DNA of 64,000 bases from Ruminococcus sp. AF31-8BH. Its GTDB lineage: Bacteria > Bacillota > Clostridia > Lachnospirales > Lachnospiraceae. Position numbers and translations under genes: made by a program. Shown piece by piece: positions 1 through 64,000 of this stretch; positions within the stretch are counted from its first letter, which is position 1, and every line of letters starts with the position of its first letter. The stretch spans positions 32,604 to 96,603 of the forward strand of contig NZ_QTVN01000019.1 of assembly GCF_003460605.1 (NCBI RefSeq). Reading direction: 5' to 3'. A model generated the notes under the pieces. The model was not told where the DNA came from. It worked only from the letters and a program-made list of their open reading frames with translations, and did no database searches.

Positions 1-598
1 AAACCTCTGACCCTGAAATCCGGGAAACCGACAGCTTCAAATGACTGCAGTCCAGGCTCTTGTGGTATACCGTTCCGGAAGCTGTCACATAGACCATTTT
101 CTCCGGGCTTTCGTTTGGATCACTGGTCTCCTCCCAGCTGGCTCCTGTCCACGCATGGACTTTTACGGAATTGTAATTCCATTTGGCTGGGAGCGGTATG
201 ATTCCTGCCACAGGCTTATAGGAATAGACATCCGGAAGCGTAATCTCTTCTGTTCCTCCGCTTACTGCATAGGCGTACATTCCTGCATCCTTGGCATTCT
301 GGCACAGCTTGCTCAGATGCTCTGTCTGAAGCTTGTATAAATCCATAAAAGAAATCATAGTTACCATTGTCAGGAAAAACAGAGGCAGTACCATTGCCGC
401 CTCTACAGTAAGACTGGCTTTCTTTAGCTTTGTACTTAAGTTTTTCAAAAAGGCGCACAAAGACGCTTTGCCGAAAGGGTTCCGCACCAAAGCCGGGGAT
501 GCTTTTGCGAAATGGTTTCCCAGAGAACTATTCCTTCTTGTTCTTCGCTCTTTCAGAGTCTGTATATCTTTTTGCATAATCTCATCCAATATTCCCAT
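1..598 (-). CDS. TadE-like pilus assembly protein (partial, runs off left edge)
   Basis: This reading frame stays open on the minus strand from 598 to the window edge (about 199 codons). Near residues 50-65 it has the motif SLTVEAAMVLPLFFL, a TadE-type hydrophobic anchor with the conserved Glu typical of pseudopilins. A basic cytoplasmic segment precedes it, and an extracytoplasmic domain follows that ends, as far as visible, in YHKSLDCSHL. Minor pilin-like proteins of this kind help assemble the Flp pilus. The gene closes the Tad operon, 43 bp after the DUF5702 gene. The start is uncertain: ATG at 598 sits directly against an AAAGGAG site, a TTG at about 589 has better spacing, and an ATG at 577 is also possible. 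The C-terminus lies outside the window. Confidence 0.75.
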   Translation of the reverse strand, partial: MGILDEIMQKDIQTLKERRTRRNSSLGNHFAKASPALVRNPFGKASLCAFLKNLSTKLKKASLTVEAAMVLPLFFLTMVTMISFMDLYKLQTEHLSKLCQNAKDAGMYAYAVSGGTEEITLPDVYSYKPVAGIIPLPAKWNYNSVKVHAWTGASWEETSDPNESPEKMVYVTASGTVYHKSLDCSHLKLSVSRISGSEV

Positions 599-641
599 CT
601 CCTTTTCGGAAAAGCATCTCTCTGCGCCTTTTTCTTTATTT

Positions 642-2144
642 TTAAATATAGTGGTATGCTCTCGTAACCGTAAACGTTTTCCGCTTATTTGCTTTTACAT
701 CAGCAGACACTTCCATTGCTGTAATGCAGTGATCCAGCTGAAACCAGTTCCAGTTCTTCGCTTCCTGAACAGAAGTTTCCACCATATCCATGCCGCCATC
801 TATTTTCTTTGCCTTGGAACAGGAAAACAGAAAAACCTGCAGGTAATCTTCGTACGATACTCCTGTCTCATCCGTCCTTCTTATGGTGTCCAGGCTGTCG
901 AACAATGCAGGAAGATTCTGCAGGGACAGCTGCCAGTTTACAGCATTTTTTACAAGAGGGACTTTTCCTCCGTCAAAAAGCTCCCGGACATCCAATATAC
1001 TTTCCGCAAAAGCCCAGCATAAGATCAGTGCACTTTTGATCACGCCAGCTGCCGGAGGAATAAGAAAACTGGCTGCTATAGCCGCTGCGACAGATGTCAC
1101 CTGTGCCACTTTCACAGGGTCCGCCATAAGGCCTGCCACATTGATTCCTTCTCTCACACGCAAAAGCTTGTTCGCAACTGCTTTTAAATTGGCTTCATCA
1201 TTGTCCTTTCCGGCAATTATATATTCGATCTGATAATCCAGGTCACCATTTCCCGGATTTATAAAATTCCCCAGCTTTTCCATCAGGTATTGCTGGTACA
1301 GCGCCTGGGACGTAATCGAGCAGTCTGCTTTGACTGAGTCTTCCATAGCAAATCCAGCTTCCAGGTTTCGCCCGGAAACCAGCTTCTCCTTGTCTGCCTT
1401 CTTATCTGAAATTGCCTTCCATGGAGATATTACCAGATCAAGGATCCCCATTTTCCGAATGCGGCGGATTGCAGGAATTGGATTATCAACCGGCTCAGGC
1501 TCATATCTTTCACCAGTACCAGAGGACGAAGTTCCATCCGAAAAGCCGCTTGAATCCACTGTACCCTGTTCATTATTCGTCATTTCGTCAAGCTTCGCCT
1601 GGCTTTTCTCCTGGGCCGAATTCATTTCAGATTCATAGCTTTCAATTGTCCCTTTGTCTTCCAGTTCATTTCCTTTCTTCTCCGCTTCGGTTGTTTTTCT
1701 TTCCGTATTCCGGATCTTGTTTAAAAGAAGAGCTGCCCCGTGGCTTCCGAGAGTTTCTTTCATATACTGAACCGCTTGCTGGTAAAAGACCTCACCATCT
1801 GCATCTGTCATCAGAAGATAACCGGATATACCGCCCTGCTGCACTGACAATTTCTGACTATTCTGATCCATCACAGGCTCCATATAAGATTCCAGATTAT
1901 CATACACAGCTGCCAGATTCATTTCCTTTCCCCCGTAAGCCCCATCAACAGCAAACAGGTCATAGTCCTTTAAAAGGTACTTGTTGTATTGTCCAAACAA
2001 AGAATATAGTCCAACATCCATACCGTTTAATATTTGTGTTCTTGCCGCTGCCATTCTTACTGACTCGAGTCCTGAGCTCAGTAAAGACAAAATAAGGCCA
2101 AGCGTTAGTGCCAGAAAAACTGTAATACTTCCTCTCTTTACCAT
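642..2144 (-). CDS. DUF5702 domain protein of the Tad pilus locus (TadG-like)
   Basis: A 500-residue protein with a short basic N-terminus and one hydrophobic segment (about residues 6-26, ITVFLALTLGLILSLLSSGL) followed by a large extracytoplasmic region. The layout resembles TadG-type pilus proteins and the DUF5702 family found in clostridial Tad loci. Residues about 160-220 are charged and low in complexity (Glu, Lys, Ser, Gly), probably a linker; a second hydrophobic patch lies near residue 350. The start is supported by an AGGAGAGGT site 5 bp upstream. It lies between the pilin gene and the TadE-like gene, so a role in pilus assembly or surface anchoring is inferred. Its biochemical function is not known to me. 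Confidence 0.7.
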   Translation of the reverse strand: MVKRGSITVFLALTLGLILSLLSSGLESVRMAAARTQILNGMDVGLYSLFGQYNKYLLKDYDLFAVDGAYGGKEMNLAAVYDNLESYMEPVMDQNSQKLSVQQGGISGYLLMTDADGEVFYQQAVQYMKETLGSHGAALLLNKIRNTERKTTEAEKKGNELEDKGTIESYESEMNSAQEKSQAKLDEMTNNEQGTVDSSGFSDGTSSSGTGERYEPEPVDNPIPAIRRIRKMGILDLVISPWKAISDKKADKEKLVSGRNLEAGFAMEDSVKADCSITSQALYQQYLMEKLGNFINPGNGDLDYQIEYIIAGKDNDEANLKAVANKLLRVREGINVAGLMADPVKVAQVTSVAAAIAASFLIPPAAGVIKSALILCWAFAESILDVRELFDGGKVPLVKNAVNWQLSLQNLPALFDSLDTIRRTDETGVSYEDYLQVFLFSCSKAKKIDGGMDMVETSVQEAKNWNWFQLDHCITAMEVSADVKANKRKTFTVTRAYHYI

Positions 2145-2189
2145 GGAGCACCTCTCCTTTTTTACTTCATTTTGTTACTGCGGGTTGCT

Positions 2190-2369
2190 TTAAATCGAGT
2201 TGCTTTGTTTGGTGATCTTTGACAGAATATTTTCTACAAGACTGGTAAGCTGGTCTTTAAAGATCATGACCAGACCAATAAGAACTACAAGAATCAGAAT
2301 AATCTCAACCACACCTACAGCATCTTCCTCCTGCAAAAAATCTTTCGCAAATTCCCGAAGCTTTCTCAT
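2190..2369 (-). CDS. Flp1-family type IVb pilin
   Basis: A 59-residue protein that resembles the major Flp pilin. A short charged leader ending in EEDAVG is followed by a strongly hydrophobic helix (VVEIILILVVLIGLVMIF, about residues 19-37) and a short polar tail. The Gly followed by a hydrophobic stretch with an early Glu is the layout cut by TadV/CpaA-type prepilin peptidases, and such a peptidase is encoded at the head of the operon. A GGGAGGTGAAGGG site directly precedes the ATG. Position between tadC and the DUF5702 gene is normal for clostridial Tad loci. Predicted role: pilus fibre subunit in the cell envelope. Confidence 0.85.
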   Translation of the reverse strand: MRKLREFAKDFLQEEDAVGVVEIILILVVLIGLVMIFKDQLTSLVENILSKITKQSNSI

Positions 2370-2449
2370 CCCTTCACCTCCCTCTGCCTGTAAAATTTCT
2401 TTGGGACTGCTTCGGATAAAGTCCGGTGCTTAAGTCCCTCAGATCGGAT

Positions 2450-3466
2450 TTATCCATAAAAGGACAGACAGGCCGGAAGCATGATAATTGCCATTACCAC
2501 ACCAAGCATCAGAACCATGGGGAGCAGAAGCTTTGTTGTCGCTGCTTCTCCAAGAACTTTCGCCTTTCTTTTCCTGTCATCCCAGGCTTCCACAGATTCC
2601 TTTTCCAGCATTTCTCCCATCTGGCGGCTGCCTTTCTGGAGATTCTGGATCAGAAGCGTTGCAAAGGTTTTATACTTTACGTGTCCGCAGCGTTCTCCAA
2701 AGCGTCTGTAGGCTTCCATTTCGGAAATCCCGCTTTCCATTTCATTGCATGCGGTCACAAGCTCCTCGTACGCTGCTCTTTTTTCATTTTTGCGTTTATA
2801 ATCTACCGTCATTTTGCGGAATGCATTTCTGACTGTCATACCTGCCTGTACCAGCAGGGTAAATTTCATGATCAGTCCTGGATAATCCATCATCAGTTCC
2901 TCATATCTTTTTGCCCTTGCACTCTGCTCTTCCCTGGCAGTCATGACAATGATAGCAAAAGCTGCCGCCATAGTCATAGCTGCAAGAAGATTTCCGGTAT
3001 TATCGTAAGGAGTTTTCCATTCCAGATTTTTGCCATTCCAGCTGGACGGCAGGTAATAGTAATCTGGATCTGACTTCTGGCTGTTGTATTTCGCAATAAA
3101 ATCCAGAAGCTTTTTTTCCAGTTTTTCTTCCTCTGTCAGCACTTCCTGCTGCTGGGAATCTTCCTCTTCCATTTCTTTTTCTGGGATTTGAACGTAGATA
3201 CTGCCTGTTTCTTCTCCTTCCATGGATACCATGAATTTCTCTTCATAAGAATTTTCCTCCTTTTTCAGTTCATAACCATCCTGATAAATTTCTCCGCCGC
3301 CTTTGGTACAGGTCATGGCAAGTCCCATTATATTTCCAGTCAATGCAACTGCCAAAAACAGCTTTCTTCCCTTTTGTGTTCCGATTTGTTCCACATGCAG
3401 CCATCCAAGCCTGCTTCCTGCCGCAAGGAGAAATAATATAACAAAAATGACAATATGGAGCCACAT
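2450..3466 (-). CDS. tadC: TadC-type inner-membrane platform protein (type II secretion F family)
   Basis: A 338-residue membrane protein. It begins with a hydrophobic helix, continues with a Glu-rich soluble stretch (about residues 65-120), then a second helix near 165-180, the T2SS-F domain (about 190-300, with the typical run TLLVQAGMTVRNAFRKM) and a C-terminal helix pair ending LMLGVVMAIIMLPACLSFYG. TadC partners TadB to form the platform through which the TadA ATPase drives pilus polymerisation. The gene begins 3 bp after tadB ends. The long acidic insert between the first two helices is longer than I expect for TadC and may be lineage-specific. Confidence 0.85.
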   Translation of the reverse strand: MWLHIVIFVILFLLAAGSRLGWLHVEQIGTQKGRKLFLAVALTGNIMGLAMTCTKGGGEIYQDGYELKKEENSYEEKFMVSMEGEETGSIYVQIPEKEMEEEDSQQQEVLTEEEKLEKKLLDFIAKYNSQKSDPDYYYLPSSWNGKNLEWKTPYDNTGNLLAAMTMAAAFAIIVMTAREEQSARAKRYEELMMDYPGLIMKFTLLVQAGMTVRNAFRKMTVDYKRKNEKRAAYEELVTACNEMESGISEMEAYRRFGERCGHVKYKTFATLLIQNLQKGSRQMGEMLEKESVEAWDDRKRKAKVLGEAATTKLLLPMVLMLGVVMAIIMLPACLSFYG

Positions 3467-3469
3467 CCG

Positions 3470-4222
3470 CTACACCTCGATTTCCACAATTCTCTTGCCC
3501 ATCCAATACGCAGTTCCATATACAGCCAGGCAAACAGACATGGCGCCAATGCCAAAGGGATTGCCGTAAAGCATATCCAGAAATCCCGGAGATGCCAGCT
3601 GAAGATAAAGAATAATTCCTGCCGGCATAAGGCTCATGATCATCTGCTCGGATTTTTTTGCTGCCAGAGTGGATTCGATTTCTTTTTTCACATCAATCTT
3701 ATCTCCCAGCATACGGGCTACCTTTTGAATGACATTTCCAAGATCACCGCCGCTTCTTTTGGCTGTGTACAAAATAGAAGCAAAATTCTCAATGTCCTCT
3801 ACCCTGCATCTTTTTCCAAGGTCCAGGAACAGGTCTTCCACCGGAACGCTTACCTTCTGCTGATTTTCTATGTATCGGAATTCGCGCACAATGTCCGCAT
3901 TTTTCTCATATAACTGCTCCAGATCCCGAACACATGCAGAAACCGCATTTTCTACCGAATAGCCTGCCTGCACTGCCACGCTCATAGAATTTAAGGCATC
4001 CCGGAACTGGTAATTCAACCGGCGCTTTCTCTCCCGGATCAGCTGTTTCTTTTTCCATTTCAGATAAAGGACTGGAAGAGGAACTGCCAGAAGCAGCATC
4101 CATATATTTTTATAAAACAGATAATCCACCACTAGGCAAAGAATAACACACTCAGACACATATCTGATGATTTCCTTTACCGAATACTGATACTTTTCAT
4201 AATCCGTGTTTTTACCGTTCAT
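3470..4222 (-). CDS. tadB: TadB-type inner-membrane platform protein (type II secretion F family)
   Basis: A 250-residue protein of the T2SS-F family. Hydrophobic segments lie near residues 20-55 and at the C-terminus, flanking a soluble F domain with the family-typical runs LNSMSVAVQAGYSVENAV and AKRSGGDLGNVI. I chose the ATG at 4222 because it overlaps the tadA stop as ATGA; a longer in-frame extension back to 4300 would run well into tadA and lacks a convincing ribosome site. It is expected to form the pilus platform with TadC. Translational coupling to tadA is likely. Confidence 0.88.
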   Translation of the reverse strand: MNGKNTDYEKYQYSVKEIIRYVSECVILCLVVDYLFYKNIWMLLLAVPLPVLYLKWKKKQLIRERKRRLNYQFRDALNSMSVAVQAGYSVENAVSACVRDLEQLYEKNADIVREFRYIENQQKVSVPVEDLFLDLGKRCRVEDIENFASILYTAKRSGGDLGNVIQKVARMLGDKIDVKKEIESTLAAKKSEQMIMSLMPAGIILYLQLASPGFLDMLYGNPFGIGAMSVCLAVYGTAYWMGKRIVEIEV

Positions 4223-5412
4223 AGTTTCACCCCCGCACGTTCCAGTTTTTCCCGGTGCATCAAAGGCTCCATCTTTACAAGACCTTTTTCTTCCTGCCAC
4301 TGATATAAGGGCTGGATCTTGATCTCGCCATCTTCATAGCCGCACACCTCCGAGATTTCCAGAAGCTTTCGGGAGCGGTCCCGCATACGTCCCAAATGAA
4401 TCAAAATGTCCACCCCTGATGCAATCTGCCTGCGCACTGCCTGTAAGGGAAGATCCAGTTCCGCCATCAAAGTCATGATTTCCAGTCTTGCCAGCATATC
4501 CCTGCTGCTGTTTGCATGAGCCGTTCCAAGGCTTCCCTCATGTCCGGTGTTTAGCGCCTGCAGCATGTCCATAGCTTCTCCGCCTCTGACCTCTCCAACA
4601 ATGATCCGGTCCGGACGCATTCGCAGTGCAGAGCGGATCAGATCCCGGATGCTGACAGCCGGTGCACCGTTGACGGTGGCTGCTCTTGCCTCAAGGCGGA
4701 CCAGATTTGCAATTCCCTGGATTTTCAGTTCTGCATTGTCCTCAATGGTGATAATCCGTTCATCCCTGGGAATATATTCAGACAGTGCACCGAGGAAGGT
4801 GGTCTTGCCGCTTCCGGTACCGCCGCCAATCACAATCGAGTAACGGGCCTTTACCAGCTTCTCCAGAAATTCGGCGCATTCAGGTGTCACGCTTCCCAAC
4901 TCGATCAGCTTCTCCATGGTGATGGGCTTGTCTGGAAAACGACGTATGGTGAGTATAGGACCGTTTAATGCTACCGGATAAATAACCACATTGACACGCG
5001 CTCCGGTCTCCAGCCTTGCATCCACAATGGGACTGGATTCATTGACAATACGGTTGCATTTGCCTACGATCTGCTGGATCACATCCTCCAGTTTTTCCTG
5101 GTCCGTAAAAGACTTCGGCCATTTGGTAAGCCTGCCTTTTCGCTCCACAAAAATGGAATCCGGACCATTAACCATGATTTCCGTCACAGTCTCATCCTCG
5201 ATCAGTTCCTGCAGTACATCTAGCTTCCGCACAGAATAGAAAAGTTCCTGGCGAAGCTGAACCTTCTCCTTCAGGCTTACGCCCGATTCCCGCAGACTGT
5301 CCAGAATCAGTTCGTCAATGGTCTCCAGGATTTCCTGATCGGTAAGTTCCTGGCAAACATCCAGTTTTTCCATCAGCATCTGTCTCAGTTTTCGAAATGT
5401 TTCCTGACTCAT
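4219..5412 (-). CDS. tadA: TadA/CpaF-type secretion ATPase
   Basis: A 397-residue type II/IV secretion ATPase that powers Flp pilus extension from the cytoplasmic face. Visible elements are an N-terminal helical domain, the segment VTEIMVNGPDSIFVERKGRL that opens the CpaF core, a Walker A loop GGGTGSGKTTF near residue 200, an Asp/Glu box IITIEDNAEL, a Walker B-like region RPDRIIVGEVRGGEA, and the His box TGHEGSLGTAHANS. Length and motif order are normal for the family. It overlaps the CpaE-like gene upstream (4 bp) and tadB downstream (4 bp), so the three are probably translationally coupled. Confidence 0.95.
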   Translation of the reverse strand: MSQETFRKLRQMLMEKLDVCQELTDQEILETIDELILDSLRESGVSLKEKVQLRQELFYSVRKLDVLQELIEDETVTEIMVNGPDSIFVERKGRLTKWPKSFTDQEKLEDVIQQIVGKCNRIVNESSPIVDARLETGARVNVVIYPVALNGPILTIRRFPDKPITMEKLIELGSVTPECAEFLEKLVKARYSIVIGGGTGSGKTTFLGALSEYIPRDERIITIEDNAELKIQGIANLVRLEARAATVNGAPAVSIRDLIRSALRMRPDRIIVGEVRGGEAMDMLQALNTGHEGSLGTAHANSSRDMLARLEIMTLMAELDLPLQAVRRQIASGVDILIHLGRMRDRSRKLLEISEVCGYEDGEIKIQPLYQWQEEKGLVKMEPLMHREKLERAGVKL

Positions 5413-6422
5413 TCTCTTTCCTTTCTCAGAATCTCCCTGACATAATCTCCAAGTTCACTCCACAGAAGTCCCTCAATATAATTCTCCGGAGCTGCATTAC
5501 CCCCGTGAAAGGGCAGATGCATCTTTGTAGTTCTGGCGAGAATCTGAGGATAATCCCAGATTCTCACCAGGTTCTCAAACTGGGAAATCTTGGATACGGA
5601 TACCGGATCAGTCAGAACCGGCATATAAATTCTTTTACACATATCCAGCATTTGAAAAATACCGTCAATGGCTCCGCCTATATCCAGAATCACCACCTCA
5701 TAGCTGCTGTGGCTGACAATTTCCTTTATCAGATTTTCCCAGTCTTCCCACTCCGTTCCCCGTATGTCCTCCGGCGTGCGCACAGGCGGTATGTAATCCA
5801 GATTATTCACTGTCTGTATCATTCCGTTCATTTTATAGATCAGATTGCCGTTCTCCTGCCGCACGAAATAAAGAAGATCGCTCAGGTTCTGGGAAAAGCC
5901 TTTTCCCATCAGCTCCTCAAAGCCTGCGTATTCTTCAAGGTTCAGGTACAAAACCGCCTTCTCCTTCGCCAGGATCTGTCCCAGTGTCAGCGCAAATGAA
6001 GTCTTGAGACAGCGCCCCACCGGGGAATAGATCCCATATATCACCGTAGTCTTCTTCAATACCGGAAAAGCAACTGGCGTCACTGCTTTCTCTGCTCCGT
6101 AGCATGCCATTACTTCCCTTACCACATCTGATGATGCCTGATACTTGTATACACTTGGATATCGGTCCAGTTCTGGCGGGTGCACTCCCTCCGAAAGTAT
6201 AACAATCTTACCAATTTCCAACTCCTGCACCTGACGGCACATTGCCTTCTGGGAAATCAGCAGCAACTCAATATGAATGTTTTTCCCGTAGGCGATCAGA
6301 CTCTCCACTGTGGTAAATGCCTGAATCTCAAATGGTATGTTTTTCTTCTGATTGAGATAATCCATAAAGTTCAGGGCATAGTCTACTTCAAGGTCACAGA
6401 CTGCAAAAATGTTCTTTTTCAA
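5409..6422 (-). CDS. CpaE/TadZ-like pilus localisation ATPase (degenerate P-loop)
   Basis: A 337-residue protein with an N-terminal receiver-like domain (about 1-115) and a C-terminal ParA/MinD-type domain. The place of the deviant Walker A loop is taken by YSPVGRCLKTSFAL, which keeps the terminal Lys-Thr but has Arg-Cys where the family has Gly-Gly/Lys. Later motifs YLNLEEYAGF and YEVVILDIGGAIDG match the ParA fold. TadZ/CpaE proteins place the Tad machine at the pole or a membrane focus. The start codon is TTG at 6422, 5 bp after a GGAGGT site inside the end of the prepilin peptidase gene. ATP binding may be weakened by the altered loop. Confidence 0.8.
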   Translation of the reverse strand: MKKNIFAVCDLEVDYALNFMDYLNQKKNIPFEIQAFTTVESLIAYGKNIHIELLLISQKAMCRQVQELEIGKIVILSEGVHPPELDRYPSVYKYQASSDVVREVMACYGAEKAVTPVAFPVLKKTTVIYGIYSPVGRCLKTSFALTLGQILAKEKAVLYLNLEEYAGFEELMGKGFSQNLSDLLYFVRQENGNLIYKMNGMIQTVNNLDYIPPVRTPEDIRGTEWEDWENLIKEIVSHSSYEVVILDIGGAIDGIFQMLDMCKRIYMPVLTDPVSVSKISQFENLVRIWDYPQILARTTKMHLPFHGGNAAPENYIEGLLWSELGDYVREILRKERE

Positions 6423-6928
6423 TAGACACCTCCTGCATAAAGCAATGCACTTAGAAATATGGGAACTGTAAAGTGAAAATTCTCCAGCGGCATGCCGCTT
6501 TTACCATAGGGTTTTCTTTTTCCTGTTTTGAAAAAATCGCTGACATAGCAGAATAAATATTGGATTCTCTGGCAAAGGATGCCGCCAGAGATCATAAGAG
6601 CCGCTGAAATTACAGCGCCGATCAGAAAGGAATACGCAATGCATCTAAGAATTGTCCCCGGTCCCAGTACGCTTCCCATAACACAGAAAAGCTTGATGTC
6701 GCCAGCGCCCAGCATTCTGAATAGAAACAGCCAGCCAAGTACCAGAAAGGGGGTGCATGCTCCGAAGCTCCAGGCTATGAACCCGCCCGTTCCTCTCTCC
6801 ATAAGCTGCACGGTCAGGCTGATAACCAGACAGAACAAAAGCCACGCATTATCTACTTTCGCCCGCTGGATATCCATCACCACCGCACCTCCTGCGGCAA
6901 TGGCAGGAAAAATCATATAAAAAAGCAT
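6419..6928 (-). CDS. Prepilin peptidase (TadV/CpaA, A24 family)
   Basis: A 169-residue multi-pass membrane aspartyl protease. The first catalytic Asp lies in VVMDIQRAKVDN (about residue 19) and the second in the GxGD motif MLGAGDIKLF (about residue 77). It lacks the N-terminal methylase domain of long prepilin peptidases, as expected for TadV. It should cleave the leader of the small Flp pilin encoded downstream. It is the first gene of the Tad operon, about 160 bp downstream of the promoter at 7091-7119, and its stop overlaps the next start. Confidence 0.9.
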   Translation of the reverse strand: MLFYMIFPAIAAGGAVVMDIQRAKVDNAWLLFCLVISLTVQLMERGTGGFIAWSFGACTPFLVLGWLFLFRMLGAGDIKLFCVMGSVLGPGTILRCIAYSFLIGAVISAALMISGGILCQRIQYLFCYVSDFFKTGKRKPYGKSGMPLENFHFTVPIFLSALLYAGGVY

Positions 6929-7039
6929 AGATGGATTTCTCCCTTCTTTCCTGTCAGTTTTCTTCTCAACTACAGAAGGGTCCTCTTTGGTATTTCCGGT
7001 TCGTAATTGTAATCTTTCATCTTCAGTAGAATAGGGAAT

Positions 7040-7060
7040 AGTCGGTCTGATCAGACGACT
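7040..7060 (-). other. Palindromic hairpin in the Tad operon leader
   Basis: The leader RNA of the Tad operon contains a perfect 12-bp palindrome, GTCTGATCAGAC (7045-7056), flanked by AGTC (7040-7043) and GACT (7057-7060), so the stem can extend to 16 bp with one bulged base. A second hairpin, CCAGA-AGTCA-TCTGG, lies nearer the promoter at about 7068-7082. It could be an RNA fold or a DNA operator. I see no match to either c-di-GMP riboswitch class. Confidence 0.5.
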
Positions 7061-7090
7061 TTCGATACCAGATGACTTCTGGTGAGTCTT

Positions 7091-7119
7091 ATTATAGGGG
7101 CTGGTTTTGTATTTGTCCA
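7091..7119 (-). promoter_or_regulatory. Sigma-A promoter of the Tad pilus operon
   Basis: On the minus strand, TGGACA (7114-7119) and TATAAT (7091-7096) are separated by 17 bp. The -10 is a perfect consensus and the -35 has one mismatch. It faces the prepilin peptidase gene and leaves a leader of about 155 nt. Confidence 0.85.
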
Positions 7120-7197
7120 GTCCTTTTTTCCAAAATTTTATAAAAAAACTATAAATTCATTTTTAAAAGGAGTATACTGGTTTCGGGAGGTATTATT

Positions 7198-7818
7198 ATG
7201 ACAATAATGACATGTTTTGGGGATAGTATTACAGACTGCGGTCATTGCTTTTCCCCCGATTTTCTTGGAGATGGATATGTAAAGATGCTGGCAGGACGTT
7301 TTCACCGGGAGGGCTATGAGATCCAGATGCGCAACTGCGGAACAGATGGATTTACTGTGCAGAGACTGCTTCAGCGGGTAAAAACAGACAGTACAATTAT
7401 TGGCAATCTTGCAGCCGTTTTGATTGGAATAAATGATATTGGAATGATGATGAACACAGACCGCACGCCTGCCCAGCAGGAAGAAATGATGGGTTCTTTT
7501 CAGGAACATTATCTTGAACTTTTAACAATATTGACAAAATCCAGTTGCAGCGTCATTCTTATGGAACCTTTTGTTTTTTCCTGTCCTGCTTTTTATGAGA
7601 ACTGGAAGCCTCTTCTTCAGAAAATGAGCCAGATCATCCGAACGCTTTCCATACAGTTCCGCCTTCCGTTTCTTTCTCTGCAAAAGGAGCTGGACGAAGA
7701 AGTGCGCAGATATGGATATTCCGCCATCACCACAGACGGAGTTCATCTTACCCGCCAGGGCCAGCAGTTCCTTGCTGACCGTCTTTACAGTTGCATTGCA
7801 GAGCACAATTATGTATAA
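7198..7818 (+). CDS. SGNH/GDSL-type hydrolase
   Basis: A 206-residue esterase/lipase-like protein without a signal peptide. Block I is CFGDSITDCG with the nucleophile Ser near residue 9, block III is IGINDIGMM (Gly-Ile-Asn-Asp), and block V is TTDGVHLTRQG with the catalytic Asp and His near residue 182. Family members remove acyl groups from lipids, sugars or other small molecules; the substrate here cannot be read from sequence. The ATG has a CGGGAGG site 8 bp upstream. The GNAT gene follows after 35 bp, so the two may be co-transcribed. Confidence 0.88.
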   Translation: MTIMTCFGDSITDCGHCFSPDFLGDGYVKMLAGRFHREGYEIQMRNCGTDGFTVQRLLQRVKTDSTIIGNLAAVLIGINDIGMMMNTDRTPAQQEEMMGSFQEHYLELLTILTKSSCSVILMEPFVFSCPAFYENWKPLLQKMSQIIRTLSIQFRLPFLSLQKELDEEVRRYGYSAITTDGVHLTRQGQQFLADRLYSCIAEHNYV

Positions 7819-7853
7819 TTACCATCATAAATAAAACAAAGAAGGTTTTTTAA

Positions 7854-8615
7854 ATGGATAAAATAATTAAAGAAATCGAAGATATGTCGCTGAATGCATG
7901 GCCCTCTCATAAAATGGAACTTTATGACGGATGGATTCTTCGTTTTTCTTATTTTTATACGCATCGTACCAACAGTGTGGAACAGTTCGGCACCTCCACG
8001 CTTTCCTGGAGAGAAAAGGTATCTTTCTGTGAGCAGGAATATGCCCGTCTTGGAAGCCCTGCTATTTTCAAGATCAGTCCGCTGGTTTCCCCGGATTTTG
8101 ATTATGTTCTGGAAAACCGCGGCTATGAGATTCAGCATACCACCAATGTTATGGCAGCTGATCTGGAGCATGCGGATTTGTCCGCTTCCTATGATCTGGT
8201 AACGCTTACGGATGACATTCCGGATATCTGGATTGAGAGTCTTTTCGATTTAAAGGGAACCATAAATCCGGTTCACCGGGCAGTGGTTCCTTCTATGTAT
8301 CATGCAATTGTGAAGGATACTATCTGTGCTTCTATCTGGAATAATGGAAAAATCATTGCCACAGGGCTTGGCATTCTGGACCGTGATTACATTGGCTTAT
8401 ACGCCATTCATGTACGGGAGGATTTCCGCCACAAGGGATATGCACGCCAGATCTGCACTGCACTGCTCAAAGAAGGAAAGAAAAAAGGTGCCACACGTGC
8501 CTATCTTCAGGTCGTAGAGGGAAACACTCCTGCGCGCAGCCTTTATGAATCCCTTGGGCTGAATTTTGTCTATACATACTGGTTCCGCGTTCAGACCCAG
8601 ACTGACCGTGTCTAA
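7854..8615 (+). CDS. GNAT-family N-acetyltransferase
   Basis: A 253-residue protein. The first half (about 1-130) is an N-terminal extension, the second half a GNAT fold with the acetyl-CoA-binding signature VREDFRHKGYARQICTALL (about residues 183-201) and the C-terminal strand-helix segment GNTPARSLYESLGLNFVYTY. The double layout with an N-terminal degenerate GNAT-like half is common in this group. The substrate is unknown. It starts 35 bp after the SGNH hydrolase behind an AAGAAGG site and ends about 55 bp before a strong terminator. Confidence 0.88.
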   Translation: MDKIIKEIEDMSLNAWPSHKMELYDGWILRFSYFYTHRTNSVEQFGTSTLSWREKVSFCEQEYARLGSPAIFKISPLVSPDFDYVLENRGYEIQHTTNVMAADLEHADLSASYDLVTLTDDIPDIWIESLFDLKGTINPVHRAVVPSMYHAIVKDTICASIWNNGKIIATGLGILDRDYIGLYAIHVREDFRHKGYARQICTALLKEGKKKGATRAYLQVVEGNTPARSLYESLGLNFVYTYWFRVQTQTDRV

Positions 8616-8669
8616 ACAATCAAGTAATTATGTGATTTTGTTTCAATTTTTTTCAAATACTTAAATCGT

Positions 8670-8721
8670 AAAAGACTGTGAACCGTGCCGTCAACAGGGC
8701 ACATCTTCACAGTCTTTTTTG
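8670..8721. terminator. Intrinsic terminator between the GNAT gene and folT
   Basis: The arms AAGACTGTGAA and TTCACAGTCTT enclose a 23-base loop and are followed by a T-run on the plus strand, with an A-run before the first arm that gives a T-run on the minus strand. It can serve both convergent genes. Confidence 0.88.
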
Positions 8722-8808
8722 GGGGAATCGTATTTTTATAAAATACTATATTTGATTTTTATTGGGTAATGCTGTTAAGTTATGTATTTATAAATGAATT
8801 ACTCAGTC

Positions 8809-9369
8809 TTATACTGTCTTTTTCTGCAGATTGGCTGATCTTACATTTCCTACAACCATGCTGGTCAGCGGGCTGAAATAAAGAAGACTGGTCAGCACGC
8901 AGTAAATTGGAGTCATAATTGCAAACTGCACAAGACGTCCCGGCATGATCGCATAAAAATTAGAACCGATCATGACAAGACCTGCAGTGGTAAATCCAAG
9001 GGTTCCTACCACACCGGAAATTACGATTCCAGCGCACATGATCACAGTTTTCACCTTGCGGCTCTTCTCAGCCATCAGCTTGCCTGCTGCTCCGGCAACT
9101 ACGCCCCAGGTGATTGCAGATAAAGTGATCAGAGGATTCACGCCATAGCCTTTCATGAAACATCCGATGATGTCTGCCACGCCGCCTTCTACACCGCCTG
9201 CAACAGGCCCCATCCAAAGACCGGCAAGTACAGTTGCGATAGTTCCAAGTGTAATACGGTATACACCAAGGTCAATTACCAGCACACGGGATAAAACCAG
9301 CTGGATTGCAACCAGCAGTGCCAGAAATACAAGCGTCTTAACGCTCCATGTCTGTTTGTTTTTACGCAT
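8809..9369 (-). CDS. folT: Folate ECF transporter substrate-binding subunit FolT
   Basis: A 186-residue membrane protein with five to six hydrophobic helices. The opening VFLALLVAIQLVLSRVL and the first-loop segment DLGVYRITLGTIATVLAGLWMG are typical of FolT, the S component that binds folate outside the cell and docks on a shared EcfAA'T energising module. No ECF module genes lie here, as is usual for group II ECF transporters. Regulation supports the call: a THF riboswitch precedes the gene in its leader. The ATG at 9369 has a GGAGGT site 6 bp upstream. Confidence 0.93.
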   Translation of the reverse strand: MRKNKQTWSVKTLVFLALLVAIQLVLSRVLVIDLGVYRITLGTIATVLAGLWMGPVAGGVEGGVADIIGCFMKGYGVNPLITLSAITWGVVAGAAGKLMAEKSRKVKTVIMCAGIVISGVVGTLGFTTAGLVMIGSNFYAIMPGRLVQFAIMTPIYCVLTSLLYFSPLTSMVVGNVRSANLQKKTV

Positions 9370-9454
9370 AATAAAAACACCTCCATAATGATTAAAATAA
9401 CAGAGTAGTTACCATAAATAATAATCCCTCCACATTATGAGATGTTCTCATATG

Positions 9455-9557
9455 TAGCAACGGGTGCGGAAAATATATCGTAAGCAGCCTACTGCTTTTC
9501 GTTTCACGGCGACTCCCCAGCCAGTGAACACTTGACGCATAAATTCCTACTTCGCTA
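9455..9557 (-). promoter_or_regulatory. Tetrahydrofolate (THF) riboswitch upstream of folT
   Basis: Read on the minus strand, the leader has the conserved THF blocks in order: GAAGTAGGAA, then GCGTCAAGTG, then GGGGAGTCGCC, then AACGAAAAGC, and the 3' block CCGCACCCGTTGC. The outer stem pairs TAGCGA (9552-9557) with TTGCTA (9455-9460). The P3 arms GTTCAC and GTGAAAC also pair. Directly downstream is a short hairpin ATGAGA-ACA-TCTCAT without a T-run, so control may be translational. Placement before folT is the classic context. Confidence 0.9.
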
Positions 9558-9573
9558 TTATTTATTTAAGCCG

Positions 9574-9601
9574 ATTATAGCACAAAATATGGAAATTTCA
9601 A
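9574..9601 (-). promoter_or_regulatory. Promoter of the folT riboswitch transcript
   Basis: Minus strand: TTGAAA (9596-9601), 16 bp, then TATAAT (9574-9579), with an extended TG one base before the -10. Transcription would begin just upstream of the riboswitch aptamer. Confidence 0.8.
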
Positions 9602-9744
9602 TACGTTTTTGTTATAATATTCACACTGAATGACGGATTATAGTTTCGCAATTGACAGTGTATTTTGTGTATACTCCTTCGCTTTTGGCATATTCTAAAA
9701 GTAATCTCTGTTAAGAGTAAATTTCCAGAAAAAGGAGTCTTTAT

Positions 9745-9966
9745 ATGAGCACAAAATATTCTGTCCAATTACAAGAAAGCCAGCAGCCTTCCTGCCATAA
9801 TCCGTACAATGTTTTTTATGATAATTACCTGAATACCAATGCCACTACAGAATGCACAGGACTGGGCTACCGTATGCCGCACACCCGCGAAGAATGGGAT
9901 GCCTGCCGACAGGTTTTTGATTTTCTTCCTGTGCCATTTCTGGATTCGGAGGATATGAAACACTAA
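9745..9966 (+). CDS. Small protein of unknown function preceding a lipoprotein
   Basis: A 73-residue soluble protein that I do not recognise. It has no signal peptide or membrane segment; it has three Cys, several His and a polar N-terminus (rich in Gln, Ser, Asn). It is supported as a gene by an AAAAGGAG site 9 bp before the ATG and by a TAATG overlap with the following lipoprotein start, which implies coupled translation. It may be a small partner of the lipoprotein, or a chance leader ORF that helps initiate it. No function should be inferred. Confidence 0.55.
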   Translation: MSTKYSVQLQESQQPSCHNPYNVFYDNYLNTNATTECTGLGYRMPHTREEWDACRQVFDFLPVPFLDSEDMKH

Positions 9967-11111
9967 TGAAAAAATTTACCCAGCTACTTGTTTGTTCCTG
10001 TGCACTGCTCTCACTATCCGGATGCGTAGTCCGCGATGCCATTACCGACTATGTAGACACTTCACAAAATACGGTCCAGGAAACTTCAGAAGCCCCAGGA
10101 CAGCGTGTCTATATGGATGAAGTCAAAGGCATCCTTCAGGACTTTACCGGTGCTGCCCTGACTATGAGCAGCCAGGAACAGACCTATATCTTTGATTTAT
10201 CTGAGGCCACGCTTGAGTGTGAAGACGGCATGATCACCGGAGATGAGATCAGCGTGATCTATGAGGGACAGCTTTCCAGCGAAGATACCAGCACAGTGAA
10301 AGCCCTAAAGGTCGTCGATGACTTCCACAAGAAAAATCAGCTGGAAGTACGCAAGGCTTATGGAGAAGTACAGGGACTGACACCGAATACCATCACCATA
10401 AAAGATGAACAAGGAAAGACAGCCACCTATCCAATAACCGGAACTGAACAGTATTATCAGGGCGGTATTCGGCAAGGTGCGTGGGTCTATATCAATTTTA
10501 AAGGAGAATTTTCATCCGGGTCTGATGGGGATGCGTCCCTGAATGCCAGCCATCTGAAGGTATTAAGTGTCTCCGACATTGACCCTCTGACTTTGCCGGA
10601 TCCTACACCAACCCTGGAGCCAACTCAGGAGGCTTCCACAGATGTTCCCCAGGAGCAGCAGCTTCATGCAACTGTCCAGAATATTTCTTCCAATATCCTG
10701 ACTGTATCTCCTCCTGGTTCTGACAGTTCCCTAAATATAGATTTGTCGCAGATCCCCTCTTACTTCAAAGGAGGTACTGCACCTGGCTCCTACGTGTCCA
10801 TCACGTACCAGGGACAATATCAGGAAAATACCCTGGATGGCGTCACCGTCACTGCTGTCACAGGAGATGATCCGGATTCTTTCAGAAGCCGAGGTCTTAC
10901 CTATACAGTCAACGGTACCATTATAGGGCATACCTCCAATACCGTAACCATTCAGACCGGGGACGGTGCAACGATCACCTGCTTTACAGAAGGAGCATCG
11001 GACACATCTACCAGCGGTCTTGCTGCCGGCGCCAACATCCTCATTACCTTTGATCCAACGAAATCAAAACAATCCAATATCTACACATCCATCAAGATTC
11101 AGGACGCTTAA
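9966..11111 (+). CDS. Lipoprotein with four tandem beta-rich repeats
   Basis: A 381-residue predicted lipoprotein. The signal peptide ends in the lipobox LSLSGC (Cys at about residue 20), so it should be anchored on the outer face of the membrane. The rest contains four related segments of about 70-80 residues (about 50-120, 125-205, 225-300, 305-381). Each has the pattern 'G-x-V/I ... N-x-I/L-T-V/I ... G-x-x-V-x-I-x-F/Y-x-G', which suggests small OB- or DUF5666-like barrels. A Pro/Thr-rich linker (DPTPTLEPTQ) separates repeats two and three. Function unknown. It converges with the amidohydrolase and overlaps its 3' end by 20 bp. Confidence 0.8.
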   Translation: MKKFTQLLVCSCALLSLSGCVVRDAITDYVDTSQNTVQETSEAPGQRVYMDEVKGILQDFTGAALTMSSQEQTYIFDLSEATLECEDGMITGDEISVIYEGQLSSEDTSTVKALKVVDDFHKKNQLEVRKAYGEVQGLTPNTITIKDEQGKTATYPITGTEQYYQGGIRQGAWVYINFKGEFSSGSDGDASLNASHLKVLSVSDIDPLTLPDPTPTLEPTQEASTDVPQEQQLHATVQNISSNILTVSPPGSDSSLNIDLSQIPSYFKGGTAPGSYVSITYQGQYQENTLDGVTVTAVTGDDPDSFRSRGLTYTVNGTIIGHTSNTVTIQTGDGATITCFTEGASDTSTSGLAAGANILITFDPTKSKQSNIYTSIKIQDA

Positions 11112-11967
11112 AGGTGTCCTGAATTCTTTTTTCTCCGTCTCGCAGCCAGTCTTTCATTTGTTCCGTCTCTCCCAGAATTTCGCAAAACGCACGGTATTCT
11201 TCAAGAAGTCCGGTTCCATGAGGCACCATATAAGCGCCGGCATCACTTCCAAGTGCTGTTTTTACTTTATATTGATATGCCAGCTGCAGATTCTCTTCCG
11301 CAAGACTCACAATGGGCTGCAGGACCTGATCTTCATATCGTCCGCAGTTTCGAAGATTGCGTATAGTTACAAGGGTTGGTACCCATACTGTATTACTGTC
11401 TGCAAGCATTCGTATAGTTTCTTCGTCAATATAATTGCCATGCTCCACAGAATCCACACCTGCCTCTACAGCAGCCTGTACTCCATAAACTCCATTGGTA
11501 TGACTCATTACTGCCATGCCTTCCCCATGCGCAATGTGTACCATCTCATGCACTTCTTCCCTGGAAAGAGGCGTTCCAGTCACCTTTCCATGGTTGTGAA
11601 AATCCAGAAGTCCGGTGGTCATGATTTTAATAAAATCAGCCCCCTGTTCTTTCGCTTCCCGGACCAGAGCTGCATATTCTTTCATATTATCAAAGCCTTT
11701 TCCTACAATGGAACCATAGTGCCCGTTTTTGTGGATGGCAAAAACAGGGGTGCGGTAATCGATTCCGTATTCTTCCGCCAGCATTTTGGCTCTTCTGGAA
11801 ACACCAACGGCGTCTCCGCCGTCCCGCACAAAGGTGATTCCCTGTTCCTGATAAGCCTTAAAATTTCTTCGGATTGCTTCCTCGTTTACCGCTTCTTTGT
11901 GGAGTGAGATTGCTTCCTTGTAGTTTATTCCATCCATAATAATATGAGCATGACATTCTCCAAACAT
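11092..11967 (-). CDS. Amidohydrolase family protein
   Basis: A 291-residue metal-dependent hydrolase of the amidohydrolase superfamily. Visible metal-site motifs are the N-terminal CHAHIIM (His-x-His), a Lys in GADFIKIMTTG that may be the bridging ligand, the His in AVMSHTNG, VEHGNYID, and the C-terminal GSDAGAY with the catalytic Asp. The order fits imidazolonepropionase/prolidase-like members. The short N-terminus lacks the usual leading beta sandwich. I chose the ATG at 11967 because it follows an AAAAGGGG site; an ATG-type extension to 11988 is possible. Substrate unknown. It starts 24 bp after the AlaX-like gene and is probably co-transcribed with it. Confidence 0.82.
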   Translation of the reverse strand: MFGECHAHIIMDGINYKEAISLHKEAVNEEAIRRNFKAYQEQGITFVRDGGDAVGVSRRAKMLAEEYGIDYRTPVFAIHKNGHYGSIVGKGFDNMKEYAALVREAKEQGADFIKIMTTGLLDFHNHGKVTGTPLSREEVHEMVHIAHGEGMAVMSHTNGVYGVQAAVEAGVDSVEHGNYIDEETIRMLADSNTVWVPTLVTIRNLRNCGRYEDQVLQPIVSLAEENLQLAYQYKVKTALGSDAGAYMVPHGTGLLEEYRAFCEILGETEQMKDWLRDGEKRIQDTFKRPES

Positions 11968-11991
11968 TGTATTCCCCTTTTTTGTCACTTA

Positions 11992-13143
11992 TCATTCTTC
12001 GAAAAAAGCACGGATTTCTTTCTCCGATGCCTGGACAGAACCCTGAACGAAAAATGGCTTGCCGCCTCCGCGGCCATTCAGTGCAGCGTTCATATCTTTG
12101 GTAAACTGGCGAAGGTCTCCATCTTTCTCACCCATGGCATACTTGTAGCTGCCATCTGCATTTCTGGAAAATACTGCACAGCGGCCCTTGCAAACCTGCA
12201 GAACAGCATCCGCAAGCTTCTGGACGCTTCCAGCTTCCATTCCGTTCTCAAACAGCAGCGGATTCTCGCAGTCATTCCATTTAGCAGCTTCATTCACAAT
12301 AAAATTCTCTTCCAGACTGTGCACTCTTCCCTTCAGGGCAAAATTCTCATCCTGAAGTCTTGCAACTGCCTGCGCAGTCTTATCCATCTTGGCAGAAAGC
12401 TTCACGGAAATCTGACGGTTCTGTTCGTTTACCATGTTCAGATAGTCAAGCACCCTTCTGCCGGATATCATTTCCATACGCACACCCTCGCGGAACTTGA
12501 CCACAGAAAGGAGCTTCACCATTCCAATCTCACCGGTACGAGTTACATGGGTTCCACAGCAGGCGCAGGTATCTGCTCCCGGAAATCTGACAATACGCAC
12601 CCAGCCGGAAAGCTCTTTCTTGCTTCTGTATTCCAGTTCCTTAAGCTCTTCCTCTGATGGGTAGAAAATTTCTACTTCCTGGTTCTCCCAGATGATCTGG
12701 TTGGCTTTGGCTTCAATCTCTGCCATCTGTGCTTCGTCCAGCATTCCGCTGAAATCAATGGTAATCACATCGCTTCCCATATGGAAGCCCACATTATCAT
12801 ATCCAAAAGCTTCGTGTACCAGGCCGCTTACAATGTGCTCACCGGAATGCTGCTGCATAAGGTCAAATCTTCTGGCCCAGTTAATCTGGCCCTGAACTTC
12901 CGTTCCTGGTTCCAGAGCACGGTCTGTGTAGTGGATCAGCTCTCCGTTCTTCTCGTGAACGTCTGTGACTGCTGCCTCTCCTAAGGAACCTGTATCGCCT
13001 GGCTGTCCGCCGCCTTCCGGATAAAAGGCTGTCTGATCCAGAATTACCTCATATCCTTTCTTGCCCTGGCGGCATTCCAGTACTTTAGCTGTAAATTCTT
13101 TTTTGTATACATCTTCATAATATAATTTCTTTGTCTCGTACAT
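11992..13143 (-). CDS. AlaX-like alanyl-tRNA editing protein with DHHA1 domain
   Basis: A 383-residue protein homologous to the editing and C-terminal parts of alanyl-tRNA synthetase. The Zn site is formed by HSGEH (about residue 98) and the CACCGTH cluster (about residue 190). A coiled-coil-like stretch (about 240-285) precedes a DHHA1 domain ending in NGRGGGKPFFVQGS. Such AlaX-L proteins deacylate mischarged Ser- or Gly-tRNA(Ala). The catalytic aminoacylation domain is absent, so it is a free-standing editor. The first N-terminal block FYPEGGGQPGDTG is well conserved. Promoter at 13192-13220. Confidence 0.9.
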   Translation of the reverse strand: MYETKKLYYEDVYKKEFTAKVLECRQGKKGYEVILDQTAFYPEGGGQPGDTGSLGEAAVTDVHEKNGELIHYTDRALEPGTEVQGQINWARRFDLMQQHSGEHIVSGLVHEAFGYDNVGFHMGSDVITIDFSGMLDEAQMAEIEAKANQIIWENQEVEIFYPSEEELKELEYRSKKELSGWVRIVRFPGADTCACCGTHVTRTGEIGMVKLLSVVKFREGVRMEMISGRRVLDYLNMVNEQNRQISVKLSAKMDKTAQAVARLQDENFALKGRVHSLEENFIVNEAAKWNDCENPLLFENGMEAGSVQKLADAVLQVCKGRCAVFSRNADGSYKYAMGEKDGDLRQFTKDMNAALNGRGGGKPFFVQGSVQASEKEIRAFFEE

Positions 13144-13191
13144 GGCGGGTCCTTCTTTCTGTATTTCTAAACAGACTTATTGTCTGTGACG

Positions 13192-13220
13192 ATTATAGTC
13201 TATTTCACCATTCCTCGCAA
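13192..13220 (-). promoter_or_regulatory. Promoter of the AlaX-like gene
   Basis: Minus strand: TTGCGA (13215-13220), 17 bp, TATAAT (13192-13197). The leader contains a small hairpin CAGAC-AATAA-GTCTG before a GAAGGA ribosome site. Confidence 0.7.
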
Positions 13221-13279
13221 TTCTGAAATTTTTATAAATTTTTTCTGAAAAGCTGAAGTACTTTTCTTTTCTGGCGCGT

Positions 13280-13285
13280 TATAAT
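13280..13285 (+). promoter_or_regulatory. Putative -10 of the sigma factor operon
   Basis: TATAAT lies 31 bp before the inferred sigma start. No good sigma-A -35 is found 16-18 bp upstream; CGTTAT overlapping the -10 and TGAAGT about 17 bp before it could instead be an autoregulated ECF-type promoter. That reading is inference. Confidence 0.45.
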
Positions 13286-13315
13286 AAGAGAACGGACAGG
13301 AAGGGGGCTGATAGC

Positions 13316-13828
13316 ATTTTACAGGAACAATATCTGGAATATCTGATTGAGCAATATCAGAATTTAATTTATTCCATTTGTCTGAAATCAGTAGGCAACC
13401 CCTTTGATGCAGAAGACCTCAGTCAGGAGGTATTCCTGTCCGCCTACAAAAATCTGATTCATTTCGATGGTCAGTATGAAAAAGCATGGCTCAGCAAAAT
13501 TGCAGTACATAAATGTCTGGATTTCCTGAAAGCTGCCGGACGGCGGCAGGTTCCAACGGAAGACATTTATTTCTCACAGCTTCCGGATTCAGCACCCCAG
13601 GCATCACCGGAAGAAGAATGTCTGCTGTCTGATTCGGAACAACAGGTATTCAGAATGTGTGATAGTCTGAAAAGCCCTTACCGTGAAATTGCGATCTCGC
13701 ATTTCTGCAAACAAATGTCCGTAGCAGAAATTTCGCAAAAGGAAGGAAAGAATCCGAAGACAGTTCAGACACAGCTTTACCGTGCCAAAAGTATGTTAAA
13801 AAAATTGTTAGCAGAAAGGAGCGATTAG
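13316..13828 (+). CDS. RNA polymerase sigma factor (sigma-70/ECF type), probable ATT start
   Basis: A protein of about 170 residues with region 2 near the N-terminus (YSICLKSVGNPFDAEDLSQE followed by VFLSAYKNL) and region 4 at the C-terminus (VAEISQKEGKNPKTVQTQLY then RAKSMLKKLL). The frame has no ATG, GTG or TTG between the -10 and region 2. The best start is ATT at 13316, 8 bp after AGGAAGGGGG; a CTG at 13334 is less well spaced. The codons after ATT give ILQEQYLEYLIEQY, a natural N-terminus for this family. The frame is otherwise intact. It ends directly at the ATG of the putative anti-sigma factor. Confidence 0.82.
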   Translation: MLQEQYLEYLIEQYQNLIYSICLKSVGNPFDAEDLSQEVFLSAYKNLIHFDGQYEKAWLSKIAVHKCLDFLKAAGRRQVPTEDIYFSQLPDSAPQASPEEECLLSDSEQQVFRMCDSLKSPYREIAISHFCKQMSVAEISQKEGKNPKTVQTQLYRAKSMLKKLLAERSD

Positions 13829-14326
13829 ATGCATATCAATAATAATGACCTTGAAAAATTTCAAAACGATGTTATGAATACAGACGAAATGATCTCATTT
13901 CTGGAGCATCTGGATCAATGCGATTACTGCCTTGAGCAGTTGATCGAACATTCTGAACAGGACACTCAGACAGTCGCTCCCGCTTATATGAAAGAAACGA
14001 TCATGAAACGTGCCACAGCCCCTGATACCCGTGCCAGGAAGGCCGCTGTAGACACCACCCATAAAATGCGGATTTTCTATGAAGGACTTCGAACTGTAGT
14101 AGGGGTAGCACTGGCACTGGTTATGCTTCTTAGCCTGGGACAGGCAAATTTCTTCACGCCCCAGGTACCCAAATCGGCAACCGAAGCCACTGCCGCCAGA
14201 CAGGAAGCCCGAAGTTCTCTGCGCAGCTTCTCCAACAGTCTCACAGACGGACTATGCAGCGGTTCGCAAAAGCTTGCTGAGTATATTAATAATCTTTCTA
14301 ATACAATCACAAACGGAGGTAACTAA
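13829..14326 (+). CDS. Putative membrane-bound anti-sigma factor
   Basis: A 165-residue protein whose start directly abuts the sigma stop. The N-terminal domain has a His-Leu-x-x-Cys-x-x-Cys arrangement (HLDQCDYC, about residues 28-35), like the zinc-binding anti-sigma domain of zf-HC2 proteins. One membrane helix lies near residues 88-108 (GVALALVMLLSLGQANFF), followed by a polar external segment. It should hold the upstream sigma factor at the membrane until a signal arrives. The assignment rests on context, the Cys/His motif and topology rather than strong sequence recognition. Confidence 0.75.
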   Translation: MHINNNDLEKFQNDVMNTDEMISFLEHLDQCDYCLEQLIEHSEQDTQTVAPAYMKETIMKRATAPDTRARKAAVDTTHKMRIFYEGLRTVVGVALALVMLLSLGQANFFTPQVPKSATEATAARQEARSSLRSFSNSLTDGLCSGSQKLAEYINNLSNTITNGGN

Positions 14327-14327
14327 C

Positions 14328-14939
14328 ATGCCAAAACAAAAACGCGGATTCTTACTTTTTATCTGCTCCCTGATTCCAGGTGCCGGAGAAATGTACCTGG
14401 GCTTCTTCAAACAGGGAATCAGCATTATGACGCTTTTCTGGGCAATCGTTGCAATTGCAGGAGGATTCAGTGCAGAATTTCTGGTTATCTTTCTTCCTGT
14501 AATCTGGTTTTACAGCTACTTCCATGTACATAATCTGAAAGAACTTCCGGAAGAAGAATTCTACGCCATCGAAGACAGCTATATCTTCCATCTGGATCAG
14601 ATCTTCTCCGGCTTCCATAATACTTCTTCAAGACAGCTGAAAGCAGCCTCTGTTCTTCTGATTGTCTTCGGAGCCGCGATCGTCTGGAACGGTGTCAGCG
14701 ATCTGCTTTACTGGATTCTTCCAGACTTCCTTGGAGGCCTTGTACAAAGTATTATGTATCAGATTCCATCTATTGTCATCGGACTTCTGATCATACTCGC
14801 CGGCTATCAGATTCTTACCGGAAAAGTAAGATCTTTCCAGAAGCAGCCAGAGGATACCGCCAATGTCCCTACTGAGAATATTTCCGAAAAGCCAGTTCTT
14901 CCACATATAGAAAATACAGAAGATGCAGACAAAGAGTAA
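14328..14939 (+). CDS. Multi-pass membrane protein of the sigma operon
   Basis: A 203-residue membrane protein, third gene of the sigma operon and 1 bp after the anti-sigma stop. The start at 14328 follows a CGGAGG site. The opening GFLLFICSLIPGAGEMYLGF resembles TM2-type domains, followed by a second helix, a soluble loop, and two more hydrophobic segments (about 105-120 and 145-165). The C-terminal 35 residues are polar. It could be a sensor or a target of the envelope stress response. The exact role is unknown. Confidence 0.75.
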   Translation: MPKQKRGFLLFICSLIPGAGEMYLGFFKQGISIMTLFWAIVAIAGGFSAEFLVIFLPVIWFYSYFHVHNLKELPEEEFYAIEDSYIFHLDQIFSGFHNTSSRQLKAASVLLIVFGAAIVWNGVSDLLYWILPDFLGGLVQSIMYQIPSIVIGLLIILAGYQILTGKVRSFQKQPEDTANVPTENISEKPVLPHIENTEDADKE

Positions 14940-14942
14940 AGT

Positions 14943-14980
14943 TTACCGCCGATGATTTCTAGTTCATCGGCGGTAATTTT
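14943..14980. terminator. Bidirectional terminator between sigma operon and birA
   Basis: Perfect 13-bp arms TTACCGCCGATGA (14943-14955) and TCATCGGCGGTAA (14964-14976) with an 8-base loop, followed by TTTT on the plus strand. The birA stop codon (14959-14961) lies in the loop and its last codons in one arm, so the hairpin is partly coding. Confidence 0.88.
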
Positions 14981-15954
14981 ATGGAAATTTCTCCAAAAGA
15001 AAGCTTATTTCTGGTGCCGTCTGCTTCTTCTACAAGAAGCCTGCCATCCTCACAGATAGACAGCGCTCTGGCACTTCTCCTGTTCTTGTTATCTATAATT
15101 GTAATATCGTGTCCCGGAACAATATTATGTGCTGCGTATTCCTGAGACAGCTTCAGATCCTTAGTTTCACTGAGAAGGTGGTTCACAATCTGCGCCACCA
15201 GGCGGTTGCGGTCTGCACTTCGGGCGGCCTGCTGATCCGGATAAATACCTCCTGCCACTCCCCGGAGCTCTTCGGAAAGGGTTTCCTGGTTTACATAAAG
15301 ATTCAGTCCAATTCCCACAATAGCAAACTCAATGCTGCCGCTCTCAAAATCTGTCACGGCCTCTGTGAGGATTCCGCAAACCTTGCGATCATCCTTATAA
15401 AGGTCATTCACCCACTTAATTCCAAGTTCAATGCCGCACACTTCCTTCACAGCCTTGTATACGGCTGTCGCTGCCGCAGTGGTGATCAGAAGGCTTCCCT
15501 CCAGGGTCTCATCTGGTTCCAGAATCACACTGAGATAAATCCCGCTTCCCTTCGGTGAGTAAAAACCTCTGCCTCTGCGTCCTCTTCCAGCAGTCTGCTC
15601 CATAGCTACCACAAAGGAACCATGTCCTGCCAATCCGCTTACTGCAGCCTGTCTGGCTTCCAGATTCGTAGAACTGATCTCATCAAATATTTTAATCTCT
15701 ACCTTAGGCTGATCAAGAAAAAGACGAATACCCTCCGCTGAGATCAGATTGCTCTCCTTGGCAAGAACATAGCCTTTATTCGGTCCTGCCTCTATGGGGT
15801 ATCCCTCCTGACGCAGGCTCTTCACAGCCTTCCACACAGCTGCTCTCGTACAGGAAAGCTCTCGTCCAATATCCTCTCCGGACAATGTCTCACCTTTGTG
15901 CTGCTCTAATAATTCCAAAAGTCTGGATTTCACCGTCATGCTTTTATCCTTCAT
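14959..15954 (-). CDS. birA: Biotin--[acetyl-CoA-carboxylase] ligase / biotin repressor BirA
   Basis: A 331-residue bifunctional protein. An N-terminal winged helix (about 1-65, with GREL then SCTRAAVWKAVKSLRQEGY) is followed by the ligase core containing QTAGRGRRGRGFYSPKGSG (about residues 118-136) and KWVNDLYKDDRKVCGIL, then the C-terminal SH3-like cap. It makes biotinyl-AMP, transfers biotin to the carrier lysine of AccB (encoded in this window at 33895-34377), and may repress biotin genes. The start lies inside the end of the WYL regulator gene (11-bp overlap). Confidence 0.95.
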   Translation of the reverse strand: MKDKSMTVKSRLLELLEQHKGETLSGEDIGRELSCTRAAVWKAVKSLRQEGYPIEAGPNKGYVLAKESNLISAEGIRLFLDQPKVEIKIFDEISSTNLEARQAAVSGLAGHGSFVVAMEQTAGRGRRGRGFYSPKGSGIYLSVILEPDETLEGSLLITTAAATAVYKAVKEVCGIELGIKWVNDLYKDDRKVCGILTEAVTDFESGSIEFAIVGIGLNLYVNQETLSEELRGVAGGIYPDQQAARSADRNRLVAQIVNHLLSETKDLKLSQEYAAHNIVPGHDITIIDNKNRRSARALSICEDGRLLVEEADGTRNKLSFGEISIKLPPMN

Positions 15955-16933
15955 AATTCTCCAGGGCTTTCTTCAGAAAGTCCCGGTATTCTTTACGCAC
16001 ATTCTCCGGTGAAAGTAATCTGACGCTGCTGCCAAGTGCTGCAAGCCATCCATAAAACTGGGTGCTCACATTTACCTGCACTCTGGTAACGGAGTACTCG
16101 TTGTCCTTGGCCATAACCATAATGTCCTGGCCAAATCTGTCGATCATGACTCCAACAAGATGATTCTCAAATTCCAGGCTGATATTCTCTTCCCGGCCGC
16201 CAAACATCCCGAAAGTACCGGCAGCAAATCTGGCGCTGTCAAACCTCTCGAAAAGCTCCTCCCCATTCCTGCTGTCCTTCTCCATGACGATCTTCAGCAT
16301 TTTGTCAACACGATAATGCTTGACGATTCCGCTCTTCTCATCAATTCCAATGAGGTAGTAATTCTCGTCCTGCCAGATCATCTGCCACGGACTGATCTGA
16401 TAGCGCGCTCCGCCCTTCTTCAGCTGACGCTCCTTGGATACGGTCCATTCTGTATACTGGAAGCTGATCTGCCTGTTCTGAGAGATGGCTCTGTGGATCT
16501 CATCTATGTTGTAGTAGATATTCTCATTTGTATTCTTCACACGGTTCTGTACGATCACCTGCCGCTGCAGATCCTTGGCCTGGTAAATACTGGTAAGACT
16601 CTCAAGCTTCTGGATAAGCTGACGGGATTTGCCTGTGGTAAGAAATCTGGAGGACTGGACTGCATCAACAAGCAGTTTCAGCTCTGCAACCTCAAACTCA
16701 CGGCTGGCAAGATAAAACCCCGACGGTCTTTCCCTGCGATTCATAATATCCATACCGAACACGCGCAGAGTCTCAATATCATCGTATATGGTCTTGCGTT
16801 CTGCATGAATTCCGAAATTCTCCAGATAAGCAATCAGGTCCTTCACACTCATGGGATGGGCTTCGTCTGTCTTCTCCGCAAACACCCGCATGAGATATAA
16901 AATTTTCAGTTTCTGCTGGAAAGATTTCGGCAT
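15944..16933 (-). CDS. WYL-domain transcriptional regulator
   Basis: A 329-residue regulator. The N-terminal winged helix-turn-helix spans about residues 1-70. A WYL domain follows (about 145-230), with the family tripeptide region as YQISPWQMIWQDENYYLIG, and a C-terminal WCX-like domain. WYL proteins bind small ligands or nucleic acid and control diverse processes. The gene overlaps birA by 11 bp and lies 11 bp downstream of the 86-residue membrane protein gene, so all three are probably one operon. The target genes are not evident. Confidence 0.88.
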   Translation of the reverse strand: MPKSFQQKLKILYLMRVFAEKTDEAHPMSVKDLIAYLENFGIHAERKTIYDDIETLRVFGMDIMNRRERPSGFYLASREFEVAELKLLVDAVQSSRFLTTGKSRQLIQKLESLTSIYQAKDLQRQVIVQNRVKNTNENIYYNIDEIHRAISQNRQISFQYTEWTVSKERQLKKGGARYQISPWQMIWQDENYYLIGIDEKSGIVKHYRVDKMLKIVMEKDSRNGEELFERFDSARFAAGTFGMFGGREENISLEFENHLVGVMIDRFGQDIMVMAKDNEYSVTRVQVNVSTQFYGWLAALGSSVRLLSPENVRKEYRDFLKKALENYEG

Positions 16934-16944
16934 GATCCTTACTC

Positions 16945-17205
16945 CTATTTATCCGTCAATACTGCTACGACTCCAGAATATAATACCATAAAAGCAAAGA
17001 GCAGAGCAATAATATCTGCCCCATGAAAATCATAATTAAATATCATGGCACCTCCTATCATGATCTCCAGAGTAATAAAGATGCCGAGCACCATCGCTGT
17101 GCTTCCTGAGAACTTCTTCGTACTGTCCTTCTCCTGCACAACATCCATATAGCCTTCTGCAAGTGCCGCCTTCCTGTGACTGGTTCTTCTCCCTAAATTC
17201 CACAT
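16945..17205 (-). CDS. Small two-helix membrane protein of unknown function
   Basis: An 86-residue protein with a polar, basic N-terminus (about 1-35) and two hydrophobic helices (about 38-58 and 64-84). The ATG is preceded by a strong GAGGAGGAAG site. I do not recognise the family. Three LexA/DinR-like boxes lie 50-150 bp upstream, which raises the possibility of SOS control. Its size and topology are compatible with a small SOS-induced membrane effector, but nothing in the sequence proves that. Confidence 0.7.
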   Translation of the reverse strand: MWNLGRRTSHRKAALAEGYMDVVQEKDSTKKFSGSTAMVLGIFITLEIMIGGAMIFNYDFHGADIIALLFAFMVLYSGVVAVLTDK

Positions 17206-17256
17206 AATCTCTTCCTCCTCTGATTCATGCAGTGTCTGTCCGCAAGCAACATGTAT

Positions 17257-17283
17257 CGAACATATTTTCCGAACATGTTTTCT
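17257..17283 (-). promoter_or_regulatory. Tandem LexA/DinR-like boxes
   Basis: On the plus strand CGAACATATTTTCC (17257-17270) matches the Gram-positive consensus CGAACATATGTTCG at 12 of 14 positions. CGAACATGTTTTCT (17270-17283) matches at 11 or fewer, depending on alignment. They abut and form a direct repeat upstream of the 86-residue membrane protein gene. Confidence 0.5.
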
Positions 17284-17342
17284 TTTATGTACTTAGTCTA
17301 CCACAATATTAGTCCTATAAAACGGCACGAAATCATTTTATT

Positions 17343-17356
17343 CGAATATCTGTTCG
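17343..17356. promoter_or_regulatory. Third LexA/DinR-like box
   Basis: CGAATATCTGTTCG matches the consensus CGAACATATGTTCG at 12 of 14 positions and keeps the outer half-sites CGAA and TTCG. It lies about 60 bp upstream of the tandem pair. Confidence 0.5.
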
Positions 17357-17385
17357 TTTTTTTTGTAAACATGGAGGAAATTCTG

Positions 17386-17439
17386 CAAAAAAATATCACC
17401 GCATACTGCTCTATGCCTTAAAACAGCAAACGGTGATAT
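17386..17439 (-). terminator. Terminator of the lrgAB operon
   Basis: Minus strand: arms ATATCACCG and CGGTGATAT (17431-17439 and 17393-17401) followed by a run of seven T. It lies about 45 bp past the lrgB stop. Confidence 0.85.
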
Positions 17440-17484
17440 CCCGCATATTAAAATATCCGAATCCTAAATGTTAGAATCCTGTTT

Positions 17485-18177
17485 TTACATAAATCCGGCA
17501 AAAACAGACGCTGTGATAACCGTCAGAAGACCGGCAACCGCAATTGCAAGACTGCTCATGGCACCTTCTACCGGTCCCATTTCCATAGCCTTGGCAGTAC
17601 CGATAGCGTGAGCGGATGTACCAAGCGCAAGCCCTTTCGCGATAGGCTCCTCGATTTTTGCGATCTTGCAGACTGCCTCTGCGATCACATTTCCAAGTAC
17701 TCCGGTGATAATAATAACTGCAACGGTAATGGTCACAAGACCGCCCAGTTCCTCAGATACGCCCATTCCAATGGCTGTTGTAATGGACTTGGGAAGCAAA
17801 GTTACATACTGTGAATGGGAAAGTCCGAACAGCTTTGCAAAAACCAGAACGCTTACCATGCTTGCCAGCACACCGGAAACGATCCCGATAATAACCGCCT
17901 TCAGATTCTTGCGAAGAAGAGTAAGCTGTCTGTACAGGGGCACTGCAAGGCACACAGTAGCAGGAGTGAGCAGATAACTGATATACTGCCCGCCTGCATT
18001 GTAGGTCTTATAGTCCACCTGCATCAGCTGCAGCACGCCCATAACGCACAAAATCGCAATCAGAAGAGGATTAAACAATGCCATCTTGAACTTTTTCTTC
18101 AGCAAAAGTCCAATCTCATATCCTACCAGACTTACTGCTGCCCCGAAAAACAGGGAATTCTCAATAAAAGATATCAT
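17485..18177 (-). CDS. lrgB: LrgB-family membrane protein
   Basis: A 230-residue membrane protein of the LrgB/CidB family with several hydrophobic helices. The signature region SITTAIGMGVSEELGG (about residues 125-140) and ALGTSAHAIGTAKAMEMG (about 180-197) are highly characteristic. LrgB works with LrgA in holin/antiholin-like control of cell lysis or in export of small metabolites such as pyruvate or glycolate. I chose the ATG at 18177 because it overlaps the lrgA stop; longer frames to 18306 overlap lrgA without a ribosome site. Confidence 0.92.
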   Translation of the reverse strand: MISFIENSLFFGAAVSLVGYEIGLLLKKKFKMALFNPLLIAILCVMGVLQLMQVDYKTYNAGGQYISYLLTPATVCLAVPLYRQLTLLRKNLKAVIIGIVSGVLASMVSVLVFAKLFGLSHSQYVTLLPKSITTAIGMGVSEELGGLVTITVAVIIITGVLGNVIAEAVCKIAKIEEPIAKGLALGTSAHAIGTAKAMEMGPVEGAMSSLAIAVAGLLTVITASVFAGFM

Positions 18178-18536
18178 TTCTTCTCTTTCCTCCTGTCTTT
18201 TTTGATTACAAACTGGGTACTGCGTCCCGTAACTACCATTACGATCACAGTTGTCAGAATTGTAATGATCACAACAGGAAGCCAGATGGGCTGCAGGTCT
18301 CCCCATGCTTCCAGAAGGCCTACCCCTGCCGGTACAAACATAACCGGCATAATTTCAACCAGAAAATCTGCTGCGTCTTCCACCTGTTCCAGCTTCAAAA
18401 TTCCGCTTGTCAGTGCACCCAGCATCAGTACAAGCCCATAAACGCTGGCTGGTACCGGAAGGGGCAGAAGGATATGTAATCCCTCCCCTAACGCTGAAAT
18501 CAGCAGAATAATACAAAATTGCCTGAGATATTTCAC
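18174..18536 (-). CDS. lrgA: LrgA/CidA-family membrane protein
   Basis: A 120-residue protein with four predicted helices and the family run LLPLPVPASVYGLVLMLGAL (about residues 23-42). It is the holin-like partner of LrgB. The GTG at 18536 is chosen because it overlaps the upstream stop as GTGA; the ORF remains open to 18566 but no better start exists there. The Pel-independent position in a three-gene operon with an exported 158-residue protein suggests a linked envelope function. Confidence 0.88.
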   Translation of the reverse strand: MKYLRQFCIILLISALGEGLHILLPLPVPASVYGLVLMLGALTSGILKLEQVEDAADFLVEIMPVMFVPAGVGLLEAWGDLQPIWLPVVIITILTTVIVMVVTGRSTQFVIKKDRRKEKK

Positions 18537-19009
18537 TTTTTGTCTTCCTCCTCGCTGTCTCCACAAAGAAGTCCATTTGCAATTTCCAGATACGGCTGCA
18601 GTTCCTCCAGTGTAGCCCGTCCATTCCGCTTCATCTTCGTCACGCCCGGGTAGCTTGCCGGTATGGATTTGGTCATATTCCCATCGCCGTAGACCTTAAC
18701 CATATCTCCGTTTTCCAGAGTGTCTCCGGCAATCAGCTTGTCATTTCTGTTATAAATTCCTTCCTTGGGAATATCTGCCTTGAAAACCGTCTTTTTGTCC
18801 ATATCCACGAATACCATTTCTTTCAGTACATCTCCGGCTTCTACGTAGATCGCGCGGATGGCTTCCTGCTCAAGGCGGGCTTCCTCCTGCTTATCCTTCT
18901 CAGCCTGCTTCGCAACAAGATTCCAGAAGGATCCTCCTACTACGCCAAAGATTACCAGAAGAATGATTATTCCCACAATGAATTTCACATCGTTTTCTTT
19001 TTTCTCCAC
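18533..19009 (-). CDS. Membrane-anchored protein of unknown function in the lrgAB operon
   Basis: A 158-residue protein with one N-terminal membrane helix (about 8-28, VKFIVGIIILLVIFGVVGGS), a charged helical stalk rich in Glu/Lys (about 33-52) and an external domain with DGNMTKSIPASYPGVTKM. The domain is somewhat like the small beta domains of DUF3221-type proteins, but I cannot name it firmly. The start is GTG at 19009, 7 bp after GAGG, and the stop overlaps lrgA. A promoter lies at 19052-19081. Confidence 0.7.
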   Translation of the reverse strand: MEKKENDVKFIVGIIILLVIFGVVGGSFWNLVAKQAEKDKQEEARLEQEAIRAIYVEAGDVLKEMVFVDMDKKTVFKADIPKEGIYNRNDKLIAGDTLENGDMVKVYGDGNMTKSIPASYPGVTKMKRNGRATLEELQPYLEIANGLLCGDSEEEDKK

Positions 19010-19051
19010 TGCAAATCCTCATTTCTTTCATGGCATTTTTTTGTCTGCCCC

Positions 19052-19081
19052 ATTATACCTTTTCTACAGTTAAAATTTCAA
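19052..19081 (-). promoter_or_regulatory. Promoter of the 158-residue protein / lrgAB operon
   Basis: Minus strand: TTGAAA (19076-19081), 18 bp, TATAAT (19052-19057). Confidence 0.75.
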
Positions 19082-19124
19082 TGTCATCTTTCGACAATTA
19101 TCAGGCTGCTTTTGGGCTTTTTTT

Positions 19125-19595
19125 CTACAGCCGTTCCTTTTGAAGCACGATTTTTTCTACTTCCCAGGAACCATTTTCCACAGTCATCACTGCCATTGTC
19201 ACCTCGCCGCCAAATCGGTTTCTCCCGCAGCTTCCCGGATTCAGCCAAAGCCGTCCGTCAATTTCCTGACAGAAATATTTATGGCTGTGCCCAAAAATTA
19301 CCACCTGAGTATCCCCAAGCTCCCATGCCGCATCCTTTCTGTCATGGACCATGAAAAACTTTACATTTCCAACGGAAAAGTTCAGGCTTCTCCTTAAATT
19401 CTGCGCCCAGTATCCGTCATTGTTGCCGCGCACCACATACAAGAATCCCATAGTACGCAGCTCATCCAGTATTTCCGGCCTGTCCACATCTCCTGCATGG
19501 AAAATATAAGTGCAGTCCTTCAATCGCTCTTTCACTTCTTCCCGAAGAAGCCCATGGGTATCTGAAATAATCCCCATTTTTATTTTTTCTGACAT
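19125..19595 (-). CDS. YfcE/MJ0936-type metallophosphoesterase
   Basis: A 156-residue calcineurin-like phosphodiesterase with all metal motifs: ISDTHG (Asp and His, about residue 10), HAGDVD (about 35), RGNND (about 57), MVHDRK and FGHSHK (about 108) and LNPGSCG. The family hydrolyses phosphodiesters in vitro and usually has an unknown cellular substrate. In the third His block the usual HGH reads MVHD, so one ligand position may differ. It follows the EndoQ-like gene by 28 bp and is probably co-transcribed. Confidence 0.9.
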   Translation of the reverse strand: MSEKIKMGIISDTHGLLREEVKERLKDCTYIFHAGDVDRPEILDELRTMGFLYVVRGNNDGYWAQNLRRSLNFSVGNVKFFMVHDRKDAAWELGDTQVVIFGHSHKYFCQEIDGRLWLNPGSCGRNRFGGEVTMAVMTVENGSWEVEKIVLQKERL

Positions 19596-19623
19596 ATCCG
19601 GTTCCTCCCGTTATGGTTTATTA

Positions 19624-20871
19624 TCATTCCTCGAACAGACGGATTTTTCCATATTCTCCGTCAAATCCAGGTGTGCAGATTACCTTTCCATCTCTTAATC
19701 TTTGAATTCCGGACGCGATTCTGGTGCCGTTTTCCCGCTCTATATCTGCTATAGGAACTTTTCGCAAAATTGCAAATTCCGAGCCAAATTTCTGAAGCAT
19801 TTTCTCGTATTCTCCGGTTACGGTTTTGGCTGCAGGAGACTTTCCCACACAGGCGGAAATCACCTCCGGAAGGGGTACAATACTCTCAAAAGGTCTGGCA
19901 TTTTCTTTCACAAATCCGGCATCCCTGTCTGCCAGTTCCATGATTCTATGGTCTACCCCTATGGTTAGTTTCTTCCCGCATACCGGACATTTTCCGTGGT
20001 ATTTTTCTGCCTCCTCGGGGCTTAAACAGATGTGGCATTTCCGGTGTCCGTCGTAATGATATTTCCCCTCTTCCGGGAAAAATTCCAGGGTTCCTTCCAG
20101 GCCTTTTCCATACTGAATGGCACCGTGAAGCCCCTCATAGGAAAGATCAATGTCCAAAAGATTGGCCTCTCTTCCCAGCTTGGAAGGGGAGTGGGCATCT
20201 GAATTTGAGATAAGCTGAAGTCCGTCAAGAGCAGATAAGCGCCAGTTCATCGGCGGGTCGGAAGACAGTCCGGTTTCCACAGCATGCACATAAGGAGTCA
20301 GATCCTCAAAGCACTCTTCCATGGTATCAAAGCCGGAAAAAGCTCCGAATAATGCGAAATGCGGAGTCCAGATATGAGCTGGAACCAGCATTCCCCGGGG
20401 ACAGTTTTCCAGAAGCATCTCAAGAAGATCATGGCAGTCCAGGCCGAGAATGGGCCTGCCGTCTGAATGGATATTTCCGATTTTTTCCAGGCTTTCTGCC
20501 ATTTGATCTGCCGCTTCAAGGCCTGGCAAAAGCAGTACATTGTGAACCTTCCGGCACTTTCCATTCTTTTTATAAATAGAACTGATCTCACCTGTTACTA
20601 CAAAGCGGGGTGCCTGTCCGGGAAGGTTTCGTGCCTCTTCCAGCACATATTCGTCCTTCAGGCGATATAAGCCTTCCTCTGCAGGGATCAGTTTTTCTTT
20701 TAGTTCTTCCCTCCATGCAGGGTGGGTAAAATCCCCTGTTCCAATAAGGGTAATCCCCTTTTTCCTTGCCCAAAGATCCAGATATTCCGGGGTTCCAAGC
20801 TTGCTGGTAGCCATGGAATATCTGGAATGAATGTGAAGATCTGCAATTACTTTCACTGTATTTTGCTCCAT
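19624..20871 (-). CDS. Endonuclease Q family protein (PHP domain)
   Basis: A 415-residue protein with an N-terminal PHP phosphoesterase domain: DLHIHSRYS (about 10-18), GTGDFTHP (about 44-51), the His in VLLLPG/HDLLE, and SNSDAHSPS (about 222). A central Zn ribbon follows (CHICLSPEEAEKYHGKCPVC, about 282-301). This order is that of EndoQ/YqxK proteins, which in archaea and some Bacillales cut DNA 5' to deaminated bases and which often sit near helicases. It lies in a short operon with a peptidase, an HD protein and a phosphoesterase. Confidence 0.85.
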   Translation of the reverse strand: MEQNTVKVIADLHIHSRYSMATSKLGTPEYLDLWARKKGITLIGTGDFTHPAWREELKEKLIPAEEGLYRLKDEYVLEEARNLPGQAPRFVVTGEISSIYKKNGKCRKVHNVLLLPGLEAADQMAESLEKIGNIHSDGRPILGLDCHDLLEMLLENCPRGMLVPAHIWTPHFALFGAFSGFDTMEECFEDLTPYVHAVETGLSSDPPMNWRLSALDGLQLISNSDAHSPSKLGREANLLDIDLSYEGLHGAIQYGKGLEGTLEFFPEEGKYHYDGHRKCHICLSPEEAEKYHGKCPVCGKKLTIGVDHRIMELADRDAGFVKENARPFESIVPLPEVISACVGKSPAAKTVTGEYEKMLQKFGSEFAILRKVPIADIERENGTRIASGIQRLRDGKVICTPGFDGEYGKIRLFEE

Positions 20872-20888
20872 TTCTTATCTAAAATTGG

Positions 20889-21467
20889 TTACTTAGACTC
20901 CTGCATGCCAAGCTCCATCAGCTTCCAGCCGTTGTCCTTCAGCCATTTTTTCTGCTCCTTATAACCGGGCAAAACTGCGCTGACTTCGTTCCAGAATGCC
21001 TGGGAATGGTTCATCTGTCTGCGGTGGCAGAGCTCATGGACAACCACATAATCGAGCACCTCTGGCGGTGCCAGAATCAGCAGCCAGTTAAAGTTCAGAT
21101 TTCCATTTGCACTGCAGCTGCCCCATCTTGTTTTCTGCTGGCGCAGGGTAATTCTTCCGTAGCTTACCCCTATTTTTTCTGCAAAATAGGCTGTGCGCTC
21201 TGGAATTTTCCGGCAGGCTTCCTGCTGCAGACGGGTTCGTTCTTCCTTTGAAAGTCCCGGAACTGTTTCTCTTTGCACTTCCCTTTTCTGGATTTTCTCC
21301 AGATTTTTCAAAATCCATTCCTGCTTCTGCTCAACAAATCTGCGGATTCTCACCTGGGATAATCGAAGAGGTGCACGGACGATGATCTGACCATCCGGTT
21401 TGATTTCCAGACTCATGGTTTTTCGCTGGCTTCGGATGATCTGATAGGAAATCTTCTCATTTAGCAT
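20889..21467 (-). CDS. YgjP-like metallopeptidase (DUF45/M48-type)
   Basis: A 192-residue protein of the YgjP/DUF45 family. The Zn site is VVVHELCHRRQMNHSQAFW (about residues 141-159), with the two His of HExxH and a downstream His. An upstream motif TRWGSCSANGNLNFNWLL is also family-typical. Function in the cell is unknown; members are thought to be cytoplasmic gluzincin-like peptidases. The gene overlaps the upstream HD protein gene by 7 bp, which suggests coupled translation. Confidence 0.88.
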   Translation of the reverse strand: MLNEKISYQIIRSQRKTMSLEIKPDGQIIVRAPLRLSQVRIRRFVEQKQEWILKNLEKIQKREVQRETVPGLSKEERTRLQQEACRKIPERTAYFAEKIGVSYGRITLRQQKTRWGSCSANGNLNFNWLLILAPPEVLDYVVVHELCHRRQMNHSQAFWNEVSAVLPGYKEQKKWLKDNGWKLMELGMQESK

Positions 21468-22246
21468 AAGATATTCTCCATATAATCATTCATCTGCTGA
21501 TCCAGGATTTTCATCTTTTCCAGAGTATCTTTTTCTTTATAATCCAGCCGCCATATGATCCTGGAAATGTAATCCTCTTCCTTCATGATCTGCCAGGTTT
21601 CTTTGAAATTCAGGTCATAATACTGCGCCACATAGGACACCCAGTAGTCCACAGATGTCACACGGTCCGGAGACAAAACAGCTTCTTTTTTCAGACAGGA
21701 TTCCCATACCTTTGGAGAGATCAGCCCCTCTCCGGCTTTCTCCTGGGGAACCCCGATCATTGCCTCAACGGACTCCTGCAGCTTAACCCGGCAGTTGTCC
21801 AGCTTATCTGCATCGCGGATCATTTTTGCATGGAAAAGGATTCTTTCATCTGTAATTCCTTCCAACTTAAAATCGCTGTGTCTGGCGATTGCTGTATGGA
21901 TAATCTCATCGAATTCCGGGTCTGGAAGGAATCTGCGGATCATAGGGTTTTCCCCTTCAAAAAGAAGCTGTGCGCCAAACGCTGCATGATCCATCGTGTC
22001 CGGGGAAAAGCTGTTATACAGGCGCAGCTGCTCGAATCTTCCAATGTCATGAAGCAGCGCGATCAGCTCTGCCAGCTGCTGGTCTTCTTCATTTAAATGC
22101 ATTCTTTTGCCAATTTCACGGGCACTTTTTACCACGCCATAAGTGTGAACAATCTTTAATTTTATTTTCTCATCTTCTCTGTCATACTCATCTAAATACG
22201 CTTCAAATGCGTCTCTTGCCTGTTTAAAATCCAGTTTCACGGTCAT
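21461..22246 (-). CDS. HD-domain hydrolase
   Basis: A 261-residue HD-superfamily protein. The motifs are an early His in KIVHTYGVV (about 35), ALLHDIGRFEQ (about 69-79), a His in AIARHSDFKLEG, and MIRDADKLDN (about 148). These provide the metal ligands of a phosphohydrolase. The substrate, perhaps a nucleotide, is not evident. It is the first gene of a four-gene minus-strand group ending with the YfcE-like gene. Confidence 0.85.
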   Translation of the reverse strand: MTVKLDFKQARDAFEAYLDEYDREDEKIKLKIVHTYGVVKSAREIGKRMHLNEEDQQLAELIALLHDIGRFEQLRLYNSFSPDTMDHAAFGAQLLFEGENPMIRRFLPDPEFDEIIHTAIARHSDFKLEGITDERILFHAKMIRDADKLDNCRVKLQESVEAMIGVPQEKAGEGLISPKVWESCLKKEAVLSPDRVTSVDYWVSYVAQYYDLNFKETWQIMKEEDYISRIIWRLDYKEKDTLEKMKILDQQMNDYMENILC

Positions 22247-22366
22247 GTTCCTCTCTATCTTTTAGGCTTATTACAGTGTCATTATAAACTACCACAGTTG
22301 CTTTTCCAATACTATCCGCAGTTTTTCAAAATTATTTTCCCGGACACTTTACAGGGTGTATCAGGC

Positions 22367-22395
22367 TTGCACCTTCTTCACCTGTAACGTATAAT
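22367..22395 (+). promoter_or_regulatory. Promoter of the AraC-type regulator gene
   Basis: TTGCAC (22367-22372), 17 bp, TATAAT (22390-22395), about 30 bp before the ribosome site AAGGAGGT. Confidence 0.82.
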
Positions 22396-22428
22396 GGGAG
22401 CAACGGCACATACTATAAGGAGGTCATG

Positions 22429-23325
22429 ATGGCAGAGAAGAAAACAGAAATCTCCCCAAATGTTGACGAGACCATGAAGGAACTGGAGACTCATGGTTCT
22501 TTTGAGCTGCCTGTGGAAACCTATACAGATAACTGCGTGATTTTCCGCTCCCTTTACAACCACTGGCATAAGGAAATGGAGATCATCTGCATCGACCAGG
22601 GAAGCGGCCTTGCAAGGCTGAACCGGGAGACCCTGCGCCTGAAGGAGGGAGATCTTCTTATTGTAAACAGCGGGGTTCTTCATGGAATTAAATCCGATTC
22701 CCGGCATATTTTATATTACAGAAGCGTTGTGTTTGACCTTAGTTTTCTGGCCGGACCTGCAGGAGATCTCTGCCAGGAAAAGGTGATTTCCCTTCTTATG
22801 GAAAACCGGGCGGAATTCACTCACCTGATCACCCGTTCCCATGAAAACTACGGCAACATTTTCCATCTCTTCTGTGAAATCCATCAGTGCCATAAGGACA
22901 AGCCGCCTTTCTATTATATGAAATTAAAGGGGCTTTTTTACGGACTTTTTTATGAAATGCTTGCAGGAAATTATATTATTACCACGGATGCAGAGCAGAA
23001 CAGAAATCTTTTATCCATAAAAAAGGTGTTGGACTACATCAGTGCCCACTACCGGGAGCCTTTGTCTGTTAAAGAATTATCAGGGCTTTCCAATTACAGT
23101 GAATTTTATTTTATGAAGCTTTTTAAGCAGTATACTGGAAAAACGGCAGCCGCTTATCTGAATGATTACAGGCTTGAGAAGGCAAAATCCCTTCTTCTGC
23201 ATACAGATGCTTCGGTCACGGACATTGCTCTTGACGTGGGCTTTAACAATACCAGCTATTTTATAAAAAAATTTCAGGAGGCCAACCAGCTTTCCCCTCA
23301 CAAATTTCGCAAAAAAATGTCATAA
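22429..23325 (+). CDS. AraC-family transcriptional regulator with cupin domain
   Basis: A regulator of about 298 residues. The N-terminal half (about 25-180) is a cupin-type sensor domain, with NHWHKEMEIICIDQGSG near residue 45 supplying likely ligand residues. The C-terminal half has two helix-turn-helix motifs: KELSGLSNYSEFYFMKLFKQ then YTGKTAAAYL, and SVTDIALDVGFNNTSYFIKK. It lies 89 bp upstream of glycogen phosphorylase on the same strand, so it may respond to a sugar and activate that gene. Two ATGs are adjacent (22426, 22429); the second has better spacing. Confidence 0.9.
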   Translation: MAEKKTEISPNVDETMKELETHGSFELPVETYTDNCVIFRSLYNHWHKEMEIICIDQGSGLARLNRETLRLKEGDLLIVNSGVLHGIKSDSRHILYYRSVVFDLSFLAGPAGDLCQEKVISLLMENRAEFTHLITRSHENYGNIFHLFCEIHQCHKDKPPFYYMKLKGLFYGLFYEMLAGNYIITTDAEQNRNLLSIKKVLDYISAHYREPLSVKELSGLSNYSEFYFMKLFKQYTGKTAAAYLNDYRLEKAKSLLLHTDASVTDIALDVGFNNTSYFIKKFQEANQLSPHKFRKKMS

Positions 23326-23414
23326 CAGAACAGTTTTGTTGTATTTTTCTTTCATCTGCATATGCTAATATAACACCATCAAACACAGGTAATCGCTCTT
23401 GAAAGGAGAAAATT

Positions 23415-25673
23415 ATGGAAGCTTTAAAAACTATGATTCAGGACATGTTTGGCAAAGACTGCAGCGCATGTACCAACCAGGAAGTATACGAAGCCCTTCT
23501 CACATACACCAAAAAACAGCTTGCTGCAAAGGGCTATCATGAGGGAAAGAAAAAAATCTATTATATCTCTGCAGAGTTCCTTATTGGAAAGCTTCTTTCC
23601 AACAATCTGATCAACCTTGGCATCTATGATGAGGTTGCAGAATTCTTAAAAGAGAGCGGCAAATCCCTTGCTGAGATTGAGTCCGTTGAGCCGGAACCAT
23701 CTCTTGGAAACGGCGGACTTGGACGTCTGGCTGCCTGCTTTTTGGATTCTATCGCAACACTTGGACTTCCTGGAGAAGGTATCGGACTGAACTATCATCT
23801 GGGACTTTTCAAACAGGTTTTTGAGAACAACCTTCAGCATGAGGTTCCGAACCCATGGATCACTCCTGAGTCCTGGCTGACTGCTACAGATGTGACTTAC
23901 ATGGTTCCGTTCAGAGGCTTTTCCCTGAAATCTACTATGTATAATATTGATGTTGCAGGCTATGAAAACAAAGCAATCCATCTTCGTCTTTTCGATATTG
24001 ACCTGGCAGATGAGTCCATGGTTCATGACGGAATTGCTTTCAACAAGAAAGACATTCTGCACAACCTGACACTGTTCCTGTACCCGGATGACAGCGATGA
24101 GGACGGACGCAAGCTTCGTGTTTACCAGCAGTATTTCATGGTAAGCAACGCTGCACAGCTGATTCTGGATGAGGCAGTTTCCAAGGGAAGCAATCTTCAC
24201 GACCTTGCTGATTATGCAGTTGTTCAGATCAACGATACTCACCCGAGCATGATCATTCCGGAGTTTATCCGTCTCCTTGGAGAGAAGGGAATCGGCTTTG
24301 ATGAGGCTGCTGATATCGTTTCCCATGTATGCGCATATACCAACCATACTATCCTGGCTGAGGCTCTTGAGAAATGGCCGATCCACTATCTGGAGGATAT
24401 TGTTCCGCAGCTTGTTCCGATCATCCGCAAGTTAGATGAGAAGGTTAAAGCAAAATATCTGGCTGAGAATCTTGCTATTATTGACAGCAATAATCTGGTT
24501 CACATGGCTCATATGGATATTCATTACGGATTCTCTATCAACGGTGTTGCTGCTCTTCATACCGAAATTCTGAAGAACTCTGAGCTGCATCAGTTCTATG
24601 AGATTTATCCGGAAAAATTCAATAATAAGACCAATGGCATTACATTCCGCAGATGGCTGATGTACTGCAACCAGCCTCTTGCAAAATATATCTCTTCTCT
24701 GATCGGAGATGGATACAAGAAAAATGCAGATGAGCTGAAAAAGCTGCTTGCTTTCAAGGATGACCAGAAGGTTCTGGATCAGCTGCTTGCAATTAAGGCG
24801 GATGCGAAGAAAATCTGCAAGGATTTTGTTCTGGAAAATACTGGTGTCGAGATTGATGAGAACAGTGTTTTTGATATCCAGATCAAAAGACTTCATGAGT
24901 ACAAGCGTCAGCAGCTGAATGCGCTGTATATTATCTATAAATATCTGGAGATCAAGGGCGGCAAGAAGCCGGAGAGACCGATTACTTTCATTTTTGGTGC
25001 AAAGGCTGCTCCTGCTTATTATATCGCTAAGGATATCATTCATCTGCTTCTGACTCTGGAGACTTTGATCCAGAATGACCCGGATGTGGCTCCTTATATG
25101 AAGCTTGTTATGGTTGAGAACTACAATGTGAGCGCAGCTGAGAAGCTGATTCCGGCTTGTGATATTTCTGAGCAGATTTCTCTTGCTTCTAAGGAAGCCA
25201 GCGGTACCGGAAACATGAAGTTTATGCTGAATGGTGCGGTTACTCTTGGTACCATGGATGGTGCAAATGTGGAGATCAGTGAGCTGGTTGGCGAGGATAA
25301 TATTTATATCTTTGGTGAGTCCAGTGATGAGATTATTAAGCATTATGAGAAGGCCGATTATAATTCCCGTGCGATTTATGAGGGGGATGCTGATATTAAG
25401 AAGTATGTGGATTTCATTGTCAGCGAGCCGATGCTGAAGATTGGTAAAGAGGAGCATTTGAGAAACTTCTACAACGAGCTTCTGAATAAGGACTGGTTTA
25501 TGACTTTACTGGATCTGAAGGATTATATTAAGGTTAAGGATCAGGTGTTTGCGGATTATGAGGATCGTAATGCGTGGGCGAAGAAGATGCTTGTGAATAT
25601 TGGGGAGGCTGGATTCTTCTCTTCTGATAGAACGATTGAGCAGTATAATAAAGATATTTGGCATTTGAACTAA
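23415..25673 (+). CDS. glgP: Glycogen/alpha-glucan phosphorylase
   Basis: A 752-residue enzyme that releases glucose-1-phosphate from alpha-1,4-glucans. Motifs include [20 protein letters not shown] (about 92-111), NDTHPSM, and the PLP-lysine region [20 protein letters not shown], followed by TMDGANVEI (about 594-622). The length is normal for the short clostridial subgroup, which lacks extra regulatory N-terminal segments. It has a strong GAAAGGAG site. The last 500 bp use more G/T-ending codons than the first half. A probable terminator follows at 25701. Confidence 0.96.
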
Positions 25674-25700
25674 ATAAAGTATTCAAGGCGGACGACATCC

Positions 25701-25750
25701 AGAAGCGGCAGGATTGTTATATTTTGTACAATCTTGACGCTTCTTTCTAT
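25701..25750 (+). terminator. Probable terminator of glgP
   Basis: Arms AGAAGCG (25701-25707) and CGCTTCT (25738-25744) with an inner GATTGT/ACAATC stem, followed by a T-rich tract broken by C and A. Moderate strength. Confidence 0.6.
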
Positions 25751-25788
25751 TCTTGATTTTCACTTGTAGGAAAATGGAGTGTAGAGGG

Positions 25789-26943
25789 TTAAATGTCTTT
25801 ATAATACTGCGGGGAAATTACATCGCATTCTTTGCAGGTGCAGCCGTTGCGGTAGCCGTCGCAGCAGGCGGAGCTGGAGCAGTACATGTGGGTGTCGTTG
25901 ATGTAGAAAAGGCCGGCGTACTGGGCGGAGGTGCGGTAGGCTTTGGTTTGTTTCTTGTTGTCGGCGTAGTAGATGCCGTTGGAGATGAGCATGTTCTCCG
26001 GGGTATAGTCGGTAAAGTCGAAGTAGTCCGCCTGGATGCCGTGGTTGGGGACTTTGACGCACCAGTAGTGTTCGTGGAGGGGCAGGGCGTCATCATAGTT
26101 GGCGGCGATCATTTCCATGTATTTCCCTGGAATGTCTCCGGTGAAAAGAACGTTCATTTCTCCGTCTGTGGTGCTGTGAAAGACCAGACTGATCTTGTTT
26201 TTGAACTGGCGGAGGTTGAGTTTTGCAGCTTCAAAGGTCTGGAGCATCTGGATGACTGACGGGTCTTCTCTTAAGTCACGGAACTCGCATTCCAGAGCGT
26301 AAGCGTTGGTTTTGAGGGTTCCGCAGATAATCTGGCGCAGTTTGTCCGCGAAAGTTTCAAGGCGAAGCAAGGCTTCTGTAAACTCGTTTTCTCTGTTTGA
26401 TACAGCGTTCTCTCTTTTCTCTAAAGACTGAATGTAGGCATAATTCTCGGCGGTTTCCTTCTCAATCACGCTGCAGTCTGGCCAGAGAACCTGGTATTTG
26501 CTCTCGAAGATATCTCCTCTTTTCAGAAATTCAATATTCTGGGGCTGTTTCACCAGGGCTTCCACGAAGGCATAAAGGCTGATCTGTTTGCTGGGGAGAT
26601 ACGTATTTTTCATAAGATCGGAAAGCAGAAGAAGGGTGAGGGTTCGGCTCATGGAGGAAGCAGAAAATATGTCTGGAAGGTAAATTTTGTTAAAGTCATT
26701 GCTTCCCCTGTACTTTTTCAGCATGTAAAGAAGGCCGGATATATGGTCCAGCTGAAAATTGGTCAGTAGAAGGCTTTTGTGGGAAATGGTGGTAAAATCT
26801 GAGATGATCACATCAAAGATATCACTTCTTGGGTGTCCGTCAATCCGGTTATTGCTGGTTCCGAAATCTACCAGAAGACTTCCCTTGCGGTCCCGCAGAC
26901 AGAAGCAGTCGCCGCAGCCTACATTATACATACGTACTTTCAT
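25789..26943 (-). CDS. Metallo-beta-lactamase-fold-like protein with Cys-rich tail
   Basis: A protein of about 384 residues. The opening MKVRMYNVGCGDCFCLRD and GSLLVDFGTS resembles the ComEC/Rec2-type MBL fold. The metal motif is degenerate: LLTNFQLDHISGL keeps only the Asp-His pair. Later VLFTGDIPG and VKVPNHGIQADYF match strands that normally carry ligands. The last 40 residues contain eight Cys (YCSSSACCDGYRNGCTCKEC), a possible metal-binding tail. The ATG at 26943 follows GGGGGAGG; an extension to 26982 is unlikely. The final third is unusually rich in C-ending codons. Function unknown. Confidence 0.65.
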   Translation of the reverse strand: MKVRMYNVGCGDCFCLRDRKGSLLVDFGTSNNRIDGHPRSDIFDVIISDFTTISHKSLLLTNFQLDHISGLLYMLKKYRGSNDFNKIYLPDIFSASSMSRTLTLLLLSDLMKNTYLPSKQISLYAFVEALVKQPQNIEFLKRGDIFESKYQVLWPDCSVIEKETAENYAYIQSLEKRENAVSNRENEFTEALLRLETFADKLRQIICGTLKTNAYALECEFRDLREDPSVIQMLQTFEAAKLNLRQFKNKISLVFHSTTDGEMNVLFTGDIPGKYMEMIAANYDDALPLHEHYWCVKVPNHGIQADYFDFTDYTPENMLISNGIYYADNKKQTKAYRTSAQYAGLFYINDTHMYCSSSACCDGYRNGCTCKECDVISPQYYKDI

Positions 26944-27022
26944 TTTGCATTTCCTCCCCCGTATTTCGCACACGAATTGCAAAGGCCGCTTTGCAGCGGA
27001 ATCGTTCGTGAATATTTTCTAT

Positions 27023-27165
27023 GTTACTGTTCACGGGTAATGTTCCGCGAGGTGTTTTTTGTGAACAAAGTTCACAGAAAACCCGAGGATTGCGGCGCGA
27101 AATCATGCAAAGCATGATTTCTGTGCATCGCGAAGCGTGTTACTGGGCACGGAGTGAACAGTGAC
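27023..27165 (+). repeat. 143-bp inverted-repeat element, copy A
   Basis: Ends are GTTACTGTTCAC (27023-27034) and GTGAACAGTGAC (27154-27165), an imperfect terminal inverted repeat with one mismatch. Inside are two clean hairpins, TGTGAACAAAGTTCACA and GAAATCATGCAAAGCATGATTTC in two arms (27099-27121). An almost identical copy of the same length lies in reverse orientation at 49626-49768. No ORF. It looks like a small non-autonomous palindromic element (MITE/REP-like). An additional hairpin (CACGAA...TTCGTG, about 26971-27010) lies just outside it. Confidence 0.88.
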
Positions 27166-27203
27166 TTTCCATAATTTTAGCATAAAAACAGGACAGCGTA
27201 AAC

Positions 27204-27232
27204 TTGCAAAATTGCAATTTTCCCATTACAAT
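27204..27232 (+). promoter_or_regulatory. Promoter of endonuclease III gene
   Basis: TTGCAA (27204-27209), 17 bp, TACAAT (27227-27232), with the gene start 68 bp further on behind an AAAGGAA site. Confidence 0.6.
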
Positions 27233-27299
27233 ATACACAGAACTTGCCTTAAAATAATAACGGAATCTGTAAGCATCCAGATTCTCAGAAAGGAATTTT

Positions 27300-27938
27300 A
27301 TGACAAAAGAAGAACTTGCTCTTGAAGTGATAGATCGGTTAAAAAAAGAATATCCTCTGGCGGACTGTACCCTGGATTATGATGAGGCGTGGAAGCTTCT
27401 GGTAAGTGTGCGGCTGGCAGCGCAGTGTACGGACGCAAGGGTAAATGTAGTGGTTCAGGACCTGTACGCCAAATACCCGGATGTAGCCGCACTTGCATCT
27501 GCTACACCGGAAGAAATCGAGGCAATCGTAAAGCCCTGCGGACTGGGAAAAAGCAAAGCCCGTGACATCAGTGCCTGCATGAAGATCCTTCACGAGAAAT
27601 ACCAGGATAATGTTCCATGCGACTTCGATGCCCTTCTTGCCCTCCCCGGAGTTGGGCGAAAAAGCGCCAACCTGATCATGGGAGATGTGTTTGGCAAGCC
27701 TGCCATTGTCACAGATACCCACTGCATCCGCCTGACCAACCGAATCGGCCTTGTAGACAACATCAAAGAACCAAAGAAAGTGGAGATGGCACTTTGGAAA
27801 ATCATTCCGCCGGAAGAAGGCAATGATTTCTGCCATCGCCTGGTCAACCACGGACGTGAAGTCTGTACCGCAAGAACCAAACCTTACTGTGACAGATGCT
27901 GCCTGGCAGACATCTGCGCAAAAAACGGAGTCAGCTAA
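27300..27938 (+). CDS. nth: Endonuclease III (DNA glycosylase/AP lyase)
   Basis: A 212-residue base-excision repair enzyme that removes oxidised pyrimidines. The helix-hairpin-helix LPGVGRKSANLIMG contains the catalytic Lys (about residue 119), the catalytic Asp lies in VTDTHCIRLTNR (about 138), and the [4Fe-4S] loop is C-x6-C-x2-C-x5-C (CTARTKPYCDRCCLADIC, about 189-206). All family residues are present and the length is normal. It is a single-gene unit between the repeat element and a bidirectional terminator. Confidence 0.97.
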   Translation: MTKEELALEVIDRLKKEYPLADCTLDYDEAWKLLVSVRLAAQCTDARVNVVVQDLYAKYPDVAALASATPEEIEAIVKPCGLGKSKARDISACMKILHEKYQDNVPCDFDALLALPGVGRKSANLIMGDVFGKPAIVTDTHCIRLTNRIGLVDNIKEPKKVEMALWKIIPPEEGNDFCHRLVNHGREVCTARTKPYCDRCCLADICAKNGVS

Positions 27939-27946
27939 AAAGAATC

Positions 27947-27997
27947 AAAAATCACCGGAAAGCCACGTCTTTATGGCTGCTCCCCGGTGATTTTTTT
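27947..27997. terminator. Bidirectional terminator between nth and the ABC permease gene
   Basis: Arms AAAAATCACCGG and CCGGTGATTTTT with an inner AGCC/GGCT stem, followed by seven T on the plus strand and A-rich sequence before the first arm. The permease stop (27971) lies inside the loop. Confidence 0.88.
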
Positions 27998-28747
27998 CAG
28001 GAAAAATAAAAATATTTTCTCAAAGGTCATGCTCACAAATATAATCACAATGGTCCAGGCAAACAAGTCCGGTGTTTCCAGATAGACCTTAGATTTGTAT
28101 AATTTTTCACCGATGGAACCGGTGGGAATTCCGATGACTTCGGCGGCAATTCCAGCCTTCCAGCAAAGCCCAAGTCCAAGCTTGCAGGCCGTAGCTGCAT
28201 AAGGCATAACCTGGGAAAGATAAACAAATTCTACCTTTTTCCCAAGCCCTGCGCCAAAGGAATCTGCCATTTCCAGAAGCTGCTTATCCGTCTGCCGCAG
28301 GCCCTCCAGAAGGTTGGTGTAGACCACTGGAAAAACCATAAGAAAGGAAATAAAAACGGATAAATTTCTGGATGGAATCCAGATCAGGCACAGGATAATA
28401 AAGGAGGCAACCGGAGTGGCTTTGATCACTGTAATCAGCGGATCCATGAGAATTTCCACTGCAGAAAACCCATAGGAAAGTGCCGCCAGCAAAGTTCCAA
28501 GAACCAGCGCCAGGGTAAATCCAAGAACGATCCTGCCAAAGCTGAATCCGATAGATCTCCAGAAATCTGCGGTCACAATCAGCTGCCCAAGCCTTCTTAT
28601 AACAGAAACAGGAGATGCCAGAAGGATCTCCTGTTTCAGCCACATGCTGGCAAGCTGCCAGACCAGAATCCAGACGGCAGCTGCCAGTATTTTATAACAT
28701 AACCGATGTTTTTTTATCTCATTAGCGTTTGTAGTAGAAGTCCTCAT
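27971..28747 (-). CDS. ABC transporter permease (SsuC/TauC/ThiX type)
   Basis: A 258-residue permease with about six membrane helices. The EAA loop appears as EMADSFGAGLGKKVEFVYLS (about residues 164-183), where the usual Glu-Ala-Ala reads Glu-Met-Ala. It belongs to the BPD_transp_1 family used for sulfonates, nitrate, taurine or thiamine precursors. It follows the binding-protein gene with a 26-bp overlap. No ATPase gene follows: the operon ends directly at the terminator. An ATPase encoded elsewhere must serve it, or the transporter has lost it. Confidence 0.88.
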   Translation of the reverse strand: MRTSTTNANEIKKHRLCYKILAAAVWILVWQLASMWLKQEILLASPVSVIRRLGQLIVTADFWRSIGFSFGRIVLGFTLALVLGTLLAALSYGFSAVEILMDPLITVIKATPVASFIILCLIWIPSRNLSVFISFLMVFPVVYTNLLEGLRQTDKQLLEMADSFGAGLGKKVEFVYLSQVMPYAATACKLGLGLCWKAGIAAEVIGIPTGSIGEKLYKSKVYLETPDLFAWTIVIIFVSMTFEKIFLFFLKKITGEQP

Positions 28748-29750
28748 CCGGCAACTGGCCTCCGATGATCTCCGGATTCTGCTCGTTTAAGGTGTTCAGA
28801 TAACCGGAAAGAATGGTCTGCATTTCATCACCCTCCATAAATACAATGCTGCACTGTGGAATGGCTTTTACTGCTACTTCAGCAGAAATAATGTCGTGGT
28901 TTCCAATAATCTCAGCGGCTGCCTCCGTATCAGAATTTACAAATTCCACAGAGTTCTTATATGCATCCATAAAGGCATCTACGTCTGCCTCATGCTCTTT
29001 GAGATAGTCATTTCTTGCAACTAAAACACCAGTTACCAGCTTGCTTCCATCTGTCACAGAAGACTCCCACAGATCGTTCAGATCCAGAGCAACGCGAAGG
29101 TTCTCATTCTTCATAAGCGCTGTGGTTACAAATGGCTGAGGAAGAAGTCCCACTGCGGTCTGATCCTCAGCAAGGGCTGCTACTACCTCTGCATGTTCGG
29201 ACTTGTACTCAATGGTTACGTCCTTCTCAGGATCCAGTCCGTTGGCTTCCAAAACAGAGGTTAACGCATACTCGGGTGTAGCACCTTTGCCGCTGGCGTA
29301 AATGGTTTTGCCCTTCAGATCCTCTACAGACTGAATGGAATCCCCGTTCTCCACAAGGTAAAGAACTCCAAGTGTGTTCACTGCCAGTACGCTGATGTTT
29401 TTGTCTGTTTTCTGATATAAAACAGAGGCAAGATTGGAAGGAACTGCCGCAATATCAACCTGTCCCTGAACGATCATCGGGACGATTTCATCCGGTGATG
29501 CCACAATGGAAAATTCATAATTCTCATCATCCAGAAGCTGTGCCATTCCCATTGCGGTAGGCCCCTTAAGAGCGCCAATTTTCATAACAGAATCGTCTGT
29601 ATCCGTCTGTTCTGTCTCCTCTTCACTCTCTGCATTCTGTTCTTCTGTCTGCTCTTCTGCAAAAACCAGATTTGCACTGCACATACTTCCGGTCAGTGCT
29701 CCCACACCAAGTGCTGCTGTCATAATCCATGATACTGTTCTTTTCTTCAT
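28722..29750 (-). CDS. ABC transporter substrate-binding protein (NMT1/SsuA-like)
   Basis: A protein of about 342 residues with a Sec signal peptide (WIMTAALGVGALTGSMC, about residues 7-23). The Cys may be lipidated but the box is not ideal. An acidic linker of Glu/Thr/Gln follows, then a two-lobed binding domain with KIGALKGPTAMGMAQLL, QGQVDIAAVPSNLASVLYQ and DLKGKTIYASGKGATPEYAL. This pattern fits SsuA/TauA/ThiY-type proteins. The ligand cannot be read from sequence. The ATG at 29750 is preceded by AAAGGA, and an upstream frame to 29804 is not needed. Confidence 0.88.
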   Translation of the reverse strand: MKKRTVSWIMTAALGVGALTGSMCSANLVFAEEQTEEQNAESEEETEQTDTDDSVMKIGALKGPTAMGMAQLLDDENYEFSIVASPDEIVPMIVQGQVDIAAVPSNLASVLYQKTDKNISVLAVNTLGVLYLVENGDSIQSVEDLKGKTIYASGKGATPEYALTSVLEANGLDPEKDVTIEYKSEHAEVVAALAEDQTAVGLLPQPFVTTALMKNENLRVALDLNDLWESSVTDGSKLVTGVLVARNDYLKEHEADVDAFMDAYKNSVEFVNSDTEAAAEIIGNHDIISAEVAVKAIPQCSIVFMEGDEMQTILSGYLNTLNEQNPEIIGGQLPDEDFYYKR

Positions 29751-29825
29751 AAGACTGTCCTTTCCGGGTCCTGTGAGGATCCAGCTTCCATATTTTTGAT
29801 ACATTTGACATGTGCCTGAAAGGTT

Positions 29826-30263
29826 TTATGACTTATATTGTCTGAAGAAAAGAGTCAGGCGGTCCAGAGCTTTCGCCAGTACAAGTGCTTCGTTTTCATC
29901 CAGAACATCCAGCACGGCATCTGTCATCTTACGGTGAAATTCCGCATGATGATGGTAGGCTTTTCTTCCCTTCAAGGTAAGATGGATAAATACCACGCGC
30001 CTGTCCTGTTCACTTCTCTCTCTTGTGGCGTATCCCTTCTTTACCAGACTGTTCATAGAGGTCGTCAAGGAGCCTACGGTGATGTTCAGCTTGGCAGCAA
30101 TGTCAGACATTTTGTTTCCGCCAAGACCAACTGCCTCAATGATATGCATATCATTATTTGTGATATCCTTGTATTCCTCCGTAATGATTGCCTGCTCTTC
30201 CAGCTCCATGATCTCGTTAAACAGATGCACCAGTACATCATTAATAACTTCCCTGTTTTCCAC
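29826..30263 (-). CDS. fabT: MarR-family regulator, FabT-like
   Basis: A 145-residue winged-helix protein. The DNA-binding part is SDIAAKLNITVGSLTTSMNS (about 57-76) followed by LVKKGYATRERSEQDRRVVF (the wing). The GTG at 30263 follows GGAGAG; the frame continues to 30329 without a good start. It resembles FabT, which binds acyl-ACP and represses fatty-acid genes. Supporting this, it is the next gene after accDA on the same strand, and a FabT-like palindrome covers the fabH promoter at 39703-39715. In many relatives the regulator lies at the front of the operon instead. Confidence 0.8.
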   Translation of the reverse strand: MENREVINDVLVHLFNEIMELEEQAIITEEYKDITNNDMHIIEAVGLGGNKMSDIAAKLNITVGSLTTSMNSLVKKGYATRERSEQDRRVVFIHLTLKGRKAYHHHAEFHRKMTDAVLDVLDENEALVLAKALDRLTLFFRQYKS

Positions 30264-30383
30264 TCTCTTCTCTCCTGCATATGCGCTGTCCGCTTCCGCC
30301 GGCAGCCTCCTGTATTTTCTGTAAAACATCCAAGCAAATATTTACGGTAAGTATATCACAATCTGGTATATTTTTCTACAATT

Positions 30384-32078
30384 TTACAAATTTCTAAAAC
30401 GATTATAACGCTTATTCAGTAATTTTTCCAAATCATATGCACAATATGTATCCAGAAAACCACGGACTCGTTTCTCCAGAACTTCCATTGTCTCCATCAT
30501 ATTCTCTCTGGTAAGGGGCTCTTTTTCCGGAATGATCTGTTCAATCATTCCAAGATCTTTTAGGTCAGAAGCAGTCAGCTTCATCACTTCAGCTGCCTCT
30601 TTTGCCTTTGTGCTGTCTTTCCATAAAATGGTGGCAAAGCCTTCCGGGGAAAGAATGGAATAGATGGAATTTTCCATCATCCAGACCTCATCTCCTACGG
30701 CAAGTGCAAGGGCTCCGCCGCTTCCTCCTTCTCCGATCACAATGGACAGAATCGGCACTTTAAGACCGGATAACTCAAAAAGATTGCGGGCAATTGCCTC
30801 TCCCTGCCCACGCTCTTCTGCCTCAAGCCCGCAGAACGCACCTGGGGTATCCACCAGGCAGATTACTGGTCTTCCGAATTTTTCAGCCTGCTTCATAAGG
30901 CGCAGGGACTTGCGGTATCCTTCCGGGGAAACCATGCCGAAATTATACGCAATATTCTCTTTGGTTCCGTTTCCTTTCTCCTGTATGATCACGGTTACAG
31001 GCTTTCCATCGAAGTATGCAATGCCTCCGATCAAAGCAGAATCATCCCCGAAAAGACGGTCTCCGTGAAGCTCCAAGAAGTGGTCAAACAGCCATGGAAT
31101 GTAGTCTTTTCCAGTTGGCCGTTCTTTACTGCGGGCAAGGAGAACATGCTCCCAGGCGGACTTTTTTGCAGGAGAATAGGACTCTTTATTTGCTTGCTCT
31201 GCCTTCTCATCCCTGTTATCTGCAGCATTCTCGCAATGCATTTTCAGAAGCTGTGCCAGTGTTTCTTTCATATCCTTTCGCTCTACAATCTGGTCGATAA
31301 AGCCGTGTTCCAGAAGAAATTCTGACTTCTGAAAGCCCTTTGGAAGCTTCTGACGGATGGTCTGCTCGATGACTCTCGGCCCTGCAAAACCAATGAGTGC
31401 ACCTGGTTCTGCAAGAATAATATCCCCCAGCATGGCAAAGCTTGCCGTCACCCCTCCGGTGGTTGGATTGGTCAGAACACTGATGTAAAGAAGCCCTGCA
31501 TCGCTGTGTCTTTTTAAGGCCGCAGAGGTCTTGGCCATCTGCATTAAGGATACGATTCCTTCCTGCATTCTCGCCCCTCCGGAGCAGGCAAACAGCACCA
31601 CAGGAAGCCTTTCTTCCGTAGCTTTTTCCACTGCCCTGACAATTTTTTCGCCTACATTTTCTCCCATGCTTGCCATGAGAAAACGGCTGTCGCATACACC
31701 AAGAACTGCAGATACACCGCCAATTTTCGCCCTTCCTGTGACAATAGCCTCGTCAAGGCCCGTCTTTTCCTGAAGCTTTTTCACCTTATCCGGGTACCCT
31801 TTATAGGACAGAGGATTGCTTATCGGCATGACCGAATCCCACTCTTCAAAGGTTCCCTCATCTGCGATCATTTCGATTCTTCGCCTTGCATGAATGCGGA
31901 AATAATTGCCGCAGTGAGGACAGATGTAGTTGTTCTTTTTTACCTCATCTACAAAAACAGCGCCCTTGCAGGCATTGCATTTTTTCAGCATTCCATCCGG
32001 CACTTCCGGCTTCGTTTCCTGCCTTGCGCTAGCAGATGAATTTGTGATTGTACGTTTAAAGGCATACTTAAGCTTCAT
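30384..32078 (-). CDS. accDA: Acetyl-CoA carboxylase carboxyltransferase, fused beta and alpha subunits
   Basis: A 564-residue fusion. The first part (about 1-290) is AccD with its Zn ribbon (CNACKGAVF and CPHCGNYF, about residues 34-57) and the crotonase-type core ending near GFIDQIVERKDM. The second part (about 300-564) is AccA, with ERPTGKDYIPWLFDHFLELH and the CoA-site run GEGGSGGALALAVGD. Together they transfer CO2 from carboxybiotin to acetyl-CoA to make malonyl-CoA. In E. coli these are two proteins. The gene overlaps accC by 11 bp. Confidence 0.94.
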   Translation of the reverse strand: MKLKYAFKRTITNSSASARQETKPEVPDGMLKKCNACKGAVFVDEVKKNNYICPHCGNYFRIHARRRIEMIADEGTFEEWDSVMPISNPLSYKGYPDKVKKLQEKTGLDEAIVTGRAKIGGVSAVLGVCDSRFLMASMGENVGEKIVRAVEKATEERLPVVLFACSGGARMQEGIVSLMQMAKTSAALKRHSDAGLLYISVLTNPTTGGVTASFAMLGDIILAEPGALIGFAGPRVIEQTIRQKLPKGFQKSEFLLEHGFIDQIVERKDMKETLAQLLKMHCENAADNRDEKAEQANKESYSPAKKSAWEHVLLARSKERPTGKDYIPWLFDHFLELHGDRLFGDDSALIGGIAYFDGKPVTVIIQEKGNGTKENIAYNFGMVSPEGYRKSLRLMKQAEKFGRPVICLVDTPGAFCGLEAEERGQGEAIARNLFELSGLKVPILSIVIGEGGSGGALALAVGDEVWMMENSIYSILSPEGFATILWKDSTKAKEAAEVMKLTASDLKDLGMIEQIIPEKEPLTRENMMETMEVLEKRVRGFLDTYCAYDLEKLLNKRYNRFRNL

Positions 32079-33432
32079 TTACCTTCACTCCTCCGATCTG
32101 GTGACTTTCCAGAAAACCAATGTCAAAAATGCCTTTCTGATAGTCCGGATCGTTCATGATTTCAAACTGATAATCTACATTTGTGTCAACGCCCTGGATG
32201 ATCACTTCCCCAAGCGCACTCTTCATTTTTGCAATTGCTTCCTCGCGGTTATTTCCGTGTACGATCAGCTTTGCAAGCATGGAATCGTAATAAGGAGGGA
32301 TCTGATAACCGCTGTAAATTCCTGTGTCCACGCGGATTCCCTGACCGCCTGGCAGGTGCAGATCCGTAATGGTTCCAGGGGACGGACGGAAGTTTTTCCA
32401 TGGATTTTCCGCATTAATGCGGCACTCAATGGCATGTCCCTGTATCTGAATATCCTTCTGGGAAAAGGACAGCGGCTGACCGGAGGCGATCTTTAACTGC
32501 TCCTTCACAAGGTCCAGACCGGTAACCCATTCTGTCACCGGATGCTCCACCTGAATGCGGGTATTCATCTCCATAAAATAGAATTTTCCCGTCTTTTCCA
32601 GAAGAAATTCAATGGTTCCGGCATTCACATAATGAGCTGCTTTTGCGGCTTTCACAGCAGCCATTCCCATCTGGTTTCTCAGTTCTTCGGACACTGCCAT
32701 GGAAGGGGATTCCTCGATCATTTTCTGATGGTTTCGCTGGATAGAACAATCCCGTTCTCCAAGATGAACCACATTTCCCTGACTGTCTGCAAGGATCTGA
32801 AATTCAATGTGTCTTGGGTGCTCCACAAAGTGCTCAATGTACATAGTTCCATCCCCAAATGCAATCTGGGATTCCTTCTGTGCGGTGAGAAATGCCAGTT
32901 CAAATTCCTCTGGGGAAAAGGCTGTACGCATGCCTTTCCCGCCGCCTCCAAGGGCTGCTTTTATGATGACAGGATAACCAATTCGGTCTGCTTCTCTTGC
33001 TCCTGTCTGCACATCCAGAATAGCCTCTGTGGTTCCCGGAATTACCGGAACTCCAGCTGCTTCCATAGTATTTCTGGCAATCTGTTTGTTTCCAAGATTC
33101 TGGATCACCTGTGAGGGCGGACCTACAAAAATAAGATTGCATTGCTCACAGATCTGGGCAAATCTGGCATTCTCAGACAGGAATCCAAAGCCCGGATGTA
33201 TGGCATCTGCACCGGATATGATCGCCGCGCTGATAATGCTTTCCATATTCAGATAGCTTTTGGCAGAGGCACCTGGACCGATGCAGACTGCCTCATCTGC
33301 AAGCTGTGTGTGCAGGCTGTCTTTGTCCGCTTCTGAGTAAACTGCAACAGCCTCAATTCCCATTTCCCGGCATGCCCGGATGATCCTTACCGCAATCTCC
33401 CCGCGGTTGGCAATTAACAATTTTCTGATCAT
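32068..33432 (-). CDS. accC: Acetyl-CoA carboxylase biotin carboxylase subunit
   Basis: A 454-residue ATP-grasp enzyme that carboxylates biotin on AccB. It begins IRKLLIANRGEIAVRIIRAC, has the Gly-rich ATP loop KAALGGGGKGMR (about 158-169), the bicarbonate/biotin region EMNTRIQVEHPVTEWVTG (about 286-303) and the C-terminal FRPSPGTI. Length and motifs are canonical. It lies in the middle of the fab/acc operon, 24 bp after fabZ. Confidence 0.97.
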   Translation of the reverse strand: MIRKLLIANRGEIAVRIIRACREMGIEAVAVYSEADKDSLHTQLADEAVCIGPGASAKSYLNMESIISAAIISGADAIHPGFGFLSENARFAQICEQCNLIFVGPPSQVIQNLGNKQIARNTMEAAGVPVIPGTTEAILDVQTGAREADRIGYPVIIKAALGGGGKGMRTAFSPEEFELAFLTAQKESQIAFGDGTMYIEHFVEHPRHIEFQILADSQGNVVHLGERDCSIQRNHQKMIEESPSMAVSEELRNQMGMAAVKAAKAAHYVNAGTIEFLLEKTGKFYFMEMNTRIQVEHPVTEWVTGLDLVKEQLKIASGQPLSFSQKDIQIQGHAIECRINAENPWKNFRPSPGTITDLHLPGGQGIRVDTGIYSGYQIPPYYDSMLAKLIVHGNNREEAIAKMKSALGEVIIQGVDTNVDYQFEIMNDPDYQKGIFDIGFLESHQIGGVKVNEA

Positions 33433-33456
33433 ATTCTCACCCTTCTGAGCACCTTT

Positions 33457-33885
33457 TTACCCTACCATAAAGGTAAGCTCAGCCTTCACAACAAGCTTTC
33501 CATCAACTGTGGCAATGGCCTCGCCAACGCCCATAGGCCCTTTCTGCTTGATTACTCTCATTTCCAGCTTCATCTTATCTCCCGGCTGCACCTTGCCCTT
33601 GAAACGGCACTTGTCAATGCCGCCAAAATAGGCAATCTTGCCCTTGTTTTCCGGCTTGGAAAGGATGGCAACCGCGCCAGTCTGCGCCAGCGCTTCCACG
33701 ATCAAAACACCTGGCATTACAGGCTCCTGGGGAAAATGTCCCTGAAAGAAATCCTCACGGAAGGTTACACATTTGTATCCTACTGCGAACTCTCCCGGCT
33801 CATAATCCTCAATATAATCCACCAGAAGAAAAGGGTGGCGGTGAGGAAGAATTTCCTCGATCTGTTTTATATTTAAACGGTTCAT
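33457..33885 (-). CDS. fabZ: 3-hydroxyacyl-ACP dehydratase FabZ
   Basis: A 142-residue hot-dog-fold dehydratase. The catalytic His and Glu are in the motifs LPHRHPFLLVDYI (about residue 17) and FPQEPVMPGVLIVEALAQTG (about 51-70). It removes water from 3-hydroxyacyl-ACP in each elongation cycle. It lies between accB (9-bp gap) and accC. No FabA or FabM isomerase is seen nearby, so how unsaturated acids are made is not shown by this window. Confidence 0.96.
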   Translation of the reverse strand: MNRLNIKQIEEILPHRHPFLLVDYIEDYEPGEFAVGYKCVTFREDFFQGHFPQEPVMPGVLIVEALAQTGAVAILSKPENKGKIAYFGGIDKCRFKGKVQPGDKMKLEMRVIKQKGPMGVGEAIATVDGKLVVKAELTFMVG

Positions 33886-33894
33886 ATCTGCTCC

Positions 33895-34377
33895 TTATCT
33901 GATGCAAAATAACGGCTGTCCATACTCCACAGGCTGCCCGTTTTCCACATAAATTTCTGCAATTTCTCCATCAAAATCACTTTCTATATCATTCATCAGC
34001 TTCATTGCTTCCACAATGGCAAGAACCTGCCCTTTTTTCACTTTATCTCCGATTTTCACGAAGGGATCTGCATCCTCGGAAGGAGCTGCATAGAAGGTTC
34101 CAACCAGGGGAGATTTCACAATATTCCCGCTGGATTCTGCCTGGAAAGCTTCCTCATGATCATTAGAATCTGTGGATTTTTCCACGCTGGAAAATCCCCC
34201 GCCAGACGCAGCCTTATTCACCGGAGCTTCCACAGTCTGTCCCTGCATTCCTGCAACGATCACCGGGGCAATTTTATTATTTAAAGACAGCTTCATTCCA
34301 TCGCCTTCATAGCAAAAAGACTCCAGATGAGATGCCGATACATGGTCAATTAACTTTAAAATCTGTTCAAATTCCAT
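33895..34377 (-). CDS. accB: Acetyl-CoA carboxylase biotin carboxyl carrier protein
   Basis: A 160-residue carrier. The C-terminal biotinyl domain (about 85-160) has the signature [12 protein letters not shown] with the acceptor Lys at about residue 126. The N-terminal 30 residues are a helical segment, and a Ser/Ala/Gly-rich linker joins the two. BirA, encoded at 14959-15954, should attach the biotin. The gene lies between fabF and fabZ. Confidence 0.96.
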
Positions 34378-34404
34378 TGTATTTTTCTCCTTTTGAGACA
34401 GCTT

Positions 34405-35643
34405 TTATTGGTACTTTTTCAGCAGAAGAACTGCATTATGTCCGCCAAATCCAAGGGAATTGCTCATGGCATACTTCACTTCCTGCTGTGACGGTCCATC
34501 GATGCAATAGTCCAGATCCAGCTCTTCTTCTGTTTCCTTTGTACCCACTGTCTGGTGAATAAATCCTTCCTCAACAGACTTGGCACAAACTACAAATTCC
34601 ACTCCGCCGGCAGCTCCAAGAAGATGACCGATCATAGACTTTGTGGAGTTAATTTTTACCTTTTTGGCGGCCTCACCAAGGGCTGCTTTGATGGCTCTTG
34701 TCTCAAAAAGATCGTTGTGATGGGTTCCGGTTCCATGAGCATTGATATAATCAATTTCCTCTGGTAAAGCCCCCGCTTCCTTCATTGCATCTGTCATGGC
34801 CCGGGCAGCTCCGCTTCCGTCTTCAATAGGAGAAGTAATGTGATAAGCGTCTGCAGTTGCCCCGTATCCAACTACCTCTGCATAAATCTTTGCATTTCTT
34901 GCTTTGGCATGCTCCAGCTCTTCCAGGACCACCACGCCGGCACCTTCTCCGATGACGAAACCGCCTCGGTCCTTGTCAAAAGGAATGGATGCGCGGTAAG
35001 GATCCTGGCTGGTGCTAAGGGCTGTCAGATTGGTAAATCCGGCTACTCCAACCGGACTGATTGCCCCTTCGGTACCGCCTGCCAGCATCACTTCTGCATC
35101 TCCGTACTGAATGGCACGGTATGCGTCACCGATGCAGTGGGTTCCGGATGCACAGGCCGTTACCACGTTGGTGCATTTGCCTCTGGCACCTATTGCAATG
35201 GATACATTTCCCGCTGCCATGTTGCTGATCATCTTTGGAACAAGAAGTGGATCAACCTTAGAGGGTCCCCTTTCAGCCAGCCTTAACGCTGCATTTTCCA
35301 TTGCCTGAAGGCTTCCGATTCCAGAGCCTACGATGACGCCAACACGGAAGGGATCTTCTTTTTCCATGTCAATTCTGGCATCTGTCATCGCTTCCTTTGC
35401 GGCCGCTACTGCATACTGGGAAAACAACTCCATTCTTTTCGCAGACTTGAAATCCATGTAATCTTTTGCATTAAAATCCTTCACTTCTGCGGCAAGCTTT
35501 ACCTTGAAATCTGCGGTATCAAACTTTGTGATTTCACCGATTCCAACCTTTCCTGCTTTCACGCTTTCCCAGAAGGCTTCCACATTATTTCCAACAGGAG
35601 TGACCGCACCAAGTCCGGTTACCACTACACGTCTTTTATTCAT
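34405..35643 (-). CDS. fabF: Beta-ketoacyl-ACP synthase II
   Basis: A condensing enzyme of 412 residues. The active-site Cys is in [15 protein letters not shown] (about residue 164), and the two His are in [14 protein letters not shown] (about 304) and the segment [13 protein letters not shown] (about 340). It elongates acyl-ACP with malonyl-ACP. The ATG at 35643 overlaps the fabG stop as ATGA and follows GGAGGA; the upstream extension to 35664 is not used. Confidence 0.97.
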
Positions 35644-36380
35644 AACATTCCTCCGTCTACACACAAAACCTGTCCTGTAATGTACTTTGCTTCCGGGGAT
35701 GCGAAAAAGGCAGCTGCTTTCGCCACATCCTCCGGCTCGCCAAATGTTCCCATAGGGATATTTTTCAGGGTTTCTTCTTTTACCTTATCAGGAAGCACAT
35801 CTGTCATGTCCGTTCTGATAAAGCCAGGAGCAATGGCATTTACCGTGATTCCTCTTGATGCAAGCTCCTTTGCCGCGGTCTTGGTAAGACCGATGATTCC
35901 AGCTTTTGAGGCTGCATAATTGGCCTGTCCCGGGTTTCCGCCAATGCCTACAACAGATGCCATATTAACAATACGGCCGCTTCGCTGCTTTAGCATTTGT
36001 CTTGCTGTATGGCGAATGCAGTTAAAAGTTCCCTTAAGATTTGTGTCCACAACCTTGCAGAAATCTTCCTCGCTCATTGCCATCAGAAGCCCGTCTTTGG
36101 TGATTCCTGCATTGTTTACCAGGATATCGATCCGTCCATATGTTTTCACGATTTCTTTGATAAAAGTACCGCAGGCATCAAAGTCTGCCACATTGCACTG
36201 GCTGATTTCTGCCTGTCCGCCGTCCGCCTGGATTTCAGCTTTTACCGCCTCTGCTTTTTCTTTGGAACCGTTATAATTAATGATTACAAATGCTCCCTGT
36301 CTGGCAAGCTCAAGGGCAATTGCCCTTCCAATTCCACGGGAAGCGCCTGTCACAACTGCGATTTTTTTCTCTGCATTCAT
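35640..36380 (-). CDS. fabG: 3-oxoacyl-ACP reductase FabG
   Basis: A 246-residue NADPH-dependent short-chain dehydrogenase. The cofactor loop is [12 protein letters not shown] (about 12-23), NNAG follows near residue 90, and the catalytic Ser and Tyr-x-x-x-Lys are in [22 protein letters not shown] (cited here as MASVVG and YAASK, about 140-160). It reduces 3-oxoacyl-ACP. Its stop overlaps the fabF start. About 80 bp separate it from fabD. Confidence 0.97.
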
Positions 36381-36462
36381 GTTTTCTTTTTACTCCTGTA
36401 TGTCAGTTCTCATATAAAAATGTTCGGGCAAAAAGACCACTTCGCCCTGCTGTTTTCCTGTT

Positions 36463-37386
36463 TTATCTGCTGCCTAAAATCTCTGCGATCTGATCTAAAT
36501 CTTCCACTTTCTGAATGTTATAAGTTTTCACATCCGGTGCGATTTTTCTCATAAAACCAGCCAGGGTTTTGCCCGGGCCGATCTCTACAAAGGTGTCCAC
36601 ACCTTCTGCCAGCATCTTATCCACACTCTGCTGCCAGCGCACAGAAGAAGAAATCTGCTTTGCAAGAAGCTCTTTTGTCTGGCTGATATCTGTTACATAT
36701 TCCGCTGTTACATTGGTCACATACGGGATCTGAAGAGCGAAAAATTCCACATTTTCAAGCTCCTTTGCAAGCTCTTTTCCTGCATTTTGAAGCAGGGATG
36801 AGTGGAATGGGCCGCTTACTGCAAGGGGCAAAACCCGTCTTGCGCCTGCTTCTTTGAGCTTCAGGGAAGCCTCCTCTACAGCCGCCTTTGGTCCTGTAAT
36901 TACGATCTGTCCTGGACAGTTATAGTTGGCAATTTCCGCTTTGGTATCCTTGATTGCGCTCTCGATTTCCCATGCGCCAAGCCCCAGAACCGCAGCCATG
37001 GAGCCTTCTCCTGCCGGCACTGCCTGCTCCATCAGAATGCCCCTTTTTCTTACGGTTGTGATGGCGTCTTTCACGCTCATTCCGCCGGAAACAGCAATTG
37101 CACAGTACTCCCCAAGGCTTAAGCCAGCGGTTACATCCGGGTGAAGCCCGTATTCTTCCACTACTTTTTCCATGGCAAGGCAGGTGGTGACAAGAGCCGC
37201 CTGGGTATATTCGGTAAGGTCAAGCCTTTCATTTTTTTTGAAGCAAAGCTCCTTCATATCCAGGGAAAGCCACTGGCTGGCCTGGTCAAAAATCTCCTTT
37301 GCAGAAGGAAATTTCTCATAAAAATCCTGTCCCATTCCAGCCTTCTGCGCTCCCTGTCCCGGGAAAAGAAATGCGATCTTACTCAT
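36463..37386 (-). CDS. fabD: Malonyl-CoA:ACP transacylase FabD
   Basis: A 307-residue acyltransferase. It begins KIAFLFPGQGAQKAGMG, has the nucleophile elbow AGLSLGEYCA (GLSLG rather than the common GHSLG, Ser at about residue 92), and the catalytic His in VSGPFHSSLL (about 199). It loads malonyl groups onto ACP. It overlaps fabK by 8 bp. The Leu in place of His in the elbow is a known variant in clostridial FabD, as far as I recall. Confidence 0.96.
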   Translation of the reverse strand: MSKIAFLFPGQGAQKAGMGQDFYEKFPSAKEIFDQASQWLSLDMKELCFKKNERLDLTEYTQAALVTTCLAMEKVVEEYGLHPDVTAGLSLGEYCAIAVSGGMSVKDAITTVRKRGILMEQAVPAGEGSMAAVLGLGAWEIESAIKDTKAEIANYNCPGQIVITGPKAAVEEASLKLKEAGARRVLPLAVSGPFHSSLLQNAGKELAKELENVEFFALQIPYVTNVTAEYVTDISQTKELLAKQISSSVRWQQSVDKMLAEGVDTFVEIGPGKTLAGFMRKIAPDVKTYNIQKVEDLDQIAEILGSR

Positions 37387-38317
37387 AAATTCCAGTTCCT
37401 TTCAGCAGTTCATCTGTCTCTTTTACCAGCTTCTGGATCAGGTCATGACAGCTTAACTGCTCTTTCACAAGACCAGCGCTCTGGCCTGCCATAACGCTTC
37501 CCATTTTCACATCTCCGTCCACAACAGCACGGCGAAGACTTCCCAGTGTCATCTGCTCCAGTTCCTCAAAGGGTACTCCCTCAGCCTCTTTTTTCAGGTA
37601 CTCCTGGGTCATCTGATTGCGAAGGGCACGAACCGGATGACCGGTGGAACGTCCGGTTACTTTCGTGTCAATGTCCTTAGCTTTCAGAATCATATTCTTA
37701 TAATTCTGATGGGCCCAGCACTCTTCTGTGGCTACAAAATGAGTACCCATCTGCACGCCCTTTGCACCCAGCATAAAGGCTGCCGCAATGCCTCTTCCAT
37801 CTGCGATTCCCCCTGCTGCAATCACCGGAATGCTCACTGCATCCGCAACCTGCGGCACCAGAACCATTGTGGTGGTCTCCCCGATATGTCCGCCGGATTC
37901 ACAGCCTTCCGCCACAACCGCATCTGCACCGCAGCGTTCCATTCTCTTTGCGTGGGCAACGGAAGCGATTACCGGGATGATCTTCACGCCTGCTTCCTTC
38001 CACATTTTCATGTACTTTTCCGGGTTGCCGGCACCAGTGGTAACCACCGGAACCTTTTCCTCTACAATAACTTTTGCAATCTCATCTGCGTATGGACTCA
38101 TCAGCATAATATTAACGCCAAATGGCTTGTCAGTAAGCTTCTTTACCTCCTGTACCTGCTGGCGTACCCACTCAGCCGGGGCACTTGCAGCACCGATCAG
38201 GCCAAGTCCGCCAGCCTCAGAAACAGCTGCTGCCAGGTGGTATTCTGCCACCCATGCCATGCCTCCCTGAATGATGGGATATTCAATTCCAAGTAATTTC
38301 GTCACTTCTGTTTTCAT
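37379..38317 (-). CDS. fabK: Enoyl-ACP reductase II FabK
   Basis: A 312-residue FMN-dependent TIM-barrel enzyme of the nitronate monooxygenase-like family. Motifs include LGIEYPIIQGGMAWVAEYHL at the N-terminus, the FMN/phosphate region VAEGCESGGHIGETTTMVLV (about 143-162), IAAGGIADGRGIAAAFMLGA and GVQMGTHFVATEEC. FabK performs the last reduction of the elongation cycle and replaces FabI in many Firmicutes. The ATG at 38317 follows a GGAG site with good spacing; an in-frame start 12 bp earlier is less likely. Confidence 0.95.
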   Translation of the reverse strand: MKTEVTKLLGIEYPIIQGGMAWVAEYHLAAAVSEAGGLGLIGAASAPAEWVRQQVQEVKKLTDKPFGVNIMLMSPYADEIAKVIVEEKVPVVTTGAGNPEKYMKMWKEAGVKIIPVIASVAHAKRMERCGADAVVAEGCESGGHIGETTTMVLVPQVADAVSIPVIAAGGIADGRGIAAAFMLGAKGVQMGTHFVATEECWAHQNYKNMILKAKDIDTKVTGRSTGHPVRALRNQMTQEYLKKEAEGVPFEELEQMTLGSLRRAVVDGDVKMGSVMAGQSAGLVKEQLSCHDLIQKLVKETDELLKGTGIYE

Positions 38318-38381
38318 AAAAATCTCCATTCTGTAACCAGTACATCGAATATTAAGTAACCGTCATATTGACGCAGGATGA

Positions 38382-38606
38382 TTACTGGCGGCTCTGAAGG
38401 TATGCTTCCACATCCCCTATCGTCTTAATATTCTCCAGATCCTCTGTTGGAATCTCCACCTCAAACTCTTCTTCCAGTGCCATTACCATCTCAAAAAGAT
38501 CCAGGGAATCTGCTCCAAGGTCTTCCTTAAATGAAGTCTCTGCTGTCAGTGTGTTTACGTCTGCTCCTAATGAATCTGCTGTGATTTCTTTGATTTTTTC
38601 TAACAT
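38382..38606 (-). CDS. acpP: Acyl carrier protein
   Basis: A 74-residue acidic helical protein with the phosphopantetheine site LGADSLDLFEMV (Ser at about residue 36). It carries the growing acyl chain. It sits directly between fabH and fabK, as in related operons, with a strong ribosome site (AGGAGAATAAT). Confidence 0.97.
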   Translation of the reverse strand: MLEKIKEITADSLGADVNTLTAETSFKEDLGADSLDLFEMVMALEEEFEVEIPTEDLENIKTIGDVEAYLQSRQ

Positions 38607-38681
38607 TTTATTATTCTCCTGTTCTGTTTTCTTCTATTATTTTATGCTGCAAAATGAGTATTTTCTCTCTTGCTTTTTTCT

Positions 38682-39656
38682 CTATATCAGCCATTTCAGC
38701 AGGCTTGCCCCATAGGTAAGCCCCCCGCCGAAACCGGAAAGAATGATCCAGTCTCCGGCTTTAAGTCTTTCCTTTTTCTTCCATTCATCCAGAAGAATGG
38801 GAATGCTTGCAGAAGAAGTATTTCCCAGATTTTCTATGTTCATGGGGAATTTTTCCAAAGGTTCTTTCATATGCTTTGCCACAGATGAAACAATTCTTGA
38901 GTTAGCCTGATGAAGCATATAATAACGGATTTCTTCCTTTGTTTTTCCTGCCTGCTCAAGGACCTCCTGGATCACCTCTGGCACCTTTGAAACTGCAAAT
39001 TTGAATACTTCCTTTCCATCCATCTGCATGTAAGTGGGCGTAAGGTCTGCATTTTCTTCTGCAAATCCCGGCTGATTTCTGCTGGCACAGGTAAGCGCGC
39101 CTCCGCCATTTCCAATGGAATGAGTGGCCTGAACGTACACCGCCGACGGATCTGCTTCCAGCACCACAGCCCCGGCTCCATCGCCAAACAGCACGCAGGT
39201 GCTTCTGTCCTGCCAGTTGGTGAGATGGGAAAGCGCCTCCGCTCCGATCACCAGCGCTGTGCGGTAAATCCGTCCGCCCAGATAGGCCTGCGCCGTATTC
39301 AGTGCCAGCAAAAATCCTGTACAGGCACCATTTAGATCAAAGCAGGTTGCGTGAACCGCGCCCAGCAGTTTCTGCACCTCGCAGGCCGCACAGGGCATGA
39401 TTATTTCCGCGGACATGGTCGATACCAGAATCAGATCAATTTCTTCCGGCTTCATTTTCGCATCTGCAAGTGCAGCCTCGCCGGCCTTTGCCGCCATATA
39501 GGAAACGGTTTCTTCACCGGATGCAATGTGCCGCTGCCCGATTCCTGTGCGGCCGCGGATCCATTCATCGCTTGTATCCATCATGTGGGACAGCTTGTCA
39601 TTGTCCCACACCTGAACCGGTATGTAGGAACCGGTCCCTTTTATTTTTCCAGTCAT
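38682..39656 (-). CDS. fabH: Beta-ketoacyl-ACP synthase III
   Basis: A 324-residue initiation enzyme that condenses acetyl-CoA or branched acyl-CoA with malonyl-ACP. The triad is Cys in LNGACTGFLLAL (about residue 112), His in YMLHQANSRIV (about 250) and Asn in NLGNTSSASIP (about 280). It is the first gene of the fab/acc operon, with an AGGAGGT site and a promoter plus FabT-like operator upstream. Confidence 0.97.
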   Translation of the reverse strand: MTGKIKGTGSYIPVQVWDNDKLSHMMDTSDEWIRGRTGIGQRHIASGEETVSYMAAKAGEAALADAKMKPEEIDLILVSTMSAEIIMPCAACEVQKLLGAVHATCFDLNGACTGFLLALNTAQAYLGGRIYRTALVIGAEALSHLTNWQDRSTCVLFGDGAGAVVLEADPSAVYVQATHSIGNGGGALTCASRNQPGFAEENADLTPTYMQMDGKEVFKFAVSKVPEVIQEVLEQAGKTKEEIRYYMLHQANSRIVSSVAKHMKEPLEKFPMNIENLGNTSSASIPILLDEWKKKERLKAGDWIILSGFGGGLTYGASLLKWLI

Positions 39657-39702
39657 AATACCTCCTGGTATGTGATGCTTTAATTATTTTGCTTTAAAAT
39701 AG

Positions 39703-39715
39703 TTTGATTATCAAA
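39703..39715. promoter_or_regulatory. FabT-like operator upstream of fabH
   Basis: TTTGATTATCAAA is a near-palindrome that matches the core of FabT sites described in streptococci (AGTTTGATTATCAAA-type). It starts at the downstream edge of the -10, so a bound repressor would block transcription of the fab operon. Confidence 0.8.
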
Positions 39716-39742
39716 GTATATCACAGTTTTTTCATTTGTCAA
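39715..39742 (-). promoter_or_regulatory. Promoter of the fab/acc operon
   Basis: Minus strand: TTGACA (39737-39742, perfect), 16 bp, TATACT (39715-39720). It overlaps the operator by one base. A leader of about 50 nt leads to fabH. Confidence 0.9.
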
Positions 39743-39778
39743 TATTTATTTTCAGCATAATTTCGGGTGGAAAAGGGG

Positions 39779-39807
39779 TTGTACCTTTTGGCATCCGCCG
39801 TTATAAT
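39779..39807 (+). promoter_or_regulatory. Promoter of the secreted 240-residue protein
   Basis: TTGTAC (39779-39784), 17 bp, TATAAT (39802-39807). It is divergent from the fab promoter with 37 bp between the two -35 boxes. The leader contains a CATGG...CCATG stem (about 39835-39871) ahead of AGGAGG. Confidence 0.8.
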
Positions 39808-39895
39808 GGTCGTATAAACGTTATTGTTCCTGCTGCATGGACGTGTGGCCAGACGGTCATATGCCATGTAGTAAAAATCTCAGGAGGATGATTTC

Positions 39896-40618
39896 ATGCG
39901 AAGAAAAAACAGTTTGATAATACCGGCTGTGCTGGCATTTTCCCTGTGTACCGTGAACGCAGTTCCTGTACTGGCGGAGGATGCGGCGCAGACGGAAGCA
40001 GAAGCTGATACCGCTTCTGATGAGGCTTCTGATGCCGCAGAAGACACAGCTGACACCCCCTACGAAAAAGGTACCATCACCGAAACAGACTATCAGAGCG
40101 AATGGCTGAATCTGAAGTTTACCCCACCGGAAACCGTTGTCATGAATACAGAAGAAGAATTAGAATCTGTTATGCGACAGGGCCAGAGCACGCTGGAAGA
40201 ATCTTCCGGCATGGAGCTTGGTGAGGATGCTTTGTCCGGCACCGTTTATGAAATGATGGCTTCCTCTGTCTCCGGTTTTCCCAATGTTTCCCTGGTAGTA
40301 GAGGATGCTTCTCTGGAAAATATGACCGTAGACCAGTATTTCCTGGCTGCTCAGCAAATGCTGGACGCTACACAGATGGGATATACTTATTCAGAAGTTA
40401 CAGACGCACAGATTGGCGGACAGGATTTCCGCGTTATGGAAACCAGCGTCACCATCAATGATTACGAAGTTCTTCAGAAATACTGCACACGTAAACAGGG
40501 AGGAAAGTTTGTCTCCATCATCTTATCCTACACCGCAGATACTCAAACAGAAGCAGATGAAGTCCTGGCAGCTTTTACTCCACTAAATGCTGATACGGAG
40601 GCTGCTCCCGCAGAATAA
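39896..40618 (+). CDS. Secreted protein of unknown function
   Basis: A 240-residue exported protein. The signal peptide (basic start, helix IIPAVLAFSLCTVNAVPVLA, about 8-27) is followed by an acidic Ala/Glu/Asp/Thr-rich linker (about 28-62) and a folded domain of about 175 residues. The domain opens with SEWLNLKFTPPETVVM and resembles the PsbP/LpqN-like or 'DUF1795' class of small lipoprotein domains in general shape only. The acidic linker is typical of cell-wall-crossing secreted clostridial proteins. Function unknown. Confidence 0.75.
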   Translation: MRRKNSLIIPAVLAFSLCTVNAVPVLAEDAAQTEAEADTASDEASDAAEDTADTPYEKGTITETDYQSEWLNLKFTPPETVVMNTEEELESVMRQGQSTLEESSGMELGEDALSGTVYEMMASSVSGFPNVSLVVEDASLENMTVDQYFLAAQQMLDATQMGYTYSEVTDAQIGGQDFRVMETSVTINDYEVLQKYCTRKQGGKFVSIILSYTADTQTEADEVLAAFTPLNADTEAAPAE

Positions 40619-40622
40619 AAAA

Positions 40623-41078
40623 ATGGTATATACTCCCCTAACCATCAAGGCCATGAAGCTGGCATACAAGGCTCATGAAGGCCAGTTTGACCAAAGCGGT
40701 GTCCCTTATATTTTTCACCCCATCCATCTTGCAGAACAGATGGAGGATGAAACCACCACATGCATTGCCCTGCTTCATGATGTCCTGGAAGATACACCCC
40801 TTACAGTCCAGGATCTGGAAAAAGATTTTTCGGAAGAAATTGTGCAGACAGTCCTTCTGCTTACCCATGCTCCTTCCGATGATTACCTGGACTATGTCCG
40901 CAGACTTTGCCAGAGTCCTCTTGCACGGAAGGTAAAGCTTGCTGATATTGCACATAATACAGATGAGACACGGCTTTCCGGCACCACGCCCGCGCCGGAG
41001 CAGCTGAAGCACTGGCGGACCAAGTATGCCGCCGCACTTAAAATTATCCGGGAATATGAAGCGGAACATGGTGTGTGA
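40623..41078 (+). CDS. HD-domain protein related to the (p)ppGpp hydrolase domain
   Basis: A 151-residue stand-alone HD domain of the RelA/SpoT/Mesh1 type. Motifs in order are KLAYKAHEGQFDQSGVPYIF (about 12-31), HPIHLAEQM, ALLHDVLEDTPLT (HD, about 53-65) and KLADIAHNTDETR (about 116-128). No synthetase, TGS or ACT domain follows. It could hydrolyse (p)ppGpp or another nucleotide. The ATG at 40623 is only 4 bp after the secreted-protein stop and has no ribosome site of its own, so translation is probably coupled. An ATG at 40587 inside the previous gene is less likely. Confidence 0.82.
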   Translation: MVYTPLTIKAMKLAYKAHEGQFDQSGVPYIFHPIHLAEQMEDETTTCIALLHDVLEDTPLTVQDLEKDFSEEIVQTVLLLTHAPSDDYLDYVRRLCQSPLARKVKLADIAHNTDETRLSGTTPAPEQLKHWRTKYAAALKIIREYEAEHGV

Positions 41079-41146
41079 AATAAAAAGGTACCATATGCTT
41101 ATTAGATTTTCATCCGATAAACATATGGTACCTTTTTATTTCACAC
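41073..41146. terminator. Bidirectional terminator with 25-bp perfect arms
   Basis: Two perfect 25-bp arms (41073-41097 and 41122-41146) contain AAAAAGGTACCATATG and its complement, around a 24-base loop. Both convergent genes end inside the arms: the HD gene stop at 41076-41078 and the DUF4317 gene stop at 41136-41138. Confidence 0.92.
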
Positions 41147-41771
41147 CTAATATTTTCTCTGCCAGTTCCCTGTGCGGCCGGTCCTTATCCGCCTGGAACA
41201 CTGCCGCATGGTTCAGATCCGCACCGCCGTCTGTATATGCCGGGAACAAAAATCCGCATTCCGGCGCACCTGGCTCGTACTCATCTGCCAGCGGACAGAT
41301 CACACAGATCAGATATTCAAAAACTGCCTCCGATTCCCACAGCCGTTCCTTGTCCGCGGCTTTCGCGGGAATATCGTACCTGTCGTGAAACATATAAACT
41401 GCATAGGACCTGCGGCTCTGGTAGTGCTCCATCACCAGATCATAGAAGCTGTCCATCAGAGCGTCATTTTTCAGTCCGCATTCCCGCAGTGCCATGAGAA
41501 GCTGCCACACTGTGCCCGGGCGCATATCCTCCTGGGAAAATTCATAACGCTTCAGATTCACATTGGTTGCCGCAAAAGGAACTGCTTTTGCCAGCTCTAT
41601 ATTCCGCTTCTTTTCTTCCGCGGACAGCTTCAGGAAATTCACATTAAAGCTGCCGTCAAAGTCGCCGTCCCCATCTACATAGCAGCCTGCAATGCGGGTA
41701 AACGAGCATCTGGAAACATTCATTCTTCTGGTCAGCGCCAGCATGTCCTCACGGTCAATTTTATTTGCCAT
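41136..41771 (-). CDS. DUF4317-related protein (short form)
   Basis: A 211-residue cytoplasmic protein. The opening with FTRIAGCYVDGDGDFDGSF resembles the conserved N-terminus of DUF4317 proteins (CGCYV type), and the later run YAVYMFHDRYDIP and EYLICVICPL also fit. From memory the family is usually about twice as long; here it stops within the terminator hairpin, so it may be a naturally short member or a truncated one. No catalytic motif is evident. Function unknown. Confidence 0.65.
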   Translation of the reverse strand: MANKIDREDMLALTRRMNVSRCSFTRIAGCYVDGDGDFDGSFNVNFLKLSAEEKKRNIELAKAVPFAATNVNLKRYEFSQEDMRPGTVWQLLMALRECGLKNDALMDSFYDLVMEHYQSRRSYAVYMFHDRYDIPAKAADKERLWESEAVFEYLICVICPLADEYEPGAPECGFLFPAYTDGGADLNHAAVFQADKDRPHRELAEKILGVK

Positions 41772-41841
41772 AATTTTCTCCTGTGCGTGGGATAATCCGT
41801 TTTTTCCATTTTATCATTACGGCGTCCTTTACACAACAGGA

Positions 41842-43029
41842 TTATCTGGTAGTTTCCAGCGCCTTCTTAATCCTCTCCAATGCCTCCGTCAGCGTAGCCC
41901 TCGGGCACGCCACATTGATTCTCTGGAAGCCCTCGCCAGCCTTGCCGAAAATCTTTCCGCTGTCCAGCCACAGGCCTGCCTTATAAATAATCAAATCTTC
42001 CAGCTCGTCCACGCTAAGCCCGATCTCCCTGAAATCCAGCCACACCAGATAAGTTCCCTCCAGGTCTGTCATTTTCACGCCTGGCAGGTTCTTCTCTACA
42101 TAATCCTTAGTATAGACAATATTACTTTCCACATAGGCATGCATCGCCTCATACCACTCTTCCCCTTTGGAATAAGCGGCCTCCACAGCCACCAGTCCAA
42201 GCACTCCAAGCTGGCTGATTCCAGCTGCATCCAGCTGTTTCTGGAATTTCCTGCGCAGCTCCGGATTTGGGATAAAAATATTGGAGATCATCATACTTGC
42301 AAGGTTAAAGGTTTTGCTTGGAGAAGTACAGGTAATGGAAATGTCCTGAAACTCTTTTTTCACTCCGGCGAAAACCTGATGCTTTCCCTTAAACACAAAG
42401 TCCTGGTGAATCTCGTCACTCACCACGATCACTCCATGTTTCACGCAGATATCTCCAAGCTTTTCCAATTCTTCCCTGGTCCACACTCTTCCAACCGGAT
42501 TGTGAGGATTGCACAGGAAAAACAGCTTCACATGTTCCTCTGTAATCTTCTTCTCCAAATCCGCAAAATCAATGTGATAGCGGTTGTCCTCTCCCTGGTA
42601 AAGATTGCTGCTTACCACTTTTCTGCCGTTGTCCGTGATTACCTCAGAGAAAGGATAGTACACCGGAAGCTGGATCAGAACGCTGTCCCCAGGCTGTGTG
42701 TTCGCCTTCACCGCCATAGCAAGGGCAAACACAACGCCCGGCGTCTTGATCAGCCACTCTTCCTCTGGCTCCCAGTTGTGATAGGTTTTCATCCAGTTTG
42801 CCACGATTTCAAAATAAGGAGTCTGCACCTCGCTGTATCCGAAAATGCCCTCTTTCGCTCGCTCCACCAGCGCATCTTCCACGTAAGAAGAGGTCTCAAA
42901 ATCCATATCTGCCACCCACAAAGGCAGCACATCCGCCGGCTTTCCTCTCTTTACCGCAAAGTCATATTTCAGGCATCTGGTATTTTTTCTGTTTATGATT
43001 CTGTCAAAATCAAGATTTCTTTCCGCCAT
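41842..43029 (-). CDS. MalY/PatB-type PLP aminotransferase / C-S lyase
   Basis: A 395-residue fold-type I PLP enzyme. Family signatures are LPLWVADMDFETSSYV near the N-terminus, FFLCNPHNPVGRVW (about 176-189), VVSDEIHQDFVF (about 210) and the PLP-lysine motif TSPSKTFNLASM (Lys at about residue 240). MalY/PatB proteins usually cleave cystathionine to homocysteine or degrade cysteine. It overlaps the upstream trans-sulfuration gene by 20 bp, so the pair probably acts in methionine or cysteine metabolism. Confidence 0.92.
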   Translation of the reverse strand: MAERNLDFDRIINRKNTRCLKYDFAVKRGKPADVLPLWVADMDFETSSYVEDALVERAKEGIFGYSEVQTPYFEIVANWMKTYHNWEPEEEWLIKTPGVVFALAMAVKANTQPGDSVLIQLPVYYPFSEVITDNGRKVVSSNLYQGEDNRYHIDFADLEKKITEEHVKLFFLCNPHNPVGRVWTREELEKLGDICVKHGVIVVSDEIHQDFVFKGKHQVFAGVKKEFQDISITCTSPSKTFNLASMMISNIFIPNPELRRKFQKQLDAAGISQLGVLGLVAVEAAYSKGEEWYEAMHAYVESNIVYTKDYVEKNLPGVKMTDLEGTYLVWLDFREIGLSVDELEDLIIYKAGLWLDSGKIFGKAGEGFQRINVACPRATLTEALERIKKALETTR

Positions 43030-44188
43030 TTAATTCTTCCTCTGTTTCTGCAAATACTTTCTCCAGTTCTTCCAAAAGATCCTGTGCATCCTCGATTCCT
43101 ACGGAAAGACGAAGGGTACTTCTGGTGATTCCGTTGCGCTCGCGAATCTCCTCCGGAACGTCTGCGTGGGTCTGTGTGGTAGGATAGGTGACAAGAGTCT
43201 CCACTCCGCCAAGGCTTTCCGCAAATTTGATCATCCGAACCTTTGACAAAATAGAAAGGGCAAATTCCGGGCTTTCCAGCTGGAAGGTCAGCATGGAGCC
43301 GAAGCCTCTTGCCTGTTTTTTCATAATCTCATGGCCTGGGTGCTCCGGAAGTCCCGGATAGATCACCCTGGTTACTGCCTTCTGGGTTTTCAGCCATTCT
43401 GCAATTTTAAACGCATTTTTCTGAGCCTGCTCCATGCGGATTCCCAGGGTTTTGATTCCTCGAAGGATCAGCCAGCTGTCAAAAGGCGCCAGCCCGGAAC
43501 CTGTTGTTTTGATCAGAAAACGAAGCTTCTCGCTGATATCCTCCCGGTTTGTCACCAGAAATCCAGCCAGGGTATCGTTATGTCCGCCCAGGAATTTGGT
43601 TCCGCTGTGCACCACAATGTCAGCTCCCAGATTCAGCGGATTCTGGAAATAAGGGGACAAAAATGTATTGTCCACAATAAGAAGCAGATCATGTCTCTTC
43701 GCAATGTCTGCCAGTGCTGCAATGTCCGTTACATTCATCATAGGATTGGTAGGAATTTCAATATAAATTGCCTTTGTGTTCTCATTCACATAGCTTTCCA
43801 CGTCTTCTTTCCAGCAGTCGATCCTGGAAAACTGAAGCCCGTTTTTCGCGGAAACATTGTCAAAAAGACGAATGCTTCCTCCGTACAGGTCTGCGTCCAC
43901 GATCAGGTGATCTCCAGGCTTAAACAGCTCCATTACCAGCGTAATGGCTGCCATTCCTGTGGAAAAGGCCAGCGCGTCGATTCCGTTTTCCAGAGTTGCC
44001 ACGATTCTTTCCAGGTGCTCTCTGGTTGGATTCTGCAGTCTGCTATAGTCAAAGCCTGTGCTCTGTCCTACTGCCGGGTGTGCGTAGGTTGCAGTCTGAT
44101 AAATGGGAAAACTGATGGAGCCGTAATTGTTGCAGCAGCCTTCCTCTTCTTCTAAATGTAAACACTTTGTATTGATTCCTCTTGCCAT
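43010..44188 (-). CDS. Trans-sulfuration PLP enzyme (cystathionine synthase/lyase family)
   Basis: A 392-residue Cys/Met-metabolism enzyme. Motifs: YSRLQNPTREHLERIVATLE (about 49-68), FSTGMAAI, the PLP lysine in VVHSGTKFLGGHNDTLAGF (about 197), and SLGGVETLVTYPTTQTH (about 327). These fit cystathionine gamma-synthase, gamma-lyase and beta-lyase alike, and sequence reading cannot separate them. With the MalY-type partner downstream, conversion between cysteine and homocysteine is likely. An AT-rich leader with a hairpin precedes it. Confidence 0.92.
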   Translation of the reverse strand: MARGINTKCLHLEEEEGCCNNYGSISFPIYQTATYAHPAVGQSTGFDYSRLQNPTREHLERIVATLENGIDALAFSTGMAAITLVMELFKPGDHLIVDADLYGGSIRLFDNVSAKNGLQFSRIDCWKEDVESYVNENTKAIYIEIPTNPMMNVTDIAALADIAKRHDLLLIVDNTFLSPYFQNPLNLGADIVVHSGTKFLGGHNDTLAGFLVTNREDISEKLRFLIKTTGSGLAPFDSWLILRGIKTLGIRMEQAQKNAFKIAEWLKTQKAVTRVIYPGLPEHPGHEIMKKQARGFGSMLTFQLESPEFALSILSKVRMIKFAESLGGVETLVTYPTTQTHADVPEEIRERNGITRSTLRLSVGIEDAQDLLEELEKVFAETEEELNGGKKS

Positions 44189-44220
44189 GATTCTCCTCCA
44201 GCTCCGTCTGATGTGATGTA

Positions 44221-44250
44221 AAAATTCCCAGCGAATGCTGAGAATTTATT
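44221..44250 (-). other. Leader hairpin upstream of the trans-sulfuration gene
   Basis: Arms AAATTCTCAGC and GCTGGGAATTT (minus-strand reading, one mismatch) flank a 4-base loop, and a TTTTT run partly follows. It lies 34-60 bp before the ATG, so it could act as an attenuator. No T-box, SAM riboswitch or S-MK motif is visible. Confidence 0.45.
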
Positions 44251-44369
44251 TTCGTTTCTATCTGTACCTATCATAACAAAACAGGCGTATTTTGCATAAT
44301 TCATTTTCCCTTGAGTTCGTTATAGAATATAGCTATACCAATTTATACTATATTAGATGGATTTTATTG

Positions 44370-44535
44370 CTAGAGCGTGTTTGAAAAAGGCTTTCTGCAA
44401 GATGTACGTCACAATTTGTGGGAGATTTTGCCCGGATGAGGGCGTCGTAGCGGGCTACGACAACCGAATTCGGGTGAAATATACCGCAAAGTGGGGCGTG
44501 CAGATTGCGGGAATGATTTTTCAAACAGGCCCTAG
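44370..44535 (+). repeat. 166-bp MITE-like element with 19-bp terminal inverted repeats
   Basis: The ends are CTAGAGCGTGTTTGAAAAA (44370-44388) and, in reverse complement, CTAGGGCCTGTTTGAAAAA (44517-44535): 16 of 19 positions or more agree. The interior has a clean hairpin GTCGTAG-CGGG-CTACGAC. No real ORF. It lies between the trans-sulfuration gene and azlD. A second, partial end occurs at the right edge of the window (63948). Sequence of this kind is, as I recall, frequent in Lachnospiraceae genomes. Confidence 0.8.
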
Positions 44536-44551
44536 AATGCAGCTTCCTGCA

Positions 44552-44881
44552 TCAAAATACCATCTGCACCAGCAGCATATACAAAACGGTTCCTCCGCCG
44601 ATACTAAGCAGCGTATTCTTTTTCCATTTATGCAAAAAGACGATAAACAAAATCGCAATGGCTTCCGGCAGTCCGTAAGTTCCGCTTCCCGGCACATCCT
44701 TCAGGCAGTATACCACCAGAAGCCCGATTACCGCATAGGGAAGCACATTGCCAAGATGGCGGATAAATTCCGGCGGTTCCTTTCCTTCCGGAAAAATAAG
44801 AAAGGGAAGAAAACGGGTGACCATCGTTCCAAGAACCACGCATACAATGGTGATAATTCCCTGTGTAACTGTCATTGTCAT
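44552..44881 (-). CDS. azlD: AzlD-family branched-chain amino acid transport subunit
   Basis: A 109-residue protein with three to four membrane helices and the family motif [16 protein letters not shown] near residues 18-33 and [19 protein letters not shown] (about 43-61). AzlD is the small partner of AzlC in export of branched-chain amino acids or analogues. Its start overlaps the azlC stop as ATGA, the normal arrangement. Because azlC is internally deleted here, AzlD is orphaned and the transporter is probably inactive. Confidence 0.88.
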
Positions 44882-44996
44882 GCTTTCTTCGCCTCCTTTT
44901 TCTTTTCCAGTCTGCGCTGGATCTCAAAGCACGCTATAATGGAAACCATTGCCGGAATGATGAAGTAGCTGCTACCTTAAATGCTTTTTTCTTCAT
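44878..44996 (-). pseudogene. azlC: azlC remnant with internal deletion
   Basis: An ATG at 44996 with an AGAGGAAAG site opens MKKKAFKVA, a normal AzlC N-terminus. The frame then stops after 20 codons. In a different frame, [19 protein letters not shown] and a basic tail end at the stop overlapping azlD, which is a normal AzlC C-terminus. About 200 central codons are missing and the join shifts the frame. The join lies near 44970-44980. The promoter side and ribosome site remain intact. Confidence 0.8.
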
Positions 44997-45031
44997 ATGT
45001 TAATCTTTCCTCTAGCCTGACGTTACAGCAA

Positions 45032-45057
45032 AGAGCTGAAGGTTTCCCTTCAGCTCT
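45032..45057 (-). terminator. Hairpin at the end of the Hpt gene
   Basis: Perfect 11-bp arms AGAGCTGAAGG (45032-45042) and CCTTCAGCTCT (45047-45057) with a 4-base loop. Only three T follow on the minus strand, so it is a weak terminator or an RNA-stabilising hairpin. It includes the Hpt stop codon. Confidence 0.6.
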
Positions 45058-45406
45058 GCGCAGCCAGTTCCTGAATTGCTTCTGTCAGGATGGTGTATTG
45101 TTCTTTCACCTGCTCATAAAGCTCGTCGCTGCCTTCTGTCTCTCTTCCTCTAAGTACCTCAGTCAGCTCTGCGCTTACCTTGTACAGGCTTGTAAATCCA
45201 AGATTCAGGCAAACACCTTTCAGTGTATGTGCTGCACGGAAAGCCTTCTCTCCGTCCTTGGCAGCAAGACCATCTGTCAGATCCTGAAAGCTTGGATCAT
45301 TGAGGAATTTCACTGCAAAACGTTTCACAAGTGCTTCACTTCCAAGTCTTTTCAGGACTCCATCATAGTCTGAACCGACCTTCTCATAACATTCTTTTAC
45401 TGTCAT
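45050..45406 (-). CDS. Stand-alone Hpt (histidine phosphotransfer) protein
   Basis: A 118-residue all-helical protein. The phosphorylatable His is in the motif AAHTLKGVCLNLGF (about residues 58-71), the classical Hpt signature. Hpt proteins shuttle phosphate between response regulators in multi-step phosphorelays. No histidine kinase or receiver gene lies nearby, so its partners are elsewhere. It is a single-gene unit with its own promoter, whose -10 sits in the centre of a long inverted repeat. Confidence 0.88.
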   Translation of the reverse strand: MTVKECYEKVGSDYDGVLKRLGSEALVKRFAVKFLNDPSFQDLTDGLAAKDGEKAFRAAHTLKGVCLNLGFTSLYKVSAELTEVLRGRETEGSDELYEQVKEQYTILTEAIQELAAQS

Positions 45407-45480
45407 TTCAGCCTCCTTATTCTTTTGTTCCGGCTTTTCTTATGGGCAACTCCCGATCAATTCCTGCGGGGACAAAATTC

Positions 45481-45509
45481 GTTTCTTCACTTTATTATAG
45501 TGAAGAAAC
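45481..45509. promoter_or_regulatory. Inverted repeat operator over the Hpt promoter
   Basis: Perfect 11-bp arms GTTTCTTCACT (45481-45491) and AGTGAAGAAAC (45499-45509) flank a 7-bp centre that contains the -10. Symmetry extends imperfectly outward for about 10 bp more (GACAAAATTC against the complement of GAAATTTGTC). It has the form of a dimeric regulator site. Confidence 0.7.
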
Positions 45510-45522
45510 CGAAATTTGTCTA
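45494..45522 (-). promoter_or_regulatory. Promoter of the Hpt gene
   Basis: Minus strand: TAGACA (45517-45522), 17 bp, TATAAT (45494-45499). The -10 lies in the centre of the inverted repeat at 45481-45509. Confidence 0.75.
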
Positions 45523-45588
45523 CTGTTTGTATGCAAAACTCGTCGGATTTTGTTAGGAAAGCCTAATAACAAGCCACCTGCCACTTTA

Positions 45589-47073
45589 TTAAGCGTCGGA
45601 TCTGGAATAGGAATTTTTCATCTGGTTGCTGAGCTCATAAAGCACTTTATCCAGGGTTGCAGACGCCTCTTTTTTCAGCATATCTGCAATGGCCTGGTTG
45701 GCTTCCTGGCGAAGTGCCATTCGCTTGGCAGCGTCAGATTCTTTTTCCAGAAGGGCATCATACTGGTTGATCAGCTGATGGCCTTTTGCCATAACGCTCT
45801 CCTGGTAGCGCTCAATGTGAAATACAGAGCTTCTGTAGGAAGCATCTGCCATAGCTCCGATTATGCGGCTTACCCAGTAGAAATTGTCTGTTGTTACCTC
45901 TTTCGTTGTACTGGAAAGATAGTCCGGAGTGGTATCGATAGTGGCATAAAACGGCACCAGTACATTAAAGGCATTGGACGCAAACGCAACCCATTCCAGA
46001 ATATTGCTATCTTTTTCCATTCCAGGACGCATCTGGATCACAGACAGGAAATCAGTGCGGTTCACGCCGATGGAACGAAATGCGCCTCTTTGTGCCTTGT
46101 CGCCATAGGATGCGTACGGATCGTAAGGAGTTCCCTGATAATGAGAGGACAGCACATATTTCACATCTTCCACAGTAATCTTTTTCTCCGGAACCATGCA
46201 CCATGGCAGATCATCTGAATATGGGGTAAAATCAGCGTTTGGTCCGTCCCACACCTTTGTTCTCGGATTCAGATAGCGCTCCATAAACCACGCTCTGGGA
46301 GTGTTGTAAACGTGGTCTGCATCGTCATGGCTTCCGAAAGCATCTCTTGGATTAAGCACGCCGTCCATGGAAAGATCCAGGTGGTTTTTCTCTATAAATT
46401 CCCGCATGTCAGCAGAGCACATATATTCTTCCTGCTGGGAAAGAGCGTCCTCCAGGTCGAATTCGTCCAGTCCAAGCTGGTTTGGCATCACTACGTAAAC
46501 GTCATCCGGCACTTTTCTTGCAATCCAGTGATGGCCGCCGATGGTCTCCAGCCACCAGATCTCGTCCTGATCCTGGAAGGCAATTCCATTCATCTCGTAG
46601 GTTCCGTACTGCTCCAGAATGCTGCCAAGTCTCTGCACTCCCTCTCTCGCGCTGTGGATGTATGGCAGAACCAGGGAAACAATATCTTCCTCTCCGATTC
46701 CTCCGGCTACCTCTTCTTTTCCATCTTCTGCCGGCTGATAAACCACCAGCGGGTCTGCTCCAAGCACACGGGGATTGGAGGTGATGGTCTCCGTGGCAGT
46801 CATGCCTACATTGGCCTCATTGACGCCGCTTGCCGCCCACACGCCTTCTCCTGCTACCGCATTTGGCACAGAGGTGTAGCGCATTGGATTGTCCGGAAGG
46901 TCGATCTCCACATGGGAAATTACGGATTTATATTTTCTCGGCTGTTCCTCTGGGTGAACTACCACGAATTTTTTCGGTGTATAATGTCCGGCTCCGGAAT
47001 CGTCATTTCTTGCAATCATGGTGGAGCCATCATAAGACGCATTTTTTCCAACTAAAATTGTTGTACAAGCCAT
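45589..47073 (-). CDS. C69-family dipeptidase
   Basis: A 494-residue Ntn-hydrolase of the peptidase C69 (PepD) family. The start at 47073 gives Met-Ala-Cys-Thr-Thr-Ile, and the Cys near the N-terminus is the expected nucleophile exposed by processing. Further family segments are STMIARNDDSG (about 17-27), WWLETIGGHHWIARKVPDDV (about 172-191) and the central RDAFGSHD. It cleaves dipeptides in the cytoplasm. An AGGAGG site lies 8 bp before this ATG, and the frame extends another 14 codons upstream without support. Confidence 0.92.
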   Translation of the reverse strand: MACTTILVGKNASYDGSTMIARNDDSGAGHYTPKKFVVVHPEEQPRKYKSVISHVEIDLPDNPMRYTSVPNAVAGEGVWAASGVNEANVGMTATETITSNPRVLGADPLVVYQPAEDGKEEVAGGIGEEDIVSLVLPYIHSAREGVQRLGSILEQYGTYEMNGIAFQDQDEIWWLETIGGHHWIARKVPDDVYVVMPNQLGLDEFDLEDALSQQEEYMCSADMREFIEKNHLDLSMDGVLNPRDAFGSHDDADHVYNTPRAWFMERYLNPRTKVWDGPNADFTPYSDDLPWCMVPEKKITVEDVKYVLSSHYQGTPYDPYASYGDKAQRGAFRSIGVNRTDFLSVIQMRPGMEKDSNILEWVAFASNAFNVLVPFYATIDTTPDYLSSTTKEVTTDNFYWVSRIIGAMADASYRSSVFHIERYQESVMAKGHQLINQYDALLEKESDAAKRMALRQEANQAIADMLKKEASATLDKVLYELSNQMKNSYSRSDA

Positions 47074-47246
47074 TTGTTTTTCCTCCTGAAGTTCCGATTC
47101 TGACCTTATTTTCACTTACTGCTCTGCAAGCATTTTCTCAGAATCTTCTGCAGTCTATGTTATCACAATCTGTGTTATTAGGGAATACTCCAAACCTTTC
47201 AGTGAAAAAGATTCTCGTTTCCCTGTTTTTTCCACTAATTTATCTG

Positions 47247-47275
47247 TTGTAACCTTCCCTCTCAGGCTTTATACT
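47247..47275 (+). promoter_or_regulatory. Promoter of the ThrE-type exporter operon
   Basis: TTGTAA (47247-47252), 17 bp, TATACT (47270-47275), 68 bp before the first gene. Confidence 0.7.
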
Positions 47276-47342
47276 AAAGCTAGCTGCCACATTGACTTGG
47301 CTGATCTTTTATATTTTTCACCTATAAAAAAGGAGTTTCCCT

Positions 47343-48107
47343 ATGCCAACCGCAAAAGAATACCTTCCTGTTTTTCTGGATATGGGAGACGCACTGCTTG
47401 GAAGCGGTGCGGAAATTTTTCGTGTAGAAGATACCCTGAACCGCATGGGCTATGCCTGCGGTGCAACCCAGATGAACGTTTTTGTTATTACTTCAAGCAT
47501 TGTCGTCACCATGGAATTTCCAGGTGACGGAGCCAGAACCCAGACACGCCGGATTCGTGAAAATGGGGGAAATGATTTCACCCGGTTAGAACAGCTCAAT
47601 GACTTAAGCCGCCATTTCTGCAGACAGCCTTTTTCCGCCAGGGAACTGGAGCGGAAGCTGGACCAGATCAAAGCCGACAAACCGCTGCCGCTTCTGAATC
47701 TGGCGGGAAGTATTCTGGCAGCCTTCAGCTTCGCCCTTTTTTACCAGGGAAGCATCCCGGATGCCGTAACTGCCAGTCTGGTTGCCATACTGATCTGGAG
47801 TTTCCAGCGGTATCTCCGTCCGGTGTGCATGAACGAAGTTACCTTCCAGTTCGCCGCATCCTTTCTTTCCGGCTGTGTGATCTGCGGGGCTGTCCTTCTT
47901 TTTCCAGGGCTTCATATGGACAAAATTATGATCGGGGACATTATGCTTCTGATTCCCGGACTGATGTCCACCAATGCCATTCGGGATGTTCTCATCGGCG
48001 ACACCCTGTCCGGCATCATCCGGCTGATTGCGGCTCTGCTTCTTGCCGCAGCACTGGCGCTGGGATTTATGGGCGCAATTCTTTTATTTGGGAGGTTTGG
48101 ACTTTGA
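47343..48107 (+). CDS. Threonine/serine exporter, N-terminal (ThrE/DUF1212) subunit
   Basis: A 254-residue membrane protein of the DUF1212 family. A soluble N-terminal part with FRVEDTLNRM and VFVITSSIVVTMEFPG (about 25-60) precedes about five helices; LLIPGLMSTNAIRDVLIGDT (about 201-220) is characteristic. With the smaller subunit downstream it forms a split ThrE exporter for threonine, serine or small peptides. The AAAAGGAG site is 9 bp upstream. It ends overlapping the next start. Confidence 0.9.
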   Translation: MPTAKEYLPVFLDMGDALLGSGAEIFRVEDTLNRMGYACGATQMNVFVITSSIVVTMEFPGDGARTQTRRIRENGGNDFTRLEQLNDLSRHFCRQPFSARELERKLDQIKADKPLPLLNLAGSILAAFSFALFYQGSIPDAVTASLVAILIWSFQRYLRPVCMNEVTFQFAASFLSGCVICGAVLLFPGLHMDKIMIGDIMLLIPGLMSTNAIRDVLIGDTLSGIIRLIAALLLAAALALGFMGAILLFGRFGL

Positions 48108-48544
48108 ATACACAGGCCATCATTCAGCTGATCACAGGAGCTGTGGGCTCCGTTGCCTTTGGAATGCTCTTCCATATGAAAAGCAAATATCTGCCCCTTG
48201 CCGGCGCAGGCGGATTTCTTAGCTGGCTGGTTTTTCTTATTGGGAAAACCATATGGGGAAGTGTTTTTTTGCCTACTCTTCTGGCTGGATTTATTGCGGA
48301 TCTGTATGCGGAAATCCTTGCCCGGATCTGTAAGGAAACTTCCACTTCCTTTTTCGTTACTTCTGTAATCCCGCTGATTCCCGGAAGCACGCTCTACTAC
48401 TGTATGAACAGCATCATGGAGGGAAACACCATGCAGGCCCTGGCATATGGTCGGGATACTTTTTTGTTTGCATTTGGAATTGCGGCAGGAATGAGTATTG
48501 GATGGGCAATCTGTTATTTTTTCAGAACTGTAAAAAGCAAATGA
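48104..48544 (+). CDS. Threonine/serine exporter, C-terminal (ThrE_2/DUF3815) subunit
   Basis: A 146-residue membrane protein with four to five helices and the motif SVIPLIPGSTLYYCMNSIME (about 85-104) of the DUF3815 family. The start is TTG at 48104, overlapping the upstream TGA and 8 bp after GGGAGG. Together the two genes match the halves of a full-length ThrE. A terminator overlaps its 3' end. Confidence 0.9.
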   Translation: MNTQAIIQLITGAVGSVAFGMLFHMKSKYLPLAGAGGFLSWLVFLIGKTIWGSVFLPTLLAGFIADLYAEILARICKETSTSFFVTSVIPLIPGSTLYYCMNSIMEGNTMQALAYGRDTFLFAFGIAAGMSIGWAICYFFRTVKSK

Positions 48545-48590
48545 GCCACTGGGATTTTTATCCGCGAGAGGCTCATTTGCTTCTACATTT
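48536..48590. terminator. Terminator between the ThrE-type operon and the DUF3878 gene
   Basis: Perfect 12-bp arms AGCAAATGAGCC (48536-48547) and GGCTCATTTGCT (48571-48582), followed by TCTACATTTTTT on the plus strand. The minus gene ends at 48583, directly beside the arm, so it can serve both sides. Confidence 0.8.
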
Positions 48591-49524
48591 TTTCTGTCAG
48601 CTTTTTAATTTCAACCTTACGGTTTCGCCAGCCTTTTTTCCATATCATGAGAAATACCTGAAAATCCAGGCTGTCTCTGGCTGTGGTAAAAGGCTCTTCC
48701 CGCAGCACTTCCGCTTTCACCCCCTGCTCTGCCAGGTTTTGCTGCAGCATTCTGGCTTTTTCCAGCAGGCTGTTTAGCTGTTGATCTGCTTTTTCACCAA
48801 AGGAACGGTTCGGATAAACGGCCGCTTCCTTTTTTAATTTTTCTGTGAGAAGATCAATAACAGCTGTATGGCGGTTCTGGTGCAGAGCTCCTGCCACCAA
48901 ACGGGCAATCACTGGCTTTGGAAAACGTTTGTAAAAAGCCAGAAGCCGCAGCAAAGAACGGTCTTTCACCTCTTCTGCCAGCTCTTCCATAGTCTCAAAA
49001 GCTGCCTCAGAGGGAACCCAGGGCTCCTCTTTTGGCACAATGTATTTCGCCGGGACTGCCGGATAACAGCAATAATTCAGCGGAGGAAAATCAGCCAGCT
49101 GGACCAGCTTTTCCTCTTCTTCCGTGCAGAATTCCTCTCCAAGATATTCCAGCTTATCTCTTGCAATGGCAATCCGATATTCCAGCTGCCTTAAATATTC
49201 ATAGCCGGGAACCCAGAAGTGGCCAATCTCCCCGTAGTTGTACAGATACACTTCCAGATCCAGGTTTTCGAAAAACAGAGTCACCACATTTTCTCCCTGC
49301 CATACGGAAAGCACATATTGGTCATCTTCTTCGCTGAGGGAAGATTTCAGTGGGCCTTCATAACCCTCCAGGTAATTTCCTGTAAGCCGTACTTTATCAA
49401 AAATAAGAAAGCTTTCTACTGCATCATTCATCAAATATACAAGGCGAATTTTATTTTCCTCTATCAGAAGTTCAAACTGCTGTTGCTCCAGAAGCTCCTC
49501 CAGCATTTCAAATGTATCATACAT
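48583..49524 (-). CDS. DUF3878-like cytoplasmic protein
   Basis: A protein of about 313 residues without signal or membrane segments. It is acidic in the first half, with paired aromatic residues (YLEGYEGPL, GYEYLRQLEYRI) and PLNYCCYPAVPAKYI (about 150-164). It matches my memory of the DUF3878 family of Lachnospiraceae, but that call is not secure. I chose ATG at 49524, 9 bp after AAGAGGT; the frame continues to 49620 into the repeat side without a ribosome site. Function unknown. Confidence 0.6.
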   Translation of the reverse strand: MYDTFEMLEELLEQQQFELLIEENKIRLVYLMNDAVESFLIFDKVRLTGNYLEGYEGPLKSSLSEEDDQYVLSVWQGENVVTLFFENLDLEVYLYNYGEIGHFWVPGYEYLRQLEYRIAIARDKLEYLGEEFCTEEEEKLVQLADFPPLNYCCYPAVPAKYIVPKEEPWVPSEAAFETMEELAEEVKDRSLLRLLAFYKRFPKPVIARLVAGALHQNRHTAVIDLLTEKLKKEAAVYPNRSFGEKADQQLNSLLEKARMLQQNLAEQGVKAEVLREEPFTTARDSLDFQVFLMIWKKGWRNRKVEIKKLTEKM

Positions 49525-49625
49525 AAATCTGTTACCTCTTTTCCCAGGTTGGTTTTCATTATAAAGACCTCTCCCATAATTGTCAAAAATTCCTGCATGA
49601 AGGACTTTGGGCAGGTGCATGGAAT

Positions 49626-49768
49626 GTTACAGTTCACTCCGTGCCCAGTAACACGCTTCGCGATGCACAGAAATCATGCTTTGCATGATTTCGCGCCGCA
49701 ATCCTCGGGTTTTCTGTGAACTTTGTTCACAAAAAACACCTCGCGGAATATTACCTATGAACAGTAAC
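49626..49768 (-). repeat. 143-bp inverted-repeat element, copy B (reverse orientation)
   Basis: This copy is near-identical to the element at 27023-27165, but inverted. Its ends GTTACAGTTCA (49626-49636) and the complement of TGAACAGTAAC (49758-49768) again form a terminal inverted repeat with one mismatch. Only about six positions differ between copies, mostly near one end. It separates the DUF3878 gene from the XRE regulator. The stretch 49769-49923 is AT-rich, with several TATA-like hexamers but no single clear promoter. Confidence 0.88.
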
Positions 49769-49923
49769 CATGGAATTTCTATATAGTTATAAAATAGATA
49801 GCATACAATTTACAGCTTACATTTTTCATATAATTTCTATATACTTTATACTATGAATAAATAGCGTAAATACCCGGGGAATGCCATATTTTGCCCTGGT
49901 TGAAAACGGATTGGAGAATGAAT

Positions 49924-50256
49924 ATGAATCAGATCGACTATGAAAATTTAGGAACCCGAATGAAAGAGCTTCGAATCAAAATGAAGCTGACTCAGGCAGA
50001 AGTTGCCAGAGCTCTGAACGTAACCCCAGGCTACATCAGCAACGTGGAGAACAACCGTACCGCTATGTCTCTGCGTATCCTGATCTACTACGCAAGACTG
50101 CTGAATATTTCCCTGGATTCCCTCATCGGAAGAATTGATTCCGAATACCGCGAGACCGCTCTGGACCGTGAGATTTCCGAGCAGGTACATAAGCTTGAAA
50201 TCCCACAGAAACAGAAGCTTCTCAAGACCATGAAGGTATGGATGGACGAGGATTAA
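49924..50256 (+). CDS. XRE-family helix-turn-helix regulator
   Basis: A 110-residue regulator with a Cro/C1-type HTH: LGTRMKELRIKMKLTQAEVA then LNVTPGYISNVENNRTAMSL (about residues 8-48). The C-terminal 45 residues are helical and may dimerise. The ATG at 49924 has GGAG 7 bp upstream; an ATG two codons earlier is too close to it. It lies ahead of the PqqD-HprK gene but is separated from it by a terminator and a fresh promoter, which it may regulate. Confidence 0.88.
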   Translation: MNQIDYENLGTRMKELRIKMKLTQAEVARALNVTPGYISNVENNRTAMSLRILIYYARLLNISLDSLIGRIDSEYRETALDREISEQVHKLEIPQKQKLLKTMKVWMDED

Positions 50257-50283
50257 ATTTTCTGCTGCAATCTATTATCCCTT

Positions 50284-50317
50284 AAGTGTCTGCCCCATAA
50301 GCAGGCACTTATTTTCT
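50284..50317 (+). terminator. Terminator of the XRE regulator gene
   Basis: Arms AAGTGTCTGC (50284-50293) and GCAGGCACTT (50301-50310), ten pairs including one G-U, with a 7-base loop, then ATTTTCTT. Confidence 0.8.
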
Positions 50318-50345
50318 TGTGCGAAAAGAGCCGCAATGTTATAAT
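50317..50345 (+). promoter_or_regulatory. Promoter of the PqqD-HprK-like gene
   Basis: TTGTGC (50317-50322), 17 bp, TATAAT (50340-50345). A short inverted repeat GTAACTGTACAGTTAC (50358-50373) lies just downstream of the expected start of transcription and could be an operator. Confidence 0.75.
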
Positions 50346-50408
50346 TTATCTGATTTCGTAACTGTACAGTTACCTGCTTTCATTAACAGGAAAGGAATTG
50401 TTTTCACT

Positions 50409-51581
50409 ATGTTTCAGTGTCAACGCGGATATACGCTTCGAAAAATAAAAGGAGTCAGTCATCTCCTTCCTTACGGACAGCAGATGGCGGATCAGAAAAA
50501 GGGAATGATTCTCAACGAGACCGGGACTTTTCTGTGGAACGTGATCCAGCATACAGAAGGTTCGGACCCGGAAACGCTGGCGGAAATGCTGGCGCGGCTG
50601 TATGGTCTTGGGGAAGAAGCTTTCCCGGAGGTCTTAAATGATGTCAATGATTTTTTGTCGCAGATGACCGCTCTTGGAATGATAACCGAAAGCCTTAAGC
50701 CCATTTCCCATGCATGCACTGCCAGCATAAAAATTGCCGGGCTTTCTATCAATTTCTACGGTCCTGTCCAGCTTCTTGGCGACCGCTTTGCGGATTTTTA
50801 TGTTAACCATCCGGCAGATGAACCAGATCAGGAAATTGAATTTATCACAAGGTCCCCTGCCAGCCACAATTATGGGCAGGTGCTTCTTCGCAATTCGGAT
50901 ATGACTATTTTTGAAAACAGCGACCGCTATGTGGTTTTGTTTCCTCAGATGTCAAATATTCATGAGGTACATATGACCCTGGACGGCAGCTATGTTCGGT
51001 TCTACTGTTCCAATGCAGTCACAGATCAGACGACAGAGAATCTTTTTCATGCTCTTCGTCTGTTTTTCTTGTTTCTTGCACAACAAAACGGATTGTTTGC
51101 CATTCATTCAGCATCCATACTTTACAGAGAAAAGGCATGGCTTTTTTCCGGACACTCCGGCATGGGCAAATCCACCCACACCGGGCTCTGGCATCAGCTT
51201 CTTGGCACACCCTTTCTCAATGGTGATCTGAATCTTCTGGGAATCCATGAAAACCGAATCATGGTTTACGGCATTCCCTGGTGTGGTACTTCCGGAATTT
51301 ATACCATAAAGACCTATGAGCTTGGAGGAATCGTCCTTCTCGGCAGGGATCCTGCCAGAGATTATCTGGAAGAGCTTTCCCCCTCGGGCCAAATCCTCCG
51401 GGTAATGCAAAGAATGATCTCCCCGACCTGGAAAGAAGGTCAGCTGACTAAAAATCTTTTCTTTGCCGAAGAAATCGCAAATCGGGTTCCCGTACTCCAT
51501 TTGTTTTGTACGAAAAACCAGTCTGCTGTAAAAGTCATCCGGGAAGAGATTGACCGACTGGAGGTGCTCCATGAAAAATAA
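50409..51581 (+). CDS. PqqD-domain / HprK-like P-loop fusion protein
   Basis: A protein of about 390 residues. The first 90 residues look like a PqqD-type peptide-recognition domain (KKGMILNETGTFLWNVIQ, then a helical segment). The rest resembles the HPr-kinase-like proteins of RiPP clusters: a beta-rich middle, then FAIHSASILYREKAWLFSG leading into the Walker A loop GHSGMGKSTHTGLW (about 248-261), a second Asp motif LNGDLNLLGI, and PWCGTSGIY. PqqD domains bind leader peptides; HprK-like enzymes in such clusters may phosphorylate the peptide or play another role. The start at 50409 follows AAAGGA at a rather long spacing. No precursor peptide gene was found. Confidence 0.78.
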   Translation: MFQCQRGYTLRKIKGVSHLLPYGQQMADQKKGMILNETGTFLWNVIQHTEGSDPETLAEMLARLYGLGEEAFPEVLNDVNDFLSQMTALGMITESLKPISHACTASIKIAGLSINFYGPVQLLGDRFADFYVNHPADEPDQEIEFITRSPASHNYGQVLLRNSDMTIFENSDRYVVLFPQMSNIHEVHMTLDGSYVRFYCSNAVTDQTTENLFHALRLFFLFLAQQNGLFAIHSASILYREKAWLFSGHSGMGKSTHTGLWHQLLGTPFLNGDLNLLGIHENRIMVYGIPWCGTSGIYTIKTYELGGIVLLGRDPARDYLEELSPSGQILRVMQRMISPTWKEGQLTKNLFFAEEIANRVPVLHLFCTKNQSAVKVIREEIDRLEVLHEK

Positions 51582-52248
51582 GCTCCAGCTGATCTGGAAA
51601 TATCTCAGACAGGGAACACTGCAGAAAATGTGGCGGCAAACGCTCTGGATCTATCAATACGGAAGACGTTACTGGAAATCCATGATCCTGTATACACTCC
51701 TTGGAATTACAGGCTCCTGCGTTTCTCTGGTTTCCAGTCTGATTTCCAAGGATCTGGTAGACATTATCACCGGACATCAAACCGGAAAGCTGCTCTCCAC
51801 CTTTGCTGCAATGATCGGTTTTTCCATAGCTAACATTCTGGTTTCCCAGGCATCCGGCTATGCATCTACCTTCATCAGCCTTAAGGTGGATTCCGAGATT
51901 AAGAACGACATTTTTGCAAAAATGCTGATTACTGACTGGGAATCCCTGACAGATTACCACACCGGAGACCTGGTCACCCGCTGGAGCTCAGATGCTTCCA
52001 ATATCTCCAGCGGAATCCTGAACTGGATTCCCAACCTGATCATTTATACCTTCCGTTTCATCAGTGCCCTGGCTGTAGTCTTGTACTATGACCCCACCTT
52101 TGCCTTATTCGCCCTTCTTGGAATTCCTTTCAGTGCTCTGATGTCCCGTCCCCTTCTTAGGCGGATGCGGAACAATAATGAAAAAAGTGCTGCTATGAAT
52201 GCCAAGATGTACGGCTTCAACCAGGAAGCTCCATCTGAAGCAGTCTAG
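51571..52248 (+). pseudogene. ABC exporter, truncated: transmembrane domain only
   Basis: The gene starts inside the end of the PqqD-HprK gene (GGAGGT 5 bp before the ATG). It reads 225 residues of an ABC exporter: helices near 35-55, 70-90, 150-170 and 175-195, with YHTGDLVTRWSSDASNIS (about 130-147). It then reaches NAKMYGFNQEA, where exporters continue toward the ATPase domain. Instead it runs into sequence antisense to PelF and stops. The whole nucleotide-binding domain is missing. It would have exported a modified peptide. I regard it as broken. Confidence 0.82.
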
Positions 52249-52996
52249 CACGAGCATACAGGCAGGTAACAATATCTGCCTTTTCATAGGCAAGCAAAGA
52301 CATCTTTTTAAATTGTTCAATCCAGATATTTTTGTAAGCTCCTTTTACCCACTCAGCCTTGATCAGTTCTTCTTCTCTCTCTCTGGTATAAATTCCATGC
52401 TCTGAGATCAACAGTGAACTGTCATGGAAATGAACAGCCATGCTTCCAAGGACTCCTGCATATCCGGTTGCCACACAGTGATAAAGATCCGCCTTTGGTA
52501 TATTCATCTTTAATACCCAGAACATAGGAAGATAAATAGAGCGTAAGGTCCATAAAAAATCAGAAAATATAATACCAGAATATTTTCTGTTGTAGCATTC
52601 CCTGGCAATTTGAAAGAAATCCGGCCCCATCAGTAAATCATCTATGGACAGATTTTTGCGTTGAAACAAATCAAACAGAATATTCCAGTCTGTTTTTCTG
52701 TTCAGAACCATATTCAGCATCTCTGCATATTCTTTTTTCGACAAACGGATATGCTTCCTGTTTTTCTGTCTTTTTTTCCCGTTATTCCACTCACAATCCT
52801 CCAGATAAACTTCATACACCTGTGTTACATTTTTCGGAAGTTCATATACAAATTTACCTCTTGAAGATCTGTTCGCTATAATTGTTAATAAAATAAATTC
52901 AATATTTGGAAATGACTGAATCAGGCTGTTGATCCAACCGGAAACACCGCCGACCACATATGGATAACAGCCCTCTGCCACAATGCAAACCTTCAT
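52217..52996 (-). pseudogene. pelF: PelF-like glycosyltransferase, truncated after the N-terminal domain
   Basis: The first 255 residues match the DUF3492 N-terminal domain of PelF: KVCIVAEGCYPYVVGGVSGW (1-20), DLYHCVATGYAGVLG (about 173-187) and LLISEHGIYTREREEELIKA (about 199-218), up to KADIVTCLYARARLLQMEL. Homologues continue with the GT-B donor-binding half (another roughly 220 residues). Here two codons and a stop follow. PelF is the UDP-sugar polymerase of Pel exopolysaccharide. The start at 52996 overlaps the upstream stop as ATGA. Without the catalytic half it should be inactive. Confidence 0.85.
52224..52231. other. Breakpoint joining two truncated genes
   Basis: Plus-strand exporter homology ends at the codons for NQEA (to 52230), and minus-strand PelF homology ends at the codons for MEL (from about 52229). 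The two meet at AGGAAGCTCC with at most a few shared bases. Each gene then picks up a stop within a few codons. This marks a deletion, inversion or assembly join. Confidence 0.75.
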
Positions 52997-54807
52997 TTTT
53001 TTCTCCACCGTTCCTGCAATTTTATTTCCACCGTTGTATCTTCTGCGCAGATCAGATAGGCATCCTCCTGAATTTTTATCTGGCTTCCACCTTGTATATC
53101 TGCGATTTCCTCTCCATGTGTTCTGAGAATAAACCAGCTTCCTGCCAAAGAGGTTTGCAGGATTATTTTATTTTCTTCTCTTTGCTCACTGTAATCCAGG
53201 TTCAGGAATGTTCTGGTTCTTGTATTACTCTCTGAAAGCGTAGTACTTGCAAAACAGGAAAACTCTTTCCAGTATGTGAGAAGGTTGCTGGAAAAACGCT
53301 TCTGCATTATTTCCCAGCGGTCGGTATCCTTCTGCGGCCAGAAGATATCATACATATTCAGCATAACATTTGTATATCCAAGTGCACTCTGAATACTTCT
53401 CATACGAATATCATCACTGTATGTATAATTCATTCCATCGCTTGTAACAGACTGCAGCGTTACGAAATCTGAGCAATAAGAGAGGACAGGCTTCTCTTCT
53501 GTGTATTCACAAATCAAAGTACTTACATTTTTCAGCAGCTCTGTATTCTCCAGCTGCAGAACAGAATTAATATTTTTTGCTTCCGTAAAAGCAGTTCCAT
53601 ATATATAACTGCTGTTTTCATTTTGGAAAAATTCATCATCCTTTTTCAGTTTTTCTTCAAAAGAAGCTGTATTCTGATACTGCAAAGAAAGTCCTGCTTC
53701 CGCATTTTGTTCCTTCATCTGCTGAAGATAGAATTTCAAGTTTTGGGCATCTGGCTCTATACTGTCCTCGTAATCTGCCTGAGGCTGAATAAAGCAAGTC
53801 ATTTTCCTGCCGCTTTTTTCCACAATAGAAATCAGGGAAGACCACATAATATCTCTGGCAATTCCAGTCATAGACTGGCTATAAAGTTTCTGCATTTCTT
53901 CATTATTTTCATCTGCAAAAACAGGGAAATTCACCATTGAAAGATTCTGTGCATTTACTACGGGATATAGAGTATACTCTGAGCCTTCCGCAAGCATACC
54001 ATCAAGAAGCCCAAGAGCTGTGCTGTCTTTCATATAATCTCCTACTACTGCGAATACACTGCTATTATTCAGTCCGTTTCTCCAGATCAGACTTGGAAGC
54101 TCTTCATTTCTCACATTTTCACCAGAGCTTTCATTAAGCAGTCCCATCATATAAGTTGTGGTTCCGCTTCCAAGCTGGTACCATGGAACCTTCAGCTGCA
54201 AATCCTGCCTTTCCTTTTCATCCTCTTCCTTACCAGCTTCATAAACCACACTTCCGCCAAGCAAAAGTCCATCAAACAGTTTTACCCCGGTTAGAGTCGT
54301 TTCATTAGCAGCAACTTTTTTAATTCCCAGGAAATCCATTAATTTAGGAATGGCTTGTATTAGTTCCGGATTTTCCAGACAGCCAAATACTACTATGACT
54401 CCCTGGCTTTCCATTTTTTTCAAAGCCTTCAGATCATTTCCAATCGCACGCTTTTCAGATTCCAGAATAATCATTTCCGGTAGCTCTTCTGCTCTTTCCT
54501 TCAGATCTGATGCAGATTTCTCAAAGCAAATTTCTCTTTTGGCATAGGTACACCATCTGCTTACTGCTACTGCCATATCACAGGATTCATCCCCTATAAA
54601 AACGATTTTTTTCCGCTTCTCAAAAGCTTCTGTACCCTCTTGTGCTGAAGCCTTCCATTCATTTTTTCCATCTGCTGCCTTTGGTGAAAAATAGGAGTTC
54701 GTATCATAGGCATTCTGCTGATCTCGCATAACAACTGAAAACTGAAATAAAAACAGCAGTACAAGCATCATAATTACAATACTGAAATATTTTCTTTTCG
54801 AAACCAT
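52993..54807 (-). CDS. DUF2194-type protein, likely PelA deacetylase counterpart
   Basis: A 604-residue protein with one N-terminal membrane helix (about 8-25) and a long external region. The segment VVFGCLENPELIQAIPKLMD and a later portion with MTCFIQPQADYEDSIEPDAQ and VMLNMYDIFWPQ suggest the DUF2194 family, in which a deacetylase-like TIM-type domain follows a Rossmann-like N-part. In Gram-positive Pel operons a PelA deacetylase protein takes this position. The metal residues of the deacetylase are not obvious to me, so activity is uncertain. It lies between the PelE-like and pelF genes. Confidence 0.65.
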   Translation of the reverse strand: MVSKRKYFSIVIMMLVLLFLFQFSVVMRDQQNAYDTNSYFSPKAADGKNEWKASAQEGTEAFEKRKKIVFIGDESCDMAVAVSRWCTYAKREICFEKSASDLKERAEELPEMIILESEKRAIGNDLKALKKMESQGVIVVFGCLENPELIQAIPKLMDFLGIKKVAANETTLTGVKLFDGLLLGGSVVYEAGKEEDEKERQDLQLKVPWYQLGSGTTTYMMGLLNESSGENVRNEELPSLIWRNGLNNSSVFAVVGDYMKDSTALGLLDGMLAEGSEYTLYPVVNAQNLSMVNFPVFADENNEEMQKLYSQSMTGIARDIMWSSLISIVEKSGRKMTCFIQPQADYEDSIEPDAQNLKFYLQQMKEQNAEAGLSLQYQNTASFEEKLKKDDEFFQNENSSYIYGTAFTEAKNINSVLQLENTELLKNVSTLICEYTEEKPVLSYCSDFVTLQSVTSDGMNYTYSDDIRMRSIQSALGYTNVMLNMYDIFWPQKDTDRWEIMQKRFSSNLLTYWKEFSCFASTTLSESNTRTRTFLNLDYSEQREENKIILQTSLAGSWFILRTHGEEIADIQGGSQIKIQEDAYLICAEDTTVEIKLQERWRKK

Positions 54808-54830
54808 TGTTTCTTTCCGTCCTTTTTATT

Positions 54831-55739
54831 TCACATAAATGTTCGGATCATTTCCAGAGTTTCATTATCAATGGCAATTTCTGATTCCTTTAGTTCATCC
54901 ATTACACGAAAAAAATTATCCCGGTCATTGCAGGAATAAAACAGCTTCAGCTGACAAGTAAAGCTGGACAAGGCTCTTGGATATTGTTTCATGGAACGCT
55001 GGCACCATTTACCACAGGTCTCATATTCCTTTACGTCCAGAAGGCTCTGACATATCTTTTCATACATCGTACTGCTGATTTTCTGAGAATCCAAAATCCA
55101 TGCCTTTTCCAGAACCTCATCCATACGTTCTGCCATAGAATGCTGTTCCAGATCTGTAAGTACCTTTTGCTCTATAATAGGATTCATATACTCAATCAGA
55201 TGAATACAGTTCTCTGCCTGCTTCTCGTCCTCAACCAGGCACAGACGGTATCTTTCATGAACGCCTGTACGAAAATCATTTAATACCTCCTGAAGAACCG
55301 ATGCCGCATAATGGGCAGTTTCTGAATCTTCACTGTTTAGCGCCAGGGCAATAGCGGAAAGAGAATGTTTATAGTCTCCTCTGATTACATTCATCATAAG
55401 TGTTCGCAGGCTTTTTTTGTCTGAAACCTCCAGAGCCTCTTCCAGTGCCACCATATTTTTTTCTACATCCTCATCAGGTCGTTGAAGGGTATCTGTCCGT
55501 TCCTTGCTAAATACCACATCTGAAAGATCCATTCCCTGCGAAGCAAAAAGCTTATATAATAAAAAGGAGCCTAATAGAAACAGCGGTCCTACCACCGGAC
55601 AAAGAAGCATCATTCCTGCCTTCATCCATATGCTGGCATATTTTTCTTTTCTTCTTAGGTGCTCAAAGATCAGATAAATCACAATGACCACTAGATTTAT
55701 CAGCATTAAAAGGATAAAATATCTCATTCTTTGTGACAT
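54831..55739 (-). CDS. PelE-like membrane protein with helical repeats
   Basis: A 302-residue protein. Two N-terminal helices (about 8-25 and 40-65) are followed by a soluble all-helical region with TPR-like pairs (e.g. HYAASVLQEVLNDFR, MYEKICQSLLDVKEYETCGK). This is the layout of PelE, which interacts with PelD and PelG in the Pel synthase complex. Sequence similarity is low, and the call rests on topology and gene order. It begins overlapping the PelD-like gene; a start at 55727, giving an ATGA overlap, is an alternative. Confidence 0.7.
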   Translation of the reverse strand: MSQRMRYFILLMLINLVVIVIYLIFEHLRRKEKYASIWMKAGMMLLCPVVGPLFLLGSFLLYKLFASQGMDLSDVVFSKERTDTLQRPDEDVEKNMVALEEALEVSDKKSLRTLMMNVIRGDYKHSLSAIALALNSEDSETAHYAASVLQEVLNDFRTGVHERYRLCLVEDEKQAENCIHLIEYMNPIIEQKVLTDLEQHSMAERMDEVLEKAWILDSQKISSTMYEKICQSLLDVKEYETCGKWCQRSMKQYPRALSSFTCQLKLFYSCNDRDNFFRVMDELKESEIAIDNETLEMIRTFM

Positions 55740-57913
55740 ACTGCTATATTCTCCACAACTTCCGTATTATATCCGTTCCTGTCAAATCGTTCCTGAACAA
55801 AGACAGCATTTGCTCTGGTTGTGTTTGCAAGAAGCACATACAGATTGCCGTCTGTCATCATATCAAGATAATCACTGTCTCTAAGATGGCTTGTCATTAT
55901 TTCATCAATTTCCATCTGGCGATCTGGTGAAATACATATCTTTAGTAATACACATTCTGCCAGGTTTCTGATTTCTGCATCCATATATGCCTGGACCAGC
56001 GGTTCAAAAGCCTCCGGACTGAGAATTCTGGAGCCTTTTTTATATCTTTGTGCTTCAAGGGCCTGAATATAACGCTGGGCTCTAAGAACTGCATTCTGAA
56101 TCATGTAACTGACTACAGTAAGGAAGTTCGCCTGCCCCAGAGTCATTTTTTCCCAACTCAGCCCCCACAACATCACAATCATCTGAATTTCATCATCTTC
56201 AAAAATCGCACATGCCATCTGCGGATACTGATCATTCATTCGCTTATTGATATATACTCTTTTTTCACTCAGAGCCTCATAAACCTCTGTCATGTCTTTA
56301 TATCTGATGGAATTCCCAAGACTCCTTGCTTTCTTCGAGCTTGCTGAAAAAATACGGGCATAATCTTTATTCACCACATTATAAATAGCCGCATCTTTCG
56401 TTTGCATCAGTTTCGTTAACATTTCTACAGCATAGAAAATTACTTCATCTGGCATATACTGATCCAGTTTAGATGTAATAGAGTAAATTTTACCAATACT
56501 ATCCTTATGATCAATCAGCTGCTGCTCCATAACTCCCTTTACACGAACATTGCTTTCATTAATGTCCTTGATATCTGCAATCTGTCTGGATAAGTGTTCC
56601 TCCAGCTCCTGACTCTCCATGCGCATTGTTCGGATCTGATCTCGCATATAGCCTACTACCAGTCCCAAAATAAACAGCTGTGCCACCCACACATAAGTAT
56701 TATAATCCAGAAGGACCTCTAATCCACTTCTTGTATACATCTGGCGGAACATATATCCGGCTACTGCAAGTATGGCAGAAAAGGTAGCCTGCTGCTGTCC
56801 ATATATAATAGCAAACAGAAGAACATATAAAAGAAAGGGATCCAGATTGGCAAAATACCTGCTTCCAACTGTTCGGTTATTCAACATAAAAAAGGGAATA
56901 AAGCATATCAGATTTTCTGCAAAGGGAACCAGCACACTTAACAGCCATTTCCATTTATTCCACAGCTTCTGCCACCAGGACGGCTGAAGCTGATCCTCCT
57001 CCACAAACACAGCCTTATGCTTCAGCATATATGCTGCCATTTTTTCAATGATCTCATCCGGCTTTGCAAATGCATGCACGCCGTATTCTTTTTCAAAGCA
57101 TTTCCCGGACAGTACACATCTGCTTATATCACCTGAAGTTGCAATAACATTTGCTGTGCTATTCATAGCTTTCTGAACCATTGAAGCCAGTTCCAGTTCA
57201 CTTACCACATGATTAGAGGACAGCTGATACAAAAATTTCTCATGAAGTTTATTTTTTACCACCTGATAAATAAATTCTACTGCATCATCCTCATATAAAA
57301 GAGAAAAGGAATGCTTCTCATTGGCCTCTATATATCCATTGCGCATACAGTCCAGGCACATACGCGCACAAATATTATTGATATCCTTTTTGTCTCTGGG
57401 AATACTGTAAAGATGATCCAGTCTCAGCACTACAATATCCAGATTTCTTTTCCGTCTGAAATTATCACAGATTTCTTCAGCCTGGGCAATGGTATCTGCA
57501 CGCAATCCAGCACTGGAGGTTGGGGTTTCTTCTATGATTTCATCCTGGTAATCTCCGCTATATACTTCGTCGGATGACAGAAAAATCACTTTCCCCTTCT
57601 TCGTTGCTGAGAGTGCAACCAGAATGTTCATCAAATGGGAAGTAAATCGAACGGTTTCCAGTTCTGCTTCATTCCAGGAATAGTTTGTATCAACTGCTCC
57701 CATAAGAATGGTCACATCCGGATTCACGCTTTGCACAATTTCCCCCAGATTTTCACTGTCATATGGAAATTCATATTTTTCGAATACTTTCTTGTATTTG
57801 TTGTGTCTGTATTTATCTCCGGTCAGTATATAGACTCTATGTCCTTCCTTGCGAATCTTCAAAATCAGACTATCCACGAGACTACAGGAGCCTCCTGCCA
57901 AAAGAATATTCAT
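55724..57913 (-). CDS. PelD-like c-di-GMP receptor fused to an epimerase-type domain
   Basis: A 729-residue protein in three parts. Residues 1-300 form an NAD-dependent epimerase/SDR-like domain (NILLAGGSCSLVDSLIL at the start, VIFLSSDEVYSGDY near 115). Residues about 325-435 hold four hydrophobic helices. A coiled coil (about 440-480) leads to a GAF-like domain (to about 610) and a degenerate GGDEF domain. The GGDEF loop reads MMTDGNLYVLL, but the allosteric c-di-GMP site RxxD is kept as RDSD (in SHLRDSDYL). PelD binds c-di-GMP this way and activates polymer synthesis. The SDR domain at the N-terminus is notable. Confidence 0.82.
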   Translation of the reverse strand: MNILLAGGSCSLVDSLILKIRKEGHRVYILTGDKYRHNKYKKVFEKYEFPYDSENLGEIVQSVNPDVTILMGAVDTNYSWNEAELETVRFTSHLMNILVALSATKKGKVIFLSSDEVYSGDYQDEIIEETPTSSAGLRADTIAQAEEICDNFRRKRNLDIVVLRLDHLYSIPRDKKDINNICARMCLDCMRNGYIEANEKHSFSLLYEDDAVEFIYQVVKNKLHEKFLYQLSSNHVVSELELASMVQKAMNSTANVIATSGDISRCVLSGKCFEKEYGVHAFAKPDEIIEKMAAYMLKHKAVFVEEDQLQPSWWQKLWNKWKWLLSVLVPFAENLICFIPFFMLNNRTVGSRYFANLDPFLLYVLLFAIIYGQQQATFSAILAVAGYMFRQMYTRSGLEVLLDYNTYVWVAQLFILGLVVGYMRDQIRTMRMESQELEEHLSRQIADIKDINESNVRVKGVMEQQLIDHKDSIGKIYSITSKLDQYMPDEVIFYAVEMLTKLMQTKDAAIYNVVNKDYARIFSASSKKARSLGNSIRYKDMTEVYEALSEKRVYINKRMNDQYPQMACAIFEDDEIQMIVMLWGLSWEKMTLGQANFLTVVSYMIQNAVLRAQRYIQALEAQRYKKGSRILSPEAFEPLVQAYMDAEIRNLAECVLLKICISPDRQMEIDEIMTSHLRDSDYLDMMTDGNLYVLLANTTRANAVFVQERFDRNGYNTEVVENIAVCHKE

Positions 57914-57938
57914 CTTTTTCCTTTCTCATCTCATAAAG

Positions 57939-58967
57939 TTACATTTCAAATAAAGATTTCCGGCTCAGTCGTTGTTCCAAGGCCCCGTTGATTTCCTTCT
58001 GCACCTTCTCAAAATCAATTGCATAATTGCTGTCATTCACACATACCATAGGAATTTTGTGTTTTTCAATTGTTTTTGTCAGTTTGAGATTTTGATTCTC
58101 CAAATTAAAGTAACCACATAGCTTCTGCACATTTTGCGGAACAAAATCCCCCTGCAGCTTCTGGTATTCCCTAAGTACATACTGGCTTACATCCTCTTTA
58201 TGGCGGAAGGCATGACTGCACACACTTGTAAGCAGCTCCGGCTCCAGATTCCATAATGTTTCATAGGTACTTTTCTTTAAAGGTGAAGGACCATGTACCG
58301 TATAGAATCCGGTAAAGCGCGGAAATGCCAGTTCCATAATATTATATAAAAAATATACAGGTGGATATCCTATATGAAAATAAGCTCCCGGCTGTTTCTT
58401 CATATTAGGCCGCTTTTGAAAATATTTTGCCAAAAGCATCGTATTGTTCAGATAAATGTAAGGCATAACCGGATCGTCAATATTCGCCACATCAGGCTGA
58501 AATGCCAGCATGTCAACTGGTTTTCCATTCTGAAAAAAGTCCGTTTCTTTAACCTTGTCTATAAAAAACGTATCGTCATTGAAATAAACAAACTTTTCTG
58601 AAAGACCTTTTATTCTGTGAAAGTTCCATTCAATAGTATGGGAATTAAAAGTAGGTAAAAAATCTTTCGGAATAAATTCGTCATGTCTGACAATATTCAG
58701 CTTGGGATGTGCTATATTCAGCCAGTCCGGAATATGTCCCCAGGTCACAAAGTGTACTTTCCTCACCCAGGGAGCAAACTGTTCCACTCCTCGGAACCAA
58801 TATTGCAGATTATCCCAATCCCGGTATCGTTCTTTTCTGTTGTCTGTTTTCTGTATCTGTTCAGATGCCTGTGCTGCCAGATTCCGCTGTCTTTTCCATG
58901 CCGGATCATTTCCGTCAACCCAGGTAATCACAAAATCAATCTCTGATTTTTCTTCTTGTTTTTTCAT
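57939..58967 (-). CDS. Stealth-family capsular polysaccharide phosphotransferase
   Basis: A 342-residue protein with the Stealth blocks: CR1 IDFVITWVDGNDPAW (about 10-24), CR2 YRDWDNLQYWFRGVEQFAPW (about 48-67) continuing into HFVTWGHIPDWL, the segment EKFVYFNDDTFF, and a CR3-like HGPSPLKKSTYE. Such enzymes transfer hexose-1-phosphate units to build phosphodiester-linked polysaccharides. It lies 25 bp before the PelD-like gene and 3 bp after the DUF4832 gene, which implies a polymer or decoration with phosphodiester links. Confidence 0.92.
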   Translation of the reverse strand: MKKQEEKSEIDFVITWVDGNDPAWKRQRNLAAQASEQIQKTDNRKERYRDWDNLQYWFRGVEQFAPWVRKVHFVTWGHIPDWLNIAHPKLNIVRHDEFIPKDFLPTFNSHTIEWNFHRIKGLSEKFVYFNDDTFFIDKVKETDFFQNGKPVDMLAFQPDVANIDDPVMPYIYLNNTMLLAKYFQKRPNMKKQPGAYFHIGYPPVYFLYNIMELAFPRFTGFYTVHGPSPLKKSTYETLWNLEPELLTSVCSHAFRHKEDVSQYVLREYQKLQGDFVPQNVQKLCGYFNLENQNLKLTKTIEKHKIPMVCVNDSNYAIDFEKVQKEINGALEQRLSRKSLFEM

Positions 58968-58970
58968 AAG

Positions 58971-60326
58971 TCACCACAAAAAATTCTTTCCAGATTTAAA
59001 TTCACACTGCATTGCAAATCGAACATTCATTTTTCCAGTCATTGGATCTTCCACGCCAACGCTTATGCTATATTTTTCTCCTGCAAGCTTCAGAAGTTCT
59101 TCTGTTTCCAATAAAGTAGCGGTATGAATTGATTCGCCGGGAAGAACCGATGGCAGAAGAATTTCAACCTGCTTCTTTTCTATTGTGTTCCCAGTTTCAT
59201 CAGTTACGTAAAGCCAAACCTTCCAATTTTTATAAAACGGTGCAGTTCCATTGTTTTCCCAGGTAAGCTCCAATTTGGCACCACCAGGACTCCAGGACAG
59301 AATTGCTTCTGAAATCCATAAACGATAGCCCATATTTTTCAAAACAGTTTCATATCCCTGCAAAAATCCGGGATTTGCTGCATTTGGTCCCAAGAAGGTA
59401 GTATGCGATTCCCGAATCAGTTCTACGGTTTGAGAAAGGCTGGCTTTCAGCATTTCTTCCATTGAAAGCGAACTGGTAAACTCTCCGCCTACAGGAGCCT
59501 TTTTCCAGAAATCTGTCATAGAAACCAGAGCTTTTTCTTCATTTGTCTGGCTAAGATCACCACCAGCTTCAATTTCATTAAGCCATGCCGCCGTCTCACT
59601 TGGTTCCCCTGTCATATCATTATAAAGACCTGTTTTGTATTTTGCAGCATGAGAAAAGGGTCTTCGCATCAGCAGCATTGCCTCAGGAAAGGCATCCACC
59701 CAGGGCGACACATACTGTTCCCTCACATCTTCCAGTGGAAGCCTCTGAATTCCTGCGCTATAATTCACATGCCATTCTCCCCAGTGTCCAAGACTTCCAA
59801 GCTCAATATAGCTAATCAATCCATCCTGTCCCCAATGTTCTCCCATCGCTTCCACAGCTTTTCTGTGATATGCAATAAATTGTTCCTTGTTATAATCCGG
59901 GGAAAATCCCTTTCCAAATTCCACATCATACCAGGTTCCTGCCTGATCTGTTTTTTTATACAGCCATTCAGGAATATCCATATGCTTCTCTGCTCCCGGC
60001 ACATCGCAGACAAATCTTAATACAATGTGTTTTCCTTCTTCTCGCCAGCGGTCAAGCTGATTCTCTTTCTCAATTTCTTCCCAGTTGTACTTTCCCTCTT
60101 CTGGCTCCAGTTCTGCCCAGGTAACATCCATATATAGCAGAGAAACATCCTCACGAACCTCTGCATTCCATGCGCAGGGGGCATAACCCATAAGTGGGTT
60201 TCCAAAAACCTCTTCTGATGGTTCATATTTTTGGATATTCCGCTGAGACAATACACAAAGCGCAATAACTGTTATCATAAGCAATACTGTGCCAAACAGC
60301 AACCACTTCCATCGTTTTATTTTCAA
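58971..60326 (-). CDS. DUF4832 protein, TIM-barrel glycosidase-like, membrane anchored
   Basis: A 451-residue protein with an N-terminal membrane helix or uncleaved signal (about 8-25). The barrel region has NPLMGYAPCAWN, LLYMDVTWAELEPEEGKYNW (about 63-82) and IELGSLGHWGEWHVNYSAG (about 171-189), as in DUF4832/DUF4874 proteins and related GH families. Glu and Asp in these motifs are plausible catalytic acids. The last 110 residues form a beta domain (LELTWENNGTAPFYKNWKVW). It probably trims or processes the exported polymer at the cell surface. This is inference from context. Confidence 0.78.
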   Translation of the reverse strand: MKIKRWKWLLFGTVLLMITVIALCVLSQRNIQKYEPSEEVFGNPLMGYAPCAWNAEVREDVSLLYMDVTWAELEPEEGKYNWEEIEKENQLDRWREEGKHIVLRFVCDVPGAEKHMDIPEWLYKKTDQAGTWYDVEFGKGFSPDYNKEQFIAYHRKAVEAMGEHWGQDGLISYIELGSLGHWGEWHVNYSAGIQRLPLEDVREQYVSPWVDAFPEAMLLMRRPFSHAAKYKTGLYNDMTGEPSETAAWLNEIEAGGDLSQTNEEKALVSMTDFWKKAPVGGEFTSSLSMEEMLKASLSQTVELIRESHTTFLGPNAANPGFLQGYETVLKNMGYRLWISEAILSWSPGGAKLELTWENNGTAPFYKNWKVWLYVTDETGNTIEKKQVEILLPSVLPGESIHTATLLETEELLKLAGEKYSISVGVEDPMTGKMNVRFAMQCEFKSGKNFLW

Positions 60327-60355
60327 TATTTCTTCGCTCCTGTTTCAGGAAAATT

Positions 60356-62740
60356 TTATTCTCCCAAATTATATAAATGTTCCGGATTTTGCTTCACTAC
60401 ATAACATATAAAATCTTCATCTTCATAATAAACCTTAAGTTCATAAGGAAAGCGCGTTTTAAATTCCTGACACCAGTAATACATCTCCGATTCCAGAATC
60501 CTTCGGTTTCCAATAATAGAATAGGCATCAGAAGCTTTACCCATAATTGTAAGTGATTCGCCCACCAATTCCTCTGAAATCTCTCCGTGTTCAATATTAT
60601 CTCCTATGCTTAAAACCGCAGTAGTATATTCATAATACTTTGTATATTTATCTTGCGCAAGCCATCTTGGTCCTGAAAAGAAATGATGCTGCGCATAATA
60701 AATAGGATTTTTCTCTATATAGAAGAAAAGATATTCTGTAGGAATATAATAATCCTCCTGCTTGGATCTGTTATAAAATTCAAGAATTTCCTCATGTCTG
60801 GCTTCTTCTATTGACTGGTACAATTCCTCTGTTGTAGATATAATTGTATAACTGTACTGAGGATAATCATCCATAATTTTATTTGTCAGTTCCACTGCTG
60901 AATTGTATCGTGTCAGTTCATAATATAAGTAGCCGTGAAACACTCCGAAATAATTTGTCCCTGCATAAATAGCCAGCACTCCTGCGAAGCTGATCTGGGG
61001 CATAAAGCATCCGATCCTTGTTTTTTCCAGCAGAAAAAACAGTTCGTCTGCAGGAATTACCATCATTGCCAAAAGCAGAATCTGTTCCGGTAAACACAAT
61101 CTTGCTCCTGCAATAATTTCCGGCAGTCCAAGAAACGGTGCTGCATAAAGAATCATAAACAAAACAGATGCAAATGTGATCCCCGCATACATTTCAAAAG
61201 GAATTTTTTTGAAACGTACGATGGTAATTCCCATATTTATAATACTAAGAAGCACAGCTGCCAGCGTAAAACCAATCAGCCAGTTCGCTCGGTTACCTCT
61301 GTAAAGCTGCGCATAACCATACCGATAGACCGCCTTTAAATTGTTCAAAACAATCTGTATTATTTTTTCTGCTAGAGAAGTTTTTGTCACCTTTACGTTG
61401 GTTTCATTCTTATCTGTTTTATTTTTGTCTGTTGCTTTTATCTGATTATGAAGCTTTGACTGCCCTGATAAAGGATTTTCATTACTATCAGCTTCTGCGG
61501 CCTTATTTTCCTCAGTTTTTTGGCCTTGTTCCATAACAACCTGTGCAGCTTTCGTTCTGCCCTCTTTGGTATCTGTACCATTTATAATGTTCATTCCCCA
61601 GTTCAAAGAGCCCTGAAGGGGAATTCCAGAAGCAAAAGCCAGAACCATAGGTGTTGTAGAAATAATCACTCCTACAAGTATCGCCGTAGCCAAAGACCAG
61701 AAATTTCTTTTCCTGAAAATTCTGTTAATACCAAAAACAGCAAAAGATGCGCACAGAAAAAATGCCATGATTGTAACATAAAAATGGATTGCGAGAGACA
61801 CTGCCAATGAGGTCATAAACAAAAACAGATTCTCATCAAAGCCTCTTTTTTTATTTCCGTCTTCGGTATTCCTCCTCATAAAGCGGACAAGATACATTAC
61901 ACACAAAAACAGGCTATATAAACCAAATTCCTGAGGAATGGTATACTGCAGACGGGATATTCCATAAATCTCAGCCGTATAGACCACATCTATTGTAAGA
62001 AATGCAGCCAGTATCAGATAAACCGTATATTTGGATCTCAATGTCTCTCTGAACAGACAATAAACCGCTGCCAGCAAGGCCGTTACATGAATCTCTCCCA
62101 GGAACAGCAGACAGCTGTATATGGATACTCCAAACAGCGCATCCATACAATAAATAAAACAGTGCATTGCCTCCGGATAGACTCCTGCTGAAAAAATCTG
62201 CCCTTCCTTCAATCCATAAATCCAGGCATGATGAACATACATATCGCCCGAGCCATAGGAATGATTCTGAAAGGCTCCATAAGAAAAATAAATAATAGCA
62301 AAAACCATAAGAACACTTAAAATGCTGTATTCAATTTTTTTTCCTTTTGTCTTTTCATCTAATTTTCTAAGCAAATCTGCAATAAGTGCTTTACACTCTC
62401 TTAGCAGATCTGCCAAAAGGGATTTCCACCCCAGGGTTCCTGCAAGAAGAGTCTGAAGCTGCCTGGATACATACTTCCGTAATTTTCCCTCGCGCAAAAT
62501 TGATACTGCAAAAATCCCATAAAAAGCGGCAAATACAATCCACCCTTTTAATATATGAAGCAAGCCCAATCCCAGGACAAGCGTGTTAAGCAACAGAACA
62601 GAAACTGTAGAGCAGAAGGCAAAACGAAAGGTCAGGCTTTTCCCGGATAGCTTTTTCCGAAAAATCACAGATGGCCATACATACATCAAAAAAGCATATC
62701 CGATAAACACTTTGATAAATTCAAGGATCCAATAAGCCAT
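60356..62740 (-). CDS. Large polytopic membrane protein of the exopolysaccharide operon
   Basis: A protein of about 794 residues with roughly 14-16 hydrophobic helices. Two soluble parts stand out: a Lys/Asn/Thr-rich loop (near residues 420-470) and a C-terminal domain of about 170 residues after the last helix. The layout resembles GT-C type glycosyltransferases or O-antigen polymerases; a possible Asp-rich first loop is SYGSGDMYVHHAWIYG (about 177-192). I do not recognise the exact family. The start at 62740 follows AAGGAGA at long spacing; an extension to 62815 would overlap the -10. It is the first gene of the operon. Confidence 0.65.
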   Translation of the reverse strand: MAYWILEFIKVFIGYAFLMYVWPSVIFRKKLSGKSLTFRFAFCSTVSVLLLNTLVLGLGLLHILKGWIVFAAFYGIFAVSILREGKLRKYVSRQLQTLLAGTLGWKSLLADLLRECKALIADLLRKLDEKTKGKKIEYSILSVLMVFAIIYFSYGAFQNHSYGSGDMYVHHAWIYGLKEGQIFSAGVYPEAMHCFIYCMDALFGVSIYSCLLFLGEIHVTALLAAVYCLFRETLRSKYTVYLILAAFLTIDVVYTAEIYGISRLQYTIPQEFGLYSLFLCVMYLVRFMRRNTEDGNKKRGFDENLFLFMTSLAVSLAIHFYVTIMAFFLCASFAVFGINRIFRKRNFWSLATAILVGVIISTTPMVLAFASGIPLQGSLNWGMNIINGTDTKEGRTKAAQVVMEQGQKTEENKAAEADSNENPLSGQSKLHNQIKATDKNKTDKNETNVKVTKTSLAEKIIQIVLNNLKAVYRYGYAQLYRGNRANWLIGFTLAAVLLSIINMGITIVRFKKIPFEMYAGITFASVLFMILYAAPFLGLPEIIAGARLCLPEQILLLAMMVIPADELFFLLEKTRIGCFMPQISFAGVLAIYAGTNYFGVFHGYLYYELTRYNSAVELTNKIMDDYPQYSYTIISTTEELYQSIEEARHEEILEFYNRSKQEDYYIPTEYLFFYIEKNPIYYAQHHFFSGPRWLAQDKYTKYYEYTTAVLSIGDNIEHGEISEELVGESLTIMGKASDAYSIIGNRRILESEMYYWCQEFKTRFPYELKVYYEDEDFICYVVKQNPEHLYNLGE

Positions 62741-62792
62741 TCTTTTGCGGTACTCTCCTTTGTTTTTAGTAAAATCCTCATTTTTTTGATTT

Positions 62793-62798
62793 AGTATA
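62793..62798 (-). promoter_or_regulatory. Putative extended -10 of the Pel-like operon
   Basis: Minus strand: TATACT preceded by TG one base upstream (extended -10). No good -35 at 16-18 bp; TTAATG at 16 bp is weak. The stretch 62799-62925 holds nothing else clear; a lone TTGACA lies at about 62899-62904. Confidence 0.5.
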
Positions 62799-62925
62799 CC
62801 ACATATTATTTTCACATTAAATGTTTATATTGGCAAGGGAAATAAAAATTCCGCCTTTAAATCAGCGTAAAATTACATAAAAATCACAAAAACACCATCC
62901 TGTCAAAGGAAATGCTCATTCATTT

Positions 62926-62985
62926 ATACAAAAAGATCTCCTGAGGAAATTTCCACCCACAAGAGATCTTTTTGTATATTTTTTC
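62926..62985. terminator. Terminator downstream of the sugar-binding protein gene
   Basis: Perfect 15-bp arms ATACAAAAAGATCTC (62926-62940) and GAGATCTTTTTGTAT (62963-62977) with a 22-base loop. T-rich on both sides, so likely bidirectional. Confidence 0.85.
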
Positions 62986-62997
62986 ACACATTCTTAT

Positions 62998-63906
62998 TTA
63001 TTTCTTATAGTCCTCTACATTTTCCTGTGTGACCTTATGATATGGTGTCCGGACATATTTTCCATCAATTAATGGAATACTATCCTTATCTCCATTGGTT
63101 GCAATGGCAAATGCAAGATTCAGCATTTCCCGGGCCTGCCCTTCTTTATCATTATAAACAGTTCCCAGCATTTCGCCATTTTCAACTGCCAAAAGTCCCG
63201 CATCTGTGCCATCAATTCCCACAACCCCCGGCCAGTCTTCTCTGGGAATCTGGGAATCACGCAGCGCATCAATTGCCCCAAGAGCCATGTCATCGTTATT
63301 CGCAATGATCAGCTCAATTTTTCCGTCAAACTGTGTAAGCAGCGCTGCTGTTTTTGTCTGTGCCTGTGCTCTGTTCCAGTTAGCCATCGCATAGCCCAGC
63401 TTCTCCGCTTCCACACCATTTTCTATCAAAGTGTTTACAGAATACTCTGTTCTTACGATGGAATCCTGATGTCCTGCTTCGCCTTCCAGCACCACATACT
63501 GGCAAATGTCATCACCGTTTTTGTCCATTTTGGCATTGGTCTTAAAGGCATTTGCAGCAAGTTCTCCTTCAAAAACTCCAGACTGCAGGGCATCTGCACC
63601 AACATAATACAATTCACTCCAACGTTCCAGATCCTCTGCAACCAGCTCACGGTTAAAAAAGATAATCGGCACCTGCTTGTTCTCTGCCAGATCAGTAATT
63701 GTTGTGGGCTCTGTGCGGTCAACCAGATTTACACATATCACATCACAGCCCTTCTCGATCAGACTTTTGACCTGCTCATTTTGTGTCAGCTGGCTCTGAG
63801 AAGCATCCATCACCTCCACATTGATTGCAACGCCGGTTGCTTCCTCTTTGTCCGCCGCGTACTCTGTAAACTTCGTCATCATTTCCGAAATAAATGTGTC
63901 ATACTA
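62998..63906 (-). pseudogene. Sugar ABC transporter binding protein (MglB-like), 5' end lost
   Basis: The open part from 63882 reads 294 residues of a galactose/glucose-binding protein: VEVMDASQSQLTQNEQVKSL (about 24-43), IIANNDDMALGAIDAL (about 189-204), VVGIDGTDAGL and MLGTVYNDKEGQA. Homology clearly extends upstream of the first Met: the codons before it read YDTFISE, a family-typical start of the mature protein, and an in-frame TAG (63904-63906) interrupts it. Beyond lies a repeat-like sequence. No signal peptide is encoded, so it cannot work as an exported binding protein as it stands. Confidence 0.75.
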
Positions 63907-63924
63907 ATCATATGTGCGAGCTGT

Positions 63925-64000
63925 GAAATCAGCATAGCTGATTTCCCCTAGAGTGTGTTTGAAAAATAAAAGTTGCACAAAACATATATTCGTTTACCCT
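63925..64000. repeat. Hairpin and partial MITE-like end at the right edge
   Basis: A perfect hairpin GAAATCAGC-ATA-GCTGATTTC (63925-63945) is followed by CTAGAGTGTGTTTGAAAAAT (63948-63967), which matches the terminal repeat of the element at 44370 at all but one of the first 19 positions. The rest of the element lies outside the window or diverges: after the repeat the sequence no longer follows copy 44370. Confidence 0.65.

Follow-up and report, generated by a model that had tools for sequence, protein, structure and literature searches.

Why do an ABC exporter gene and a pelF gene, lying on opposite strands, both break off at a single point in the genome of Ruminococcus sp. AF31-8BH? The stretch of DNA analysed here, hereafter called the window, is 64,000 nucleotides in length. 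As the sequence-only reading had noticed, the plus-strand exporter lacks its ATPase domain. The first 220 of about 589 codons, encoding the membrane part only, lie at 51571-52230 (Pfam and tblastn), and this stretch aligns in tblastn to residues 1-220 of the 589-residue exporter of Anaerobutyricum hallii. The exporter frame (51571-52248, plus strand) matches positions 1-185 of the 274 of the Pfam profile ABC_membrane and continues past the junction to a stop codon at 52246-52248; no ABC_tran domain was found in this frame by Pfam, and the exporter of Blautia luti has one. The upstream gene (50382-51581, plus strand) shows no break and encodes a PqqD domain (Pfam, 1.1e-7) and an HprK-like kinase, whose match to HprK_rel_B in the profile search is weak and below the cut-off. 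A single tblastn stretch, running through residues 32-427 of the 428, places this gene at window 50382-51569.

The minus-strand pelF had also been read as missing its catalytic half, and this proved right. Only the DUF3492 N-terminal part remains at 52217-52996, the glycosyltransferase domains being lost (Pfam and tblastn). DUF3492 is the sole Pfam domain of the frame 52217-53008 and the GT4 catalytic domains are absent, while both parts are present in B. luti; in tblastn, window 52996-52226 aligns to residues 1-257 of the 493-residue A. hallii PelF. The genes beside it lie on the same strand. A DUF2194 protein of the Pel-type operon (52993-54807) shows no break and gives a single match by Pfam and tblastn. 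According to Pfam and the relatives' loci, it is followed by a 302-residue protein without a Pfam match (54831-55739) and a 729-residue protein with an NAD-epimerase domain (55724-57913), which are both near PelF in some relatives, a Stealth-family protein (57939-58967), which in some relatives is inside the interval between the exporter and PelF, a DUF4832 protein (58971-60326), which is inside that interval in locus L098, and an 819-residue protein without a Pfam match (60356-62815), which is in the locus of some relatives. The DUF3492 N-terminus of PelF and its DUF2194 neighbour resemble the Lachnospiraceae exopolysaccharide operon of the Pel type (PelF/PelG). In contrast to the relatives, which have PelF and PelG together, the window has a truncated PelF, and PelG was not found in the window by tblastn. 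Elsewhere in the window, an MglB-like sugar-binding protein (62998-63999, minus strand) has an in-frame TAG just upstream of a 294-residue frame near the window end, and a THF riboswitch lies at 9456-9556 (minus strand).

Where exactly do the two genes meet? By tblastn and the relatives' DNA, the exporter and PelF homologies overlap by 5 bases, AAGCT, at 52226-52230, so that the breakpoint proposed earlier (52224-52231) was correct within two bases. The probability of a 5-bp overlap at a random join was computed to be 0.005. As judged from the alignments to relatives, the AAGCT common to both homologies would be a deletion junction, and it may have acted as the microhomology of the deletion. 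The A. hallii sequence has AAGCT on the exporter side only, B. luti has it on the PelF side only, and none of the relatives compared has it on both sides. A scan of 50300-55000 revealed no repeat at the join; long repeats at the ends are absent, and there is the short overlap only. A plasmid context for the junction region was rejected, since 50300-54800 had no match in the plasmid collection searched. Chance truncation of both genes is unlikely, as had been argued, and a single event fits two genes cut at one point better.

Was the join made in place, or were distant loci brought together? The flanks were aligned to related genomes, as the sequence-only reading had proposed, by searching these genomes with window 50300-54800. 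The closest named loci are those of A. hallii (L001) and B. luti (L002), whose PelF identity is 79-81%. A. hallii, B. luti, and others have both the exporter and PelF intact, as a convergent pair separated by 14-17 kb. A single contig carries both halves, with order and strand as in the window, and each half stops at the window breakpoint; the gaps between them are 13,964 bp in L064 (A. hallii), 14,286 bp in L065 (B. luti), 16,006 bp in L066, and about 17 kb in G019. Since the relatives' halves lie at one locus in the same order and on the same strand and end at the breakpoints, the window is best read as an in-place deletion, and the alternative of an inversion or a joining of distant loci was rejected.

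The conservation of this arrangement was assessed in a sample of 397 genomes from the family of A. hallii, in which exporters of at least 53% identity were counted. Leaving aside G357, where the contig ends inside the gene, there are 24 such exporters; all 24, uncut by a contig end, cover at least residues 14-571 of 589, and 18 of them have PelF within 20 kb. Four of the six others are near contig ends (G003, G307, the second copy in G096, and G455), which leaves two misses, G163 and G202 (PelF 31 kb away). The description of the two genes as parts of unrelated operons is thus not upheld; the two operons form one conserved neighbourhood. The search gave no intact allele from the species to which the window belongs. 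The PelF fragment P0121 (96%) was rejected as such an allele, since it switches to another species near residue 190; it is a recombinant or chimeric contig. For the acetyl-CoA carboxylase region, the closest DNA match has about 71% identity across most of the query and as much as 77% in short pieces.

What does the missing interval hold in the relatives? In L064 and L065, it contains the ATPase half of the exporter, a small leader protein, a signal-peptidase-like protein, and NTP_transf_5. The remainder comprises GT2 and GT4 glycosyltransferases, a flippase-like protein, DUF4832 proteins, a 123-residue protein, PelG, and the catalytic half of PelF. In tblastn, 11 of 21 locus queries, representing 10 genes because the signal peptidase was used twice, found nothing in the whole window, and all 11 are from the interval; one DUF4832 query from the interval matches only a distant paralogue in the window with 22% identity. 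Because the relatives' locus is collinear and intact and interval genes are missing from the window, the earlier suggestion that one event removed the remaining exporter and the pelF-pelG end is borne out, and it explains the absence of PelG, which is inside the relatives' interval. The same event had been invoked for the absence of a precursor peptide and a radical enzyme. The loss of a precursor is plausible, as leader-bearing small proteins are present in the matching interval of relatives. The interval genes from A. hallii and B. luti that were scanned with Pfam include no radical enzyme, and there is thus no sign that one was lost.

A chimeric assembly could also have joined two places. 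Public exporter fragments joined to foreign sequence do exist, and P0017, P0023, and P0053 have foreign Pfam domains. I searched for the same join in other assemblies, analysing the best 120 of 251 exporter relatives and the best 120 of 514 PelF relatives. Among the matches listed, at least three protein clusters from other assemblies have the identical join: P0001, a cluster of 156 members in whose representative the join was read, P0020, and P0038, which comprises three contigs, the longest being 60,123 bases. At the position of the window's stop codon (TAG), P0001 has Q and P0020 has W; P0020 and P0038 lack internal stretches with the frame kept. The recurrence of the join with strain differences in three clusters argues strongly against misassembly, which the sequence-only reading had left as an option. 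A chimera would need the same artefact in four sources, one of them with a contig of up to 60 kb, and both sides of the join belong to one locus in collinear order. This explanation is therefore so improbable as to be nearly negligible.

The same clusters bear on the idea that the short genes are functional, with selection keeping a membrane domain and a DUF3492 protein that each stand alone. Up to codon 220, a single residue separates the exporter fragment from P0001, and P0020 and P0038 keep the frame across their internal losses, as such selection would predict. On the other hand, the known active parts (ATPase and transferase) are gone, no PelG is present in the window, P0217, which is 94% identical over 60% of the window PelF, is frameshifted, and the 24 related exporters uncut by contig ends are full length. 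I give the functional short genes a very small chance, and the exporter and PelF remnants are probably non-functional and decaying.

The explanation that I favour, at a probability of about 0.9, is that one event of illegitimate recombination, at a short sequence common to both ends, deleted approximately 14-17 kb, and that the deletion was inherited and disabled both systems. Recombination at the short shared AAGCT would have joined exporter codon 220 to about codon 257 of the convergent pelF. Roughly 14-17 kb between these codons would have been lost in an ancestor of the strain, and the deletion allele would then have been inherited by several strains. Pel-type polymer assembly was probably disabled, with no PelF catalytic domain and no PelG nearby, and so was the kinase/exporter/leader-protein system, with no ATPase and no cargo gene seen. 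The loss may reflect relaxed selection or selection for loss. For spontaneous bacterial deletions, the portion of PMC3411829 cited here deduces a cut-off of at least 8 bp of junction homology for true deletions. The likeness to the deletions in that portion lies in direct deletion at a short overlap, while the putative overlap in the window is shorter, about 5 bp. The deletion itself is ordinary in kind; the hint of a hotspot and the leader/export system are the leads.

Is the exporter prone to break at this point? It may be that a breakage or recombination hotspot lies near exporter codon 220, from which deletions start repeatedly and run to varying downstream ends, the window being one product. 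I regard this as unlikely. Four A. hallii-type clusters (P0009, P0010, P0013, and P0030) depart from the exporter at codon 220 or 221, like the window, and then resume at the same locus on the same strand, in GT2b, in DUF2194, and at two points of the signal peptidase region; they are protein sequences only, each cluster has one or two members, and they may have come from assembly or from related strains. By rule, the 120 listed exporter clusters of 251 comprise 9 in-locus deletions of at least 300 bp, 17 frame changes or short gaps, 93 single stretches, and one opposite-strand join (P0060). P0007 was dropped due to a 42% match to another genome's locus, leaving eight accepted deletions, all in A. 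hallii-type exporters (P0009, P0010, P0011, P0013, P0021, P0030, P0054, and P0089). Four of these eight lie within one codon of codon 220, and the chance of such clustering is 4e-5 to 2e-6 for codon 220 and 0.0003-0.002 for any codon. The starts of the other four are close to codons 154, 172, 210, and 253. Eight fragments with tails not assigned to the locus (P0017, P0018, P0023, P0039, P0040, P0053, P0055, and P0065) have no break within 5 codons of 220, which is in line with a hotspot. P0010, P0011, and P0055 have one unplaced tail in common.

PelF served as a control. None of its 120 listed clusters has an in-locus deletion of at least 300 bp, and seven have a frame change or a short gap; in P0182, the frame changes on the same strand across a gap of 50 bases. 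The control is small, however: 12 PelF clusters have an identity of at least 95% to a fetched locus, compared with 27 exporter clusters. The contrast in in-locus deletions is modest (8 of 27 exporter clusters against 0 of 12 PelF clusters, p = 0.04), and the 8 were assigned to the 27 by eye. A frame change in P0051 falls at codon 221, so small sequence errors may likewise arise readily at this codon. By eye, the far ends of the hotspot-type deletions share 0-3 bases, and no shared core site was seen at the deletion ends. No recombinase was found among the scanned interval genes (L064 and L065), and attachment of a virus or prophage at the exporter site was rejected, as there was no viral match. 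A HindIII-like (AAGCTT) cause was weighed and rejected as well: the site is present at the A. hallii exporter breakpoint and near the far end of P0030, and the other far ends are without it. A fuller version is a little less likely again. It holds that deletions start recurrently and almost exactly at codon 220 in at least two gut lineages of Lachnospiraceae, where a cut, bound, or mobile-element-marked site leads to the removal of downstream DNA of the same locus to varying extents.

On the single-deletion reading, what was the lost export system? In the loci fetched around the relatives' exporters, I found 25 distinct proteins of 104-162 residues with a leader MKxYxKPVV...EGVYAASG (for example, L064:15507-15887 on the plus strand, and L065:4273-4650 and L098:1322-2530 on the minus strand). 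The pattern required YxxP (or FxxP) and [EDS]G[VI][YF]A[AG], which makes the alignment partly circular; beyond this requirement, the following SG is present in 25 of 25 and a V two places after the P in 22 of 25. These loci hold the PqqD/HprK-like kinase, the ABC exporter, and often the signal peptidase and NTP_transf_5. Leaders of the YxxP type are linked to PqqD-type recognition domains. Judging from the gene content of these loci, the leader proteins are probably the cargo of the exporter. The PqqD domain would bind the leader, the exporter would move the protein, and the signal peptidase would cut near VYA. Neither the pattern nor a tblastn search with the copy from A. hallii gave a leader protein in the window. 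None of five leader proteins tested reaches the Pfam or NCBIfam cut-off, a PDB sequence search with one of them gave no match, and the motif EGVYAASG was not found in the literature searched. According to the portion of PMC7533575 cited here, ruminal lasso-peptide clusters carry PqqD, HPr kinase, and nucleotidyltransferase, and the likeness lies in PqqD, HprK-like kinase, and NTP_transf_5 occurring together. Unlike those clusters, the interval genes scanned with Pfam in L064 and L065 (the 123-residue protein excepted) include no lasso cyclase or transglutaminase, and the putative cargo here is 104-162 residues in length.

These results show that the apparent wreckage of two genes in a single contig is a real allele shared among strains, and they point to a leader-protein export system beside Pel-type genes that is apparently undescribed. 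The exporter/Pel region may be lost recurrently in gut strains. If the hotspot is true, the site would shed the kinase/exporter/leader-protein module, and in the longest cases the neighbouring Pel-type genes as well, and such loss may perhaps be selected by phage or host.
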